A stretch of DNA of 54,699 nt from a virus. Of the stretch, positions 1 through 54,699 are shown in pieces. The notes under the pieces were generated by a model, which searched no databases, was not told the DNA's origin, and saw nothing but the letters and a program-made list of their open reading frames with translations. Location: positions 1-54,699 of IMG/VR virus record IMGVR_UViG_3300009124_000016; one strand, written 5' to 3'. The position numbers and the translations under genes were made by a program. Within the stretch, counting starts at the first letter, position 1. Each line of letters starts with the position of its first letter.

Positions 1-57
1 ATATTCATTTATAGTATTAATCGCAAGATCATCAAGAAAATCAAATGTGTAAATCAT
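1..57 (-). CDS. Partial gene, N-terminal 19 codons only
   Basis: An ATG at 55-57 opens a frame that runs off the left edge of the window; only 19 residues are visible (start MIYTFDFLDDLAINT). It lies 3 nt downstream of the preceding minus-strand gene, so it continues that operon. Small 2OG-Fe(II) oxygenases often begin with a similar MI-x-FD-FL segment, but too little is present to assign a function. Confidence 0.4.
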   Translation of the reverse strand, partial: MIYTFDFLDDLAINTINEY

Positions 58-60
58 ATC

Positions 61-987
61 TTATTGCTCAGGGTATTCTATAGATTCTGGATCGGGAATT
101 GGATTTGGTTTGACAAGTTCAGATTTGAGTTCTGGGAAGTAATCAAACATTTCTAATTCATTAATCAGCTCATATACTTGTTTTGAAACTATAATATCAG
201 ATTGAACCCAATTTTGTGCAAAAGTAGAAATGTTTTCAACATTGTTTGCAACAAAATCTGTAGACACTTTAAAATCTAACTTATCAAATTGATCTTCGGT
301 TGATAAGTATTCAACATCTCTATTAGGATACTTTTTGACGTAATTATTGGGATCAATAGGATATTTCATTAATGATATGTGTTTGAATGCATCATATGGT
401 GTATCAAAAGTTTCGTACTTTGGAAGTAGTCCTCTTAGTCTACGTCTCCATTCTATCCATTGTGCTCGTTCACCTTCATATTCTTCCTCAACATCAGGGA
501 GCATTCTCCAATCAGAATATAAAAGCATTGAAGAAATTTGTCTATAATATTTTAGATATTTTGCTTCAAAATAAAACTGTTGATCAAATAATTTTTTACT
601 TTCTGCTACCCAATTTGTTTTCTTCTCTTCTTTTGTTAAAGTAAAAACGCTAGCAAAAATATTTGCAGTTCTTTCTGCTTCATCTTCAGTTGCATCTCGG
701 AAAGCATAACTTTTCCAATAAGTATTGCCAGTGGAAGAATCAGTTCTCAATCTTCTTTTCTGACATACATATGATCCATCAGACCAATACTGAAAAAATT
801 CAAGTTCATCTACATCAGGATCATGCCAATCCTGTCCTAGTCCCGCAAGGATTATACCGTTCCAAACTTCATCGGTACACATACATGCGTGTTCAACTTC
901 TCGAATAATAATTTTTTCTTTGAAGTTTACTTCAATGACAACATGCTTTCGATGAGCATTTTCTCTTTTTAAACTATATTGCGACAT
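61..987 (-). CDS. Tail-fibre-assembly-like protein (hypothetical)
   Basis: This is a 308-residue acidic protein at the end of the tail-fibre cluster. Around residues 150-190 it has an SDW-x-x-LPD segment followed by EWRRRLRGL, which resembles the core of phage tail assembly chaperone proteins of the tfaE/PF16778 type (sDW-x-x-LPD...YR-x-x-LR). The rest, including an N-terminal region with paired cysteines (CMC near residue 35), matches nothing I recognise. A T4-type late promoter motif lies just upstream at 1034-1041. The position after three collar-type fibre genes fits a fibre-folding or attachment accessory. The family link is an inference from one short motif. Confidence 0.6.
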   Translation of the reverse strand: MSQYSLKRENAHRKHVVIEVNFKEKIIIREVEHACMCTDEVWNGIILAGLGQDWHDPDVDELEFFQYWSDGSYVCQKRRLRTDSSTGNTYWKSYAFRDATEDEAERTANIFASVFTLTKEEKKTNWVAESKKLFDQQFYFEAKYLKYYRQISSMLLYSDWRMLPDVEEEYEGERAQWIEWRRRLRGLLPKYETFDTPYDAFKHISLMKYPIDPNNYVKKYPNRDVEYLSTEDQFDKLDFKVSTDFVANNVENISTFAQNWVQSDIIVSKQVYELINELEMFDYFPELKSELVKPNPIPDPESIEYPEQ

Positions 988-999
988 TTCTTTTTATGC

Positions 1000-1650
1000 T
1001 TATGGGACTTGAAAATACCAACCTGTCAAAATATATTTATCCTGAGAGTAAACCGTAAGACCTCTATGTACATGGGTCATGCCTGCTGGCCAAATGACAA
1101 CTGTTCCTTGAGTGGGTCTAATTCTTCTTCTTTGATGTAAAAACTCTGTTTCTCCTTCACCTTCTGGCATATCATTTAGATAGACAATCCAAACAAGTTC
1201 TCTATCCTTACAATGAAAATCGCTAGATTCGTAATGCCAAATATGATACCCGCCTTCGGGTTCAGTTTTTTGCATCTTGATATCAGAAGAAAACATTTTA
1301 ACATTTCTCAGTTGAGAATACTTATCAATATAATGCATTATGGTTGCTTTTAAATATTGATTAAAGTTTGCTCCTAATGTAGTATCAGTATTGTTTAATA
1401 GAATAGAGAGATCATCTCTGCCAAGTTTAGCATTCTTGAACTGACCCTCTCCATCTATTGGTTGATGATATTGTTGATCTCTATCATTGTACATACAAGA
1501 GGTATTTACAATATCCTCAAAATGATTAATTGCTTTTTCACATAAAAACTTTGGGACAAATCCTTCCCACACTCCAATCCAATCCGTAAAATCACTTTGA
1601 GTGATTTTAGGATCTTTCATAAGTTCTAATGGTTTAATCGGCTGAAGCAT
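1000..1650 (-). CDS. 2OG-Fe(II) oxygenase family protein
   Basis: A 216-residue protein. The C-terminal half has the double-stranded beta-helix iron-binding pattern: HYES (H-x-E/D pair) near residue 140, then a distal histidine in the THVHRG segment near 195, followed by a C-terminal LTGWYF strand. The usual 2-oxoglutarate-binding Arg or Lys would lie shortly after the distal His. The family hydroxylates proteins or small molecules using Fe(II) and 2-oxoglutarate; the substrate is unknown. The ATG at 1650 is preferred over the TTG one codon upstream because GAGG lies 8 nt before it. The gene sits directly after a glycine/proline-containing adhesin gene. Such genes are common in cyanomyoviruses. 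Confidence 0.75.
   Translation of the reverse strand: MLQPIKPLELMKDPKITQSDFTDWIGVWEGFVPKFLCEKAINHFEDIVNTSCMYNDRDQQYHQPIDGEGQFKNAKLGRDDLSILLNNTDTTLGANFNQYLKATIMHYIDKYSQLRNVKMFSSDIKMQKTEPEGGYHIWHYESSDFHCKDRELVWIVYLNDMPEGEGETEFLHQRRRIRPTQGTVVIWPAGMTHVHRGLTVYSQDKYILTGWYFQVP
1034..1041 (-). promoter_or_regulatory. Late promoter (GATAAATA)
   Basis: Reads GATAAATA on the minus strand, matching the cyanophage/T4 late consensus NATAAATA. It lies about 47 nt upstream of the start at 987, but inside the 3' end of the preceding coding sequence, so part of the match could be coding chance. Confidence 0.45.
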
Positions 1651-1673
1651 CAAACAAACCTCAATTCAGTTAC

Positions 1674-1703
1674 ATTATACTATATTTAGTACGCTTTGAT
1701 AAG
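1674..1703 (-). promoter_or_regulatory. Possible sigma70-type promoter
   Basis: A perfect -10 TATAAT lies at 1674-1679 on the minus strand, with a weak -35 (TTATCA, 4 of 6) 17 nt upstream. It occupies the short gap before the oxygenase gene and would let that gene be transcribed apart from the fibre operon. The -35 lies inside the upstream coding sequence. Confidence 0.4.
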
Positions 1704-4700
1704 GTACTTACACTTAAAGAATGGTTGAAGCAAAGGAATAGTTCTGTTTGGTTTCAAAGCAACACCAGGAAGGAGTGCTTTTTGTGCTGATAATGTAGCC
1801 AGTCCAGGAGAAATAGTTGTTCCTAGTTCAGTATGACTAAATGGAACATCTACCGTGTTGCCTCCACCCATACCTGTTGTCTTTGTTCCACCACCATTAA
1901 CATTACCCCATCCATAGACGTTCACAGGATCTCCAAAATCACTTAGAGACAAATAATGAGTATGTGTTAGCATTCCACCTTCTGGAGAATAAATTCTTCC
2001 TTGAGCAGTAGCTTGAATAACATCAATAGCACCAAGTTGGTTGCCACTGTTATTATCTAGTTGAAGACTATTTTCTATACTTGATGCCCAATAATTACTA
2101 TAAGTAACACTTCCTTCCCATGTGGCGGTACTCAAACCATTATCTAAAGTTGGTGCATTTGGAGCACCAGGCCATATAGTACTAATTTCGTTAGTTCCTT
2201 CGATAACAGCTGGCGATCCTACTGGTGGTGTTCCTCTGTGGTTCCATGGGATTAATCCAGATGTAACATTTAATCCAATACCAGTAAGAATTCCATGTGA
2301 ATGACCAGGAGGTTGAAGAACTGGTGAATCTAATGGTCCAACCGTAGCATTCATATTTCCAGCAACGTTGAAATTAGCAATTGCTGTTGAAGTGTCAAGT
2401 CCACTTGTATTGACAGTTCCAAGCGAGAAAAATTGTCCTGCAGTACCAGAAGTGCCAGTTCCTTCTACCTGTTCTAATGGTAAAGTTCCAGCAGCATCTA
2501 CAGTATCGATGTACCAATCACCACCAACAGATCCAACAGTATTAACTCCACCAGTTCCTATTCCCGCTGGTCCAACTCTAGTTGGAGCAGAAGGAGCAGA
2601 TCCCACATTTCCATCTACCTGACCACTTCCAAATAGTCTTCTATTTCTAAAATCGGGAAGAGTAAACGATCCAGAGTATGAATATGCATTTATGGTAGAA
2701 CTACCTTGACTAGTGGATGATAATGTTCTACTTCCACTTCCACCATAATCATTTCCAATAACATCAAATAAGTCTGGGTATTCATCTGCATCTAAAGAAT
2801 CGCCATTACATTCAATAAAACCAGGATATCTAGAAGTTAAACTGCCATCTAAAGTTCCCCAGTTTCCTTGAGGATCTTTAAAGATAGTAATGACACTGCC
2901 AATTGCAAGACCATCAAGTTTTTCTGTTTTTTGTGAATACCAAGTAGATACATCGTTGCTTGTAGGTGCCGATGCTAGCACAGATACATTCCACAATACA
3001 GAGACATTATCAATTGTTACTGCAATTTGAGCAATAGCACTTCCATATGATCCAGTCGTAAGTCGAAGTTGGAAATTATCTCCAGGATCAAAGTCAAATG
3101 GTGTGCTAGCTGGATTTGTTGCTAGATTTGTCCATACACCATTAAGTCTGATTTGTGCATTAGTAGCGCCACTAACAGTTTCTAGTCTAGCAAAACTACT
3201 AGCAGTTGCATTAAACCCAGTAGGAACAACGATATTACTATAAACTTGTGTATTTTCTAATTGATTTGTTCTTGCGGGTAGTGCAAATATATCTGGAGTT
3301 GTATCATTAGCATCAACAGCCGTAACTCTCCATTGACCAGATGTTTGACCAGTTGATACAGATCCAATAGTTACTGTTGCTGTTACTGCATTTCCTGCTA
3401 AACTTGGTGCAGTTGTTCTTAATGCTAAAGTATCTAGATTACTAATAGTAGTAGCAGCAGTAGAAAACAATCCACCATTAATACTATATGAAATGAGTGC
3501 ATTTGATGGAGACGTAGAAATTGTAAGTGCTGCTGGAACATTAATACCTTGAATTCTTTGAGTATTACTGGTCACTAGCGTACTAACTTGTCCAGTTGCA
3601 TCAATAAAATCAAATGGTGCTGGTGTTGTATCTTGAGAAGTAATAGTTGTTAATTGCCAATCTACTGCAGATCCAGCACCAACAGTAACACTGGCAGTTG
3701 TAGTTGTATTCAAAACAGTACCAGTGTCTGTAATTCTTAATGCTAATGTATCGCCATTGTTGATAGTTGATGAAACTACACCATTTACCAATACTTCTAC
3801 AGGTGTGCTTGCTCCACCTCTAGTTGCAGTTGCACTAACCGATGCTTGTTGTGTTAGACCACTAATAGTTACAGTATTACTTGTAACAGCCCTACTTAAT
3901 GGTCGCTCAGTAACATCAGTAAAATCAAATGCATTAGGTACATTACTTGGTGCATTGCCAGTAATAAGTTTAAATGTTGCTGTAACTTGTTGTCCAACAG
4001 GACCAACGGTCAATGTTGCAATAGTTTCAGCATTATATGAACTTGATGATATCATCCTAATACCAAGTGTATCTCCATTAATAACAGTTGTCGTAGCTCC
4101 TGTTAAAACTGTACCATTTTTAATGAGTAGAACACCATTAGTAACACCAGTTCCTCCAGTTACAGTTGCTGAAATTGTCTGATTGATACCAGTAATAGCT
4201 TGCTCGGTATCAGTATCATATGCAGTAGATCTATCTAGATTAGTTTGAGTACCGAAATTATTTAAATTGTTTGGTTGTTCGTCAATATCATCATATGCAA
4301 TGTATACTCCACCAGCTGATCCAGCTGTAGACTGTCCGCCACCAATTCCACCTTGAATTAGATCTGAGGGTCTTGAATTAGAAGCACTAGGAGCACTACT
4401 ATGAAAAGTTGTATTGTACCAAGAACCTCCGCCTGCACCTCCACCTGCGTCACTATCACTTGAAGGAGTAGATCCAGCAGAACCACCTGGGCGACCACCA
4501 CCGCCGCCTCCACCTGCTCCACCATCTCCACTATTATTACTGGCATTAGAACCATTCGCTACAGTTGTGGTTGTTCCAGACGTTAAAGTTGTTCCACCAC
4601 TTCCACCAAATTGAGAAGAAGATGGACCACTACCATCATTTCCTGCTCCACCAGCACCACCACCTGCTCCAGCAATAGCAATAATCTCACCATTTTGAAC

Positions 4701-5081
4701 TTGAAGATATGTAGCAGCACCACCGCCACCACCACCTCCAGAAGCGCCAGAGTTGCCAGCATTACCACCGCCACCACCTGTACCTGTAGTAGTTCCATTA
4801 GTTCCACCAGAACCACCAGGGGCACCACCTTGAGAACTAGCGCCTCCTCCACCGCCACCACCAACATAAATGCGAATAGTAGTACCTCCAGGATTACCAG
4901 GAACAGTAACACTTCCTATAAGGGCAGCACCACCACCCCCAGTAGCACCAGGAGATCCAGCATCAGATCCCGATCCACCGCCACCTGCACCCATGATGCT
5001 ATAGGAAAACTCGGTTACACCAGATGGCAACGTCACCGAATAAGATCCATTAGTATATTGTGAATATGTTGTGATTGCCAT
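1686..5081 (-). CDS. Glycine-rich tail fibre/adhesin with tail-collar domain
   Basis: A 1131-residue structural protein in three parts. Residues about 30-260 are very glycine-rich, with GGGG runs separated by short Ala/Ser/Thr segments, as in phage adhesins built from polyglycine-II helices. Residues about 265-715 hold roughly four beta-rich repeats of 85-100 residues, each with an F-D-F start, a V-T-x-N strand and a N-G-D-T-LALR-like segment. Residues about 750-815 match the phage tail-collar domain (GFIECNGDSLDA, YPDLFDVIG, FTLPDFRNR). The C-terminus CKYLIKAY resembles the ends of the two neighbouring collar proteins. It probably forms a receptor-binding short fibre or tip on the host surface. 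The host receptor cannot be told from sequence. Confidence 0.8.
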   Translation of the reverse strand: MAITTYSQYTNGSYSVTLPSGVTEFSYSIMGAGGGGSGSDAGSPGATGGGGAALIGSVTVPGNPGGTTIRIYVGGGGGGGASSQGGAPGGSGGTNGTTTGTGGGGGNAGNSGASGGGGGGGAATYLQVQNGEIIAIAGAGGGAGGAGNDGSGPSSSQFGGSGGTTLTSGTTTTVANGSNASNNSGDGGAGGGGGGGRPGGSAGSTPSSDSDAGGGAGGGSWYNTTFHSSAPSASNSRPSDLIQGGIGGGQSTAGSAGGVYIAYDDIDEQPNNLNNFGTQTNLDRSTAYDTDTEQAITGINQTISATVTGGTGVTNGVLLIKNGTVLTGATTTVINGDTLGIRMISSSSYNAETIATLTVGPVGQQVTATFKLITGNAPSNVPNAFDFTDVTERPLSRAVTSNTVTISGLTQQASVSATATRGGASTPVEVLVNGVVSSTINNGDTLALRITDTGTVLNTTTTASVTVGAGSAVDWQLTTITSQDTTPAPFDFIDATGQVSTLVTSNTQRIQGINVPAALTISTSPSNALISYSINGGLFSTAATTISNLDTLALRTTAPSLAGNAVTATVTIGSVSTGQTSGQWRVTAVDANDTTPDIFALPARTNQLENTQVYSNIVVPTGFNATASSFARLETVSGATNAQIRLNGVWTNLATNPASTPFDFDPGDNFQLRLTTGSYGSAIAQIAVTIDNVSVLWNVSVLASAPTSNDVSTWYSQKTEKLDGLAIGSVITIFKDPQGNWGTLDGSLTSRYPGFIECNGDSLDADEYPDLFDVIGNDYGGSGSRTLSSTSQGSSTINAYSYSGSFTLPDFRNRRLFGSGQVDGNVGSAPSAPTRVGPAGIGTGGVNTVGSVGGDWYIDTVDAAGTLPLEQVEGTGTSGTAGQFFSLGTVNTSGLDTSTAIANFNVAGNMNATVGPLDSPVLQPPGHSHGILTGIGLNVTSGLIPWNHRGTPPVGSPAVIEGTNEISTIWPGAPNAPTLDNGLSTATWEGSVTYSNYWASSIENSLQLDNNSGNQLGAIDVIQATAQGRIYSPEGGMLTHTHYLSLSDFGDPVNVYGWGNVNGGGTKTTGMGGGNTVDVPFSHTELGTTISPGLATLSAQKALLPGVALKPNRTIPLLQPFFKCKYLIKAY

Positions 5082-5084
5082 TTT

Positions 5085-5963
5085 TTAAAACTTGATGATG
5101 TATTCTACAATAATGTATGGTTGTATTGTTGAATCAAATGTCGTTACAGGTTGTGTAGTAATATTTACTGTTGTTCTAACATTTGTTGTTGGAATACTTA
5201 TTTGATTTAATGTATACTCAAAATTGTGACTATAGTCTGACGTTGAAGTTGGAGCATCAATTCTATGTACATGTGAAGCAGATAAGGAACTAGTTCCCTC
5301 AGGTGTATTGAGAGTAGTTAATAAATTTCCACCATATGCCTTACAATTATTTCCAGCATGGGTGTTCTCACCTGATGTTGGACCAATAGCAGGAGAAACT
5401 AGATAATTACCAGTGCAATTAAGAACTTGTTGATTTGCTAAGTGTCCATGACCTTGAAAATGACTATCAACAATAAATCCCGTAAAGGTTTCTTCATCCA
5501 TTTTATAAAAAGGATTTCCCAAAACATCATCTGTTCTGGCATTAATTTTAAATTCTCCAGACCAACCTATAGTTGCACTAGTACCAACATTAGAAGTAAC
5601 ATCAAATTCTGCTCCAACACGTCTAGTAGTTCCATCAGAAAGAGTTGATTGGAGATATGTACCTGATGCTCTTCCAGGAATAATATATTTAGATCCAATA
5701 TCTGGAAGTTGAAATTCATCATCTTGTATTGTAGTGCGATCTTTGGCAAACTTACAATCCTGTCCAATTCCAAGAGTTTCCGCAAGTTCTGGAAAACGAT
5801 CTGCTTTAAAAATAGATCCATCACAACGAAGAAATCCAGCAGGAAGTTGTGTTCTGAATTCTCCTGAATTGGGATCATTACCTGATGGTAAAGTGTTGGT
5901 AAACACTTGGATGCTACCAACCATACCTCCAAATCTTGCTTTATTTACTGCGTAATTTGCCAT
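5085..5963 (-). CDS. Tail-collar fibre protein
   Basis: A 292-residue structural protein with a tail-collar domain near residues 40-100 (GFLRCDGS, RFPELAETLG, FQLPDIGSKYI). The middle carries histidine-containing turns (GHGHL, ASHVHR) typical of metal-binding short-tail-fibre C-terminal regions, and it ends in YIIVEYIIKF. Its N-terminus (MANYAVNKARFG) is closely related to that of the next gene upstream, which points to duplication. Its start codon overlaps the upstream gene's stop, so the three collar genes are probably translated together. Confidence 0.8.
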   Translation of the reverse strand: MANYAVNKARFGGMVGSIQVFTNTLPSGNDPNSGEFRTQLPAGFLRCDGSIFKADRFPELAETLGIGQDCKFAKDRTTIQDDEFQLPDIGSKYIIPGRASGTYLQSTLSDGTTRRVGAEFDVTSNVGTSATIGWSGEFKINARTDDVLGNPFYKMDEETFTGFIVDSHFQGHGHLANQQVLNCTGNYLVSPAIGPTSGENTHAGNNCKAYGGNLLTTLNTPEGTSSLSASHVHRIDAPTSTSDYSHNFEYTLNQISIPTTNVRTTVNITTQPVTTFDSTIQPYIIVEYIIKF

Positions 5964-7237
5964 TAATATGCTCGGATAACGTAAACTACAGTTAGTTTTG
6001 GTGTAGGAACCGTTACTGCAATATTTAGTGCCTGTGGTAAATTATCTGGAGATACTTGGGCTTGTACATCGTTAACAGTAATTAATCCAGGCATCCTCAT
6101 TGAGGTATTAGCACGATCTAACTCAACGTTAAACGATGAGTGATCGTGTGCATCAATTCTATCTTGTACACCCACTGGTGCAGCAGTTTTATTAAAACTG
6201 TTTCCAGAATGATTGAAAAACACTTCATATGGTCTGTGTCTATCAAAATTATTTCCATCACCAGTGTTTAAATCACCATCATCATAATTGACATGTTCAG
6301 TATCAATAGTAGTGCCACCAATACCATATGGTGCTGTATCTCCAGTATTAAATCTTCTAGTATGTACTGGCGAATTGCTCGGTGATCTGAATGGATCAGG
6401 TGGTTCAGGATCATCCATAGATCCAAACCAGTTTGAAATACCATGTGATGCAGTTTCTATGGGTTTTAAGTTTGGTCCTGGTTGTTCTGCGTTAAAGTTT
6501 GCAAGAATAATACCATCACTTCCATTTCCAAAACCACCTGAAGCAGATGGCAACTGTTGCTCAACAGCAATTTGAGCTTCGTCATTAAAATCATCAGCAG
6601 CACCTTTTTTAAAATTATATGTAACTTCTCTAGAACAAGAAGCTCCACTGCCAGGTTTAGCAGTATCATTACCAAGGATCGTTGGAACTTCTGTAGGATG
6701 GGCGTGAATAGGAATATGTCTCCTACCTAATTTTCTTGGTGCAGTATATACTGTTTTAAGTCCAAATCCAGCATTGAGGGTCATTCCATCAATTCCAGCA
6801 CTAAAATCATTCTGAGGAGTATAGTCGAAAAGAATATCAGTATATGCGTCACTAACAAAATTTGTTCCATTGCCAATATCTGTACCAATATAAATTCCTA
6901 CAGCAGATAGTGCTTCTGATGTATCAATATTGGCATCAATAGCGCCACTACCAAAATAAGAACTATCAATATCTGCTAATGCTCTTTGATCAACCTGAGG
7001 GAGAGTAAACGTTGTATTAGTATCATTTGACCAAGGAAAACTTGCTAAGGAAAAACCACTAGATCCTCCGTAAGTATCCCCAATAACTTGAGCTAAAAGA
7101 GGAAATTCCGAAGCTACTTGACTTGTTCCATCACAAATAATCCATCCAGGAGGAATATTTGTGAGGGATCCTGTCCATGGCATGATTGTGCCAACGGCAG
7201 CACCCCTCATAGTTTTTAAAGCACCGTAATTTGCCAT
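5963..7237 (-). CDS. Tail-collar fibre protein, paralogue
   Basis: A 424-residue protein with a tail-collar domain near residues 30-95 (GWIICDGT, FPLLAQVIGDTYGG, FTLPQVDQRAL). A histidine-bearing loop (RHIPIHAHP) follows near residue 175, then DAHDHSSF later, and the protein ends in VVYVIRAY. It shares the MANYGALK start and overall plan with its downstream neighbour. Most likely it is a trimeric short tail fibre or baseplate-attached adhesin. The long insertions between collar domain and C-terminus (about residues 200-340) look low in regular repeats and may form the variable host-contact loops. Confidence 0.8.
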   Translation of the reverse strand: MANYGALKTMRGAAVGTIMPWTGSLTNIPPGWIICDGTSQVASEFPLLAQVIGDTYGGSSGFSLASFPWSNDTNTTFTLPQVDQRALADIDSSYFGSGAIDANIDTSEALSAVGIYIGTDIGNGTNFVSDAYTDILFDYTPQNDFSAGIDGMTLNAGFGLKTVYTAPRKLGRRHIPIHAHPTEVPTILGNDTAKPGSGASCSREVTYNFKKGAADDFNDEAQIAVEQQLPSASGGFGNGSDGIILANFNAEQPGPNLKPIETASHGISNWFGSMDDPEPPDPFRSPSNSPVHTRRFNTGDTAPYGIGGTTIDTEHVNYDDGDLNTGDGNNFDRHRPYEVFFNHSGNSFNKTAAPVGVQDRIDAHDHSSFNVELDRANTSMRMPGLITVNDVQAQVSPDNLPQALNIAVTVPTPKLTVVYVIRAY

Positions 7238-7238
7238 A

Positions 7239-10200
7239 TTAGATGTCGATCAACCACCAACCTTGTTGTGCAGAAGGAACATTAGATGCACTTCCATCAC
7301 TATTTAGTGGACCTGCATAGACTAATCCAAATGCAGCATGTGGTGTGGTGACAATTAGTTCGCCACCCAAGTGTGTAGTTCCCGTAACAGTAGTAGAAGA
7401 AATATTAGATACATCACCCTGTACTGACTGACCAGTTGCGGCACGAATAATAAGTTTAAGATCATACTTAAGAGTACCACCAAGGTCAACAAATCTAATC
7501 ATATCACCACTCTTTGGATCTTGTGGCAATCTTACATACAAATTACCAGTTGCATTGATGAAGTAATTGATATTTGATTGTACTTCATCACCCAATCCAG
7601 AGGAGAATGCATAGTAATCCCAACGTCTTTGTCCAGCAGGACCGAAGTATCTATCAACTTCACCAATCTTGATTGTGCCATTGTTAACAACGGCAAAGTT
7701 AACGTCTGAGGGGTTATTTTGTACAACAAAGTCTCCACCACGAACTTCAAGATCGCCAGCAAAGTGGTTAGTTCCAGTACCATTAGCAGCGAATTCGCCC
7801 GAAATAGTTAGATCACCAGTGTTATTAACGAATGCCAGGCTGGTTACCCAGTTAAAAGCAGAAGATGTACCAGTATTTTTCTGAATATATAGATCACCAT
7901 CTCTAATGCTAACATTGCCAGTAGCACCATTCATTCTAATTCTTGCATAATCAGAAGTGGTAGCATTTGCATCTTTACCACCAAGGAGTAGTCCTCCTTG
8001 ACCGAAGATCGCACCATTCTCACTCTTAACATAGAATGTTACATTATCAACACCTGCCTGACCATTGTTGACGACAAGTTCCTTACCAGCAGCAGTATCA
8101 CCATGGAGTGTGATAGTGTCATAAACATCAGCAGTACCTCTAATATAAGTATTACCAGTAGTAGATTCTACTTCAAATGCTAGAACTGGTGCTGTAGTTC
8201 CACCATCATTAACGCTTAGAGTTTGAATAGAAGTTAGAGAAGTAACACTGCCATCAACACGTACAAATTCACCACCATTCAATCTTAGATAATCATTTGG
8301 ATTAATAACTCCACCAAACTCTGCAGTCTGAAGTTGAGTGTCTCCTGCTGTCATAGCAACAGTTAGGAAACTCGCATCTTCGTTCTTAATAAGTTTGATG
8401 AGAGGTAGATTGTCTTGGTGAGATCTAGCGGTAGATCCATCAGCACCTCTCTCAACCTCAACACGAATACCAGCAAGATCTGTGGTATCTGTAAGATTGA
8501 TTAGAGAAACAACTCTTACGATTTCTTTGTCGTTGGCAATAGTTTCATCAAGTAAGATATAATCACCAATGCTAATTGTATTAGTAGCAATAGCACTATC
8601 AAATCTCAAGATTGTATCAGTAGCACTCATTGGAGCGTTACCGCCAGTATCAAGAGTTCTGCCAATTGCTACTGCTTGATACAAATCAACGTTGAAGTTT
8701 GCTGCATCACCAATTGCTTGAGCAGCAGCAGTAGTTCCAAATACACCTCTGGTAACGTCAAATCCACCAGAATTTAGACCACCACGGAGTAGAACATCAC
8801 CATCAAAGTCTGCTCTTGCGTTAACTTCAAGGGCGTTTCTTACTCGTGTAGTACCACCTCTAGATCCCATTGTAAGGGCAGAAGCAGTCATTGCGAAGTC
8901 AACAGTTGCAGGACCGCCACTAGCAGCAAGTAGTTCAAATGTGTTGTTCTGCGAGAACAATTTGCCGACGCCACCAGAAATACCAGATCCAACCTCAACG
9001 TCACCATCTAGTTGAACACCTCTGGTCTTAACTCTTGTCATAGAGCTACTTGCAGCAAATGCACCACCAATGGTGATATCACAACGATAAGAAGCATCGC
9101 TGTTAGCAACACTAGCAATATCTAAGGTTGCATTCTGACTATTTCTATGGAGACGGAAGATTGATGTTTCCGCTGCATCTCCAATAGTAATAGTTTGCTC
9201 ATCGTTAAAGTTACCGATGTTGATTGTTTGAGATCCATTGTTAGCGGTTCCATTAGCAATCTGTAGATCGGTTGCAGATTGTGCGAATGTTACTGTAGTT
9301 GGAGTGTTAAATAGACTTAGTGATGTGCTAGTGGTGCTTAGATCACCAACAAACAGGGCGAGAGAACCATTGATTGTAGTATCACCTTGTAGTAAGGTCT
9401 TACCAACAACATAGAGTTCTGCATCTGCAGCATCAAATGCTGTTTGGTTAGAGTTAATTGATACTCTACCAAGATTTCCAGTTCCACCCGATCTTGGTGT
9501 AGTAGCAACTCTTAGAACAGATAGGTTATCAAGATCGCTCTCGTCTCCACCAACATTTAGAGCATTATCAAGTTTGCTCTCGGTTTTGAGTTGTACACCA
9601 GGTGCGACTGTAATAGCAGTAGACTTACCAGAAATGTATGTATTACCCTCAACATCAAGAGTAGCAACAGGTTGTGTCTCTGTCTGTACAAATCCTGTCT
9701 GATAACCATCATCAGTTGCTCTTGCGAGAGTGTTAACACCCAATCTGTAAGCACCCCAAGTCTCAGTATTTGTTCTGAGAGTTTCAGCACCAACAATACC
9801 GAGTTCTTTCCACTTCGATTGAGAAACTTCTAGTGTACCACCAGAAGCAACCCAAGAATAAGTAGATCCGCTAGCAGGAGCAACAGTAGGTCTTACTCTA
9901 AAGCTATTTTGTGATCCAAGGTTTGAAGCAGATTCTACAGTCCAGTTACCATTTAGATTAGTAAAGGAAGTAAATCCACTAATTCTAACAATCTGACCAG
10001 CAGTTGTAATACCAATACTTGCATTAGTAATACCAACCGAAAGATTAAATGTAACGTAAGTTCCATCACTAGTTACTGTGTTGATATCAGCAGTAGCAGC
10101 AGTGGAATAGTAGTTAGCAAAGATCCAACCAATAGACCCAGAAAGACCAACTTCTTTACCCTTGAATAGAATATCACCAGCAGCAGGTTCTTGAGTAGAA

Positions 10201-13200
10201 CCGTAGGTTACTCTTTGAGTGCCACTGAACAAAGTACCTTGGTCTGGTGTGGTATTTGTGGGACCAAGTGTAGTTGTATAATGTGTTCTGATAGAATAAT
10301 CTTGACCCTCGTTACCAAGAATTTGGCGAGGATTTAGTTTGTAAATTGCTGCAGCAATCTGGTTTTTGTTTAGACTGATGCTATCAGTATTTGCTTCACT
10401 GATTGATTGATCTTCAACAACACTACTAGTGTCAACAATACTTGGAATGGAAAGGGCAGGACCCTCACCAACCGACATGGTGATAGTAACAGGATTGTTG
10501 AATTGTGCGTCACCTTCGACTGTAATTCTATCATTGAAAGTTACAGGAGTATCGAAGGTTGTAACGAGACCGCCGAGATCATCATCACTATCGTCTTCAC
10601 TATCCTGAAGAACTGCTCTTTCAAGGAACGTCTCTTCTCCTGTAATAGCGTTAACCTTACGGTTACCGATATAAAGGTCACCATTGGAGTTTAGACCAGT
10701 GTAGAAGACGATACCACCGTTTTCACGCTTAGACTGTGCATAGAAGTCTTGAATGTCTTCCAGGACAACTTCCTGACGGAGTGGGAAACCAGTTGAGTAG
10801 TTACCAGGACCGAAACCAAGATATTCAAACGTGTGGTTACCAGATCTAGCAATCGATGGACGACGTAGTTCGACATATAGTCTGCCGTCTGTTGGGAAGT
10901 CACTATCACCGTTGATAGGAATATATCTGTCTTCAGATCCAGAAGTAGCATTACCATTCTGTGCCTGAATGATGTTAGATCCACCACTTGGGTTTAGTGT
11001 AGGCGATGATAATGTGTCAGCAGAAACAAAACTGAATGATGTCAATGCTGGTTGAGAAATTAGATCCTCAACAAGTTCTTTAGTTTCACTGTTCTTAGCA
11101 TCATTAATGGTAACCAAACCATGGATATAGTTGTTAGCAGCAGAATATGTAGCAGGAACATCATTGTAGTTCTCATTAATCTGCTTAAACCATACTGGAT
11201 CGTTCTTATAGTTAAGAGGATACAGTTGAGAAATTGGTTGAGAGAACTTGAAGTTTCTGAAGTTGTTACCAACACCAGCACCTTGTGGGAATGGAGAAAT
11301 GTTACCACGTAAGCAAGTTAGATAGTAGATACCATCTTGTTGTCCAGCAATCCTTTGCTGGATAGTGTCGATATCAAAGATGTAGAAAGTATCTTCGATT
11401 GCACCAACATCATATACTTCCTCAATAGTGTATTGATTGCTCTGGTCGTCAGTGATAACATCGCCAGGAACAACAGTGTATACGTTTGCACCTTCAATTC
11501 TGTAAAGATAATCTTTTCTATCGGACTTATCTTTACCAGTAGGATCACCAACACTATTTGGTTTTGCTTGTAGATCAGCAAATACAGATCCTTGAGTAAA
11601 TCTTGTCTGTACTAGAGCATTATACTTAGGATCCTTAGTGGTATTCTTGAGGACCAAATAATGCTTGGTTCCTTGCTGGAAGTATCCTTGGATATATCCA
11701 GAACCTGCAGCATCACCATTCCACTCAACAGCATTAGCAGAAGTTGCAGTGGAGTTGCTGACTACGAATGATCCACCTTGAGGAGCATTGATCTCAACAA
11801 CAGTGAAGATCTCGTTCTTTAGTGCATCAACTGTGATTGTATGGTCAAATGCAGTGATCTCTAGGCGATTGTTTACAGTTCTTGCAGACTGAATGGTGAA
11901 AGCAATTCTACTTTGAGTTCTGTCACTAGCAACAATCTTAGGTTCATTATATGGATCATAGGTTGGATTAGTGATACCAAGTGCAGAAAGATCAGATCTA
12001 GAGAAACCAATTCTCTCACCTGCCTGTGCAGGGTTATCAAATCTAGCGACATCTGGAGCACCACCAACAGGATTAAGAACAAATCTTTGTGGGACTAGTC
12101 TTCTCTTATCATCAGTTCTGACCTTAAGGACGAAACCATTGAGAGGATTACGAACAGTTTCAAGATACTTAGGAATGACATACTTGAGACGATATACTCT
12201 ATCACCTTCAGTTCTATCATCCTTGACACGATCGATCCAAGTATCAAGTGTTCTGATCTTACCAGATCCAGAACCATATGCAACTGGATCGTGGAAGCGA
12301 GTAAGAATAGAATCTGCACGGAACTGGGGAGTTGCAGATGTAGATTCGTTCTTGACCTGTAGATACCAGAGACCAGAAGTATTGGTGGAAGTGCTAAACT
12401 CTGCGTCAAATCTTAGAGGACTTCTTCTCTTGTCTGCAAATACATAGAAGTCTTGTCCACTAGAAGAAACAAAGTTAAGGGCATTTACACCAGCAATAGC
12501 GTCTGCGTGTGTAGTGTGTACACTAAATCTCTTAGGAGATACATATCTCGCATAGAAATAAGTTTGAGTATCAATCGCACCTGTTGCTGTTGATGGCAGA
12601 CCAGAACCAATAATGTCGGTAGCAACACGGAAGAATACTTTCTGTGGTGTTACATTTGCATTTGGTAGGTCAAAAATGTGAGCAACATCAGTTTCGATCT
12701 CACCTGCACCACCTAAATTACAGGTGTAACGATGGAGATCATAGATATCATCGAGAATATATTGCTGCATCTCGATTTCAACATCAGGATCTAGATCATC
12801 AGTTTCGGGAGAGTAGATGTAAATACCAGCAGCAGCATTTTCTTTCGTTGCTGCAAGCATTAGTTTGGTTTGATCCGAACCATCAAACACACCAGGATAG
12901 CTAGCACCTACAGAATAATCTTCGGGAACTGTTGTTCTACCAGGAGCAATAACGTAATACTTAGTATTAGGATCAAATCCTTCAGGAAGTCTGATAAGTC
13001 TCTTATCGGGATTTGTACCTGCTCTTGCTCTAGGAACAAGTCTGACAGGTGTTCCAGTCTCAAAGTTATGTGGATTAGATACACCACCACCAGTATTAAC
13101 GGTAAAGATAGTAGCACGCTTGACAAGATTTTCTGTGTCAAGAACTGGTTCTACTCTTGTTACATTAGTAATAACTGGGGTAGTCTTAGTAATACCAGAT

Positions 13201-16200
13201 AATGTTCCTGGCGTAGATGAAGTACCAACACCTTGAGTGACGATTGAAACTAAGTTAGTGATTACCGTCGAAACAGTTGTATCAGTTGGATCAACAACAA
13301 CGTTATTATCAATAAACTGAGATCTAGATGATCCAGTAATCGTAATAGACTGATTACGCATCGCTTGGATCATCATGTCTCGTGCTTCTGTGTAAGCATA
13401 GACAACCTCATCTTGCTGACCTGCTAGAAGAGTTGGATCACTAACATACAGTTCTGCTATATCATATACTTTATTATTGCTACCATATTCAACATTAAAC
13501 GTAATTGCGTTGATAGTATCAATAATATCATTAATATACTCTTGATTACCACCAGGAACAGAGAAACCAGGGAAGTTGGTTAGCATTCTGTCAACTGCTA
13601 CTTCAGCAATCAACTCTTTGTTCCCATCAATTAGGTTAGAAGCATCAGTCTGCTTTTGACCTAGACGTGTTAAACCATTGTTGAGGATAACAAAAATGTC
13701 ATCAAAATATCCAGAGATCGTAGTTGCAACGTTAGCACATTCAGGATATCCAGCGTTAGAAGTAAGAATAGTAGGATCTTTTTCGGGATCTAAAGTTGTA
13801 GAGAATGCACCGTCAACAATTTCAAAGTACAAATAAGCGTTGCCTACTCTATCACCAATAGCAGGTTGAACTGATCCAGTAGTTAGTTTGCTACCAGCAA
13901 CACCAAGTTCAATTCTACTGCCATCTAGAATTCTCTTAATGAATGTATTTACAGGAATTGCAGTTGTGATTGGTGTTGGAGTTCCGATTAACTGACTATC
14001 AGCATTAAAATCAGCAGATGCATATTCTTTAACAGACATGCCAACCAAAAGACCAGCAGTAGATCCAACATCAACAATTTCGCTGGTGTCAGTAACTGTG
14101 CAGTTCTGGATCAAGAAGTCCCAGTTACGCATTGCTGCGATACACATGTTCTTGACATAATCATATGTCTCGATACTTTCATCAAGTTCATTCTGAATGT
14201 ATGTTAATTGACCACCAATGAAGTATCCTTCTGCTGCTTGAATAGTATTAATATTTCCGCCTAGCTTGAGGTCAGAAACAACAGCATCTACAAAGTATCC
14301 GATGTCTCTCTCACACTTACCAATGACAATATTTGGATTGGTTAGTAGATATGGATACTTAGTAGTAATATAAGTATATGCTTCGTTCTGAATGAACTCT
14401 TTGTTCAAAGCAATCAGGTTAGCAGCATCTTGTGCTAAGTTGTCAACCTGAATGCCAGAAGGATTTAGAGTTTCAATGGATGCAGTGTAACGTAGGAAAC
14501 CAGTTGGTTCTAGAGTTGAATAATATGTACCATTGTCTAGTTTGACATACAGTTTATCATCACTTCTAGCACCGACACGATAACCACTGATAGATGCTGC
14601 TGGACGATCTGCAGGATCTGTTAGATCATCAGAACCGAGATACAATCTGGTATTGTTAGTTGTATCGTTTGATGCTTGAATATCAAGGGTGTAGTATTGG
14701 ATTTTCTCTTCTACACTTTCTCTAATAGTCTTTGGAGGAATGATATCAGAAATGTATCCACCCTTATCCTGGTTAAATGCAAATCCTTTGAAACCTACTG
14801 CGTGTAGAGAAGTATTACCGAAGTTGGAGTTCGAGTTGGTGATGGACATATCACCACCACTTTCCATTAGGAAGTGATCGAAGAAACCAACAGCGAAGAC
14901 CGAGACGCACTGAATGAAGGAATCGTCAGAAGCACGAATGTGGAAGTTTCTCCAGTCATCCTTCCAGTATGCATCACCTTTTGCGTGATAAGGAACTGTT
15001 GCAAATGCATCAGTTAGTGATGCTTGGTTCCAGGTGTTTGTAAATTTATCGTAGCGGATGAATGCGCGGTCATCTTTCTGGAGCGAAACACCAGTGTACT
15101 GTGCAACAACCATCGACTTAAATCCAGTCGCCTTGCTACCATCTGCCCACATACCACACTGACCCCAGGTGGAACGAATAGAGCAGTTAAAGACGTATGG
15201 AGATGCAGATTCGACACTATCAATTTCTGCCTGTCCAACAGCATTGGTGTTCAATCCATTTGCTGTTGTGTAAGTTGTTCCGTCAATCAGACCGAGGGCA
15301 GAAGTTGTTGCTTCAATTTGATATTGGAATACTTTTGGATTATCAGCATCAATAGAGTAGATCTTAAATGTACCATTGACCTGATCATCAAGACCAGAGT
15401 TCAAGATAGCAACATACTGATCTACGAAGTAACCATGATCAATCTTTGTAGTAACAGTTGCTGTGATCTTACCAGTGCTAGCACTAAATGATGCACCACC
15501 AGATCCAAGAAGAGGATTAGATAGAGTTACAACATCACCAGTAATATCAACAATCGTGGTATTATTTGGAATAGTGATACCAGTGCTAGAAGTTGTTACA
15601 GTAGCACCAACTTCAAGACCAGATGTGTCATTGACACTGGTAATACCAGCATTAGTGTTTGTTACAACACCAGTAAATGCAACAGTATCTTCTACCTTGA
15701 TACTTTCAATTCTTCTGGTATCAGATAGAGGACCAACAATTCTATTTTCTTGTACTAATGCCTCTAGTTCACCATTGTCGATATCTGGTTGGAACCTAGC
15801 AAAAGATTTACCAACTTTATCATAATATGATTGCAGATCAGCATTGTCTGCATATGTCATGATGCAGATCTTATGGTGCGAATACTCAGGAATTGCTTTC
15901 GCAGAATCGTTTCCTTTAATGTAATAAACCTTACCAACACCTGCTGTGCTGTCATATAAAGGAGAGTTTGCAGATAGATCGCCGTCTTTGATCGTGAACT
16001 GCCAGAGATAGCAACCACCAGTTAGATTGAAGATGGAGGTTCTTTCGACTGAAGGAGAAGTGGGGTCAGGAACGTATAGAGGACGAATGATGGTACGACG
16101 AAGGTCGTAACCAATAAGAGAGCAACCTCTAGGAACAATAGCGCCACCAGAAGCAGCATTGAATTTGTAGAGAACATTGTCTGGATTGGAGAGATCTAGA

Positions 16201-17081
16201 ATGCTGTTATCATCCCACTCTTCAAGTGCTCTGTTGAAATTGAAGATTGGCAATTCTTCATCGCTCTCAGGAGCAGTTTTGGTGACACCAGATAGACTGC
16301 CAGGGTTGCCAGTTGTTCCAACAGCAGTCGTGATGAGTGCAATTAGTGATGTGATGTTAGAAGCAACATCTTGACAAGTATTGGACTGACCGTAAGGAAT
16401 GTTAGGACCAGAAGTGCCAGCAATAGCAGGACCGAGACTAATCGTGAGATTTTTTTGTTGTGTTAGTCCGTGAGTACCTTGAACAGCAACATCTTCATTT
16501 CTCATCACCTGAATGGCGATGTCTCTTGCTTCGTTAAATGCTGCTACAGTTTGATCTTCTTCACCCTGTACGTGTGCTCCATTGACATACAGGTTTGCAG
16601 CATCATAAACCTTATCGTTGCCACCAAACTTCAGGTTGTATGCAAGTTCTACCAGGGTATCTTTAACATCATCAGTGCAATCAGAAGTGTTGCCAGTAGG
16701 CGACACCCAAGAGGGGAATGCAATCTGCATTCTAGCAACTGCTTCCTCTGCAATGAAGTCTTTGTTGGTTAGAATTTGATTAGCAGCATCAAAATATCTA
16801 TTACCTTGACCATCATAATTGACAATGCCAGGTCTATTGTCAATAAAGTGGTTGCCAGGCATCAGCATGATGGTGAACTGGTCAAACCTATCGTTATTCT
16901 TACCAGGGAGATAAGAGTAACGTGACACCTCAATAAACGCTCTTTGAATAGTCTTGAATGGACGTAGAGGACTATTTCCCCTATTGTCTAGTTCATCAGT
17001 AGCGTTAAAATCATCTGGTGATACATATAAGTATTTTCCAGTTTTACTTGAGTATAGATTATCAAGTCTTGTAAGAGCCAT
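7239..17081 (-). CDS. Giant tail fibre/baseplate structural protein
   Basis: At 3280 residues this is the largest gene in the window. The N-terminus holds a PLRPFKTIQRAF segment (residues about 39-50), like the entry to right-handed beta-helix fibre domains. A helical module of about 90 residues occurs three times (about 110-200, 895-990 and 1150-1245). Each copy has an FPxF/YPYL-like turn, a G(G/S)N-x-K/N segment with Y(D/F) and ends in (V/A)MRN. Residues about 2200-3200 are beta-rich with many N-G-x-L-x-I-x-G-D strands, as in long fibre shafts. It lies upstream of the three adhesins, with a perfect late promoter before it, so it is probably the fibre or baseplate backbone that carries them. 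T4 has no clear equivalent of this size. Confidence 0.75.
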   Translation of the reverse strand: MALTRLDNLYSSKTGKYLYVSPDDFNATDELDNRGNSPLRPFKTIQRAFIEVSRYSYLPGKNNDRFDQFTIMLMPGNHFIDNRPGIVNYDGQGNRYFDAANQILTNKDFIAEEAVARMQIAFPSWVSPTGNTSDCTDDVKDTLVELAYNLKFGGNDKVYDAANLYVNGAHVQGEEDQTVAAFNEARDIAIQVMRNEDVAVQGTHGLTQQKNLTISLGPAIAGTSGPNIPYGQSNTCQDVASNITSLIALITTAVGTTGNPGSLSGVTKTAPESDEELPIFNFNRALEEWDDNSILDLSNPDNVLYKFNAASGGAIVPRGCSLIGYDLRRTIIRPLYVPDPTSPSVERTSIFNLTGGCYLWQFTIKDGDLSANSPLYDSTAGVGKVYYIKGNDSAKAIPEYSHHKICIMTYADNADLQSYYDKVGKSFARFQPDIDNGELEALVQENRIVGPLSDTRRIESIKVEDTVAFTGVVTNTNAGITSVNDTSGLEVGATVTTSSTGITIPNNTTIVDITGDVVTLSNPLLGSGGASFSASTGKITATVTTKIDHGYFVDQYVAILNSGLDDQVNGTFKIYSIDADNPKVFQYQIEATTSALGLIDGTTYTTANGLNTNAVGQAEIDSVESASPYVFNCSIRSTWGQCGMWADGSKATGFKSMVVAQYTGVSLQKDDRAFIRYDKFTNTWNQASLTDAFATVPYHAKGDAYWKDDWRNFHIRASDDSFIQCVSVFAVGFFDHFLMESGGDMSITNSNSNFGNTSLHAVGFKGFAFNQDKGGYISDIIPPKTIRESVEEKIQYYTLDIQASNDTTNNTRLYLGSDDLTDPADRPAASISGYRVGARSDDKLYVKLDNGTYYSTLEPTGFLRYTASIETLNPSGIQVDNLAQDAANLIALNKEFIQNEAYTYITTKYPYLLTNPNIVIGKCERDIGYFVDAVVSDLKLGGNINTIQAAEGYFIGGQLTYIQNELDESIETYDYVKNMCIAAMRNWDFLIQNCTVTDTSEIVDVGSTAGLLVGMSVKEYASADFNADSQLIGTPTPITTAIPVNTFIKRILDGSRIELGVAGSKLTTGSVQPAIGDRVGNAYLYFEIVDGAFSTTLDPEKDPTILTSNAGYPECANVATTISGYFDDIFVILNNGLTRLGQKQTDASNLIDGNKELIAEVAVDRMLTNFPGFSVPGGNQEYINDIIDTINAITFNVEYGSNNKVYDIAELYVSDPTLLAGQQDEVVYAYTEARDMMIQAMRNQSITITGSSRSQFIDNNVVVDPTDTTVSTVITNLVSIVTQGVGTSSTPGTLSGITKTTPVITNVTRVEPVLDTENLVKRATIFTVNTGGGVSNPHNFETGTPVRLVPRARAGTNPDKRLIRLPEGFDPNTKYYVIAPGRTTVPEDYSVGASYPGVFDGSDQTKLMLAATKENAAAGIYIYSPETDDLDPDVEIEMQQYILDDIYDLHRYTCNLGGAGEIETDVAHIFDLPNANVTPQKVFFRVATDIIGSGLPSTATGAIDTQTYFYARYVSPKRFSVHTTHADAIAGVNALNFVSSSGQDFYVFADKRRSPLRFDAEFSTSTNTSGLWYLQVKNESTSATPQFRADSILTRFHDPVAYGSGSGKIRTLDTWIDRVKDDRTEGDRVYRLKYVIPKYLETVRNPLNGFVLKVRTDDKRRLVPQRFVLNPVGGAPDVARFDNPAQAGERIGFSRSDLSALGITNPTYDPYNEPKIVASDRTQSRIAFTIQSARTVNNRLEITAFDHTITVDALKNEIFTVVEINAPQGGSFVVSNSTATSANAVEWNGDAAGSGYIQGYFQQGTKHYLVLKNTTKDPKYNALVQTRFTQGSVFADLQAKPNSVGDPTGKDKSDRKDYLYRIEGANVYTVVPGDVITDDQSNQYTIEEVYDVGAIEDTFYIFDIDTIQQRIAGQQDGIYYLTCLRGNISPFPQGAGVGNNFRNFKFSQPISQLYPLNYKNDPVWFKQINENYNDVPATYSAANNYIHGLVTINDAKNSETKELVEDLISQPALTSFSFVSADTLSSPTLNPSGGSNIIQAQNGNATSGSEDRYIPINGDSDFPTDGRLYVELRRPSIARSGNHTFEYLGFGPGNYSTGFPLRQEVVLEDIQDFYAQSKRENGGIVFYTGLNSNGDLYIGNRKVNAITGEETFLERAVLQDSEDDSDDDLGGLVTTFDTPVTFNDRITVEGDAQFNNPVTITMSVGEGPALSIPSIVDTSSVVEDQSISEANTDSISLNKNQIAAAIYKLNPRQILGNEGQDYSIRTHYTTTLGPTNTTPDQGTLFSGTQRVTYGSTQEPAAGDILFKGKEVGLSGSIGWIFANYYSTAATADINTVTSDGTYVTFNLSVGITNASIGITTAGQIVRISGFTSFTNLNGNWTVESASNLGSQNSFRVRPTVAPASGSTYSWVASGGTLEVSQSKWKELGIVGAETLRTNTETWGAYRLGVNTLARATDDGYQTGFVQTETQPVATLDVEGNTYISGKSTAITVAPGVQLKTESKLDNALNVGGDESDLDNLSVLRVATTPRSGGTGNLGRVSINSNQTAFDAADAELYVVGKTLLQGDTTINGSLALFVGDLSTTSTSLSLFNTPTTVTFAQSATDLQIANGTANNGSQTINIGNFNDEQTITIGDAAETSIFRLHRNSQNATLDIASVANSDASYRCDITIGGAFAASSSMTRVKTRGVQLDGDVEVGSGISGGVGKLFSQNNTFELLAASGGPATVDFAMTASALTMGSRGGTTRVRNALEVNARADFDGDVLLRGGLNSGGFDVTRGVFGTTAAAQAIGDAANFNVDLYQAVAIGRTLDTGGNAPMSATDTILRFDSAIATNTISIGDYILLDETIANDKEIVRVVSLINLTDTTDLAGIRVEVERGADGSTARSHQDNLPLIKLIKNEDASFLTVAMTAGDTQLQTAEFGGVINPNDYLRLNGGEFVRVDGSVTSLTSIQTLSVNDGGTTAPVLAFEVESTTGNTYIRGTADVYDTITLHGDTAAGKELVVNNGQAGVDNVTFYVKSENGAIFGQGGLLLGGKDANATTSDYARIRMNGATGNVSIRDGDLYIQKNTGTSSAFNWVTSLAFVNNTGDLTISGEFAANGTGTNHFAGDLEVRGGDFVVQNNPSDVNFAVVNNGTIKIGEVDRYFGPAGQRRWDYYAFSSGLGDEVQSNINYFINATGNLYVRLPQDPKSGDMIRFVDLGGTLKYDLKLIIRAATGQSVQGDVSNISSTTVTGTTHLGGELIVTTPHAAFGLVYAGPLNSDGSASNVPSAQQGWWLIDI

Positions 17082-17117
17082 AATTAGCTAAACCCTGGGT
17101 GTATTTTCCTTTCAATG

Positions 17118-17125
17118 TATTTATA
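17118..17125 (-). promoter_or_regulatory. Late promoter (TATAAATA)
   Basis: An exact T4 late-promoter octamer TATAAATA on the minus strand, in non-coding DNA 36 nt before the giant fibre gene and immediately downstream of the tRNA-Asn gene. It is the best-placed late promoter of the adsorption module. Confidence 0.85.
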
Positions 17126-17144
17126 TCAAGAGTTTTTGTTAAAA

Positions 17145-17217
17145 CTCCCCCTCCTGGGATCGAACCAGGGACATTTTGATTAACAGTCAAACGCTACTAC
17201 CGCTGAGCTAAGGAGGA
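17145..17217 (-). tRNA. tRNA-Asn (GUU)
   Basis: A 73-nt cloverleaf. The acceptor stem TCCTCCT/AGGGGGA pairs over 7 bp with one G-U, and the discriminator is G. The anticodon stem is TTTGA/TCAAA around loop CTGTTAA (anticodon GTT). The T arm is CCTGG-TTCGATC-CCAGG. No CCA is encoded. It lies tail-to-head with tRNA-Thr, 5 nt apart. Confidence 0.95.
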
Positions 17218-17222
17218 TTGAG

Positions 17223-17293
17223 AGCCCTATGACGGAATTGAACCATCCTCTGCAGTTTACAAAACTGCTGCATCACCACAATGCTTATAGGGC
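17223..17293 (-). tRNA. tRNA-Thr (UGU)
   Basis: A 71-nt cloverleaf. The acceptor is GCCCTAT/ATAGGGC with discriminator U, the D stem is GCAT/ATGC, and the anticodon stem is GCAGT/ACTGC around TTTGTAA (anticodon TGT). The T arm is GATGG-TTCAATT-CCGTC with one wobble. No CCA is encoded. It would read ACA, a codon used often in the neighbouring fibre genes. Confidence 0.95.
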
Positions 17294-17321
17294 GTGTCTG
17301 TGGTAGTCCTGACGTGCTCTC

Positions 17322-17846
17322 TCACGTCATTTGCTTTTTGAATTCAAATTGTCCGTACTTTGAACCCCAAACATGTTCGTGGGTATCAACTAGGTAACCA
17401 CGATCTACAACATTGTAGAAGTCTTTACCTAGTTGAACCTGATTTTTACAGTATGTAGTTTTACCTTGCCATTCAACAAAGCATTTACATCCTGATAGAG
17501 AACCAGTGAAAACCTCATTCTTGTATTTAAGAATTGTATCACAGTTCTTTTTGTATGTCAACCCTTTTGGAATATCTTCCAGGTTCAAAAATCCCATATG
17601 CGATTTTTTATCGAAGTTAAAATTTTTAACTACGAGTTGACCTACCTCTTCAAACGCTTGTACTACAAACTGTCTATATGGACGACGAAGAGAGTAATTA
17701 TATGCCTGCTCTCCATAGAACATATTGTCTGTCCCAGGAACCTTTACATGGATAATTCGCACCATCGCATATTTGGATGGATGAGACATTGCTTGGTACT
17801 TGTTTGAAAAGGTGCCCTCATAATATGAACAAAAAGTATCAATCAT
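17322..17846 (-). CDS. cpeT: CpeT/CpcT-type phycobilin lyase
   Basis: A 174-residue protein from the ATG at 17846, which overlaps the upstream stop by 8 nt. The frame stays open upstream, so ATG 17870 is an alternative start. Family-like features are SNKYQAM near the start, FYGEQAYNYS, RPYRQ, a GCKCFVEWQGKT segment and the C-terminal DRGY...EHVWG...GQFEFKK, which is the hallmark end of CpeT/CpcT lyases. These enzymes attach bilin chromophores to cysteines of phycobiliproteins. As a phage auxiliary gene it would be expected to act on the host's light-harvesting antenna during infection. The late promoter at 18125-18132 probably drives it with the upstream small gene. Catalytic capacity cannot be judged from sequence. 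Confidence 0.75.
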   Translation of the reverse strand: MIDTFCSYYEGTFSNKYQAMSHPSKYAMVRIIHVKVPGTDNMFYGEQAYNYSLRRPYRQFVVQAFEEVGQLVVKNFNFDKKSHMGFLNLEDIPKGLTYKKNCDTILKYKNEVFTGSLSGCKCFVEWQGKTTYCKNQVQLGKDFYNVVDRGYLVDTHEHVWGSKYGQFEFKKQMT

Positions 17847-18105
17847 CTTGTGGTAATAACTGCGGATCATCAACTTCAACTTTATAGACTAGAGGGTGTA
17901 CCTGCTCTTCCATTAGATAGGAAGATGATCTATAAAGTTCTTCGTCATCCCAGTCATGACCAGCTAACGCTTCAGTTTGCACTGCAGGATGATCTTGAAC
18001 TAGTACGGGTAGTTCATCAAAGGTGTAGGGCATACCGTTAATAAAATACATCCTCACTACCGTTCCCATGTAGAAGGCGTATGATTGTGAGAGTTTGTAC
18101 TTCAT
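17839..18105 (-). CDS. Hypothetical protein upstream of cpeT
   Basis: An 88-residue protein with a basic/aromatic N-terminal half (MKYKLSQSYAFYMG) and a very acidic C-terminal half (DWDDEELY, VEVDDPQLLPQDD). I do not recognise a domain. I chose the ATG at 18105 over the upstream GTG at 18117 because the GTG lies only about 2 nt from the transcript start predicted by the late promoter. It overlaps the cpeT start, so the two are probably translationally coupled. Confidence 0.65.
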   Translation of the reverse strand: MKYKLSQSYAFYMGTVVRMYFINGMPYTFDELPVLVQDHPAVQTEALAGHDWDDEELYRSSSYLMEEQVHPLVYKVEVDDPQLLPQDD

Positions 18106-18124
18106 GGTGATTTCCACACATAAC

Positions 18125-18132
18125 TATTTATG
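18125..18132 (-). promoter_or_regulatory. Late promoter (CATAAATA)
   Basis: CATAAATA on the minus strand in the non-coding gap between tRNA-Leu and the cpeT operon. It fits the NATAAATA late consensus. The transcript should start about 12 nt before the ATG at 18105. Confidence 0.7.
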
Positions 18133-18145
18133 GAATGCGAGTTAA

Positions 18146-18220
18146 TACCCGTGATCGGACTCGAACCGATACTGTCGAAATTTTAAGTTTCGTGTCTACT
18201 GCCAATTGGACTACACGGGC
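18146..18220 (-). tRNA. tRNA-Leu (UAA) with a short variable loop
   Basis: A 75-nt cloverleaf. The acceptor is GCCCGTG/CACGGGT (first pair G-U) with discriminator A. The anticodon stem is CGAAA/TTTCG around CTTAAAA (anticodon TAA), and the T arm is ATCGG-TTCGAGT-CCGAT. The variable loop is only 5 nt (ACAGT), whereas bacterial tRNA-Leu normally has a long class II variable arm. The leucine identity therefore rests on the anticodon alone. Confidence 0.85.
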
Positions 18221-18235
18221 ATTTCATATATTATA

Positions 18236-18475
18236 TCACATAAACATGCCCTTGTCACTCATGTATTTGAGTGTTTCTTTCAAGGTGCCCCTGTGGTCTA
18301 GACCAATGGAAACTTGAGGATACTCAGCATCTTCTCCAAATTCTCCTTTGAATTGTTTATGGGTGAAATCAACACCTAGTAAGAATTCTCTTACATCCTG
18401 ACCACATGCCTCAAGAACCATGACTGCTCTTTCACATTCTTGACTGCCGTTACCATAAACTAGTGCTTGTATCAT
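18236..18475 (-). CDS. Glutaredoxin-like protein with altered active site
   Basis: A 79-residue protein with a thioredoxin-like outline. A first strand (IQALVYG) leads into GSQECERAV at the place of the glutaredoxin C-x-x-C-x-x-A, then there is a YPQV cis-proline segment near residue 54 and a final helix (LKETLKYM). The first, nucleophilic cysteine is replaced by serine (S-Q-E-C); only the second is kept. Classical dithiol glutaredoxin activity is therefore doubtful, and a redox-inactive or structural role is possible. It is the last gene of the early-type operon that starts at 19818. The fold assignment is an inference. Confidence 0.6.
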   Translation of the reverse strand: MIQALVYGNGSQECERAVMVLEACGQDVREFLLGVDFTHKQFKGEFGEDAEYPQVSIGLDHRGTLKETLKYMSDKGMFM

Positions 18476-18660
18476 TTTTTCTTGTGGTTGTACTCGATTA
18501 CAATTTTTTCATGGGTTGTAAATTTATCACTGCAAGTATAATGTTTTAGTTCGCCACCCAAGATCTTGCACACATTATCTAGTTGCAATTGAGTAACAAA
18601 CTCTTTGAATACAGGAGTGATTCCTATCTTCTCAGATCCTGGTTGATTAAAATCATCCAT
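18472..18660 (-). CDS. Hypothetical small protein
   Basis: A 62-residue protein (start MDDFNQPGSEKIGITPVFKE) with two cysteines (NVCKIL, HYTCSDKF) and a basic tail. I do not recognise the family. The ATG at 18660 is chosen over an upstream in-frame start at 18681, which would lie deeper in the preceding gene. It overlaps the upstream gene by 8 nt and the downstream gene by 4 nt, as expected in a tightly packed phage operon. Confidence 0.65.
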   Translation of the reverse strand: MDDFNQPGSEKIGITPVFKEFVTQLQLDNVCKILGGELKHYTCSDKFTTHEKIVIEYNHKKK

Positions 18661-18859
18661 TAGGGCGTCCACCAATAGCATCCCACATCTCTTGTACCAT
18701 ATCTATTACTGGTGGTGCTTTGTATGAAGGTGATTGTTGTGATTGCCACTTATCAATTGCTTCCTGTGTAGGAATAGAAATTCTGAATGGTGTTCTATCT
18801 TCTTCAAACTCCTTATTCATATCAATATATGTTTGAGGAGTAATTTTAATTTCAGTCAC
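18653..18859 (-). CDS. Hypothetical small protein
   Basis: A 68-residue protein starting at GTG 18859, which has GGAGG at ideal spacing; an in-frame ATG five codons upstream precedes that ribosome site. It is acidic to neutral with QEAIDKWQSQQ and IDMVQEMWDAI segments that look helical. No domain is recognised. It overlaps both neighbours by 8 nt, so it belongs to the same polycistronic unit. Confidence 0.65.
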   Translation of the reverse strand: MTEIKITPQTYIDMNKEFEEDRTPFRISIPTQEAIDKWQSQQSPSYKAPPVIDMVQEMWDAIGGRPNG

Positions 18860-19166
18860 GTTGCCTCCAGTCATCGGGTTTATCTTGTTTGAACCAATCT
18901 ACAATTTCATCTGCACTACTAAACCCCGATTTATAATTAGATGGGTCGGGGTCTCCTAGTCCCATCTTATTCATAAAATCATCCATAGTGCCCTCCTCGA
19001 TGTCTTGAGCAGCATGACGACGTGCTTTCTTGAGCATTTCATTGGCACTTGTATTTGCCTTAGCAAGTTTCTGTGCCCATACCATATCTTCGAGTTTTAC
19101 CTCTTCCTTGTTTGCAATCTTCGTACAGATGAATTCTAACCGTAGTCTGTATTGAGTGGATAGCAT
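18852..19166 (-). CDS. Hypothetical protein, helical
   Basis: A 104-residue protein rich in charged residues. The N-terminal 60 residues look alpha-helical (ICTKIANKEEVKLEDMVW, NEMLKKARRHAAQD) and the C-terminal part is acidic (DEIVDWFKQDKPDDW). It resembles small conserved cyanophage proteins of unknown function, but no function is known to me. It ends overlapping the next gene's GTG start and begins 2 nt after the upstream gene's stop. Confidence 0.7.
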   Translation of the reverse strand: MLSTQYRLRLEFICTKIANKEEVKLEDMVWAQKLAKANTSANEMLKKARRHAAQDIEEGTMDDFMNKMGLGDPDPSNYKSGFSSADEIVDWFKQDKPDDWRQRD

Positions 19167-19167
19167 A

Positions 19168-19365
19168 TTATTCTTCCGAGAGATAGTGCTCTAGTTGATT
19201 GATCCTTTGAAACTCAGCATATGCTGCTTCAGAACGTACATGAAGAACGTCACGAATATCATCCATAATGAATGTAGGGTCAACATCGTCTTCCAAGTAT
19301 TTATCGAGTGCTTCCTTGAGGTAGCGATATCGATGCCATTCAGGACTGTAGGGTTTATAGTTCAT
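19168..19365 (-). CDS. Hypothetical protein
   Basis: A 65-residue protein beginning MNYKPYSPEWHRYRYLKEAL, with an acidic middle (DDVDPTFIMDDI) and a helical C-terminus. It has no recognised domain. Its ATG overlaps the stop of the 40-residue gene upstream (ATGA), which suggests translational coupling. Confidence 0.7.
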   Translation of the reverse strand: MNYKPYSPEWHRYRYLKEALDKYLEDDVDPTFIMDDIRDVLHVRSEAAYAEFQRINQLEHYLSEE

Positions 19366-19484
19366 AATTCATTTTGCTTATTTCGCTCCACTGTTTCATG
19401 AAGTTTTTTGACTGCTTCAATTAATTCAGGAGTTTCTTCCCATTCCCAGGTGTCACCAGACTTAGTTACGAATTGACGCTTCAT
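19362..19484 (-). CDS. Hypothetical 40-residue protein
   Basis: A small open frame from ATG 19484 to TGA 19362-19364 (MKRQFVTKSGDTWEWEETPE...). It is charged and has one predicted helix after residue 19. Its stop overlaps the next ATG and its start overlaps the end of the preceding gene by 23 nt. It fills what would otherwise be the only gap in this operon, which argues that it is a real gene. Function is unknown. Confidence 0.55.
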   Translation of the reverse strand: MKRQFVTKSGDTWEWEETPELIEAVKKLHETVERNKQNEL

Positions 19485-19818
19485 AAGAAATTAATTGTCC
19501 ATTTATAAGGTGAATTATTTGCCGTGGGAATGGTGAATATTTACAATCCCACGTAGCAGGATACACTTCGATATACTTAGTAATCTCTGTTGGTCTGATT
19601 TTACCATGATTTCCGTTTGGTGTCAAACGATATCCAAACAATTCGTTATCATCCATGATATAGTCAGTAGTACCAGAATAATCGATCTCAAAAAGTCTCC
19701 CCTTGGGATCTAACCAATACTCAGTCATAAAATTTTCCAGACTTTTTGTCTGCAATTCTCTATTCAAAAAACCAGGACCTAAGTCAAAGTTGCATCTAAT
19801 AGTATCGAACATACCCAT
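19462..19818 (-). CDS. Conserved-looking hypothetical protein, first gene of early operon
   Basis: A 118-residue protein starting at ATG 19818 (MGMFDTIRCNFDLGPGFL), with GGAGG 5 nt upstream; the in-frame GTG at 19830 lies within that ribosome site region and is rejected. MGMFDTI-type starts followed by a cysteine are common in small phage proteins of unknown function. It has many aromatic residues and strands, giving a mainly beta appearance. A strong sigma70-type promoter directly precedes it, so it should be expressed early. Confidence 0.7.
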   Translation of the reverse strand: MGMFDTIRCNFDLGPGFLNRELQTKSLENFMTEYWLDPKGRLFEIDYSGTTDYIMDDNELFGYRLTPNGNHGKIRPTEITKYIEVYPATWDCKYSPFPRQIIHLINGQLISYEASIRN

Positions 19819-19836
19819 TTGAACCTCCACAGAGTT

Positions 19837-19865
19837 ATTTTACTGAGGTTTGTCAGATTTGTCAA
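19837..19865 (-). promoter_or_regulatory. Sigma70-type early promoter
   Basis: Minus strand: -35 TTGACA (19860-19865, perfect), 17-nt spacer, -10 TAAAAT (19837-19842, 5 of 6). It drives the operon of small genes running from 19818 down to 18236. It is embedded between late structural genes. Confidence 0.85.
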
Positions 19866-19868
19866 CCC

Positions 19869-20942
19869 TCAATTGAGAAGAATCGCCTTACCAACAACTT
19901 TAACAAGTGCTGTGCCATCTATATTGACAGCGACCTTCGCGGTTTGATTGATTGCTCCTATTTTAGAGTTCAGATCAAGATCCTGATCTGCATCAACTTT
20001 AAATGATGTTTTGCCACCACCTGCTCCAATTTCTGTTAGATATGTTTCTAACTGTTCAATAGGAATTAATGTTTTACCGCCCACGTAAATTTTCTTCTTG
20101 CCTTCAATTTTCTCGTCAGCATTTCCTTTAGCAGTCTGAAAGATGCTCTTCTGAGAACTTAGAGCATAGTTTCCAGATGTATTGATAGCGTAATCACCCT
20201 TGACACCAAGTTCGTAGTTACCATTGATAACATAACTGAGACTACCAGGCGTTTCAATGCTAACTTTTGCTCCTGGTTTTCTTTGTTCAGTCTTTACTTC
20301 ACCGCCACCTTCGCTATACTCACCGACTGACAATCTCTTCCTTAGAGTTCCGCCAGCGATAAGAGTTTGTGCTGCATTGATATTGCAATTTCCTTTGGAA
20401 TCTACTATAATATTTTCTCCACTTGTCAATGTAAGAGTGCTTGCTGCATTCAAAGAAATATTATTTGCTCTCATTCCAATGTCTCCACCGACAGATTCAA
20501 TGGCAACGTCACCATAAACAGTGAGAGAGTAAGCAGGTTTCTTTACAGTTTCTGTATCACCACTAGAACCTTCTGCATCTTCTTCTTGATCATCGTTACC
20601 AGTTATTTCAATGGCAACAGAATGAAACTTTTCAATTTTTTCATCACCTTTAACAATCGCTTTACCACCACAACCTCCTAAAGGTTTGCCAGTGGTCATA
20701 ATCATATTACCTGCTTGATCAAAATGGAAAGCACTCTTACCGTTTGTTAAAATAAATCCTTGAGTGCCATCTTGTTCATTCTCATAGACACCCATCGTCC
20801 ATCCCTTTTCTTTGAAGATGGTTGTAAATTTATCTACACCAGGGGCTAAAGCAGGTGCGTCTCCTCCTGTAGGTTTTGATGCTGTTTTTCCGTCATTGGG
20901 GTTTGAACCCGCTACTGGTTTATTACTAGACATTAGGGACAA
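19869..20942 (-). CDS. Baseplate hub/needle-associated structural protein
   Basis: A 357-residue protein following and overlapping the gp5 gene by 10 nt. Residues about 130-340 consist of short repeated strands (SLTVYGDVAIES, NNISLNAASTLTLTSGENI, GNCNINAAQTL, VNGNYELGVKGDYAIN-like), the pattern of the triple-stranded beta-helix needle of T4 gp5 or VgrG C-terminal regions. The N-terminal 40 residues are low-complexity, and a GGCGG turn lies near residue 90. It probably forms the membrane-piercing needle, encoded here apart from the gp5 body. That split is an inference from strand pattern and gene order. Confidence 0.65.
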   Translation of the reverse strand: MSLMSSNKPVAGSNPNDGKTASKPTGGDAPALAPGVDKFTTIFKEKGWTMGVYENEQDGTQGFILTNGKSAFHFDQAGNMIMTTGKPLGGCGGKAIVKGDEKIEKFHSVAIEITGNDDQEEDAEGSSGDTETVKKPAYSLTVYGDVAIESVGGDIGMRANNISLNAASTLTLTSGENIIVDSKGNCNINAAQTLIAGGTLRKRLSVGEYSEGGGEVKTEQRKPGAKVSIETPGSLSYVINGNYELGVKGDYAINTSGNYALSSQKSIFQTAKGNADEKIEGKKKIYVGGKTLIPIEQLETYLTEIGAGGGKTSFKVDADQDLDLNSKIGAINQTAKVAVNIDGTALVKVVGKAILLN

Positions 20943-23900
20943 TCAATATACTTACCAGTTCCGATAGAGGCATATCCTCTACGTTCTAGATCCTTATTAT
21001 CTAGGCAAGATAGATTAGCTAAGAATCTAGCGCCATATCCATTACCACCTACAATAAGAACTTTTGGAACACTTGTAAATGCTAGAGTTCTGTCCTTAAT
21101 TCTAATGTCAGTAACAAAACCATCTTCAATAATTGCTTCTGCAATAGTATCATCACCATCAACATATACTGTTGGTGTAGATGTATATCCACTTCCAGGT
21201 CTTAGCATGGTGAATGATGTGACAATACAAGTAGTTTGCTCTTCTGGTGGAGAAGACTTATATCCAATTCCAGTTCTAGTTAATTTGACATTCGTTAGGT
21301 AACCATTTGCATCTAGTTCTGGGATTGCTGCTGCACCATATCCTGCACCACCAATAATAACGGCAGGGGGATTTTGATAAGGGCAACCAAAATCATCAAC
21401 TGTTACACTAAGAAGTCTTCCATTGCTGTCTGTAGTTGCTTTAGCAGTTGGTTTTGTCAGACATCTAACAACTGGTGCTGTTGTAGGAGCAGTTGGTTGT
21501 TGCTGACCTAAAATTACAACATCAGCAAAACTTGAAGTTCCGACGATCTGGAACCTAACGGTTTCATTAAATTCAATTACATTGTCATCAGCTAATAAAA
21601 CATTTACAACTGCTCTATTTGATGTAACAGTAAACTTATCTTTTAAAGTTCTAAGTACGAAATCATCTTTTGTTACGTTAGTTCCAAACAATGTATATTC
21701 TAAAATAGAACCATCAGGGACATTAGTAGTTACAATAGTATATTGGATGTTATCTCCCTCGTCATACTGTAACTTATCCGTGGTTATTGTATATGTTGGA
21801 CTTGTAGCAGGTGTTACTGTTGGTAATGCAGGATCTTGTAAAACAACATCAACTGATGCTGTAGTATTGTCTACAGTACAAGTAAGAACTTCGTTTCCTT
21901 CAATAGATCCATCATCAACTGTTACAACTGTAAATGTTCCTACATTACTGTTAATGGTTACAGATCCTGTCAAAGATTTTGGTATAAAATCATCTGATGT
22001 GATGTTGACACCAGATAAAGTGTAACCTACAGATGTTCCATCAGCAACGTTTCTTGTATTAATTGTGTATGTAATTAGATCACCTTCAGTTGCTGTAGTT
22101 TTATCTGCAGATATGCTATAATTTGGTGCTGTGCTTGTTCCAGCATTGATTGTCACTGAAGCATTTGCATTAGTATTATCAATACTAAACAGCAACACTT
22201 CTGCCGTAGTATCATTATCTGTTGCAGTTTTGATATCAACAGTTGCAGTGCTGTTTTGAATAGTGAAAGTTCCTGTCAATCCACTACCATCTAGATCATT
22301 TGCTTGAATTCCACTGAGTGTATATCCTAGTGTGGTGTTATCAGGAACACCGTTTGTTGTGATTGTAAACGTGATTGTTTCTCCTTCATCAGCAAAAGCT
22401 TTATTTGCACTAACAGAATATGAAATATACTGAGTAGGAGTTGATGGAACATATGCTCCAGGAATTGGTTGAGGTTTTGTATTATTATTACCACCGCCAC
22501 CAATTGTTGGGGGTGTTGTAGGAACCAATGGAATATTAGGTACAGGTGGAGGTGGAGTTTCTGTGTCTGTAAGAGGTGTTGTTGGGGGTGGTGTTGAAGT
22601 TAATGGAGTGTTAGTTTGTTCTCTAATTATACAGACAAACTTCTTACCATCTGGGAATACAATATCTGTACCATCAATGTCATTTAGTTTTTGAATAGTA
22701 ATGTAAAATTCTTCTAAATCATCAGAAACAGAATCTGAGTAAGTGTTGTAAACAATTTTCTTTTCTGCCTCTCCAGGTGCAAATGCTAGAGTTCCAGTTC
22801 CTAGAGATGTAGCACCATTGTATGCAATATCATAATCTAATCCTTGGGTTGCTGTATCATCTACTGTATATACAGTTAAAGCAGAAGAAACATTAATGTC
22901 TCCTGTTCGTTTGATTGTAAAAATAGCATCTTGTCCCTCAATTACTTCAATGTCTGCACAAGTATATGAAATCTGTTTTTGAGTTGGTATGAAAACACCA
23001 CCAACAAATGTTACAGTGGTATCTTCCTCATCTGGATATTCTGTTGCTTCAGTGCAGACAGAGTTGCTGAAATCTAAATTACCATCTTCAACTGCTTCGA
23101 TCAATTTATCTAGATCATCTTCATTATCACTGGAGCTTGTACAGTCGGTGCATGTAACCTGAATTTTCTCGCATTGTACATCGGGTCCTGTACAAACTAA
23201 ACCCAATAGATCTGTTACTTTCTTGAGTGCATTGCCAATAATGTTACCGATACCAGCAACAGCACCTAGAATTGCTTCTAGGGGTTCTAATAAAGCACTA
23301 ATAGCATCATCAATAAGACCAAAGATTTGACTTAAAATATTATTGACAATTTCATTGATCAAACATGTTGCTGCACTATATGCTTCATTCAAGAACTTGA
23401 GGAGCAAATCTGTGATATACTGAGAAATTCTGTCAGTAATATCTTCAAACTTACAACCAAGATCTTTTACAGCATTGTCTAACCACTCTTGGACTTCTTT
23501 TAGTCTAGATTCTTTTGGTTTAATTGTAGGATGACCTCTTTGTCCAGTGATATCCTCTAGAATACTTTGAAATCCTTCATCTGCTGCATCAATACTTGCT
23601 TGATCACCAGTCTTCAAAGCATCACTTAAAGCTTTTGAGGCTTCTTCAACTAATTCTTTTTGCTCATCCGTTAGTTCTTGATCAATATCATCAGGAACAA
23701 TTGGTCTTTCAGGTTCGTATAGCAAAGTATCTACAATAGATGTGACACCATCTCTCAATACTGTGATAACTTCTCCTTTCGCTCTCGCGATAGAACTATT
23801 GATAAGTCTTTTTACTCTACCAATATGATATTTTCCCTGATCAATATGACTGTATAGTTCACCATTTACCTTACTGACGTAGTAGTCACCTAGTTGACCA

Positions 23901-24619
23901 CCAGAATTCTGGTTTGCTGCTAACATCTCACCGATGATGTGAGTGAGGTTACTGTTTAAGTTCTTTTCTGCTCCACAGTTAGGATTAGCAACTACAACAC
24001 AGAATTGTCCACCCGTGGGGTTAGTTTCTGAATTCTTTTTGAATGCTGCTGATACTGCTGGTGGTAATCCTCCTTTCTCGGATGCTCTTTGAGAAGCAAC
24101 AGGTTGTGCTCCAGTTGTAACTGAATCTTCTTCATATCCAGTTTCATTATCTGAAGATGCTGTAGGTTTACCATTGTCTGCTTCTGCAAAATCTGTAGAA
24201 GGATTTGCTTCAGGTGAAATGTATCTGGTTAAATTCTTTGCGGTGCCACCTGGGTCTGGATCATCACCAACAATTTTTGTAGATCCTGGGGTGTGAGGAA
24301 TAGATCCCATGATAATTGGTTTCTGTTTGTCATTGTCCATATAGAAACCAATGACCCAGTTACCAGGGTTTAGATTTGATGATGCACCTGTTTCACCACC
24401 ATCACTGTATGGTGTAGTGACAGGCATCATAGTATATGCCCATGGTAAAGATTCCGTAGCAACTACAGTTGCATCTCTAAGATGTTCACCTACAATACGT
24501 ACTTGTACTCTTCCGCCTTTCTTAGGATCTTTAATATTTTCAACCTGCCCAATCCACCAGGAGAAACCGTCGCTCCCGATTTTATTGATAGGAAATAATG
24601 ATGATAAAATGGGATCCAT
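20933..24619 (-). CDS. 5: gp5-like baseplate hub subunit without lysozyme
   Basis: A 1228-residue protein. Residues about 18-115 match the gp5/VgrG OB-fold (WWIGQVENIKDPKKGGRVQV, SLPWAYTMMPV, GNWVIGFYMDNDKQKPIIMG). Residues about 220-480 are helical and cysteine-containing. About 545-660 is a Calx-beta-like domain (YTVDDTATQGLDY). Three related repeats follow at about 730, 830 and 940 (YS-x-S-A-x-K, EG-D-x-I-x-Y-T-I, LGYTLSG). A proline/threonine-rich linker lies near 665-725, and the C-terminus has G-Y-G-A repeats. I see no T4-type lysozyme domain; the hydrolase role seems to have moved to neighbouring genes. A late promoter lies 20 nt upstream. Confidence 0.8.
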   Translation of the reverse strand: MDPILSSLFPINKIGSDGFSWWIGQVENIKDPKKGGRVQVRIVGEHLRDATVVATESLPWAYTMMPVTTPYSDGGETGASSNLNPGNWVIGFYMDNDKQKPIIMGSIPHTPGSTKIVGDDPDPGGTAKNLTRYISPEANPSTDFAEADNGKPTASSDNETGYEEDSVTTGAQPVASQRASEKGGLPPAVSAAFKKNSETNPTGGQFCVVVANPNCGAEKNLNSNLTHIIGEMLAANQNSGGQLGDYYVSKVNGELYSHIDQGKYHIGRVKRLINSSIARAKGEVITVLRDGVTSIVDTLLYEPERPIVPDDIDQELTDEQKELVEEASKALSDALKTGDQASIDAADEGFQSILEDITGQRGHPTIKPKESRLKEVQEWLDNAVKDLGCKFEDITDRISQYITDLLLKFLNEAYSAATCLINEIVNNILSQIFGLIDDAISALLEPLEAILGAVAGIGNIIGNALKKVTDLLGLVCTGPDVQCEKIQVTCTDCTSSSDNEDDLDKLIEAVEDGNLDFSNSVCTEATEYPDEEDTTVTFVGGVFIPTQKQISYTCADIEVIEGQDAIFTIKRTGDINVSSALTVYTVDDTATQGLDYDIAYNGATSLGTGTLAFAPGEAEKKIVYNTYSDSVSDDLEEFYITIQKLNDIDGTDIVFPDGKKFVCIIREQTNTPLTSTPPPTTPLTDTETPPPPVPNIPLVPTTPPTIGGGGNNNTKPQPIPGAYVPSTPTQYISYSVSANKAFADEGETITFTITTNGVPDNTTLGYTLSGIQANDLDGSGLTGTFTIQNSTATVDIKTATDNDTTAEVLLFSIDNTNANASVTINAGTSTAPNYSISADKTTATEGDLITYTINTRNVADGTSVGYTLSGVNITSDDFIPKSLTGSVTINSNVGTFTVVTVDDGSIEGNEVLTCTVDNTTASVDVVLQDPALPTVTPATSPTYTITTDKLQYDEGDNIQYTIVTTNVPDGSILEYTLFGTNVTKDDFVLRTLKDKFTVTSNRAVVNVLLADDNVIEFNETVRFQIVGTSSFADVVILGQQQPTAPTTAPVVRCLTKPTAKATTDSNGRLLSVTVDDFGCPYQNPPAVIIGGAGYGAAAIPELDANGYLTNVKLTRTGIGYKSSPPEEQTTCIVTSFTMLRPGSGYTSTPTVYVDGDDTIAEAIIEDGFVTDIRIKDRTLAFTSVPKVLIVGGNGYGARFLANLSCLDNKDLERRGYASIGTGKYIDCP

Positions 24620-24638
24620 GTAGGCACAGATTTTTTAC

Positions 24639-24646
24639 TATTTATT
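24639..24646 (-). promoter_or_regulatory. Late promoter (AATAAATA)
   Basis: AATAAATA on the minus strand, 20 nt before the gp5 start. It overlaps the last codons of the preceding gene. Confidence 0.65.
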
Positions 24647-26051
24647 TGACGTTTGAAGCACTTTCTTCGGTGCCGTATGTATCTCTAATTAGAGTTAGGA
24701 ATGATACGCCGACTTCATTTTTTGATTCTACGACATGATTAATTTTTGAGATCAGATATGTTCCACTATGCTCAGTATCGTATGGATCTGCAGTTCTATT
24801 GGCAGATGGGATTTGGTTAGGAATATAGATGTTAATTTTGTCTCCCACTCCCAATTGGAAGTTGCCAGTGATTTTAATTTCTACTTGCTGGTTTGCAACT
24901 GTATGTGATCTTGCAATACTTTGCATCAGATAGTGCTTTTGGAAGTCAGGATAATCTGGATTAGATGATCCACCATCTTCTTCATCAGGAGATCCAATAG
25001 TTGCCTCACTGTTCCAGGTTTCGTGATCTGTCAACACACTCATCACTCTAGTTGGGTATTTTGACAGTTCTTTTTGTCCAATAGGAAGTCCTGCCTGACT
25101 GCCAAGATGCGTCAGACTATCATAACTATCTGCTAATGAATAGACATGCTCATCATACTTCCCCGTGCTAAAATCATATGTACACAAAACAGATGAGAAT
25201 GCTCCCATTCTTAGTTTAGATAAAATGTCAATTTCATTATTAAATGTGATATCAACAATCTTTTGGTTTGCTGAATGCTGTCCTTCGTTTGGTTCTAGGT
25301 AGTAACTAGGGTATTCTTTTTCCCCCTCACTTTTGAATAGTGTCTCTAAAGATTTGAAATGATATCCAGTTCTAGTTTCATAGAAAAGATACCCAGCAGT
25401 TCCGCCTGCTTTCTTATAATCAGTATTTTCAACACCACCTAAATCTGATGATGCTGTAGTCAGAACACCTGTTTCATTTTTGAACTTTGGAAGCTTTGCA
25501 GATGTAACAGTCTTTGGTTCTGATGCACCATAAACAGATCTTGTTTTTACATAATCAATAACACTGAATGGTGATCTCTTTGGGATATGAAATTTTGTTT
25601 TGAATAGTGTAGGATCTAGACTTAGTGTCTTCTGGGTGTTCAACTTCTGAAGCATTGCTCCTACAATATTCTCTGGTCTTTCGGCAACTGTAGCAGCAAT
25701 CTTAATACTCTCGTTAATTAGTGCTTCCTCGGAATATAAGACCAAGACGTATGCTTGAAATCTTTGTCCTTGGAACCTATTCATGATACGATTGACACGG
25801 AAAATATATGTAAACTCTCCGTCTCCATTTTCCACTTCAATTTCAATTTTTTCAAATCCTTGGATGGGAAATGAAGATACGATGTTTTCACCGCTATCTG
25901 ATAGCATCAACTTTGCATGAGTAGATGGTTTGTTTATATCTTCAAAATAATCAAATCTTTCGATCAAGTTGATAATATCTTTCGACCTTGTTCCATCTGG
26001 AGATGACAAGATACATGAAATAATTTTAGCGTCGGATGCGTAAGTGGTCAT
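24642..26051 (-). CDS. gp27-like baseplate hub protein
   Basis: A 469-residue structural protein. The N-terminal half (SDAKIISCILSSPDG, SKDIINLIERFDYFEDI, IEIEVENGDGEFTYIFRVNRI) has the look of the gp27/gpD hub tube-domain family: membrane-proximal strands followed by a PFSVIDYVKTR helix near residue 160. The C-terminal part contains VANQQVEIKITGNFQLGVGDKINI-type strands, typical of the tail-tube-like hub ring. It immediately precedes gp5, its partner in the T4 hub (gp27)3-(gp5)3. It is somewhat longer than T4 gp27 (391 residues). Its start overlaps the upstream stop by 1 nt. Confidence 0.6.
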   Translation of the reverse strand: MTTYASDAKIISCILSSPDGTRSKDIINLIERFDYFEDINKPSTHAKLMLSDSGENIVSSFPIQGFEKIEIEVENGDGEFTYIFRVNRIMNRFQGQRFQAYVLVLYSEEALINESIKIAATVAERPENIVGAMLQKLNTQKTLSLDPTLFKTKFHIPKRSPFSVIDYVKTRSVYGASEPKTVTSAKLPKFKNETGVLTTASSDLGGVENTDYKKAGGTAGYLFYETRTGYHFKSLETLFKSEGEKEYPSYYLEPNEGQHSANQKIVDITFNNEIDILSKLRMGAFSSVLCTYDFSTGKYDEHVYSLADSYDSLTHLGSQAGLPIGQKELSKYPTRVMSVLTDHETWNSEATIGSPDEEDGGSSNPDYPDFQKHYLMQSIARSHTVANQQVEIKITGNFQLGVGDKINIYIPNQIPSANRTADPYDTEHSGTYLISKINHVVESKNEVGVSFLTLIRDTYGTEESASNVK

Positions 26052-28525
26052 TAGGTTGGAATTCCATCTCTAGGATATAGACTATTGATATTACTATCTT
26101 CGTGTCCTCTATTTGGTAGTGCTTGTTCACCAGATTGCTTAGAAGATGATCTATTGTTTTGTTGTGTATCACCTATATTTAACATCGCAATAGAAGGTTC
26201 TGCTGATTGACCAGATCTAGGTCTTTGATATGAAACTTCTTGATCTCTTCTTTGCTCAGGTGGTTCTATCGATGGTTCAGATTTAACACGGAACTCTGGT
26301 GCAAGTCTAAATCCACTATAACCATCTTCTCGTGATGATGAGATAATTTGATTTGCTTCACGAAGACTAATAGGTTCTGCATCAGCAGCACCCAGTTCAT
26401 TGGTTTTGTAAATCTCTTGTCCCATTCTAACAATAGTGTTAGGATCATTGTGTTCAATATCATATTCAGGAATACTATCTAATGTGAGATCTCCACCAGC
26501 AGGAGGTGGTGATGTAGAAGCTGCTTGATATGCTTGTAAATTTTGTTGATATCTTTGAGCAGCACCTGTTGTATGAGTATTAGGTTGACTGCCGCCTGGG
26601 AGTGATGGCCATCCAAGATCTTTGGATAGTTTGGGGAACACCTCACTCTCAAGATTTCCAGATTTAAGTGCCTGAAGCATTCCTGCTTCACCATCACCAC
26701 CACCACCTGCTGTCCATACTTGTGTCATGAAGTTTCTCATAATCTTAGTCTGGTTTTCCATTGAGAACTTATCTTTCGATGGATCTAAACCAGCATCAAT
26801 TGCTCTTTGACGTAGGTAACTAGAGTGCATCTGGAATGCACCCAAAGCACCAGTTTCAGACTTTCCTTCATTGATCAATCGATTAGCAACTACAAGTGCC
26901 TCATCGATGGTCATATCTTCTAGACCAGCATATGATCCATGACCTTGAATAGAATCTACTACACCCTCACCGCCAGAAATTGTTGACATCAATGCTTTGA
27001 TCTCTGCTGGTGCATCTCCAGGTAGTAATGTTCCTGGTCCTCTACGACCATTATTGATGCGGTTTGTCAGACCTTCTAAAAGTCCACCAAACCCCTCAAA
27101 CATCTTTTCAAATAAGTTCTTATTGTCTCCTCCGTCTTCACCACCTTCGGGAGTAGATTTCTTATTTGAAGATGATACACCACCAACTGCTTTTTGAATA
27201 AATCCTGGTGGCAGTCCAAATATAGATGCGATAGGTCTCATCAACGAAAGAGTATCACTTCTAATTCCATCTTGTTCACTACCAAATGATTTCAAATATT
27301 CAGAAGTTGTTGAAAGTAATGATGCACCAGTTGCAAGGAATGGCATCTCCATTGCCTCCACCAATGCCTCGTTCATATATTGGTTCTTATTTCCACCTAG
27401 ATTTACCTGAGTTTGTTGTGGTGATGTAACCTTGGTAGTATTCAGGGTCAGATTAGTGACAGGAGTAACTCCTGGGGTCCTAGTACCCGCTTCAAATGAT
27501 TGATATGGACTTTTCCTTACCTTTCCATCAACAGCACTTGGAAGACCTCTGGTGTAGTTATTATCGATAGGAACAACCATCTCATTACCATGTAAGGTAA
27601 CGTCATAACCGCTATTTGGACCAGAAAAAATAGCACCTTGCTCTGCCTGTGGTAAAGGTTCTTGAGATACTTGTTTATCTGGAGTTGTATCTACATTTCT
27701 TGGATCTTCTTTCTGTTCGTTTTCTTCGGTAGTAAGATCATCAAATGTTTCTACATCATCCGATCCCACTCGAACACTTTCTAATTTATTCTCTGCAGAT
27801 TTATCTTCTGCTTTGTCAATAGTTTGTTTAGTAAACTGCGTCTGGTTTTGGATTGCCGCAGCAATATCATCCAGTTTACTTTCTAGTGTAGAAGTTCTAT
27901 GCTTTAGTTGCTCTGCTAGTTCTGTTTGTGTAGAGGCAACCTTGCCGATGCTATCAGCAGATCTCTGTGAACTATCACTAATCGACTGTGTAATCCTTTC
28001 CAAAGAAAGGACTAGTTCTCTAAGATGCTGGAATAGTTCTTCCTTCGATACTTTACCAGAACCTCTAGTTGCTTTGGTTACTTTTTGAGCAGAACCTTCC
28101 GCTACAGGAGTAGTTGGTGTTGCTTCAGATGGTTTTTGTGATGGATCATCAATTACAGCAGTATAATCAAATTGTGCTCTAAATCTTTGTAGAGAACTTG
28201 TTTTCTTTTGTTTCTTAAATACTTTCCAAAAATTTTCTCTGGGATTTTTTAGAAGTTTTCCTCTTTCTACGAGATTGTTTAGATCTTCCTTCTTGCTGGC
28301 GATTGCATCTCCGCCAAACTGGTGTCCTAATGCTTTCTTGAAAAAATAACCTTTCTCTACACCTGCCTCATCTAGTGAGGTATCATTCTTTTCTGCAATT
28401 TTTTCAGCATATTGTCTCTCATTCTCTGCCATTTCTCTGGCAGCAAGAATTCTACGAATAGCAGATCCAATAGGATTAGCGCCATCGCCGCCAGTATATT
28501 GAAATCCTTGTGTTCCGCGACCCAT
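26051..28525 (-). CDS. Virion protein with lysozyme-like (GH104-type) domain
   Basis: An 824-residue structural protein. Residues 1-300 are charged and helical, with a coiled-coil-like stretch near 180-250. Residues about 511-645 resemble lambda-endolysin-like transglycosylases: ISGGEG near the catalytic Glu position, TIDEALVVANRLI, GALGAFQMHSSYLRQRAID and FSMENQTKIM, which follow the order seen in GH104 lytic enzymes. The rest, about 650-824, is Pro/Ser/Gln-rich. It is probably a tail-associated muralytic protein that helps cross the host wall, standing in for the lysozyme missing from gp5. Assigning the catalytic residue needs a structure-based alignment. Confidence 0.65.
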   Translation of the reverse strand: MGRGTQGFQYTGGDGANPIGSAIRRILAAREMAENERQYAEKIAEKNDTSLDEAGVEKGYFFKKALGHQFGGDAIASKKEDLNNLVERGKLLKNPRENFWKVFKKQKKTSSLQRFRAQFDYTAVIDDPSQKPSEATPTTPVAEGSAQKVTKATRGSGKVSKEELFQHLRELVLSLERITQSISDSSQRSADSIGKVASTQTELAEQLKHRTSTLESKLDDIAAAIQNQTQFTKQTIDKAEDKSAENKLESVRVGSDDVETFDDLTTEENEQKEDPRNVDTTPDKQVSQEPLPQAEQGAIFSGPNSGYDVTLHGNEMVVPIDNNYTRGLPSAVDGKVRKSPYQSFEAGTRTPGVTPVTNLTLNTTKVTSPQQTQVNLGGNKNQYMNEALVEAMEMPFLATGASLLSTTSEYLKSFGSEQDGIRSDTLSLMRPIASIFGLPPGFIQKAVGGVSSSNKKSTPEGGEDGGDNKNLFEKMFEGFGGLLEGLTNRINNGRRGPGTLLPGDAPAEIKALMSTISGGEGVVDSIQGHGSYAGLEDMTIDEALVVANRLINEGKSETGALGAFQMHSSYLRQRAIDAGLDPSKDKFSMENQTKIMRNFMTQVWTAGGGGDGEAGMLQALKSGNLESEVFPKLSKDLGWPSLPGGSQPNTHTTGAAQRYQQNLQAYQAASTSPPPAGGDLTLDSIPEYDIEHNDPNTIVRMGQEIYKTNELGAADAEPISLREANQIISSSREDGYSGFRLAPEFRVKSEPSIEPPEQRRDQEVSYQRPRSGQSAEPSIAMLNIGDTQQNNRSSSKQSGEQALPNRGHEDSNINSLYPRDGIPT

Positions 28526-28543
28526 AGAGACCCCTTATTTTCG

Positions 28544-28551
28544 TATTTATG
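28544..28551 (-). promoter_or_regulatory. Late promoter (CATAAATA)
   Basis: CATAAATA on the minus strand, 19 nt before the 824-residue gene's start. It overlaps the end of the preceding gene. Confidence 0.7.
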
Positions 28552-31500
28552 TTAGTGATAAACGTTGCATTTCAATGTTTGCTTTAGGTTCGCCTACACT
28601 GAAAACAGGTTGTGCAAAATTTACAGGAACTGCTGCTGCTACCATATTATTTAAGAGAATTATCTGCTGAGATTGTTGTTCTCCTTCATCAACATCAAAA
28701 GAAACTAGATCTGCGTTAGCAACCTGCTGTTCTCTCTGTTGTGGTGGTTGTAGATTTGACATTAACTTAACTTCACCACTGCTTGGTAGAGTATATTTTT
28801 TGTTTTGTTCTAAACCAAATCCTGATGGATGATTTTTTCTAATAGCATTGTAAGTTGCTTCACTAATCTCAGTTGCATTTCCATCTTTTCTCTGGAAATA
28901 CTTTCCATTCAAGTAATAATATTCATTTGCACCAACCTTTCCAAATCCCATTGGAGTTCCACTCTGTCCGTTTGGTTGATTGACTAGTTCTTCATGTTTA
29001 GATTTTGCATCTGCATCACTCAAAGGTGCAGGAACTCTATTCTTTGCTTCTGATAGGAACCTAGTGGGATTGACTAGTTTTCCATCTGCATATGCTTCAA
29101 AGTGTAAGTGTGTTTGCTCTGTAGTACCATCAAAGTATCTAAAGAGGTTTCCGATATGCTGACCGCCATACACTTCATCTCCTGCTTTTAGACCTGCTCT
29201 TGGAATAACGTGCAAATATTTGGTTTCAGTTCCATCACCATGATCGATGTGTACAACACCACCAGGACCTCCACCACTATTAGATGCTTCGGTAACTCTT
29301 CCAGTCTTATATGCAACAATTGGTGCTCTAGTGTCTGCTAGTGAATTTTCAGTAACATCAATACCTAGGTGCTTCCTTCCACCACGAGCAGTAGTATTTC
29401 CATATTCTTGTCCAGGTTGTTGTCCTGCCACTGCACTAGAACTTGCCAGTGGCATAAAAGTGTCACCATCGATCTCGCCTGTGTAATAATCAACTACCGA
29501 TAGAGGAGATTGTGTACCACCTGTATTGATAATTTTACTAAGTACTTCTAACTTATCTTTGAAAAACTCTGCTAGTCTTTTACCAAAGTTAGATTTGCTG
29601 TTTAAAATACTCTTCTGACTAGATGATAATCCTGCTTCTGATCCATCATCTTTAATTGACTTTACCTTTTGTTCTACATTTGGGAAAGATCCACCTACGT
29701 TTGTACCAACCATAGTAGGAGATACACCAAATACATCTGCAAGTCTAGAAAGATCAGATCTTAGTTCTCTTGAGACATTGGATCCAGCAGGACCTAATCC
29801 ATTGATGAACGAACTAGTCGATACAATCAAAGAAGAACCAATATCACTGAATGGTGAATCCACCATCTTATCATATTCTTTCTTAGTTCCTACCCATTCA
29901 GCACCGTGTAGTTCTGCTTTTCCTGCTGCAGCATCTCTAGTTCCATACTCATACTGTAACTCTTCTCCAACGATTTCGTTGAAGAATGCTTGCATTGGTT
30001 TACCGTCACCTTGGATCACTGCTCCTAGGTTTGGTTCAATATGCTTTGTGTATGCATCAATATCAATATCCCTGAAAATATCAATGACGCTAAATCCTGC
30101 GCCAATAAAAGGAATTGCACCACCAAGAGATAATGCAGCACCTTTAGGATCTCCCAGAGCAGCTCTAGTAATACCCTCTACAAGACCATATCCAACGTTT
30201 ACTGCTTGTCCAATACCACTAGGAACAGCGTTACCACCAACTTTTACTATACCCTTTCCAATAACTTTTTCTAGTAATTCTTGACCACCTCTCGTGATAA
30301 TTGCTTTTTGAACCCTAGGGTGTGTTAGAGCAGCCTGGAAGATCTTCAATCCACTCTTTGGTTTTACAACATGATCTAGGACAGCAGGAGCAAGAGGTCC
30401 CATGGTGGCAGTCACCAACGATCTTGCCATGGGATTTTTTATTAGGAAATTCCCAGCATCATCCAAGTTGCCAGTAATTGCTCTTGTTACTCCAGGGAGA
30501 GCAATATGTTCAAATCCCGCTGCATATGCTCTAGGGTTCGTAGCAGCACTTGCAGCAGCACTCTGTGCCACTCTAGGTAGTGCTCTTCTAACAATAGATG
30601 TTGCCGCTCTATTTGCAATTGCTCTGGGTGCAACTCTGCTAAGCAGACGCTTTCCTGCCATCCTAGCGAAACGAGCTTTTGCTCTTAATGCTCTAGGAAT
30701 TAGTCGTCTGAGGAGGGGTCTAAGAAGTCGTCTTCCCAAAAATTTGCCCAGTCTTCGTAGAAGTCCCATGGGAATTCCAAGTCCGCCACCTCCACCAGAA
30801 AGATCGTCAAAACCACTAGTTCCCGAACCGTCCCTTCTGTCATCTAACTTATTTTTAGCAGCTTCATCTTCCATCGCATCTAATTGATCCTTCGCTGCCT
30901 GTTGTTGTGCATCAAGGGCAGCGAGGATTGCGTCAAACTTTGCTTCTAACGCTTCATCTTGGTTGGCAATACCCTGATAGGTTGCCATTGTAATTCCAAG
31001 AGATGTCCTAAGTAATTCGTTTTGTTCTTGCAGTCTCTTATCAATGGTTGATAGTTGACTTTGGATTCTGCCAACATTTGAATTTAGGAACGTTAAAATA
31101 CGTTTATTTGAAAAACTTTCTTTCTTTTGCTTCTCTGGTAGTGGTAAATTTGCGTCTGTTCTTCTATTTACCGTTTTAATTAAACTTTCACGCACTCCCT
31201 CAGGCAAATCATCGAACATGTCTGCCGAGATTGCTTTTTGGTTTTCTTGCTGTACATCTTCTAAAACTTCTGTTGCTGCTTGCACCTGTGCTTTGACTTC
31301 TTTCTCATCAGGTGCTGTTTCTTCTACTGCTACAGGAGTAGTTTTCTTTTTCAGAACTTTGTCTCTCAATTCACGAAGACGTGCTTCATCTTCTGCTTCT
31401 TGAATTTTTCTATTGGTTTGTTCACGAAATGGTTTTTCTAGATATTCATCAACCAACCACTTTTGATATGCTTCTAGGTTTTCATATCCCGCTTGAGCAC

Positions 31501-31720
31501 CAGTTTGGTTTAGTTGTGGATATCCACGAGGTTCTTTCTTTAGGTTGCTGATAAGAGTATCAGCATCTGCTTCACTTAGACGAACAAAAGATGAATATGT
31601 AGTACCATCCAGAGGAGACTGACCACCAATTAGTTTCCACTTCAATCTTGTCCAGGTGTTGTCACCAATCTTACCCTTATACCATGGTTGTTGTGGATCT
31701 AAAAATTGTTCTGGATTCAT
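28547..31720 (-). CDS. Large virion protein with M23 peptidase domain (possible tape measure/hub)
   Basis: A 1057-residue protein. Residues about 60-290 are charged and largely helical with a coiled-coil-like QSQLSTIDKRLQEQNELLR segment. Residues about 313-395 are very arginine-rich and amphipathic (LLRRLGKFLGRRLLRPLLRR and on). A hydrophobic glycine/alanine stretch lies near 525-545 (GAALSLGGAIPFIGAGFSV). Residues about 780-885 hold an M23 peptidase domain (HLGIDV, GGVVHIDHGDGTETKYLHV, HLHFEAYADGK), with the zinc-binding H-x3-D and H-x-H motifs intact. M23 enzymes cut peptide crosslinks of peptidoglycan. It follows gp26 and its frameshift extension, the usual place of the tape-measure gene. 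Confidence 0.75.
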   Translation of the reverse strand: MNPEQFLDPQQPWYKGKIGDNTWTRLKWKLIGGQSPLDGTTYSSFVRLSEADADTLISNLKKEPRGYPQLNQTGAQAGYENLEAYQKWLVDEYLEKPFREQTNRKIQEAEDEARLRELRDKVLKKKTTPVAVEETAPDEKEVKAQVQAATEVLEDVQQENQKAISADMFDDLPEGVRESLIKTVNRRTDANLPLPEKQKKESFSNKRILTFLNSNVGRIQSQLSTIDKRLQEQNELLRTSLGITMATYQGIANQDEALEAKFDAILAALDAQQQAAKDQLDAMEDEAAKNKLDDRRDGSGTSGFDDLSGGGGGLGIPMGLLRRLGKFLGRRLLRPLLRRLIPRALRAKARFARMAGKRLLSRVAPRAIANRAATSIVRRALPRVAQSAAASAATNPRAYAAGFEHIALPGVTRAITGNLDDAGNFLIKNPMARSLVTATMGPLAPAVLDHVVKPKSGLKIFQAALTHPRVQKAIITRGGQELLEKVIGKGIVKVGGNAVPSGIGQAVNVGYGLVEGITRAALGDPKGAALSLGGAIPFIGAGFSVIDIFRDIDIDAYTKHIEPNLGAVIQGDGKPMQAFFNEIVGEELQYEYGTRDAAAGKAELHGAEWVGTKKEYDKMVDSPFSDIGSSLIVSTSSFINGLGPAGSNVSRELRSDLSRLADVFGVSPTMVGTNVGGSFPNVEQKVKSIKDDGSEAGLSSSQKSILNSKSNFGKRLAEFFKDKLEVLSKIINTGGTQSPLSVVDYYTGEIDGDTFMPLASSSAVAGQQPGQEYGNTTARGGRKHLGIDVTENSLADTRAPIVAYKTGRVTEASNSGGGPGGVVHIDHGDGTETKYLHVIPRAGLKAGDEVYGGQHIGNLFRYFDGTTEQTHLHFEAYADGKLVNPTRFLSEAKNRVPAPLSDADAKSKHEELVNQPNGQSGTPMGFGKVGANEYYYLNGKYFQRKDGNATEISEATYNAIRKNHPSGFGLEQNKKYTLPSSGEVKLMSNLQPPQQREQQVANADLVSFDVDEGEQQSQQIILLNNMVAAAVPVNFAQPVFSVGEPKANIEMQRLSLT

Positions 31721-31913
31721 CGCCTACTAGCTGCTTTTGCTGCTTCCTGTTTTTGTTTTTCCTCTTCAATATACTGTAATAGTAACGACGTGTAAACTTC
31801 ACGTTCCCACGGCATGAGGTTTTCTACCTCAGTCAAAGAGTATTTATGGTACTGCATCAAAGCAAAGTTAGTTTTATAGTACCCCTCCAAACTATTTTGG
31901 AAGAGTGCTATCC
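31717..31913 (-). CDS. Frameshift extension of gp26 (65 residues, gp51-like position)
   Basis: An open -1 frame that directly continues gp26 after the slippery site at 31914-31920 and adds RIALFQNSLEGYYKTNFALM... to the end at 31717-31719. It contains HKYSLTEVENLMPWEREVY, the Pro-Trp-Glu pattern of tail-assembly-chaperone second halves. A fused product would have 236 + 65 = 301 residues. Internal initiation at the ATG 31854-31856 is an alternative, but it has no good ribosome site. The stop overlaps the start of the 1057-residue gene. Coding sense is clear from the motif; the frameshift itself is predicted. Confidence 0.75.
31841..31848 (-). promoter_or_regulatory. Possible late promoter (CATAAATA)
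   Basis: CATAAATA on the minus strand inside the gp26 extension, about 120 nt before the 1057-residue gene. It fits the consensus but lies in coding sequence (HKY codons), so it may be chance. Confidence 0.35.
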
Positions 31914-31920
31914 GAAAAAA
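31882..31920 (-). promoter_or_regulatory. Programmed -1 ribosomal frameshift signal
   Basis: Minus strand: slippery heptamer T-TTT-TTC at 31914-31920 in the gp26 zero frame. An 8-nt spacer containing the gp26 TAG stop follows, then a hairpin with arms CTCTTCCAAA (31896-31905) and TTTGGAGGGG (31882-31891) around loop ATAG. The stem is 10 bp including three G-U pairs. Confidence 0.75.
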
Positions 31921-32621
31921 TTCTGTAGACCCTCAATTGTGTATTTATTGGGGACGCCTGTATTGGGGTTCACAACCTCAAATGTGTGAGACAGTTTGGG
32001 CATAGTCTCATAGAACTTTTGGATTGCCTCGAACTGCTTAACAGTCAGACCTTCAATCCATTCACGCATCTCCTTCTTAGTTGATGTAGAAGAATCATAA
32101 ACTTCTTCACCATAGAAGATCTGGTCAATATGGTCTGCAATGAAATTGAAGACCTCTTCTGTTTTGATATCCTTGTTCAGGAATTCTGCTTCAATAAATC
32201 TATCCATTGAAGGATACTTCATCAGAATACCAGTGTCATCTGTGAGCATAATCTTGTTCGTATGCTCAGGATCTTTGATGACCTCAACTTCATTGATGTC
32301 AATCTTAGCATCAACTCTAGTCTTTTCATCATCACGGCAAAGGATTTTCATCGTAATGATCTCTCCAACCGCTGCTGCTCTGATCCTGAGGAATAGATAC
32401 TCAAGATCAAATGTTGGCAGTTCATTTACTTTGATCCTGCTTATGACACAACTCTTGATAAGATCTTTTACAGCAGAAGCAATCTGTGCTTCGTCTTCCG
32501 ATTCTAATGCTAGTAATAGAACTTTCTCTTCTTTTACAAGAAATGGTCTATATTTTACAGTCTTTCCAGTAGAAGGTAGTTCCAACTCGTAAGTAGGAAT
32601 ACCGATTTTAGGTAATGCCAT
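31908..32621 (-). CDS. 26: gp26-like baseplate hub protein / tail assembly chaperone first half
   Basis: A 237-residue protein. The plan (LPSTGKTVKYRPFLVKEEKVLL near the N-terminus, KSCVIS...LPTFDLEYLFLRIRAAAVGE, then MREWIEGLTVKQFEAIQKFYETMPKL) matches the T4-like gp26 baseplate family. T4 gp26 is 208 residues and is needed for hub assembly. The last zero-frame codons run into a slippery sequence, so a minor fraction of product may be extended by 65 residues. The late promoter at 32647-32654 precedes it. Position before the large M23 protein mirrors chaperone-then-tape-measure order in other tailed phages. Confidence 0.75.
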   Translation of the reverse strand: MALPKIGIPTYELELPSTGKTVKYRPFLVKEEKVLLLALESEDEAQIASAVKDLIKSCVISRIKVNELPTFDLEYLFLRIRAAAVGEIITMKILCRDDEKTRVDAKIDINEVEVIKDPEHTNKIMLTDDTGILMKYPSMDRFIEAEFLNKDIKTEEVFNFIADHIDQIFYGEEVYDSSTSTKKEMREWIEGLTVKQFEAIQKFYETMPKLSHTFEVVNPNTGVPNKYTIEGLQNFFG

Positions 32622-32646
32622 GAAAATTTAATTCAAATCGTAATAG

Positions 32647-32654
32647 TATTTATC
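32647..32654 (-). promoter_or_regulatory. Late promoter (GATAAATA)
   Basis: GATAAATA on the minus strand, 26 nt before the gp26 start, in the short gap after the gp54-like gene, whose stop it overlaps. Confidence 0.7.
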
Positions 32655-33363
32655 CTTGGAATTTAGCGATCTCGTTGTATACGACTGTATGCTTAGCGTA
32701 GTAGAAATTCACAGATACTCTTGTAATCTGAGATGAACCATATGCAAGAGGAACACTGTCGATAGAATATGGATAACAATCTTCTAACAGATACATCATA
32801 CTAGGTCTTCCGTTAGGAGCGTTAATACTTCGCTCAGTCTTAACAATTTTCATTGTTCCCATATAAGATTCGGGATAGTTCAATCGAACGTTTCTATTTC
32901 TGTTTTTTGGTGTTCCTAGTTCGTTTTTGAATTTTGATAACTTTCTAGTAAATTTATTTACAGGACTATCATTTTCTTCCGTAGTATTTGCGCTGTAAAT
33001 GTATGAATACCAACTATTAAAGAACTTGAGTGGGATCATATTTCCATCACACATCCAGGTCAAACTTAGATCCGAATACATTTTGGTGTGTGCATAATTA
33101 AATTGACTTTCGCCTAAGTATCTACCAGTAACTGTACCAGTAGCAGACTGTACGTTTGGAAGTTGCGCCTCATCACACATTAGAGTAAGCAACTTTGATC
33201 TATCAGTAGGACTGCTATTACTGAAGTCTACTTTAGTTTCTAGTTTGATCCTGTCTGCCAAATCTGGTTGCAAGGCGAATTCTACGTCATATCCATTACT
33301 AAGGGATACGCCGCCTTGTTCGTTGATTGCTTCGATGAAGTCTCTTATTGATCTTGATGCCAC
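32650..33363 (-). CDS. 54: gp54-like baseplate-tail tube initiator
   Basis: A 237-residue protein from GTG 33363 (VASRSIRDFIEAINEQGG). The longer frame to 33462 is rejected because it runs back through the gp4 gene on the other strand. The CDEAQLPNV segment, FNYAHTKMYSDLSLTWMCD and the C-terminal MMYLLEDCYPYSIDSVPLAYGSS plus VNFYYAKHTVV follow the tail-tube fold shared by gp19, gp48 and gp54. Because gp48 is separately encoded nearby at 34439, this one is best placed as gp54, on which tube polymerisation starts. It has a late promoter but no clear Shine-Dalgarno. Confidence 0.6.
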   Translation of the reverse strand: MASRSIRDFIEAINEQGGVSLSNGYDVEFALQPDLADRIKLETKVDFSNSSPTDRSKLLTLMCDEAQLPNVQSATGTVTGRYLGESQFNYAHTKMYSDLSLTWMCDGNMIPLKFFNSWYSYIYSANTTEENDSPVNKFTRKLSKFKNELGTPKNRNRNVRLNYPESYMGTMKIVKTERSINAPNGRPSMMYLLEDCYPYSIDSVPLAYGSSQITRVSVNFYYAKHTVVYNEIAKFQG

Positions 33364-33371
33364 TCTAAATA
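33364..33371 (+). promoter_or_regulatory. Late promoter, plus strand (TCTAAATA)
   Basis: TCTAAATA differs from TATAAATA at one base. It lies 24 nt before the gp4 start, in the 31-bp gap between divergent gp54-like and gp4 genes. It is the only late-type motif in front of the plus-strand block 33395-36261. Confidence 0.55.
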
Positions 33372-33389
33372 AAAGATATGGTTTATTTT

Positions 33390-33397
33390 TATTTATG
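33390..33397 (-). promoter_or_regulatory. Late promoter, minus strand (CATAAATA)
   Basis: CATAAATA on the minus strand, 27 nt before the gp54-like GTG start. It overlaps the gp4 start codon on the opposite strand. Confidence 0.65.
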
Positions 33398-33832
33398 GCA
33401 TATTCTGGAAACTTCAAACCAAAAAACCCACAGAAGTACAAAGGTGACCATAATAACATCATTTACAGGTCAATGTGGGAAAAGAAGTTTATGATTTTCT
33501 GTGATCTGAATTCTACAATCGTTGAATGGGGATCTGAAGAGATAATTATCCCCTATCGTTGTCCTACGGATGGAAAGGTTCATCGTTACTACCCCGATTT
33601 TTATATCAAGGTAGTAAACAAAGCAGGTCAAAAGAAGAAGTACCTGATTGAAGTGAAACCAAAGAAGCAAACTATACCCCCGAATGAAAAACCAAAGAAA
33701 AAGACTGCAACTTGGAAACGGGAAGTCCTTACGTTTATGAAAAATAATGCTAAGTGGGAAGCAGCGAAAGACTTCTGTGAAGATAGACAAATGAATTTTT
33801 TAATTCTTACAGAAGACCACTTAGGAGTGTAA
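33395..33832 (+). CDS. 4: gp4-like head completion protein
   Basis: A 145-residue basic protein beginning MAYSGNFKPKNPQKYKGDHN at ATG 33395; the open frame extends upstream but that part overlaps the opposite gene's coding region. IYRSMWEKKFMIFCD, WGSEEIIIPY, HRYYPDFYIKV and YLIEVKPKKQ are typical of T4 gp4 (gp50/65), a head-completion protein with an endonuclease-like (PD...E-x-K) core. The residues Y-P-D-F and I-E-V-K fit that catalytic pattern. The protein closes the filled head before tail joining. It begins the four-gene plus-strand block. Confidence 0.85.
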   Translation: MAYSGNFKPKNPQKYKGDHNNIIYRSMWEKKFMIFCDLNSTIVEWGSEEIIIPYRCPTDGKVHRYYPDFYIKVVNKAGQKKKYLIEVKPKKQTIPPNEKPKKKTATWKREVLTFMKNNAKWEAAKDFCEDRQMNFLILTEDHLGV

Positions 33833-33836
33833 TCCA

Positions 33837-34439
33837 ATGGCTAAGAAGACATTCAAAGCTCGTGGTTTTGCCGACACCACAGCAACTACTTCTTATGTAA
33901 CCTTATTTGACAAACTAAAGAAATCTGCGGGTGGATCAAAGAAAAGTTCCGCATGGTTTCAAAGAACTATTAAAGAATATGCATCAGAATACAAAGTAGA
34001 AGAAGGAGATATACAGGAGAATGTTTTACTCAAAGACCCGCTAGTAGGACATCTCTACATGTTTGAGTATAAAGCAAAAATGCGCTATTTGCCATACTAT
34101 GACAAGTTTCCTTTAGCGTATGTAATTAAAGATACTGCAGAATATTTTTGGGCAGCAAACTTACATTATATCGAACCTAAAAAAAGACTAAAGATCGTGA
34201 CAGATCTAGCAAAGAACAAAATTAGCATTCCGAAGAAATGCGTTAATAAATACCTAAAAGATCATGTGCAAAGTTACTATCTAAAATTAAGTGAAAAGGA
34301 ATGGGATACTTCGATTTTCATACCTGTGGAAAACTTTGTAAACTACAGACAAGTGCCCTACGATAGTGAACTTGTTTGGAAAGAAACAAATGATGACTAC
34401 TACAACATGCTGAAAGGATCCCGCAAGGTAGAAAATTAA
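33837..34439 (+). CDS. 2: gp2-like DNA end protector / head-tail completion protein
   Basis: A 200-residue basic protein. The middle contains HLYMFEYKAKMRYLPYYDKF and the NLHYIEPKKRLKIV segment, which fit the T4 gp2 DNA-end-protector family as I remember it. The flanks are lysine-rich and match a DNA-associated role at the packaged end. T4 gp2 is longer (274 residues). The gene lies 4 nt after gp4, next to which gene 2 also lies in T4, and overlaps the gp48 start. Order and motif support the call; it is not certain. Confidence 0.6.
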   Translation: MAKKTFKARGFADTTATTSYVTLFDKLKKSAGGSKKSSAWFQRTIKEYASEYKVEEGDIQENVLLKDPLVGHLYMFEYKAKMRYLPYYDKFPLAYVIKDTAEYFWAANLHYIEPKKRLKIVTDLAKNKISIPKKCVNKYLKDHVQSYYLKLSEKEWDTSIFIPVENFVNYRQVPYDSELVWKETNDDYYNMLKGSRKVEN

Positions 34440-35611
34440 TGGCACAACAATATAAAAAAGGAGATTATTACAAAGTTGATCGTAAATACTATGTTTACAA
34501 TGGGACCAACTTTATAAACAGAGGGCAGAATAGTGGTCGTGCTACTGGTAAAGTAGTACAACCACCTTCGGCGGCAGCTCCTGCAGGATCTCCCACTGCA
34601 AGTCCTGCTAGTGGTGCTGGTAAAAATAAGGATGGTAAGGCAACTATTGTTATCAGAAATCCTAGCATCAATGCTTCTTCTTTCAAAGCAGGAAATGCTT
34701 ACAAAGCAGGGGCACAGTCTGATACTTTAAGATATCCTAGAGATCCTGGCATCAATTCTACATCAGACTATGTTATGTTTGAATTCTTTAACTATGCTCC
34801 TCCTTTTGGAAGAAACAGTAGCAGAGCTCAAGATACAGTAAAATATACTCAAGTATCAGGTTACCCTGGTTATAGTGACTACATGCAAAGTCAGGAAAGA
34901 TCTTGGGCATCTCCTGCAAAAATGGGTCCTATTATGATGTATATGCCCGAAGATCTTGGTGATCAAATGGGTGCTGACTGGGGTGGTGCTGGATTTGGTG
35001 CTACAGCAGCAGGTCTTATGAATGTTGCAGGAACAAAAACAGATAAATTTACTCTTGGAGGTTTTGCATCTGCTATACCAGGAGTTGTAAAAACTGGAAC
35101 ATTTGAGGCAATAAGAAAGGGTCTTAATGCAGCAACAGGAAGTAATATCAGTCAAAATCAACTTTTAGGCGGAGTTACTGGAACTGTAATCAATCCTAAT
35201 GTTGAAATGATGTATGATGCTCCAAAACTAAGAACTTGGTCGTTGAAGTTCAAGATGGTAGCAAGAAGTGCTACCGAATCTAAAGAAATTAGAGCAATCT
35301 GTCAAAGGTTTAAAAAAGCACTGCTGCCAACATATGGTGGTCAAGCATTAGGAGGAACTTTGCAAGCAAGCAACTTGCTAACAATTCCTCCTCTATGTCA
35401 AGTTACATATATGAACGGAAACAACGTTCACGAGTATCTTCCAAGATATAAATTGGCAGCACTCACAGACGTTGATATTAGTTATACTCCTGATGGTGCA
35501 TATGCTACATACGTTGATGGAGCACCAGTAGCAACAGAAATTTCAGTTAATTTCGCAGAAACAAAACTAATCTTTGAACACGAAGTTCTAGAAAACGGGA
35601 AGGCATACTAA
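34439..35611 (+). CDS. 48: gp48-like baseplate tail tube cap
   Basis: A 390-residue protein. Residues about 40-65 form an Ala/Pro/Ser-rich linker, and 100-250 is Gly/Ala-rich. The C-terminal half holds the tail-tube-like core: NPNVEMMYDAPKLRTWSLKF, then SKEIRAICQRFKKALLP, a LLTIPPLCQVTYMNG strand and LAALTDVDISYTPDG. This pattern is shared by T4 gp48 (364 residues) and gp54, which cap the hub and start the tail tube. It overlaps gp2-like and gp53 genes by 1 nt at each end. I prefer gp48 over gp54 on length and order next to gp53. Confidence 0.75.
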   Translation: MAQQYKKGDYYKVDRKYYVYNGTNFINRGQNSGRATGKVVQPPSAAAPAGSPTASPASGAGKNKDGKATIVIRNPSINASSFKAGNAYKAGAQSDTLRYPRDPGINSTSDYVMFEFFNYAPPFGRNSSRAQDTVKYTQVSGYPGYSDYMQSQERSWASPAKMGPIMMYMPEDLGDQMGADWGGAGFGATAAGLMNVAGTKTDKFTLGGFASAIPGVVKTGTFEAIRKGLNAATGSNISQNQLLGGVTGTVINPNVEMMYDAPKLRTWSLKFKMVARSATESKEIRAICQRFKKALLPTYGGQALGGTLQASNLLTIPPLCQVTYMNGNNVHEYLPRYKLAALTDVDISYTPDGAYATYVDGAPVATEISVNFAETKLIFEHEVLENGKAY

Positions 35612-36261
35612 TGTATTTCAGAAATATTCCAGATATAGAATACGACGTAAAACCGATTTCTTATCCTTTTACGGAATCGGAGTTTGTCGTAGCAAAGAAC
35701 TTTTTCAGACGTTTTCGTGTAAATGAAGAAGCGTTCTCATATGCAGTATTTTTTAACAAATACTCAATTGAAGAAGGAGAGCGCCCTGACACTATTGCTC
35801 AAAAAGCATATGGAGACCAATTTTTGGATTGGGTCGTTATTTTAACAAATAACCTAATTAATCCACTGTTTGACTGGCCACTGTCAAACTACGAATTAGA
35901 AAAAACCCTTAATTTCAAGTATGATGACCCATATGGCACAATTCATCATTACGAAACATATGAAATCAAGAATGATGCTGGATATATCGTTCTTCCTGCA
36001 GGACTGCGTGTAGATGAAACTTTCTACAATGGCACTTTCAAGTATTACAACAATGGACTAGTTGCAGAAGTAACTGGCAGTTCTGTTTGTCGTGCAAGAA
36101 CTGTTGCTGATTGGTTCAGTGAAGAAAACGAGAAAAAACGCGAAATCTACATTTTAAAGGCAGAATACTTACAGTCCTTTATCAAGGATTTCAAGAATAG
36201 GAACAAATATAAGAAATCTGGCGATTACATCAATAATACGCTAAAGAAGACTTCAGCATAA
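35611..36261 (+). CDS. 53: gp53-like baseplate wedge subunit
   Basis: A 216-residue protein. A LysM-like segment near residues 50-85 (YSIEEGERPDTIAQKAYGDQ followed by DWVVILTNNLINP) is the hallmark of T4 gp53, where LysM-fold residues contact neighbouring wedges. The N-terminal FRNIPDIEYD and the C-terminal REIYILKAEYLQSFIKDF match the family plan, and T4 gp53 is similar in length (196 residues). It closes the plus-strand block and is followed within 10 nt by a strong bidirectional terminator. Confidence 0.85.
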   Translation: MYFRNIPDIEYDVKPISYPFTESEFVVAKNFFRRFRVNEEAFSYAVFFNKYSIEEGERPDTIAQKAYGDQFLDWVVILTNNLINPLFDWPLSNYELEKTLNFKYDDPYGTIHHYETYEIKNDAGYIVLPAGLRVDETFYNGTFKYYNNGLVAEVTGSSVCRARTVADWFSEENEKKREIYILKAEYLQSFIKDFKNRNKYKKSGDYINNTLKKTSA

Positions 36262-36264
36262 CAT

Positions 36265-36299
36265 AAAAAAAGGGGGTCTATGACCCCCTCGACTTTTTT
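36265..36299. terminator. Bidirectional intrinsic terminator
   Basis: The hairpin GGGGGTC-TAT-GACCCCC (36272-36288) is flanked by seven A before and six T after. It can end transcription of gp53 from the left and of the gp32 operon from the right. Confidence 0.9.
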
Positions 36300-36341
36300 A
36301 GCGATTTTTTAGCGGAGAAAATTTTTCCCGATTTATGGAAT

Positions 36342-36524
36342 TCAATAGTCGATTTTCCTACACGTATCAGGGTTCTTCTTCAAGAACTTGTAAACATAAC
36401 TATCTACATCAACACTCATAGTATGATGTGCATGTAAGTGTAACCCCTGAATGATACTCAGAAACACAACAATCAAAAGATTGAATTGTGTCACTGGGTG
36501 AAGTAAAACCTTCAGAAACTTCAT
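36342..36524 (-). CDS. Small membrane protein (hypothetical)
   Basis: A 60-residue protein. The ATG at 36524 overlaps the gp32 stop (TGATG). A hydrophobic stretch NLLIVVFLSIIQ near residues 16-27 could span or anchor in a membrane. A His-rich HLHAHH follows, then a basic tail ending CRKIDY. No family is recognised. Its position as the last gene after gp32, before the terminator, and the translational coupling favour a real gene. Confidence 0.5.
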   Translation of the reverse strand: MKFLKVLLHPVTQFNLLIVVFLSIIQGLHLHAHHTMSVDVDSYVYKFLKKNPDTCRKIDY

Positions 36525-37429
36525 CACTCTTCAGCGAGACGTGCAAAGTAGGACAGGGCATCGTCATCATCAACGACAGGAGCAGGAGAGCTCATCTTCT
36601 CGCGGAAAGCGGAGGGAGCAGAAGGAGTGATGTCAGGTGCATTGAAACCTTCACTCTCATCCTCATAGGTCTCAGGGTCAACACGACGTGCTGCTGGTTG
36701 AGACATGCCCAGAACGAGGTTCAGACGGTTCTCAAGTTCCTCATAGGTCTTGAACTGGTCTCCAGCAGTGAATGCTTCCAGCGAGTGCTGTTGCTTCCAG
36801 ACTGCTTCAAGTTCATCGTCGTCTGCACTGACAGCGGAGACGTTATCGAACTCGGAACTATCGTAGTTCCAGTAACCTGCAACAGTCTTGATCTTCAGTT
36901 TGAAGTTAGCACCTTCCCAGAAGTCGAAGACGTTGACAGGAGTTTCATCCTGAAACTCGGGTTGCATGGCAGCAATGATCTTATCATGGATCTTCTTGCC
37001 ATACTTGTACAAGAACACCTTACCTTCGTTCTCAGGATGCTTAGGATCCTTCACGACCAGGATGTTGCTGTAGTAAGAGAGCTTACGCTTCTGCTTACGT
37101 GCAGTCTCCTTGTCAGCATCACTGCCGCTGTTCCAGAGACGACGGTTGACCTCACCAAGAGGGTCTTTGCCACCGTTGGTAGTCAGGGAGTTCTCGATGT
37201 ACCAACCGCCAGGACCTTGGAAGGCGTGGGAGTACAGTTTTGCCCAGGGAAGGCTTTCGCCATCAGGTGCGGGGAGGAAACGGATAACTGAATACCCGTT
37301 GCCAGAAGCGTCAAGTTCGGGCTTCCAGAAACGATCGTCGGCATTGGAGTTGCTGCTGGACTTTTCCAGTTCCTTTTGCAGGAACGAGAAGTTGTTCTGG
37401 GACTTGCGCTTAAGATCTGCGAATGACAT
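36524..37429 (-). CDS. 32: gp32-like single-stranded DNA binding protein
   Basis: A 301-residue protein with the gp32 plan. A basic N-terminal cooperativity segment (MSFADLKRKSQNNFSFLQKE) leads into the OB-fold core with RFLPAPDGESLPWAKLY and SYYSNILVVKDPKHPENEG. The FLYKYGKKIHDKI and VFDFWEGANFKLKI segments follow. The acidic C-terminal tail ends VVDDDDALSYFARLAEE, as in T4 gp32 for partner binding. It coats ssDNA in replication and recombination. There is no cysteine in the protein, so the zinc site of T4 gp32 (His and three Cys) is missing. A near-consensus sigma70 promoter lies 83 nt upstream. Confidence 0.9.
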   Translation of the reverse strand: MSFADLKRKSQNNFSFLQKELEKSSSNSNADDRFWKPELDASGNGYSVIRFLPAPDGESLPWAKLYSHAFQGPGGWYIENSLTTNGGKDPLGEVNRRLWNSGSDADKETARKQKRKLSYYSNILVVKDPKHPENEGKVFLYKYGKKIHDKIIAAMQPEFQDETPVNVFDFWEGANFKLKIKTVAGYWNYDSSEFDNVSAVSADDDELEAVWKQQHSLEAFTAGDQFKTYEELENRLNLVLGMSQPAARRVDPETYEDESEGFNAPDITPSAPSAFREKMSSPAPVVDDDDALSYFARLAEE

Positions 37430-37447
37430 TCGGATTACCTCGGATTA
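37430..37447 (-). repeat. Direct repeat TAATCCGA x2 around the gp32 ribosome site
   Basis: Two copies of TAATCCGA (37440-37447 and 37430-37437 on the minus strand), period 10, overlap the GAGG Shine-Dalgarno and end just before the ATG. T4 gp32 represses its own translation at an unstructured leader, so this may be a binding site. That is an inference. Confidence 0.5.
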
Positions 37448-37518
37448 GTTTGGATTTGGTTTAAGTGTTGGTCTTACGGTGCGAACCAGTCTCCCAGTCC
37501 CGTCCTGCCAACGAAGTT

Positions 37519-37548
37519 ATTATAACAGAGTGGTAGCAGGGGCGTCAA
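37519..37548 (-). promoter_or_regulatory. Sigma70-type promoter of gp32
   Basis: Minus strand: -35 TTGACG (37543-37548), 18-nt spacer, -10 TATAAT (37519-37524, perfect). The -10 lies in the near-palindrome GTTATTATAAC. Predicted leader is about 83 nt. Confidence 0.85.
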
Positions 37549-37889
37549 CCCTCTGTGCCACTTTCCAATTGTCTTTTCATGGTCTCAACCTTCTTCAGAA
37601 GGTCATCAAACATTTCAGGAATGCTGTCGTCTGGTGTAGCACCTAGCATGACTGCTGCATCTCTCATGCTTTCTGCCATTGCTTTTGCTTCTAGATCATC
37701 ACTGAGTGACAATCTACCATAGAAAATCTTTTGTTTCTCAATGAGAAGTTCTAACTTCTCAAAGTAGTCCATCTTTTTTTCAGGAGGAAGAACAGGGAAC
37801 GCCATCATGGATCTCATACAGAATTCCTGTAGTTCCATCATCTCCTGAATAGTACCACGTACTAGTTCTGATTGAAAAAAGTCACTCAT
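37545..37889 (-). CDS. DUF1825-like protein
   Basis: A 114-residue helical protein. DFFQSELVRGTIQEMMELQE, then KMDYFEKLELLIEKQKIFYGRLSLSDD, resembles the DUF1825 family of cyanobacteria, which has an FF-x-SE-x-V start and an IF-x-R-x-x-LS-x-D motif. The function of that family is unknown. It lies between gp32 and gp33 genes in the replication/late-transcription cluster. The stop overlaps the gp32 promoter -35. It may have been taken from a host; a search of host genomes would settle this. Confidence 0.55.
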   Translation of the reverse strand: MSDFFQSELVRGTIQEMMELQEFCMRSMMAFPVLPPEKKMDYFEKLELLIEKQKIFYGRLSLSDDLEAKAMAESMRDAAVMLGATPDDSIPEMFDDLLKKVETMKRQLESGTEG

Positions 37890-37891
37890 GG

Positions 37892-38110
37892 TTATACAAG
37901 CATTAGTTTTGCTCTAGAAGTTTTCTTGATAAAGTTTAGTTTTTGAGCATCATACTTCAACTTTTCTTTCAATGGTTTTGAAATAAGTTTGGGTACTTTC
38001 TCCAATTCAATTTCATTAATTTCACAGTAATGAATGATAGCATCGATGTAGTTCATCGCATTATCGTATGCAATTTTCTCCACGTCCTGCGAAAATCTCG
38101 CAGATGTCAT
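37892..38110 (-). CDS. 33: gp33-like late transcription coactivator
   Basis: A 72-residue protein starting at ATG 38110, which has GGAGG 8 nt upstream; an in-frame ATG at 38137 lies before this site. The segment FSQDVEKIAYDNAMNYIDAI and the C-terminal VPKLISKPLKEKLKYDAQKLN resemble the small cyanophage gp33, which links the late sigma factor (gp55), RNA polymerase and the sliding clamp. T4 gp33 is 112 residues. The late promoters seen throughout the window would depend on it. The position near gp32 agrees with T4 order (32-59-33). Sequence similarity to T4 itself is weak. Confidence 0.6.
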   Translation of the reverse strand: MTSARFSQDVEKIAYDNAMNYIDAIIHYCEINEIELEKVPKLISKPLKEKLKYDAQKLNFIKKTSRAKLMLV

Positions 38111-38114
38111 AAAT

Positions 38115-38810
38115 TTATCCTCCAGAATGTCTTTCATTTTTTTCTTTATACTCCGCTATGTACTCTTGCAGTCTTACCAAGTATTCTTTTTTAGGAGGAA
38201 CAGAACTAACTTGAACATCACCATTCTCACAGACAAGAATGGTGATTAATTTTTTGACAGAAATCCCGTACAATTCTTGCAACATGCAAGCGTATCCTGT
38301 CTCTTGCACGTAGTAATCGTAAAGATGTTCCTCTTTCTTTGGTTTAGCAGCGGTTTTGAAATCAATTACGGCGAGTTCGTTATTATATTCAGCAATACAA
38401 TCAACTCGACCAGCAAGTCCCAAGTAATCAGAATAGAGTGCTGCTTCCTGTAGATATACTTTATTTATATTGTCAAGAGTAGACCTCGCGGAGTGAAACA
38501 TTGCCACAGGGAGAGGTTGATCCTTGTATTTGTCTAGGTCTAGAACATTATTAATGTAGTCTTCCGTAAGAAGGTGAAACCTTGTACCTCTAGAAGCGGA
38601 CCTAGTTGTGATTGCTTGCGCTTTATCTTTTCCAACCCTGTTTCTCCACCGTGCAAGTCCCGCTTGCTTGCGAGAGTTATTACTGATCACTGTTGTGATC
38701 GACGGATACTTTCCACCGCTAGGAGTGACATAGTATCTCCTCCCATCGATATTCTTTGTTTTCATATCAATGGGATCCTTAATCACATCCACATGATCAA
38801 ATAATTTCAT
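38115..38810 (-). CDS. PD-(D/E)XK exonuclease, RecB/Cas4-like
   Basis: A 231-residue protein. The nuclease core is visible as RGTRFHLLTEDYI (helix with His) near residue 75, GLAGRVDCIAEY near 130 (GRVD, catalytic Asp), LAVIDFKTA near 147 (D-x-K) and YYVQETGYACML near 165 (Q-x-x-x-Y). This order is that of RecB-type PD-(D/E)XK exonucleases found in T4-like cyanophages. It probably works in recombination or host-DNA breakdown. It overlaps the PhoH stop by 1 nt, so it is translated in the same unit. Confidence 0.8.
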   Translation of the reverse strand: MKLFDHVDVIKDPIDMKTKNIDGRRYYVTPSGGKYPSITTVISNNSRKQAGLARWRNRVGKDKAQAITTRSASRGTRFHLLTEDYINNVLDLDKYKDQPLPVAMFHSARSTLDNINKVYLQEAALYSDYLGLAGRVDCIAEYNNELAVIDFKTAAKPKKEEHLYDYYVQETGYACMLQELYGISVKKLITILVCENGDVQVSSVPPKKEYLVRLQEYIAEYKEKNERHSGG

Positions 38811-39562
38811 TACATTCCCAAGTTAAGTTTACTAATCAGATAAGATTTGACCAGACCAGATCGAACAATATCTTCGATGCCAAATTCAATCAAAGAAAAC
38901 TCCTCCATGTTCTGAAGAATTTTCTGGAACTCTAGGATGCCAGTCTTTTCGTTACTCTTTTGAAGGTCAGACTGACGAGCATCACCACAGAACATGATCT
39001 TTGTATCCTGTCCCACACGGGTCATAATACTATCAAGTTCGTGGAAGTTCAGGTTTTGGCACTCATCAACAATAACAATAGCATTGTCAAGTGTAGTACC
39101 ACGCAAGAATGAAGTTGACCAGAACGATACCGTCTCCTGTGCTTTGAGATTCTCGTAAAGCATATCAAACGATGCTTGATCTGGCATTTCAAACATGTAC
39201 TTCACCATATTCTTGTATGGAATTTGGTAAATGTCTGCTTTATCTTCGTGAGTGCCAGGAAGGAAACCGATCTCTCTAGTTGCTACCAGAGATCTCACAA
39301 CATAAACCTTTTCATATGAAGTGTTCTCATCAAGAACATCTTTAAGTGCAAGGTACAAAGCAACAAATGTTTTACCTGTACCAGCACAACCATAAGCAAA
39401 AAGGTTTTGACCTCTTCCATACTCGTTAAACATTACTGTTTGACTTTCTGTAAGAGCTTCTACATCAAGCAAATAATTTGTATTGATAGGTTTCTTTCTT
39501 TTCATTTGCTTCGTTGACATACCGTTGATGTCAGGATTGGACTTCTTTCTTGCTCTAGGCAT
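38810..39562 (-). CDS. phoH: PhoH-like ATPase
   Basis: A 250-residue P-loop protein. Walker A AYGCAGTGKT lies near residues 53-62, and Walker B VIVDECQNL near 163-171. ALTESQTVMFNEY upstream, RSLVATREIGFLPGT between them, and KIMFCGDARQSDL afterwards are PhoH family motifs. PhoH-like genes are widespread in marine phages, some under phosphate control; the enzyme's role in infection is not settled. It follows small conserved proteins and precedes the exonuclease. I see no obvious PHO box in front of it. Confidence 0.85.
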   Translation of the reverse strand: MPRARKKSNPDINGMSTKQMKRKKPINTNYLLDVEALTESQTVMFNEYGRGQNLFAYGCAGTGKTFVALYLALKDVLDENTSYEKVYVVRSLVATREIGFLPGTHEDKADIYQIPYKNMVKYMFEMPDQASFDMLYENLKAQETVSFWSTSFLRGTTLDNAIVIVDECQNLNFHELDSIMTRVGQDTKIMFCGDARQSDLQKSNEKTGILEFQKILQNMEEFSLIEFGIEDIVRSGLVKSYLISKLNLGM

Positions 39563-39570
39563 ATTTTAAA

Positions 39571-39810
39571 TCACCATTGAATGTTTGAACCAGGAACTTT
39601 GGATGCGCGGGTCATGATGTCCGACCATCCAGGATGGGTCTTACCCATTTTGTTGCGCCAATCACCTACTTCACCGACGCCTGCAACTCCTGCTTGCCAG
39701 TCTTTATCCCAATCAGGATTAGTAAGACGCCACTGATCATACTCTCGCATGGTCATGGAGAGTTCTTTTTTCTCTCCCGTCTTTTTATTAATTACTGGAT
39801 ACGTCGGCAT
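39571..39810 (-). CDS. Hypothetical protein, small
   Basis: A 79-residue protein starting at ATG 39810 (MPTYPVINKKTGEKKELSMT). GGAGA lies 8 nt upstream; a longer in-frame start at 39852 falls within the preceding gene. It has EYDQWRLTNPDWDKDW and WRNKMGKTHPGWSD, a repeated Trp-Asp pattern. It resembles small conserved cyanophage proteins without known function. It overlaps the upstream gene by 23 nt. Confidence 0.65.
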   Translation of the reverse strand: MPTYPVINKKTGEKKELSMTMREYDQWRLTNPDWDKDWQAGVAGVGEVGDWRNKMGKTHPGWSDIMTRASKVPGSNIQW

Positions 39811-40009
39811 TTTTTTTCTCCTTATTAAATCCGAAGGGCGCAAGTTTTTCATCGACCCTATTCTTCATAGCAACACCAGCAAGTGCTTCCATTACTTTAA
39901 GAACTTGTTCTGGTTTGGTATCTTCAGGCAACTTCGATGAAACAAATTCATACTTGGGGAAGAACTCTTCCCCCGCCTTTTCATATTCTTCTAGTGTAAT
40001 TGTTTTCAT
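39788..40009 (-). CDS. Hypothetical acidic protein
   Basis: A 73-residue protein from ATG 40009, which overlaps the thyX stop (ATGA), so it is probably coupled to thyX translation. MKTITLEEYEKAGEEFFPKY starts it and KPEQVLKVMEALAGVAMKNR forms a likely helix. Function is unknown to me. Confidence 0.65.
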   Translation of the reverse strand: MKTITLEEYEKAGEEFFPKYEFVSSKLPEDTKPEQVLKVMEALAGVAMKNRVDEKLAPFGFNKEKKNADVSSN

Positions 40010-40668
40010 GACCATTCAAGTGCCTCGGCACAAATAGGGAACTGTTCCACAAAGATATCACGACAAGCATGTGCAATATCCATGTGTTCTTTTTGAGTGC
40101 CGTGAGCACTCCGTAGATCTATATAGTGAATCCATGACCGAACTGATCCTGTCATGTAGATTTTTGTGGGCGTCGCGAGGGGGAGTACAAAACGCGAACA
40201 CTCCTTTGCGATTCCCATTTCAAGCATGTGCTTGTAGATGTCCATAGCACTCTGGAAGTGTCGCTTGATAGTAATCTCAAGTTCTTGTCGAACAAAAGGA
40301 TCAACATCATCAATAGAGTTCTGACGGTTCTTTGTATCCTGACGACGAAGATCAAACAAAGGGATCTCATCTGCCAACATAGAACTGTCAGCATACCGCT
40401 GGGAAAACTCTTGAAATGTGAACGAACGGTGACGCAAAATTTGAGCTGCGATACCTCTGGTAGTGTTGATCTCAAGCGTCATGTGCGCCTGCTCAAAGAC
40501 GCTCCAGTGGTTGTGTTTGATGCAATACTTAAGGAGACCAGCAACCTTAGGATTATCTTGATTAGAGGGGTTGCTTACCCTCGCTACGTACCCCATCATC
40601 TTCTCCGCTTCTGGGGTTACTGTAATCAGATTCACTAATTGTTGATTGATGCTCATATCCGAAACCAT
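40006..40668 (-). CDS. thyX: ThyX, FAD-dependent thymidylate synthase
   Basis: A 220-residue enzyme that makes dTMP from dUMP with FAD and methylene-tetrahydrofolate. The ThyX motif RHRSFTFQEFSQRY lies near residues 74-87, and VARVSNP, KHNHWSVFEQAHM and FVLPLATPTKIYMTG lie around it as expected. The length fits the family. It supports phage DNA synthesis. Two starts are possible, 40668 (MVSDMS) or 40656 (MSINQQLVN). Either way it overlaps the upstream gene by about 100 nt in another frame. Confidence 0.9.
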   Translation of the reverse strand: MVSDMSINQQLVNLITVTPEAEKMMGYVARVSNPSNQDNPKVAGLLKYCIKHNHWSVFEQAHMTLEINTTRGIAAQILRHRSFTFQEFSQRYADSSMLADEIPLFDLRRQDTKNRQNSIDDVDPFVRQELEITIKRHFQSAMDIYKHMLEMGIAKECSRFVLPLATPTKIYMTGSVRSWIHYIDLRSAHGTQKEHMDIAHACRDIFVEQFPICAEALEWS

Positions 40669-40816
40669 AGAGTGCTTTTTCGTTGTTTGTTTGAATGCGA
40701 CGCAGCTTCATCAATTCACGATACTGCTGCTGTAGTTTAGCATACTCTTCGTTGCTATACAAATGTCCTTTTGCAAGGGCTTTCTTGATGTTCTTTGTGA
40801 GTGTTTTAAGTCCCAT
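40562..40816 (-). CDS. Hypothetical protein overlapping thyX
   Basis: An 84-residue protein (MGLKTLTKNIKKALAKGHLY) with a basic helical N-terminal half and RELMKLRRIQTNNEKALYGF. The last 30 or so residues (SESDYSNPRSGEDDGVRSEG) are read in a different frame from the thyX N-terminus and look low in structure. It follows the upstream 55-residue gene, whose stop lies 3 nt before the ATG. Function is unknown. Confidence 0.6.
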   Translation of the reverse strand: MGLKTLTKNIKKALAKGHLYSNEEYAKLQQQYRELMKLRRIQTNNEKALYGFGYEHQSTISESDYSNPRSGEDDGVRSEGKQPL

Positions 40817-40818
40817 AA

Positions 40819-40986
40819 TCAGTCCGTGTAACCGTCATCGTCATCTTGTGAATCGTATCTGGCATATGCAGCAGACACATCTTTACCTTCTGTATATGAT
40901 CGTGGATCTGAATAGATTTCAGATTTCAAACTAGCAACTAGTAGTTCTAGATTTCTCACAATCATCTTTAATCGTGTTTTTTCCAT
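40819..40986 (-). CDS. Hypothetical 55-residue protein
   Basis: An open frame from ATG 40986 to TGA 40819-40821 that lacks a plus-strand competitor. MEKTRLKMIVRNLELLVASL is a likely helix, and the tail SQDDDDGYTD is strongly acidic. A sigma70-type promoter and a palindrome lie directly upstream, so it heads the operon that goes on to thyX. No family is recognised. Confidence 0.6.
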   Translation of the reverse strand: MEKTRLKMIVRNLELLVASLKSEIYSDPRSYTEGKDVSAAYARYDSQDDDDGYTD

Positions 40987-40990
40987 GTCT

Positions 40991-41005
40991 ACATGTAATA
41001 CATGT
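40991..41005. promoter_or_regulatory. Palindrome ACATGTAATACATGT (possible operator)
   Basis: A 15-bp inverted repeat, perfect except for the central base. It lies between the -10 (41009-41014) and the start codon (40986), over the expected transcription start. It is well placed for a repressor site; no protein for it is known. Confidence 0.45.
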
Positions 41006-41008
41006 TCA

Positions 41009-41037
41009 ATTATAGCATAAAAAAAGAGGGGTTACAA
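41009..41037 (-). promoter_or_regulatory. Sigma70-type promoter nested in a terminator
   Basis: Minus strand: -35 TTGTAA (41032-41037, 4 of 6), 17-nt spacer, -10 TATAAT (41009-41014, perfect). The -35 lies in the loop of the upstream terminator and the spacer covers its T run. Confidence 0.6.
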
Positions 41038-41045
41038 GCCCCTCT
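41018..41045 (-). terminator. Intrinsic terminator
   Basis: The hairpin AGAGGGG/CCCCTCT (41025-41031 and 41039-41045) has a 7-nt loop, followed on the minus strand by seven T (41018-41024). It ends the operon holding the DUF4278-like gene. Confidence 0.85.
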
Positions 41046-41101
41046 TTATTGAATATGCAGGCGATGAATACTTATCATCTAACCAATCTCGCAAGTGAAT
41101 A

Positions 41102-41269
41102 TCACTTGCTGTAAGTGCGACCACGATAGCAGAAGGTGCCATGTGGTTCGGTCATCTCAACACAACATGTATCATACGCAACGCCACGATATGCAGCGTG
41201 AGTAATCTGAGCGTCATGAAGTGCAGCAGCTTTCTTGATCTGCTTTTTGATGAGGTTTAAAGTGTTCAT
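41102..41269 (-). CDS. DUF4278-like small protein
   Basis: A 55-residue protein from ATG 41269, with GGAGA upstream; the frame stays open to 41338 but that part overlaps the previous gene. MNTLNLIKKQIKKAAALHDA forms a helix. The C-terminal AYRGVAYDTCCVEMTE...CYRGRTYSK has the Y-R-G-x-x-Y pattern repeated, as in DUF4278 proteins of cyanobacteria and their phages. Function is unknown. Confidence 0.6.
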   Translation of the reverse strand: MNTLNLIKKQIKKAAALHDAQITHAAYRGVAYDTCCVEMTEPHGTFCYRGRTYSK

Positions 41270-41310
41270 TGTAGGTCTCCTAAAGGATGGGTTTTTTAGT
41301 CCCCGTTCCT

Positions 41311-41475
41311 TCAGTCGTTTGCGTCCCATGGATAACACTCAGGGGTAGATTCCTTTACGGTCTCTATCAACTCTACCTTAAAAGCATCTGAGATGTTCTC
41401 GTTTGCTCTCATCCTCAGGATAATTCCCTCGGTTTGTTGGCAGGTGAGTGTTGTATAGAATAATAGTTCTAGCAT
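41311..41475 (-). CDS. Hypothetical small protein
   Basis: A 54-residue protein starting at ATG 41475 (MLELLFYTTLTCQQTEGIIL). It ends with VELIETVKESTPECYPWDAND. This plan (YTTLTCQQ...TVKESTPEC) looks familiar from cyanophage small proteins of unknown function. A strong sigma70 promoter is upstream with a leader of about 66 nt. Confidence 0.6.
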   Translation of the reverse strand: MLELLFYTTLTCQQTEGIILRMRANENISDAFKVELIETVKESTPECYPWDAND

Positions 41476-41545
41476 GAGATGAACGGCTCCGTTCCGCGAC
41501 TTACTTGCGTCCACGGGATGTGAAGTCCCTTGGATGAACGTATGG

Positions 41546-41593
41546 TAATTATACCATATTATATATGCTCTGGCAACTGTATCGGTTGATACA
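41546..41593 (-). promoter_or_regulatory. Sigma70-type promoter with inverted repeats
   Basis: Minus strand: -35 TTGCCA (41571-41576), 17-nt spacer, -10 TATAAT (41548-41553). The -10 lies within ATGGTA-ATTA-TACCAT, a 6-bp inverted repeat. A second repeat TGTATC-GGTT-GATACA (41578-41593) lies directly upstream of the -35. Confidence 0.8.
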
Positions 41594-41595
41594 AT

Positions 41596-41847
41596 TTAAC
41601 TGAGATAGAACTCGTCGCCGTTTCCTTGATTGCAATACCTAATCTTTACATCAAATCCACCAAAGGAAAGAATTAGTTTTGCTGTAGGCATTGCTTCTCG
41701 CAATGAATTAAACATCATTACTTCAGAAAACTTCGACGCAGAAATTAAAATGTTGTTCTTGTTAATTCTACGCAGGACTTTAGGAGGAGTTTTGTACTCC
41801 TTAACGTCCCAGTATTCTATACACAGTCTATTAGTTACCTTTGGCAT
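41596..41847 (-). CDS. Hypothetical protein
   Basis: An 83-residue protein (MPKVTNRLCIEYWDVKEYKT) that appears mixed alpha/beta: SASKFSEVMMFNSLREAM is a probable helix, and AKLILSFGGFDVKIRY two strands. Its ATG overlaps the cp12 stop (TAATG), so it is probably coupled to cp12. No family is recognised. Confidence 0.6.
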   Translation of the reverse strand: MPKVTNRLCIEYWDVKEYKTPPKVLRRINKNNILISASKFSEVMMFNSLREAMPTAKLILSFGGFDVKIRYCNQGNGDEFYLS

Positions 41848-42074
41848 TAGTTGTCATGCAATTTACACTCTGGTGCGCCTGGTTCTTGATCGCAGTAGAG
41901 TTCAAGCGGTGTGGGATCGTGATGATCTCCTGCTTCGATTTCTTTTTTGTGATGCTCTACCCAATCTTCAAGGTCATGCAATTCGCCTTCAATGTGACGA
42001 CGTTGCTGTGGAGAAGTCGTAGGATTAGAAAGAATTTCCTTATCCTTCTTGATATGCTGTTCGATGCTATCCAT
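41847..42074 (-). CDS. cp12: CP12-like Calvin cycle regulator
   Basis: A 75-residue acidic protein. The C-terminal DPTPLELYCDQEPGAPEC has the CP12 cysteine pair C-x8-C with the central proline. The middle HIEGELHDLEDWVEHHKKEI is the helical region. The N-terminal cysteine pair of plant CP12 is missing, as in many cyanobacterial and phage forms. Host CP12 under oxidised conditions binds and inhibits glyceraldehyde-3-phosphate dehydrogenase and phosphoribulokinase; phage forms are thought to divert carbon from the Calvin cycle to the pentose phosphate pathway. This role is known for the family; here it is inferred. Confidence 0.75.
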   Translation of the reverse strand: MDSIEQHIKKDKEILSNPTTSPQQRRHIEGELHDLEDWVEHHKKEIEAGDHHDPTPLELYCDQEPGAPECKLHDN

Positions 42075-42328
42075 TACTTTTTGCTGTTAGGTGGGTTCCA
42101 AACTTTAGGATTTTGTCTTCCTTCTGTCTGGGTGAATTGAATTAAATCTTGTCTATATTTATCCCAATACTCATCAAAGATGTCCACCCGTTTACCTGCC
42201 ATAACAATGTCAAACTTAGTGGTCTCACCTTCAATGTACTCAACCAAAAAAGCGGTACAGGGAAGTGATCTATCCTGTGCTAGAGAGGGATCACAGTCCT
42301 TGTGGATCATTCGTACACCTTTCCCCAT
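42074..42328 (-). CDS. Hypothetical protein
   Basis: An 84-residue protein from ATG 42328 (MGKGVRMIHKDCDPSLAQDR), which overlaps the upstream stop (TGATG) and has GGAGG about 9 nt before it. It has two cysteines and a VEYIEGETTKFDIVMAGKRV beta region, then a helix (FDEYWDKYRQDLIQ). No family is recognised. It lies between a conserved phage gene and cp12 in the same unit. Confidence 0.65.
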   Translation of the reverse strand: MGKGVRMIHKDCDPSLAQDRSLPCTAFLVEYIEGETTKFDIVMAGKRVDIFDEYWDKYRQDLIQFTQTEGRQNPKVWNPPNSKK

Positions 42329-42762
42329 CAAGAACGTCCTCCCCATTTGATTTGGGGGAACGCTTCCTCTACGGTTGCTCTAGTGATGCGGTACGTTTTA
42401 TTGAGTGCTTTATCTTTTACCAAGATTAGAATTCTTGCTTCCTGCTCACACAATCCTTCCAACATTTGAATGAAAAGATTTTCTCTCTGTGATTGCTTGA
42501 GTGAACTAGATCCTCCTTTAAAAAACAAGTATAGTTTGCGATACTCTTTCTCCAAGATAGTATGTTCAGTTCCCTCGGGGGCATCGTTTGCTTCAAAAGG
42601 AACATCTCCTTCTGGAAGCAAAGAGATGACACTCTCATCAAAGTTTGCAATCAAAATAGACCTGAGAGCAGGAGTGTTATGCTCATGCAGAAGTTTAACC
42701 TTCTGTGCTTTAGTCTTCGCATTGCTCACTTTCTGGAGCACTTCAGAAATTAGTAGTTTCAT
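42328..42762 (-). CDS. Conserved T4-like phage protein of unknown function
   Basis: A 144-residue protein. Its helical N-terminus (EVLQKVSNAKTKAQKVKLLH) is followed by FDESVISLLPEGDVPFEAND, APEGTEHTILEKEYRKLYLF and a C-terminal AFPQIKWGGR. This set of motifs recurs in many T4-like phages as far as I recall, without a known function. It lies between RNase H and the small metabolic genes. It overlaps the RNase H gene stop by 4 nt. Confidence 0.7.
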   Translation of the reverse strand: MKLLISEVLQKVSNAKTKAQKVKLLHEHNTPALRSILIANFDESVISLLPEGDVPFEANDAPEGTEHTILEKEYRKLYLFFKGGSSSLKQSQRENLFIQMLEGLCEQEARILILVKDKALNKTYRITRATVEEAFPQIKWGGRS

Positions 42763-43625
42763 TTTTTAAATGGTGTTGTACGACGGAAAAAATATTCTTG
42801 CATCAAATCGTTCAATTCGTGCTCTTGGAAATATTCCAAAGGAACAGTCTTTTCACTTATATTTAGAGAGTTAAATTGTTGCATAATTTCATGCTCAATC
42901 TCCTCTGGTACATAGTCAAAATCAATAAGAGTTCTGTTCCTGCAATAGTTTCTGTACTGGTCGTCAGTCTCACAGAAAGTAGTTGGATCTTGTTCCACCC
43001 ACTTAACTAGTTTTTTCTGACTGATAGGTTTTTGCCTAATACCTTGAACAAAACTATCGTCCGCTGAAAGAAAGTTAGGAATACCATCAGACTTATCACC
43101 CTTGATCACATGCTCGCGAATATAAATGTGTGGATTGTCTGTGGTAACCTTCTTCTTTGTAATAGGATTATACTGGTATACACCAGGATACTTCTGTAAC
43201 TGAATAAAATCTTTATCTCCTGAGAGGATCAAGATCTTATCCTTCGGACTTTTGTTTTTACAGAGAGTGGATACTACGTCATCTGCCTCTGCTCCCTCAA
43301 CCTCAACAACTTTATAAGGGAAGAAGGTTTTGATCTCGTCTCGGATCTTGTTTAAGACTTCAAAGATTGAAGACCAATCGTGACCAGATCTTTCTCGATC
43401 TTTTTTCCTATTTTGTTTATAGAAAGGGAAAAAAGTTCGTCTCCAGTATTTTTTAGAATCATATGCTAGTACAACTTCACCATACTCTGGAGCGTATTGT
43501 CTTTCATAAAAACGAAGACTGGTGAGAACCATATGCCTCACCAGTTTTTCATTCAAGAAATCATGTTTCAATTGCGACATCAAGTTACTAATCATAACTT
43601 GGTTCATGTCAATAATAATCATCTT
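42759..43625 (-). CDS. rnh: RNase H / 5'-3' flap exonuclease (T4 rnh-like)
   Basis: A 288-residue protein from ATG 43625 (MIIIDMNQVMISN), which has GAGG at good spacing; the frame is open to 43646. The FEN/T4 RNase H family shows as IIIDMNQ (first Asp), RRTFFPFYKQNRKKDRE (Arg/Lys bridge), VEGAEADDVVSTL, ILSGDKDFIQLQ and IKGDKSDGIPN, all with the acidic metal ligands in place. It removes RNA primers and flaps in lagging-strand synthesis. Length is close to T4 RNase H (305). Confidence 0.85.
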   Translation of the reverse strand, partial: KMIIIDMNQVMISNLMSQLKHDFLNEKLVRHMVLTSLRFYERQYAPEYGEVVLAYDSKKYWRRTFFPFYKQNRKKDRERSGHDWSSIFEVLNKIRDEIKTFFPYKVVEVEGAEADDVVSTLCKNKSPKDKILILSGDKDFIQLQKYPGVYQYNPITKKKVTTDNPHIYIREHVIKGDKSDGIPNFLSADDSFVQGIRQKPISQKKLVKWVEQDPTTFCETDDQYRNYCRNRTLIDFDYVPEEIEHEIMQQFNSLNISEKTVPLEYFQEHELNDLMQEYFFRRTTPFKK

Positions 43626-43836
43626 CGTCCTCTTCATCTTTGACAAATTTCACTGATAATAGTTCCTCATTAATCCAAATCCCATCCTCATCGTACATCT
43701 CTGGATGTCCTTGAACTTCGTCGTTCCTATTCATTGCATAAACAATATCGTTGATATGCCATCCAGCGATAATACCAACGATGATAGCAAGGAAACTGAT
43801 GCAGCCTGAAAAAAATAAAATAACTGAGGTTGGCAT
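43609..43836 (-). CDS. Small single-pass membrane protein
   Basis: A 75-residue protein. Residues about 5-25 (VILFFSGCISFLAIIVGIIA) form a clear hydrophobic membrane segment. The rest is hydrophilic and very acidic at the end (VKDEEDEDDYY). With a short N-terminus it should sit in the inner membrane with the acidic tail in the cytoplasm, if the positive-inside rule holds poorly here. Function is unknown. It overlaps the RNase H start. Confidence 0.65.
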   Translation of the reverse strand: MPTSVILFFSGCISFLAIIVGIIAGWHINDIVYAMNRNDEVQGHPEMYDEDGIWINEELLSVKFVKDEEDEDDYY

Positions 43837-43862
43837 GGTACTGTGCTCCTAGATTAGTAAAA

Positions 43863-44021
43863 CTACTCCCAGGTGAACTCAACTTTCAATGAAAATCTTT
43901 TACCCAGGAGACTGAATATCTTATGTTCTGTGAACCCCCTTGTTTCGGGTTCTCCTTTTTCCCTCCTGAGCATTAGCTCTACACCTTTATTTATTTTAAG
44001 ATCATCACCTTTTGTATTCAT
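43863..44021 (-). CDS. Hypothetical 52-residue protein
   Basis: An open frame from ATG 44021 to TAG 43863-43865 (MNTKGDDLKINKGVELMLRR), ending FSLLGKRFSLKVEFTWE. It fills the otherwise empty gap between the glutaredoxin and the membrane protein genes. No strong ribosome site is visible. The C-terminal F-x-L-x-G-x-x-F-x-L-x-V-E-F-T-W-E pattern looks like real protein sequence. It is modestly supported. Confidence 0.5.
   Translation of the reverse strand: MNTKGDDLKINKGVELMLRREKGEPETRGFTEHKIFSLLGKRFSLKVEFTWE
43988..43995 (-). promoter_or_regulatory. Possible late promoter (AATAAATA)
   Basis: AATAAATA on the minus strand, about 150 nt before the membrane protein gene and inside the 52-residue frame. 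Context is weak. Confidence 0.3.
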
Positions 44022-44028
44022 TTTATAA

Positions 44029-44286
44029 TTAATTTCTTTTCTTTGTTGAACTTACCAAACCCTTTTCAACAAAGAGTTTTACAGCATCAACCAATCCACC
44101 AATAGGTTCACCGTCAATGATGGTGTAAGGATAAGAAGTTGCTTCTGGATACTTTTCTTTAAAAGCATGATCGTCGATATCCTTACCGACGACAATTTGC
44201 TGGTAAGGAACGTCAGCACGTACCATAAGTTCTTTCATCTTACGGCAGTGAGAACAACCAGGAATAGAGTAAATTACGATGTCCAT
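44029..44286 (-). CDS. Glutaredoxin
   Basis: An 85-residue protein from ATG 44286 (MDIVIYSIPGCSHCRKMKEL); it overlaps the upstream stop (TAATG). The active site C-S-H-C lies at residues 11-14, and the cis-proline segment ATSYPYTII near 51. GEPIGGLVDAVKLF is the glutathione-binding GG region. It can reduce ribonucleotide reductase or other disulfides with glutathione, as T4 nrdC does. Unlike the glutaredoxin-like gene at 18236, both cysteines are present. Confidence 0.85.
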   Translation of the reverse strand: MDIVIYSIPGCSHCRKMKELMVRADVPYQQIVVGKDIDDHAFKEKYPEATSYPYTIIDGEPIGGLVDAVKLFVEKGLVSSTKKRN

Positions 44287-44903
44287 TAGATAATGTTTAA
44301 ACGAATAGAAGATAACCAATCGGGAGATCCAATCATACCATGTGGCCATGAATTAAACGACAAAGAATATCGATCCTTGCCTTTATTACCAGGAACCATA
44401 TGATCTAGCATGGAAGGAAAAATAAGTAATTCTCCTTTTTGTGGTAAATGTCGATGAACCAGTGTCATGGTGTCGTAGTCTTCGTAACTTAGTTTTACTA
44501 AACCACCAGTCATGTAATCAAAATTCCATATATTACAAACACCAAACTCGATGGGAGCAACACTTTCCATTGGATAGTAAACACCACTCATCAAAGAGTT
44601 TGGATGCATATGCATATGATGCCATTGATCATAACAGGATAGATTACCCCATGACTGAGTAACTCTTATACTTTCACAAGCATAATTAAGTTCATCTTTT
44701 ACCAGAGTTAGGCACTCTGTAAACCACTCATGTATTGTAGCATATTTGTTCTGTCGATGCAAGCTTTCAGTTCTGGGAGTTTGTAAGTTAGATGCTGTGG
44801 GTGTCCACTGTTCTTTCTTTAAATTAGCAAGAACCTCATCTGCTTCTTCATCAGAACTTTTAAATTTAAAAATTGTCTGAGGACAGATGCTAATTTTTTC
44901 CAT
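44286..44903 (-). CDS. Second 2OG-Fe(II) oxygenase family protein
   Basis: A 205-residue protein from ATG 44903 (MEKISICPQTIFKFKSSDEE); the longer frame to 44999 reads back through the psbD terminator and psbD end. The YDQWHHMHMHPNSLMSGVYY segment near residue 100 is the metal site, and the FPSMLDHMV...RYSLSFNSWP segment near 175 supplies the distal His and the 2OG Arg. This is the pattern of the PF13759-type oxygenases in cyanophages. Substrate is unknown. The ATG directly follows the psbD terminator's T run. Confidence 0.75.
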   Translation of the reverse strand: MEKISICPQTIFKFKSSDEEADEVLANLKKEQWTPTASNLQTPRTESLHRQNKYATIHEWFTECLTLVKDELNYACESIRVTQSWGNLSCYDQWHHMHMHPNSLMSGVYYPMESVAPIEFGVCNIWNFDYMTGGLVKLSYEDYDTMTLVHRHLPQKGELLIFPSMLDHMVPGNKGKDRYSLSFNSWPHGMIGSPDWLSSIRLNII

Positions 44904-44928
44904 AAAAAAAGAGGGTCCGAAGACCCCC
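44904..44928 (-). terminator. psbD terminator
   Basis: Minus strand: stem GGGTC/GACCC around TTCG, followed by CTC and seven T (44904-44910). The T run directly abuts the next ATG. Confidence 0.85.
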
Positions 44929-44934
44929 AGTATA

Positions 44935-45990
44935 TCACAGGGCGTTGCCTCTTGGCAATACTTCCTCTGGAAATACAAATTGTTCATGTGGTTGGTCAAC
45001 AGTTGCCATCCATGCTCTCAATCCTTCATTCAAAAGCTGATTCTTTGTGTAGAACGTCTCAAATTCAACGTCTTCTGCTGCTCTTATCTCCTGACTGACA
45101 AAATCGTAAGCACGGAGATTGAGGGCAAGACCAATAATGCCAATGGATGAAGTCCAGAGACCCATAACAGGAACAAACAACATAAAGAAATGAAGCCACC
45201 TTTTGTTGCTAAACGCGATCCCGAAAATCTGCGACCAATAACGGTTCGCTGTAACCATCGAGTAAGTCTCTTCTTCTTGGGTGCTGTCAAAAGCTTTGAA
45301 AGTATTTGCTTGCTCACCATCTTCATACAAAGTATTCTCTACTGTAACACCATGGATGGCAGAAAGCAATGCACCACCCAGGATACCTGCCACTCCCATC
45401 ATGTGGAAGGGGTTGAGTGTCCAGTTGTGAAATCCTTGTAGAAAAAGAAGGAATCTGAAGATTGCCGACACGCCAAAGGACGGCGCAAAGAACCAACTGG
45501 ACTGTCCGAGAGGGTAGATGAGAAATACACTAGTAAATACGGCAATAGGACCCGAAAAAGCAATCGCATTGTATGGTCTAATCCCTACGAGACGACTAAT
45601 TTCAAACTGCCTGAGCATGAAACCTATGAGAGCAAAGGCACCGTGGAGCGCCACAAAATTCCAGAGTCCCCCAAGTTGGAACCACCTGACAAGGCTCCCC
45701 TGAGACTCAGGACCCCAAAGTAGAAGAAGAGAATGACCCATAGCGTCAGCAGGAGTTGACACAGCTGCCGTGAGGAAATTAGCACCCTCAAGATAACTAG
45801 ACGCCAGTCCGTGGGTATACCAGCTCGTAACAAACGTTGTGCCAGTAAGCCAGCCACCAATTGCCATATAAGCAGTGGGAAAAAGAAGTAGTCCAGACCA
45901 GCCCACAAATACAAAGCGGTCGCGTTTAAGCCAGTCGTCGAGTACATCAAACCACCCCCTTCTTTGTTGTTGTAGTGTAGTTGTTGTCAT
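44935..45990 (-). CDS. psbD: Photosystem II D2 protein
   Basis: A 351-residue multipass thylakoid membrane protein, full length for D2. It has the D2 start ([20 protein letters not shown]), [26 protein letters not shown] and [16 protein letters not shown] (His of P680 environment). [20 protein letters not shown] and the C-terminal [10 protein letters not shown]-like segment follow; it ends LPRGNAL. D2 pairs with D1 to form the photosystem II reaction centre. Phage copies keep photosynthesis running when host synthesis stops. AAGGA lies 8 nt before the ATG. Confidence 0.97.
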
Positions 45991-46087
45991 GTTTTTTATC
46001 CTTTTTAAAATCTTTTAACCAGTAAAGTTGAGGCCACGTATCCATAATAATTTCTCTCAACTTCGGTGGAGTATCGTCGTTAATCAT
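45947..46087 (-). CDS. Possible small gene upstream of psbD
   Basis: A 46-residue frame from ATG 46087 ([20 protein letters not shown]) that lies between the psbA-fragment terminator and psbD and overlaps the psbD start by 44 nt. [20 protein letters not shown] reads like a folded helix with Trp and Tyr, but there is no clear ribosome site and the tail ([12 protein letters not shown]) is out-of-frame psbD. It may be real or chance. Confidence 0.35.
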
Positions 46088-46101
46088 GCGACTTTTTTGG
46101 T

Positions 46102-46134
46102 AAAAAAATTGGCGGGAAATTTTTTCCCCACCAA
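46102..46134 (-). terminator. Terminator after the psbA fragment
   Basis: Minus strand hairpin TTGGTGGGGAAA/TTTCCCGCCAA (46109-46134), followed by seven T (46102-46108). It lies 24 nt after the fragment's stop and would isolate psbD from upstream transcripts. Confidence 0.85.
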
Positions 46135-46157
46135 TGAAATCAGTTACTGATTTTGGA

Positions 46158-46232
46158 TCAACCGATTGCAGGTGCGGTGAGAGCAACAGGAGTTGACTCT
46201 GCTGCTGCCAGGTCGAGGGGGAAGTTGTGTGC
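46158..46232 (-). pseudogene. psbA: psbA 3' fragment (last ~23 codons of D1)
   Basis: The minus strand encodes [20 protein letters not shown] then PAIG and a stop. This is the same as the end of the full psbA at 47380 except for Ile in place of Val. A 23-bp stretch of DNA is identical, while other codons differ silently and are more GC-rich (CTC, CTG, GCA, GAG). There is no start codon or upstream psbA sequence. The similarity starts 2 nt past the nuclease stop codon. It looks like the tail of another psbA allele, cut at codon 337. Confidence 0.85.
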
Positions 46233-46233
46233 A

Positions 46234-46650
46234 TCAGTAAGACAAATAACGAACCTCATCAACATATCCCGACTCAATAGCAGTTTTAATCATTTCATCG
46301 GAAGAATTACCTTCCTTTGGTTTTGCGGAAAAGTAAATAACATATTTTGCATCTGGATACTTTGCTTTTAGGAGAGCACCATTACAAATTGCTTTCTTTA
46401 CGTTATCTGTGCGTTGAGCTCCTGGGCGTTTTTTTCCACCAGACTTACCACCTTTGTCTTCACCATATTCTTTGACTCCATCTTTTTCTGCGATATAATC
46501 AACGTTGATTCCAATGCCAGGAATCTTTACGTTTGTTTCAAGAATAGTATATCCCTTACTAATCAAATCTTCATTAACAATACGCTCAAATTCATCACCA
46601 GACGCTGTGCTTTCAGCTTGAAAGTTTTTGGAGACAGACGACGTTTTCAT
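46234..46650 (-). CDS. PD-(D/E)XK-type nuclease, possible homing endonuclease
   Basis: A 138-residue protein from ATG 46650 ([20 protein letters not shown]). A helix with Glu ([12 protein letters not shown], residues 19-30), then [16 protein letters not shown] with Asp51, then YGEDKGG with Glu64-x-Lys66, fits the PD-(D/E)XK nuclease core. A basic [14 protein letters not shown] loop and a helix ([18 protein letters not shown]) follow. It overlaps the methyltransferase by 38 nt and ends at the psbA fragment. The free-standing homing endonuclease F-CphI of cyanophage S-PM2 acts on psbA and is encoded next to it; this gene is in a comparable place. A small restriction enzyme is the other option. 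Confidence 0.6.
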
Positions 46651-47263
46651 AATCAATTCTTTGTTGAGAGTTTGATCCAAATCGCATTCCTCTTGATGGA
46701 ACACGAATAGATTCTACCACACTCATCCCATATTCGTCAAGAGTTTTGATGTGCCACTGGGTCACTTCCATAACTGTCCCAGAAGAAATAAAATCTTTAC
46801 AGTTCAAAATAAAAACACCATTATCCTTCAAGGCATCAACACACACTTTCCAAATTTTAGTATGTAAGTCTTCATACTTTTTATTTTTTTTACCATAATG
46901 TAAATTAGACGTTGTTCCTTCTGATAATTTTCTACCCAATTTGTGGCGATAGGTTATTCTTTTAGATTTATCAGATGCTTCAAAATCATCAGCCATACGA
47001 TTTCCATATGTTGGACTGGTTAAAACAGCATCAAATTTTTCAAGAGTAGGGACAACGATTAAAGAATCACCACAGATTGTTTTCTCATACTGATCAGCCC
47101 ATTCTTTTTCTATTTCAACGCCAACTACATCATACTCTGGTAGTAGTTTTGCGGTTGTTCCTAAACCCGCAAAAGGATCTAACACTCTACACCCCTCAAA
47201 GGGGAGAAATGTTTTACAAGATTCTAAAATATGAGGTCCCATTACAGCAGGATGTTTTGACAT
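46613..47263 (-). CDS. DNA methyltransferase (N6-adenine/N4-cytosine type)
   Basis: A 216-residue protein. Motif I DPFAGLGTT lies near residues 29-37, VVGVEIEKEWADQYEKTICG is motif II-III and LTSPTYGNRM near 83-92 is motif IV, where the usual S-P-P-Y is S-P-T-Y. The N-terminal KHPAVMGPHILESC is like motif X, giving the X-I-IV order of gamma or related groups. There is no separate target-recognition domain of size. It should methylate the exocyclic amino group of A or C in DNA; the site is unknown. It lies 117 nt after psbA and overlaps the nuclease gene. Confidence 0.75.
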   Translation of the reverse strand: MSKHPAVMGPHILESCKTFLPFEGCRVLDPFAGLGTTAKLLPEYDVVGVEIEKEWADQYEKTICGDSLIVVPTLEKFDAVLTSPTYGNRMADDFEASDKSKRITYRHKLGRKLSEGTTSNLHYGKKNKKYEDLHTKIWKVCVDALKDNGVFILNCKDFISSGTVMEVTQWHIKTLDEYGMSVVESIRVPSRGMRFGSNSQQRIDYENVVCLQKLSS

Positions 47264-47334
47264 ATCAATTTACCTTCATTTGTAGGTATTCTATCATAGA
47301 TTGAAGAATTTGGGTGTTGTCTCCTACTTCCCCA

Positions 47335-47358
47335 AGAAAGGATCCCGAAGGATCCTTT
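47335..47358 (-). terminator. Hairpin after psbA (likely terminator or stabiliser)
   Basis: Minus strand: AAAGGATCC-TTCG-GGATCCTTT (47337-47358), a perfect 9-bp stem with a UUCG loop, followed by CTTGGGG rather than a T run. It may end transcription weakly or protect the psbA mRNA 3' end. Confidence 0.6.
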
Positions 47359-47379
47359 GCACGACAATGATTGATTATA

Positions 47380-48462
47380 TCAACCAACAGCAGGTGCGGT
47401 GAGAGCAACAGGGGTGCTTTCAGCAGCAGCAAGGTCAAGAGGGAAATTATGAGCATTTCGTTCATGCATTACCTCCATCCCGAGACCAGCACGGTTGAGA
47501 ACATCTGCCCAGGTGTTCAGGACTTTGCCCTGACTATCCATGATGGACTGGTTGAAGTTGAAACCGTTGAGGTTGAATGCCATGGTGCTAACACCGAGAG
47601 CAGTGAACCAGATACCAACGACAGGCCATGCTGCCAGGAAGAAGTGAAGTGAACGAGAGTTGTTGAACGATGCATACTGGAAGATCAGACGACCGAAGTA
47701 TCCATGAGCAGCAACAATGTTATAGGTCTCTTCTTCTTGACCGAACTTGTAACCATAGTTCTGGGACTCTTGCTCAGTCGTCTCACGGACGAGTGAAGAT
47801 GTAACCAAAGAACCGTGCATTGCACTGAACAGAGAACCACCAAACACGCCAGCAACGCCAAGCATGTGGAAGGGGTGCATCAGGATGTTGTGCTCTGCTT
47901 GGAAGACAAGCATGTAGTTGAACGTACCAGAGATGCCAAGAGGCATAGCGTCAGAGAAAGAACCTTGACCGAAAGGATAGACCAGGAAGACTGCGGATGC
48001 TGCTGCAACAGGTGCAGAGTATGCAACACAGATCCATGGACGCATACCTAGACGGTAAGAAAGTTCCCACTCACGTCCCATATATGCATAGATGCCGATA
48101 AGGAAGTGGAAGACTACTAGTTGGAAAGGACCACCATTGTAAAGCCATTCATCCAAAGATGCTGCTTCCCAAATGGGGTAGAAGTGAAGACCAATAGCGT
48201 TGGAGGAGGGTACAACAGCACCAGAGATGATGTTGTTGCCATACATGAGCGAACCAGCGACGGGTTCACGGATGCCGTCAATGTCCACAGGAGGAGCAGC
48301 GACGAAAGCAACGATGAAGCAGATGGTTGCCGCCAACAGTGTTGGGATCATCAGGACACCGAACCAACCGACATACAGACGATTGTTGGTGGAGGTTACC
48401 CAGTTACAGAATTGTTCCCAGGTAGATGCGCCTTGCTGACGCGAGAGAGTAGATTGAGCCAT
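47380..48462 (-). CDS. psbA: Photosystem II D1 protein
   Basis: A 360-residue uninterrupted thylakoid membrane protein, with no intron. Helix segments, [34 protein letters not shown] and the C-terminal [13 protein letters not shown] with the manganese-cluster ligands are all present. The residue equal to D1 position 130 (131 here) is Glu, as in the high-light D1:2 type. A 15-residue extension after LDLA would be cleaved by CtpA. D1 is the fast-turnover core of photosystem II; phage psbA keeps electron flow going in infected cells. A consensus sigma70-type promoter drives it. Confidence 0.98.
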
Positions 48463-48632
48463 TGTTTTTGTACGAAAAGTAAGACCATCAGGGAAATGGT
48501 GGAGTTACTATTTCCTCACCACCCTCAGGTGAGGATATGAGAGACTGTTTTTTATACACGCTGTTTAGTCTCGGTGAGGCGTGTTTACAAAAGATTAGAG
48601 AACTTTACATTCCTTAACCCGTTGATGTATTT

Positions 48633-48661
48633 AGTATAACCCGTACCCAAGATCCTGTCAA
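48633..48661 (-). promoter_or_regulatory. Consensus sigma70-type psbA promoter
   Basis: Minus strand: -35 TTGACA (48656-48661, perfect), 17-nt spacer, -10 TATACT (48633-48638, 5 of 6). Start is expected near 48626. A host-type promoter lets psbA be read by the unmodified host polymerase from early in infection. Confidence 0.9.
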
Positions 48662-48717
48662 CCCCCTAAAGATGAGTATTTGTACCCGTTGTACCAGATC
48701 ATGAAGCGGCACAATAG

Positions 48718-48725
48718 TATAAATA
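48718..48725 (+). promoter_or_regulatory. Late promoter, plus strand (TATAAATA)
   Basis: An exact TATAAATA octamer in non-coding DNA, 49 nt before the fibre gene at 48775. Confidence 0.85.
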
Positions 48726-48774
48726 CGTCTCGTCTAAATAGTTCAACGAGAAAAACTAGCAGCAGCATAGTGTA

Positions 48775-51700
48775 ATGGCAGATCGCTTTCCTTTAATTGT
48801 AAACCAAGGTTCTCAACGTGTAGAGGAACTGGTTTCTGGAGACAATTTAGACCTGACAGGTAGTGGCATTGCTATCAGTGGTAATACAGGAACCACAGGG
48901 CAATACTTAAAAAGTTCTGGTTCAACAGTAACTTGGGATACGCCTGGTGATGTTTACTTAACAGCATCTCAAACGCTAGAGAATAAGACCCTGATTGGTG
49001 CGATGATCTCAGGATCATTGAATACTATATCAGATATTCCAAACACATCTCTGGCAAATCCAAGTTTTATTCTAAATGGTCAGACAATTTCTCTTGGTGG
49101 AACTGCAACACTACCAGATGAGAACACAACATACTCCATCAGTGCTGTAGATGGAAGTGTTCCAACCAAAAAAGTTGTTAGATTAACTGCTGCCAACCCT
49201 ACTTCAACTGCTGACGTTACACTTGCTGCTGGTAACAATGTCAGTCTTGCAAGAATTGGAAACGAAATTACAATTGAATCTAGTTTTACTGATACAAACA
49301 CTGTTACCACACTCGCTGCTGCAACTGGTGGTACTGCTACAAGTGGAGCACTAACACTAGATGAAGGTAACAACGTAACGATCACTCAAAATGGATCAAC
49401 CTTTACGATTGCATCTAGTTACATCAATACAATCACCAGAATTAGAGGAACGACATCAGGAACGTATCTGTCTGGAGATTTCACAATTATTCCTGGTAGT
49501 GAAATTACAGTTGTTCAGTCTGGAAATGATATTACTATCGCTTCTACTGACACAATTACTAGAGTTGGAAATACATCTCCTAACCTAGTCTCTGGTGATG
49601 TCATTATCACTGGTGGTGGCGACACAGTTGTATCACAAACTGGTAACACTATTACTGTTACTACAAATGACACCGACACTGTAACGACAGTAGCATCAAC
49701 AACTGGTCCTAATACAGGGGCTGTTAGTGGAGCGATCACACTCCAAGGTGGTGCTGATACAACCGTCTCTCAGAACGGATCTACATTTACTATCTCCACG
49801 ACAGATACCGACACCACTTACAGTGCAAATGCAACAGGTGGTCTTGTAGAAAGTAATGACGAATTTAGTCTGAAGAATGCTGCTAACCTGCAAGCAAACA
49901 GAGTAATGAAGTGGGATGGTTCTAACGACCAATTCACTAACAGTATTATTTCTGACGATGGTTCTACTGTAACTATCGGTGGTGACCTAACTGTAACGGG
50001 AACCAATACCGTACTCAATACAACCACACTCGAAGTTGCCGATGCAGAGATCGAACTTCGTAGAGGTAACAACTTAGTTGGATCTAATGGTGGTATCAAA
50101 CTAATCAGAACCACTAATGGAACTGGCGATACACTAACTTATAATTCACTAAGTTGGTATGAAGCTGGTTCATACTGGTCAACTTATGATGGATCTATTA
50201 GGAACCGTCTTGTTACTGAGGATGAGACCCAGGTTCTTACAAACAAAACTCTAACCTCACCTACACTAAACAATCCAAATCTAGGTATTGCTGTTGCGAC
50301 TACCATTAACGGTCTGTCAATTACCAATGCTCCTTCAGCAATCCTTACAATTAATAGTGGAAAAACTTTAGAGTGTCTGAATACTCTAACATTCAGTGGA
50401 ACAGATGGTGCTTCTGTAAACTTTGGTGCTGGTGGAACTGCAACATATAGAACTGACACACTAAACGTATTCTCCAACACAACATCTTCTCAACTAAGAG
50501 CGGTAATTTCTGATGAAACTGGTGTTGGTTCTCTGGTATTCAACACTCAACCAACTTTAATTGATGCTGTTCTAACTTCCAGCACAAGCTTCAACATCTT
50601 CAATGCAAACGTAACAACGATCAATGCATTTGCTAGTGCAACTTCTGTTACCGTTGGCGCAGCAACAGGTTCTACAACAATCAAACACGACTTCCTCACG
50701 GAAGGTGCAGTAACTCTAGGTAATGATGGTGCTGATGCCATCACAATCAATGGTCTTGTGAACATTGAAGATAACGATTTCGTTATCCGTGGAACAGACA
50801 CATATCCAATGAGCATTGGTAGAGGTGGAAATGCTCACCAACATAATACAAGGGTTGGTGTTGATGCTCTACAAGGTAACGGCACAGGCACACAGAATAG
50901 TGCATTCGGATTTAATGCTCTAGAGGTTGCTGATACTGCAACTGGTAACACTGCTGTTGGTTACAGATCAGGAACCGCACTCGATGATGGAGGATTGAAT
51001 ACTCTTGTCGGTAGAGACACTGCTCTCAACCTAGTCAGTGGAATTGGTAACGTTGTCCTAGGTGCAAATGGTCTAGCATCATCCACTGCAGGAAGTTACA
51101 ACGTCTGTATCGGTGCTTATGCTGGTTTCGCTGCACTTGGATCTGGAAACGTTCTCATCGGTGCTGCAAGTAACCAGAACGCAGGAGATGCTACTTACAT
51201 TCCACCACTAGAAAGTGGTAACAACCAACTTGTTATTGGTAGTGGAGCAAATGCTTGGATTAGAGGAACAAGTACATACGATGTTCTAGTTCCACAAAAC
51301 TTCAGCGTCTCTGGTAACGCTATTGTTGAGGGTAACCTCACTGTTCAGGGTGTATATACAACAGTCAACAGTGCTGTTGTTACCGTCGATGATAAAGCAA
51401 TTGAACTTGGTGCAGTCGCAAATACAACCTTTACTGCAAGTGTTACTGACCAGTCTAACTATATCACCAGTATTTCACCAACCACAGGTCTAATCGCTGG
51501 TATGGTTATCAACAGCAACACTGCTGGTGCTGCTGTTCCTCTTGGAACATACATCACAACGATCACTGAAGACAACGCTTATCTATCTGAAGTTGTCAGT
51601 ATCACTGGTGGATCTGGTACAGTTAACTTCACAGCAGAAGGTCCCTCAGATACCTCAGCCGATGGTGGTGGAATTATTTTGAAGGGAACGACTGACAAGA

Positions 51701-52284
51701 GCATCACCTGGGGTAACTTTGCTGATGCATGGAACTCCACAGAACACCTAAACCTAGCAGTCAACAAAGAGTTTAGAATTGGTGGTGCGCTTGCTCTAAG
51801 CACAACCAGTCTCGGTACAACTGTTGTCAACTCTTCACTAACATCTGTTGGTACACTAACTGGACTGGATGTTAACGGTGCTATCACACTTGGTGGTGTG
51901 ATTACTGAAAAAACTTTCAATAACTATGGCACTGTTCTAACACCTTCTTCAAACATCTTGACGATTGATGTTGCAAATGCGAATACAATCATGGGCGCAC
52001 CTTCCTCTGGTGCTGGTGCTGCTATCAATACTTGGGCATTTACTAATGTCAATCTTGCTAATGGTCAGTCGAAGACCATCACTCTAATTCTAACAGCAAA
52101 TACATCTGCTACATATGGTGATGGTTGTGTTATTGATGGAACTACCATTACAAATGGTGTTAAATGGTCTGGTGGTTCTCCACCAATTGCTACATCTAAC
52201 ATAGATATTCTAACATTCGTTGTTGTTAAAGATACTGCGGGTGTGACCCAAGTATTCGGACAAGGTAACACAGACTTTAGCTAA
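48775..52284 (+). CDS. Long tail fibre-like protein with YadA-type repeats
   Basis: A 1169-residue structural protein. Residues about 130-350 hold five repeats of roughly 40-45 residues (NNVTITQNGSTFTIAS, SEITVVQSGNDITIAS, GDTVVSQTGNTITVTT, ADTTVSQNGSTFTIST and an earlier one). About 480-600 has ETQVLTNKTLTSPTL, a phage fibre motif. About 680-810 has GVDALQGNGTGTQNSAFGFN, TGNTAVGYRSGTAL and GSYNVCIGAYAG, the N-T-A-x-G head repeat of trimeric autotransporter adhesins. It ends in a beta-rich domain with VVKDTAGVTQ. It probably makes a trimeric fibre shaft. Similar strand modules occur in the giant protein at 7239-17081. Confidence 0.75.
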   Translation: MADRFPLIVNQGSQRVEELVSGDNLDLTGSGIAISGNTGTTGQYLKSSGSTVTWDTPGDVYLTASQTLENKTLIGAMISGSLNTISDIPNTSLANPSFILNGQTISLGGTATLPDENTTYSISAVDGSVPTKKVVRLTAANPTSTADVTLAAGNNVSLARIGNEITIESSFTDTNTVTTLAAATGGTATSGALTLDEGNNVTITQNGSTFTIASSYINTITRIRGTTSGTYLSGDFTIIPGSEITVVQSGNDITIASTDTITRVGNTSPNLVSGDVIITGGGDTVVSQTGNTITVTTNDTDTVTTVASTTGPNTGAVSGAITLQGGADTTVSQNGSTFTISTTDTDTTYSANATGGLVESNDEFSLKNAANLQANRVMKWDGSNDQFTNSIISDDGSTVTIGGDLTVTGTNTVLNTTTLEVADAEIELRRGNNLVGSNGGIKLIRTTNGTGDTLTYNSLSWYEAGSYWSTYDGSIRNRLVTEDETQVLTNKTLTSPTLNNPNLGIAVATTINGLSITNAPSAILTINSGKTLECLNTLTFSGTDGASVNFGAGGTATYRTDTLNVFSNTTSSQLRAVISDETGVGSLVFNTQPTLIDAVLTSSTSFNIFNANVTTINAFASATSVTVGAATGSTTIKHDFLTEGAVTLGNDGADAITINGLVNIEDNDFVIRGTDTYPMSIGRGGNAHQHNTRVGVDALQGNGTGTQNSAFGFNALEVADTATGNTAVGYRSGTALDDGGLNTLVGRDTALNLVSGIGNVVLGANGLASSTAGSYNVCIGAYAGFAALGSGNVLIGAASNQNAGDATYIPPLESGNNQLVIGSGANAWIRGTSTYDVLVPQNFSVSGNAIVEGNLTVQGVYTTVNSAVVTVDDKAIELGAVANTTFTASVTDQSNYITSISPTTGLIAGMVINSNTAGAAVPLGTYITTITEDNAYLSEVVSITGGSGTVNFTAEGPSDTSADGGGIILKGTTDKSITWGNFADAWNSTEHLNLAVNKEFRIGGALALSTTSLGTTVVNSSLTSVGTLTGLDVNGAITLGGVITEKTFNNYGTVLTPSSNILTIDVANANTIMGAPSSGAGAAINTWAFTNVNLANGQSKTITLILTANTSATYGDGCVIDGTTITNGVKWSGGSPPIATSNIDILTFVVVKDTAGVTQVFGQGNTDFS

Positions 52285-52294
52285 GGACAAATAA

Positions 52295-54699
52295 ATGCCA
52301 GTAGGATTTAGTAGCCCCGCAAGGAACCTATTCCTCCTAGCTTCTACAGCAGGAGGAACATTAGCAAACTTTTTCAAGACACTAGATCAGTCATCAGGTA
52401 CTGATGTTAACTTTGAACCAACAGAAATAAGAAGCATCGCATCAGATGAAACATATACTTTGGCAGGTGAAGCAGATACTTCATCTGGAGATAGGTTTGG
52501 TTGGTTTGAAAATGTACAATATAATGGAACAGAAAATTGGAGTAATGAAATTCAATCTTCTACTGCAGGAACAGACACTACTTTAAGAACATTAGAAATT
52601 GATGGATCTGGTAATTATCTTGTTGCAGGAAAAACTGGAACACATCCATGGATTGCTAAGTATAGCAGCACTGGTGTTTTATCTTGGGATTCTACTACAT
52701 TTTCTGGTGACGTAGAATATACTGGAATTGCAGTAGATAGTAGTAATGTTTACTATGCTTGCGGAAGCACACCATCTTCTGGAAACAATACTGGATTAGC
52801 ATTTGTAGAAAAATTTACTAATAGTGGCACCCCTGACTGGGGTAAGTCTTCTATACTTCTTAATGGAGATGTATCACTATCTAAAATCGCTGCTAACTCT
52901 AGGGGTGAAGTTGTCGCAGTAGGATGGTTGGATGAAGGTACAGAGAATGCCAAAGGATATATCGTCAAAATTGATACTACCACTGGTGATGTAAAGTGGG
53001 ACAGATCTATTAAGTCATATGCATATGACAATGGCGAACATGTTTACTGTGAAGACGTTACCATTGACGACGAAGATAACATTTATATTGTAGGTAGACT
53101 AGTTAGAGCATCAGGATCGACGCCACGAGGATTTGTTGCACGTTACAGTCCTGAAGGAAATTTAATCTGGCAAAAAGAAACTCCATTCGGAGAGGACTTT
53201 GAATACTATCAGGTTAAAATTGATAATACCACTAAACAGTTGATTACTTATGGTAGATACATCGATGGTTTTTTACAAGAGCATGGTGTTCTCACCAAAT
53301 ATGAAAGTATTGGTGATCAGATCTGGCGTAGAAAAATGTATGTCAGTAACACTGCTGTCTTTGGACAAACTGGTAGAGGTGGCGCAGTCAATCTAGACGC
53401 ATCAACACAGTGGTATTACATGTTGTACATCGACATGAACAATGCTGATAAGTACACCTTTGGTCGTGTAAGTTCTTCTGGTAATGGTCTCGGTGCTTTC
53501 CAGTATGCAGAAGGTACAGGAGAAACTGTTTACTATGAAATTCTAAACATCGATGATAGAGTAGGAAGACTACAAGATGGTTCTGTAAGAAACGATGTTA
53601 GCGATCTTGTTAGCTATCCTTTCACTGCTAACAAACTTTTGTTTGATGATTTGGCAACACCAATCACAAACAAAAAAGTTCAGGTAGCAGAACCAAATGA
53701 ATTTGATTACAGTGGCAGTCCTGCTATTAGAACTTCAGACTTCAAAGAACTGAACCTATTGGGTGATATTGGTATTGTTGCTAGCACCACAACAGGGTCT
53801 GGAGTTATTTACAGTGATGATGTTAGTGCTACAAATGGTTTCAATCATCCTGCGGTGAATGCTTTTGATGGAAGCACTAGCACAAGAATGGAACCAGCTG
53901 ATAACTCTGTTGTTACCTATGCTCCCAGTCCAGCAATTTCTGTCTCTACCTCGATGAGAGTTTATACTACTACTGCTGGTAGTGTAATTGATAGTGATTT
54001 TAAAATCAATGGAAGAGGTCTTGGTAGATACATTGATTCTGGCACAGGTTGGAAAAACATTACTGTTGGACCTGTGTATAGTACGATGCTAACTGGATCT
54101 ACTGTAAAAACTCCTGAAGGTGGTTTTAATCCTCCACATACCATGCAACAAACTGGTGATAGATCCGAGGGTGTTGGTGGTCTAACTTTTACTCCAACAA
54201 CTCCCATTTCATATAGTTCTTCTGTTGAAGTTTATGACAATAATAACGTAACTCATTCTCAGGTAAATAGTGGATCATTTGTTCAACATGCTACAAATGC
54301 TTGGGTAACTGTTGCTTCTGGTAGTGGAACTATCAATAGCATGTTCTTTCAAAGAACTGATAATGCCAATTGGGATGCTGGATTTGTTGCTATTAGAGTT
54401 GATGGAACTATCTTGGAAGATGGTGTAGAAACTCTCAATACTATTGAATTAGAACACAGATCTGGTGCAGCATCAATAGAATTATTTGCTGTTGAGATTG
54501 ATGGATCCATCTTGACTGATGGTGGTGGATTAACTGTTGTTCCTGGATCATGGGTAGATCAATCAAGTAAAGGTAATGATGGTGTAGTGTATGGTGCCAC
54601 CCACAACGCCGCTGGATACTGGGAGTTTGATGGAGTGGATGATTACATTTCTATTACTGACGATCCTTCATTACACACTGAGGAAATGTCTTGGGAATG
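52295..54699 (+). CDS. Fibre/adhesin protein with propeller-like repeats and LamG-like domain, partial
   Basis: An open frame from ATG 52295 to the window end, 801 complete codons and 2 nt, with no stop in my reading. Residues about 100-400 carry repeats of the form W-x-x-K-Y/I-x-x-x-G-x-x-x-W followed by D-x-x-x-N-x-Y-x-x-G (GNYLVAGKTG, NVYYACGST, NIYIVGRLV), like a beta-propeller of WD40 or SBBP type. The last 80 residues (WVDQSSKGNDGVVYGA, YWEFDGVDDYISITDD) match the start of a LamG/concanavalin-like carbohydrate-binding domain. It probably binds host surface glycan. It lies 10 nt after the previous fibre gene. The C-terminus is missing. Confidence 0.75.
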   Translation, partial: MPVGFSSPARNLFLLASTAGGTLANFFKTLDQSSGTDVNFEPTEIRSIASDETYTLAGEADTSSGDRFGWFENVQYNGTENWSNEIQSSTAGTDTTLRTLEIDGSGNYLVAGKTGTHPWIAKYSSTGVLSWDSTTFSGDVEYTGIAVDSSNVYYACGSTPSSGNNTGLAFVEKFTNSGTPDWGKSSILLNGDVSLSKIAANSRGEVVAVGWLDEGTENAKGYIVKIDTTTGDVKWDRSIKSYAYDNGEHVYCEDVTIDDEDNIYIVGRLVRASGSTPRGFVARYSPEGNLIWQKETPFGEDFEYYQVKIDNTTKQLITYGRYIDGFLQEHGVLTKYESIGDQIWRRKMYVSNTAVFGQTGRGGAVNLDASTQWYYMLYIDMNNADKYTFGRVSSSGNGLGAFQYAEGTGETVYYEILNIDDRVGRLQDGSVRNDVSDLVSYPFTANKLLFDDLATPITNKKVQVAEPNEFDYSGSPAIRTSDFKELNLLGDIGIVASTTTGSGVIYSDDVSATNGFNHPAVNAFDGSTSTRMEPADNSVVTYAPSPAISVSTSMRVYTTTAGSVIDSDFKINGRGLGRYIDSGTGWKNITVGPVYSTMLTGSTVKTPEGGFNPPHTMQQTGDRSEGVGGLTFTPTTPISYSSSVEVYDNNNVTHSQVNSGSFVQHATNAWVTVASGSGTINSMFFQRTDNANWDAGFVAIRVDGTILEDGVETLNTIELEHRSGAASIELFAVEIDGSILTDGGGLTVVPGSWVDQSSKGNDGVVYGATHNAAGYWEFDGVDDYISITDDPSLHTEEMSWE

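Follow-up and report, generated by a model that had tools for sequence, protein, structure and literature searches.

A single gene of a T4-like phage of the cyanophage type very probably encodes two tail assembly chaperones: a short gp26 and a long gp26-51, the latter made when ribosomes slip back by one base at the end of gene 26. The phage is represented by an IMG/VR virus record of 54,699 bases (hereafter the window). The chaperone locus lies wholly on the minus strand, which the original prediction, otherwise accurate except for one base pair and one nucleotide of spacing in the hairpin, had left unstated.

Results

A predicted -1 frameshift joins gp26 to a 65-residue extension

Annotation of the locus and its downstream neighbors identified the following features:

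31908..32621, minus strand: gp26 / TAC-N, short chaperone form, 237 aa, zero frame (PF12322 T4_baseplate, E 1.6e-68; phrog_150 baseplate hub, E 5e-76)
31914..31920, minus strand: slippery heptamer T TTT TTC, which a single sense codon (GGA) separates from the zero-frame stop (from the sequence; T TTT TT[C/T] in 108/108 non-redundant relatives)
31881..31906, minus strand: candidate stimulatory hairpin with an 11-bp stem and AUAG loop, 7 nt after the heptamer (folding and comparison of relatives)
31717..31914, minus strand: -1 frame extension, TAC-C domain, "gp51", 65 aa plus stop (phrog_634 baseplate hub assembly catalyst, E 1e-27; C-terminus of phrog_150)
31717..32621, minus strand: predicted fusion gp26-51 / TAC-NC, 301 aa, via a -1 shift (domain order as in T4 gp51, one open frame)
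28547..31720, minus strand: 1057-aa protein, probable tape measure protein (adjoins the chaperone; M23 peptidase domain at residues 783-885, PF01551, E 4e-16)
26051..28525, minus strand: 824-aa protein, possible second tape-measure-like protein (stretches shared with the 1057-aa protein)

Read on the minus strand, the zero frame of gp26 ends CAG AAT TTT TTC GGA TAG, in agreement with the prediction. A -1 shift after TTC leads into CGG ATA GCA..., a frame of 65 codons that closes with the TGA at 31719..31717; the predicted junction between a T TTT TTC slip site and a 65-codon open frame is therefore borne out by the sequence. The shifted reading continues as RIALFQNSLEGYYKTNFALMQYHKYSLTEVENLMPWE... 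and the extension carries HKYSLTEVENLMPWE. Its stop overlaps the ATG of the next gene (ATGA). Both halves of the putative fusion match the families of T4-like tail assembly chaperones, PF12322 for the gp26 domain and phrog_634 for the gp51 extension, and gp26 is the only PF12322 copy in the record. Overall, the sequence and the comparative evidence point to short and long isoforms made from one gene by a -1 shift at the heptamer.

The slip site and its register are conserved across relatives

TTTTTTC by itself is not rare, with 11 occurrences on the minus strand of the window. What lifts the heptamer at the end of gp26 beyond chance is its recurrence in relatives, together with the same register and a conserved extension. 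Aligning this junction in relatives, the check proposed with the original prediction, upheld both heptamer and frame. In a first set of relatives, gp26 ends in NNT TTT TTC and a nearby stop in 82/82 cases, and the extension lies in the -1 register in each of the 81 cases that could be scored. Wider scans extended the comparison to relatives of Pelagibacter, Sinorhizobium and Vibrio phages, and dropping sequences more than 90% identical left 108 non-redundant loci of this type. All 108 carry the heptamer in the -1 register (T TTT TTC in 100, T TTT TTT in 8), and 106 have a PWE, PFE, PYE or PLE motif in the extension. The named isolates that have the slip site in this register are S-PM2, S-CAM1, Syn9, S-CREM1, S-CREM2, S-N03, S-CRM01 and MS29, as well as HTVC008M, phiN3, Mendera, AS-szw, VH1_2019, pf16 and Astolliot.

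The codon preceding TTT varies among AGT, TCT, AAT, GAT, GCT, CAT and ACT in these loci, encoding Ser, Asn, Asp, Ala, His or Thr, and always ends in T. Within the bodies of these genes, T-final codons make up only 31-79% of the codons for the same amino acids. Similarly, of 97 Phe-Phe pairs elsewhere in gp26 genes, 54 are encoded TTC TTT and only 4 TTT TTC. Since the residue varies while the T is constant, and since Phe-Phe is otherwise mostly TTC TTT, the protein sequence does not fix the bases of the slip site. Naive codon-use probabilities are about 1e-22 for the 5' T alone and about 1e-16 for TTT in first place; the sequences are related, so these values are indicative rather than true p-values.

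In S-SCSM1 the T TTT TTC is intact, and 11 nt that are extra relative to its relatives follow directly and close the -1 frame before gp51 (L202:7275-7306); either an error in the sequence or a genuine exception could account for this. A recognizable -1 extension with a PWH motif occurs without the canonical heptamer in four phages that are more distant, the Vibrio phages 1.255.O, K483 and K474 and the Aeromonas phage TSW001 (loci L088, L198, L199 and L200). Their gp26 ends in CTT TT[C/T], with TAATG at the stop in three of them.

RNA structure is predicted just downstream of the slip site

The candidate hairpin pairs 31906..31896 with 31891..31881, including two G.U pairs among its 11 bp, and four further outer pairs are possible, in which case the hairpin would span 31911-31876. 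Its minimum free energy is -16.7 kcal/mol (z -5.6), and none of 200 shuffled sequences was as stable. A hairpin with a 4-nt loop had been predicted here and is present, with a stem of 11 rather than 10 bp and a spacing of 7 rather than 8 nt.

To place this hairpin in a wider context, we folded segments of 45 nt, placed at 18 offsets, from the 108 loci. Predicted structure is maximal at the offset of the window's hairpin, where the segment that begins 1 nt past the heptamer has a mean z of -1.9 compared with about -0.3 elsewhere, with shoulders at offsets -10 and +8. Among 11 close relatives, 91.5% of cells in the window's stem are paired, against about 50% for slid versions of the stem, and one stem pair shows compensatory change, being altered on both sides in three sequences. 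Across all relatives, we rejected a single conserved stem: stems occupy several clade-specific pairing registers, and some relatives, L016, L017, L037 and L047 for example, show little structure. Stems in several clade-specific registers argue for a maintained function more than for one inherited hairpin. With heptamer, register and downstream RNA structure all conserved, -1 programmed frameshifting at the end of gp26 is strongly supported as a prediction from sequence.

T4 gp26 and gp51 are paralogues that differ by the extension

Both T4 gp26 (208 aa) and T4 gp51 (249 aa) match PF12322 (E 8.8e-64 and 3.9e-52, respectively), and only gp51 continues into phrog_634. A profile built from the frameshift extensions matches T4 gp51 residues 207-245 with an E of 9e-5 (nominal 10,000 sequences). 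T4 gp26 ends ...GLKEFFELL without an extension, and its Phe-Phe is encoded TTC TTT. The two T4 proteins are thus paralogues with the extension on gp51 only, and by sequence T4 appears to encode as two paralogous genes the short and long chaperones that cyanophages would make by frameshifting. This draws a clean evolutionary contrast: most of the T4-like groups sampled would use a single gene with a frameshift, and T4 uses a pair of paralogues.

These relationships support the proposal that gp26 and its extension are the T4-lineage chaperone: the extension matches phrog_634, and T4 gp51 is a gp26 paralogue that carries it. A review of the T4 tail lists gp26 and gp51 as hub assembly chaperones, with gp51 required and absent from the final particle, as expected for tail assembly chaperones (PMC3004832). 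In S-SCSM1, ORFs 213 and 214 are flagged as virion proteins and ORFs 211/212 are not; the part of the S-CREM2 virion table that was covered lists ORFs 208/209, the large downstream proteins, and does not list ORFs 206/207 (gp26/gp51).

We modeled gp26 with AlphaFold2 (pLDDT 86, pTM 0.79). In a Foldseek comparison the most probable PDB match of this model was the HK97 tail assembly chaperone 2ob9 (probabilities 0.92 and 0.80 for two chains), a weak match of short coverage whose E value is not significant (0.53 for the best chain, range 0.5-0.8; TM 0.43 by target). The modeled fold agrees with the chaperone reading without proving it. A profile search of gp26 against PDB sequences gave nothing meaningful, and a model of the long form (gp51) had no convincing match in the PDB.

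Alternatives to ribosomal slippage

Most cyanophage records annotate gp51 as a separate small gene, which would be translated by re-initiation after the gp26 stop. S-PM2, S-N03, S-CRM01 and others give it as its own CDS, and the stop reads TAATG or TGATG in several distant phages. The window's extension, however, has no ATG until codon 20, and among 114 loci (a set that includes six T4-type in-frame genes) 50 have no ATG in the first 16 codons and 27 have no ATG, GTG or TTG there. Re-initiation also leaves the invariant heptamer, the T before TTT and the fixed -1 register unexplained, and conservation of the extension reaches up to the Phe-Phe of the slip site. We consider this reading very unlikely as the main explanation and reject it in that role; in relatives with an ATG in the extension near the stop, re-initiation could contribute.

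The slip site is a run of six T, on which RNA polymerase might slip to give a mixed mRNA pool fusing the two frames. Six T are short for polymerase slippage, the site closes with TTC in 100/108 loci, which indicates no selection for a longer run, and the stem lies where a ribosomal stimulator is expected; we judge transcriptional slippage highly improbable and likewise reject it as the main explanation. The remaining alternative, two plain genes or a decayed fusion in which the heptamer reflects no more than the coding of a conserved Phe-Phe at the end, draws on the conservation of that end in the protein, seen also in the GLKEFF of T4 gp26. It meets three objections: the extension-free T4 gp26 encodes these residues as TTC TTT rather than TTT TTC, TTT TTC is uncommon for Phe-Phe elsewhere in these gp26 genes, and the 5' T is constant across different codons. 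This reading, rejected on the same terms, is extremely improbable.

Annotation of gp51 in public records

In all, 542 phage records encode a recognizable extension. Its treatment in them varies: beside the records that give gp51 its own CDS, that of S-CAM1 omits the extension. In the Aeromonas phage AS-szw (Ceceduovirus), which we take to lie near Aeh1, the gp51 extension sits in the -1 frame and is unannotated (L087:4702-4870).

Sullivan et al. (2010) described the gp51 of cyanophages and marine vibriophages as lacking its first ~200 residues, the cyanophage "truncated gp51" having ~20% of the length of other gp51 proteins, and gave gp51 as missing only in Aeh1 (PMC3037559). This truncated gp51 is the same open frame as the window's extension, and its short length follows from being the -1 extension of gp26; the word "frameshift" has no hits in the main text of that paper. 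The gp51 of Aeh1 was probably reported missing for the same reason, an unannotated -1 extension. Annotations have long treated the short "gp51" of cyanophages and marine vibriophages as a separate gene that is truncated; it makes most sense as the second half of a chaperone completed by frameshifting, a correction that would reach several hundred genomes.

Large proteins encoded downstream of the chaperone

A frameshifted chaperone points to the long genes downstream as tape measures. In 108 relatives with a complete open reading frame, the long ORF after the chaperone encodes 481-1167 aa and starts mostly 142-230 nt after the heptamer, the remainder at 535-735 nt. The 1057-aa protein of the window, predicted to be the tape measure, is probably that from its position and length; it also has an M23 peptidase domain, a feature of some tape measure proteins. 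Homology to T4 gp29 was not found (no PF25671 match, no phrog_1283 match and no detectable similarity), and the protein may nonetheless have a gp29-like function.

Published tail lengths are 140-170 nm for S-CRM01 (downstream protein of 864 aa), 138 nm for S-N03 (933 aa), 173 nm for S-SCSM1 (950 aa) and 165 nm for S-CREM1 (1016 aa), corresponding to 0.15-0.18 nm of tail per residue. The T4 tail is 92.5 nm long, which gives T4 gp29 a value close to this range. S-CREM2 is an outlier, with a protein of 1565 aa and a tail of 418 nm. These six points, one of them an outlier, are weak evidence that protein length roughly tracks tail length.

A second large protein follows the first in the window and in most named relatives examined and is absent in S-CRM01 (loci listed for paired large proteins, besides the window, are L191, L192, L194, L195, L202 and L204). 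Stretches of similar sequence are common to the two neighboring proteins in the window, S-PM2, Syn9 and S-CREM2; in the window, blastp of the 1057-aa against the 824-aa protein gives E 4e-8 for the best stretch and 2e-6 for the second, and E 4e-4 with low-complexity masking. The S-CREM2 pair measures 1565 and 1456 aa, both proteins are in the virion, and at 0.15 nm per residue the 418-nm tail is not accounted for by either one on its own. One or both of the two large proteins may measure tail length. It is unlikely, though conceivable, that cyanomyovirus tails are built around two tandem, partly paralogous tape-measure-like proteins that are both served by the chaperone; if so, the 418-nm tail of S-CREM2 would have arisen from enlargement of both.

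Discussion

From the observed sequence features, their conservation and the T4 paralogy, we infer slippage, its rate and the binding partners of the products as follows. Most ribosomes would halt at the TAG and release the short form, gp26. Others, aided by the hairpin that lies 7 nt beyond the heptamer, would move back by one base on T TTT TTC and read on for a further 65 residues, giving gp26-51, the long form. If the system works like lambda G and GT, the tape measure protein encoded just downstream would be coated by a large number of short chaperones and a small number of long ones, with the extension recruiting tail-tube subunits. T4 would obtain the same two products from its paralogous genes 26 and 51.

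The abstract of a 2022 study by Vladimirov, Gautam and Davidson reportedly describes the frameshift as conserved in several T4-like groups, with T4 using genes 26 and 51. As cited in two later papers (PMC10885494, PMC12846349), this study (Virology 2022, doi 10.1016/j.virol.2021.11.003) identified the tail assembly chaperones of T4-like phages, so that the novelty originally claimed for a gp26 frameshift does not hold. The PRFect paper adds that in some T4-like phages a pair of genes, one short and the other longer and fused, takes the place of frameshifting (PMC10885494). According to the Adele paper, the TAC-N genes of T4-like phages are known to contain poly-T signals for a -1 shift (PMC12846349), and a 2016 review had named T4 as the exception to a wide conservation of the G-T frameshift (PMC5009743). 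A literature search found no paper that has both a baseplate hub assembly catalyst and a frameshift. The locus is a good instance of an already known system, to which our comparison adds strong support.

Three known systems resemble the locus. The tail assembly chaperone of the Vandenendeviridae and Andersonviridae, described for Pseudomonas phage Adele (PMC12846349), likewise has a poly-T -1 site at the end of TAC-N and a previously unannotated extension; its slip site (GTTTTT) and phage families differ from those of the window. Lambda G and GT share with the window a -1 slip (predicted in the window) near the end of the gene, a long form with a C-terminal domain and a position before a long tape-measure-like gene (PMC5009743), and the one putative fold link between the window's gp26 and a lambda-type chaperone is the modeled match to HK97 2ob9. 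The T4-like TAC-N and TAC-NC proteins, T4 gp26 and gp51, belong to the same families (PF12322 and phrog_634) and stand in the same short and long relation; T4 itself encodes them in two separate genes, whereas the window has one gene and a predicted -1 shift.
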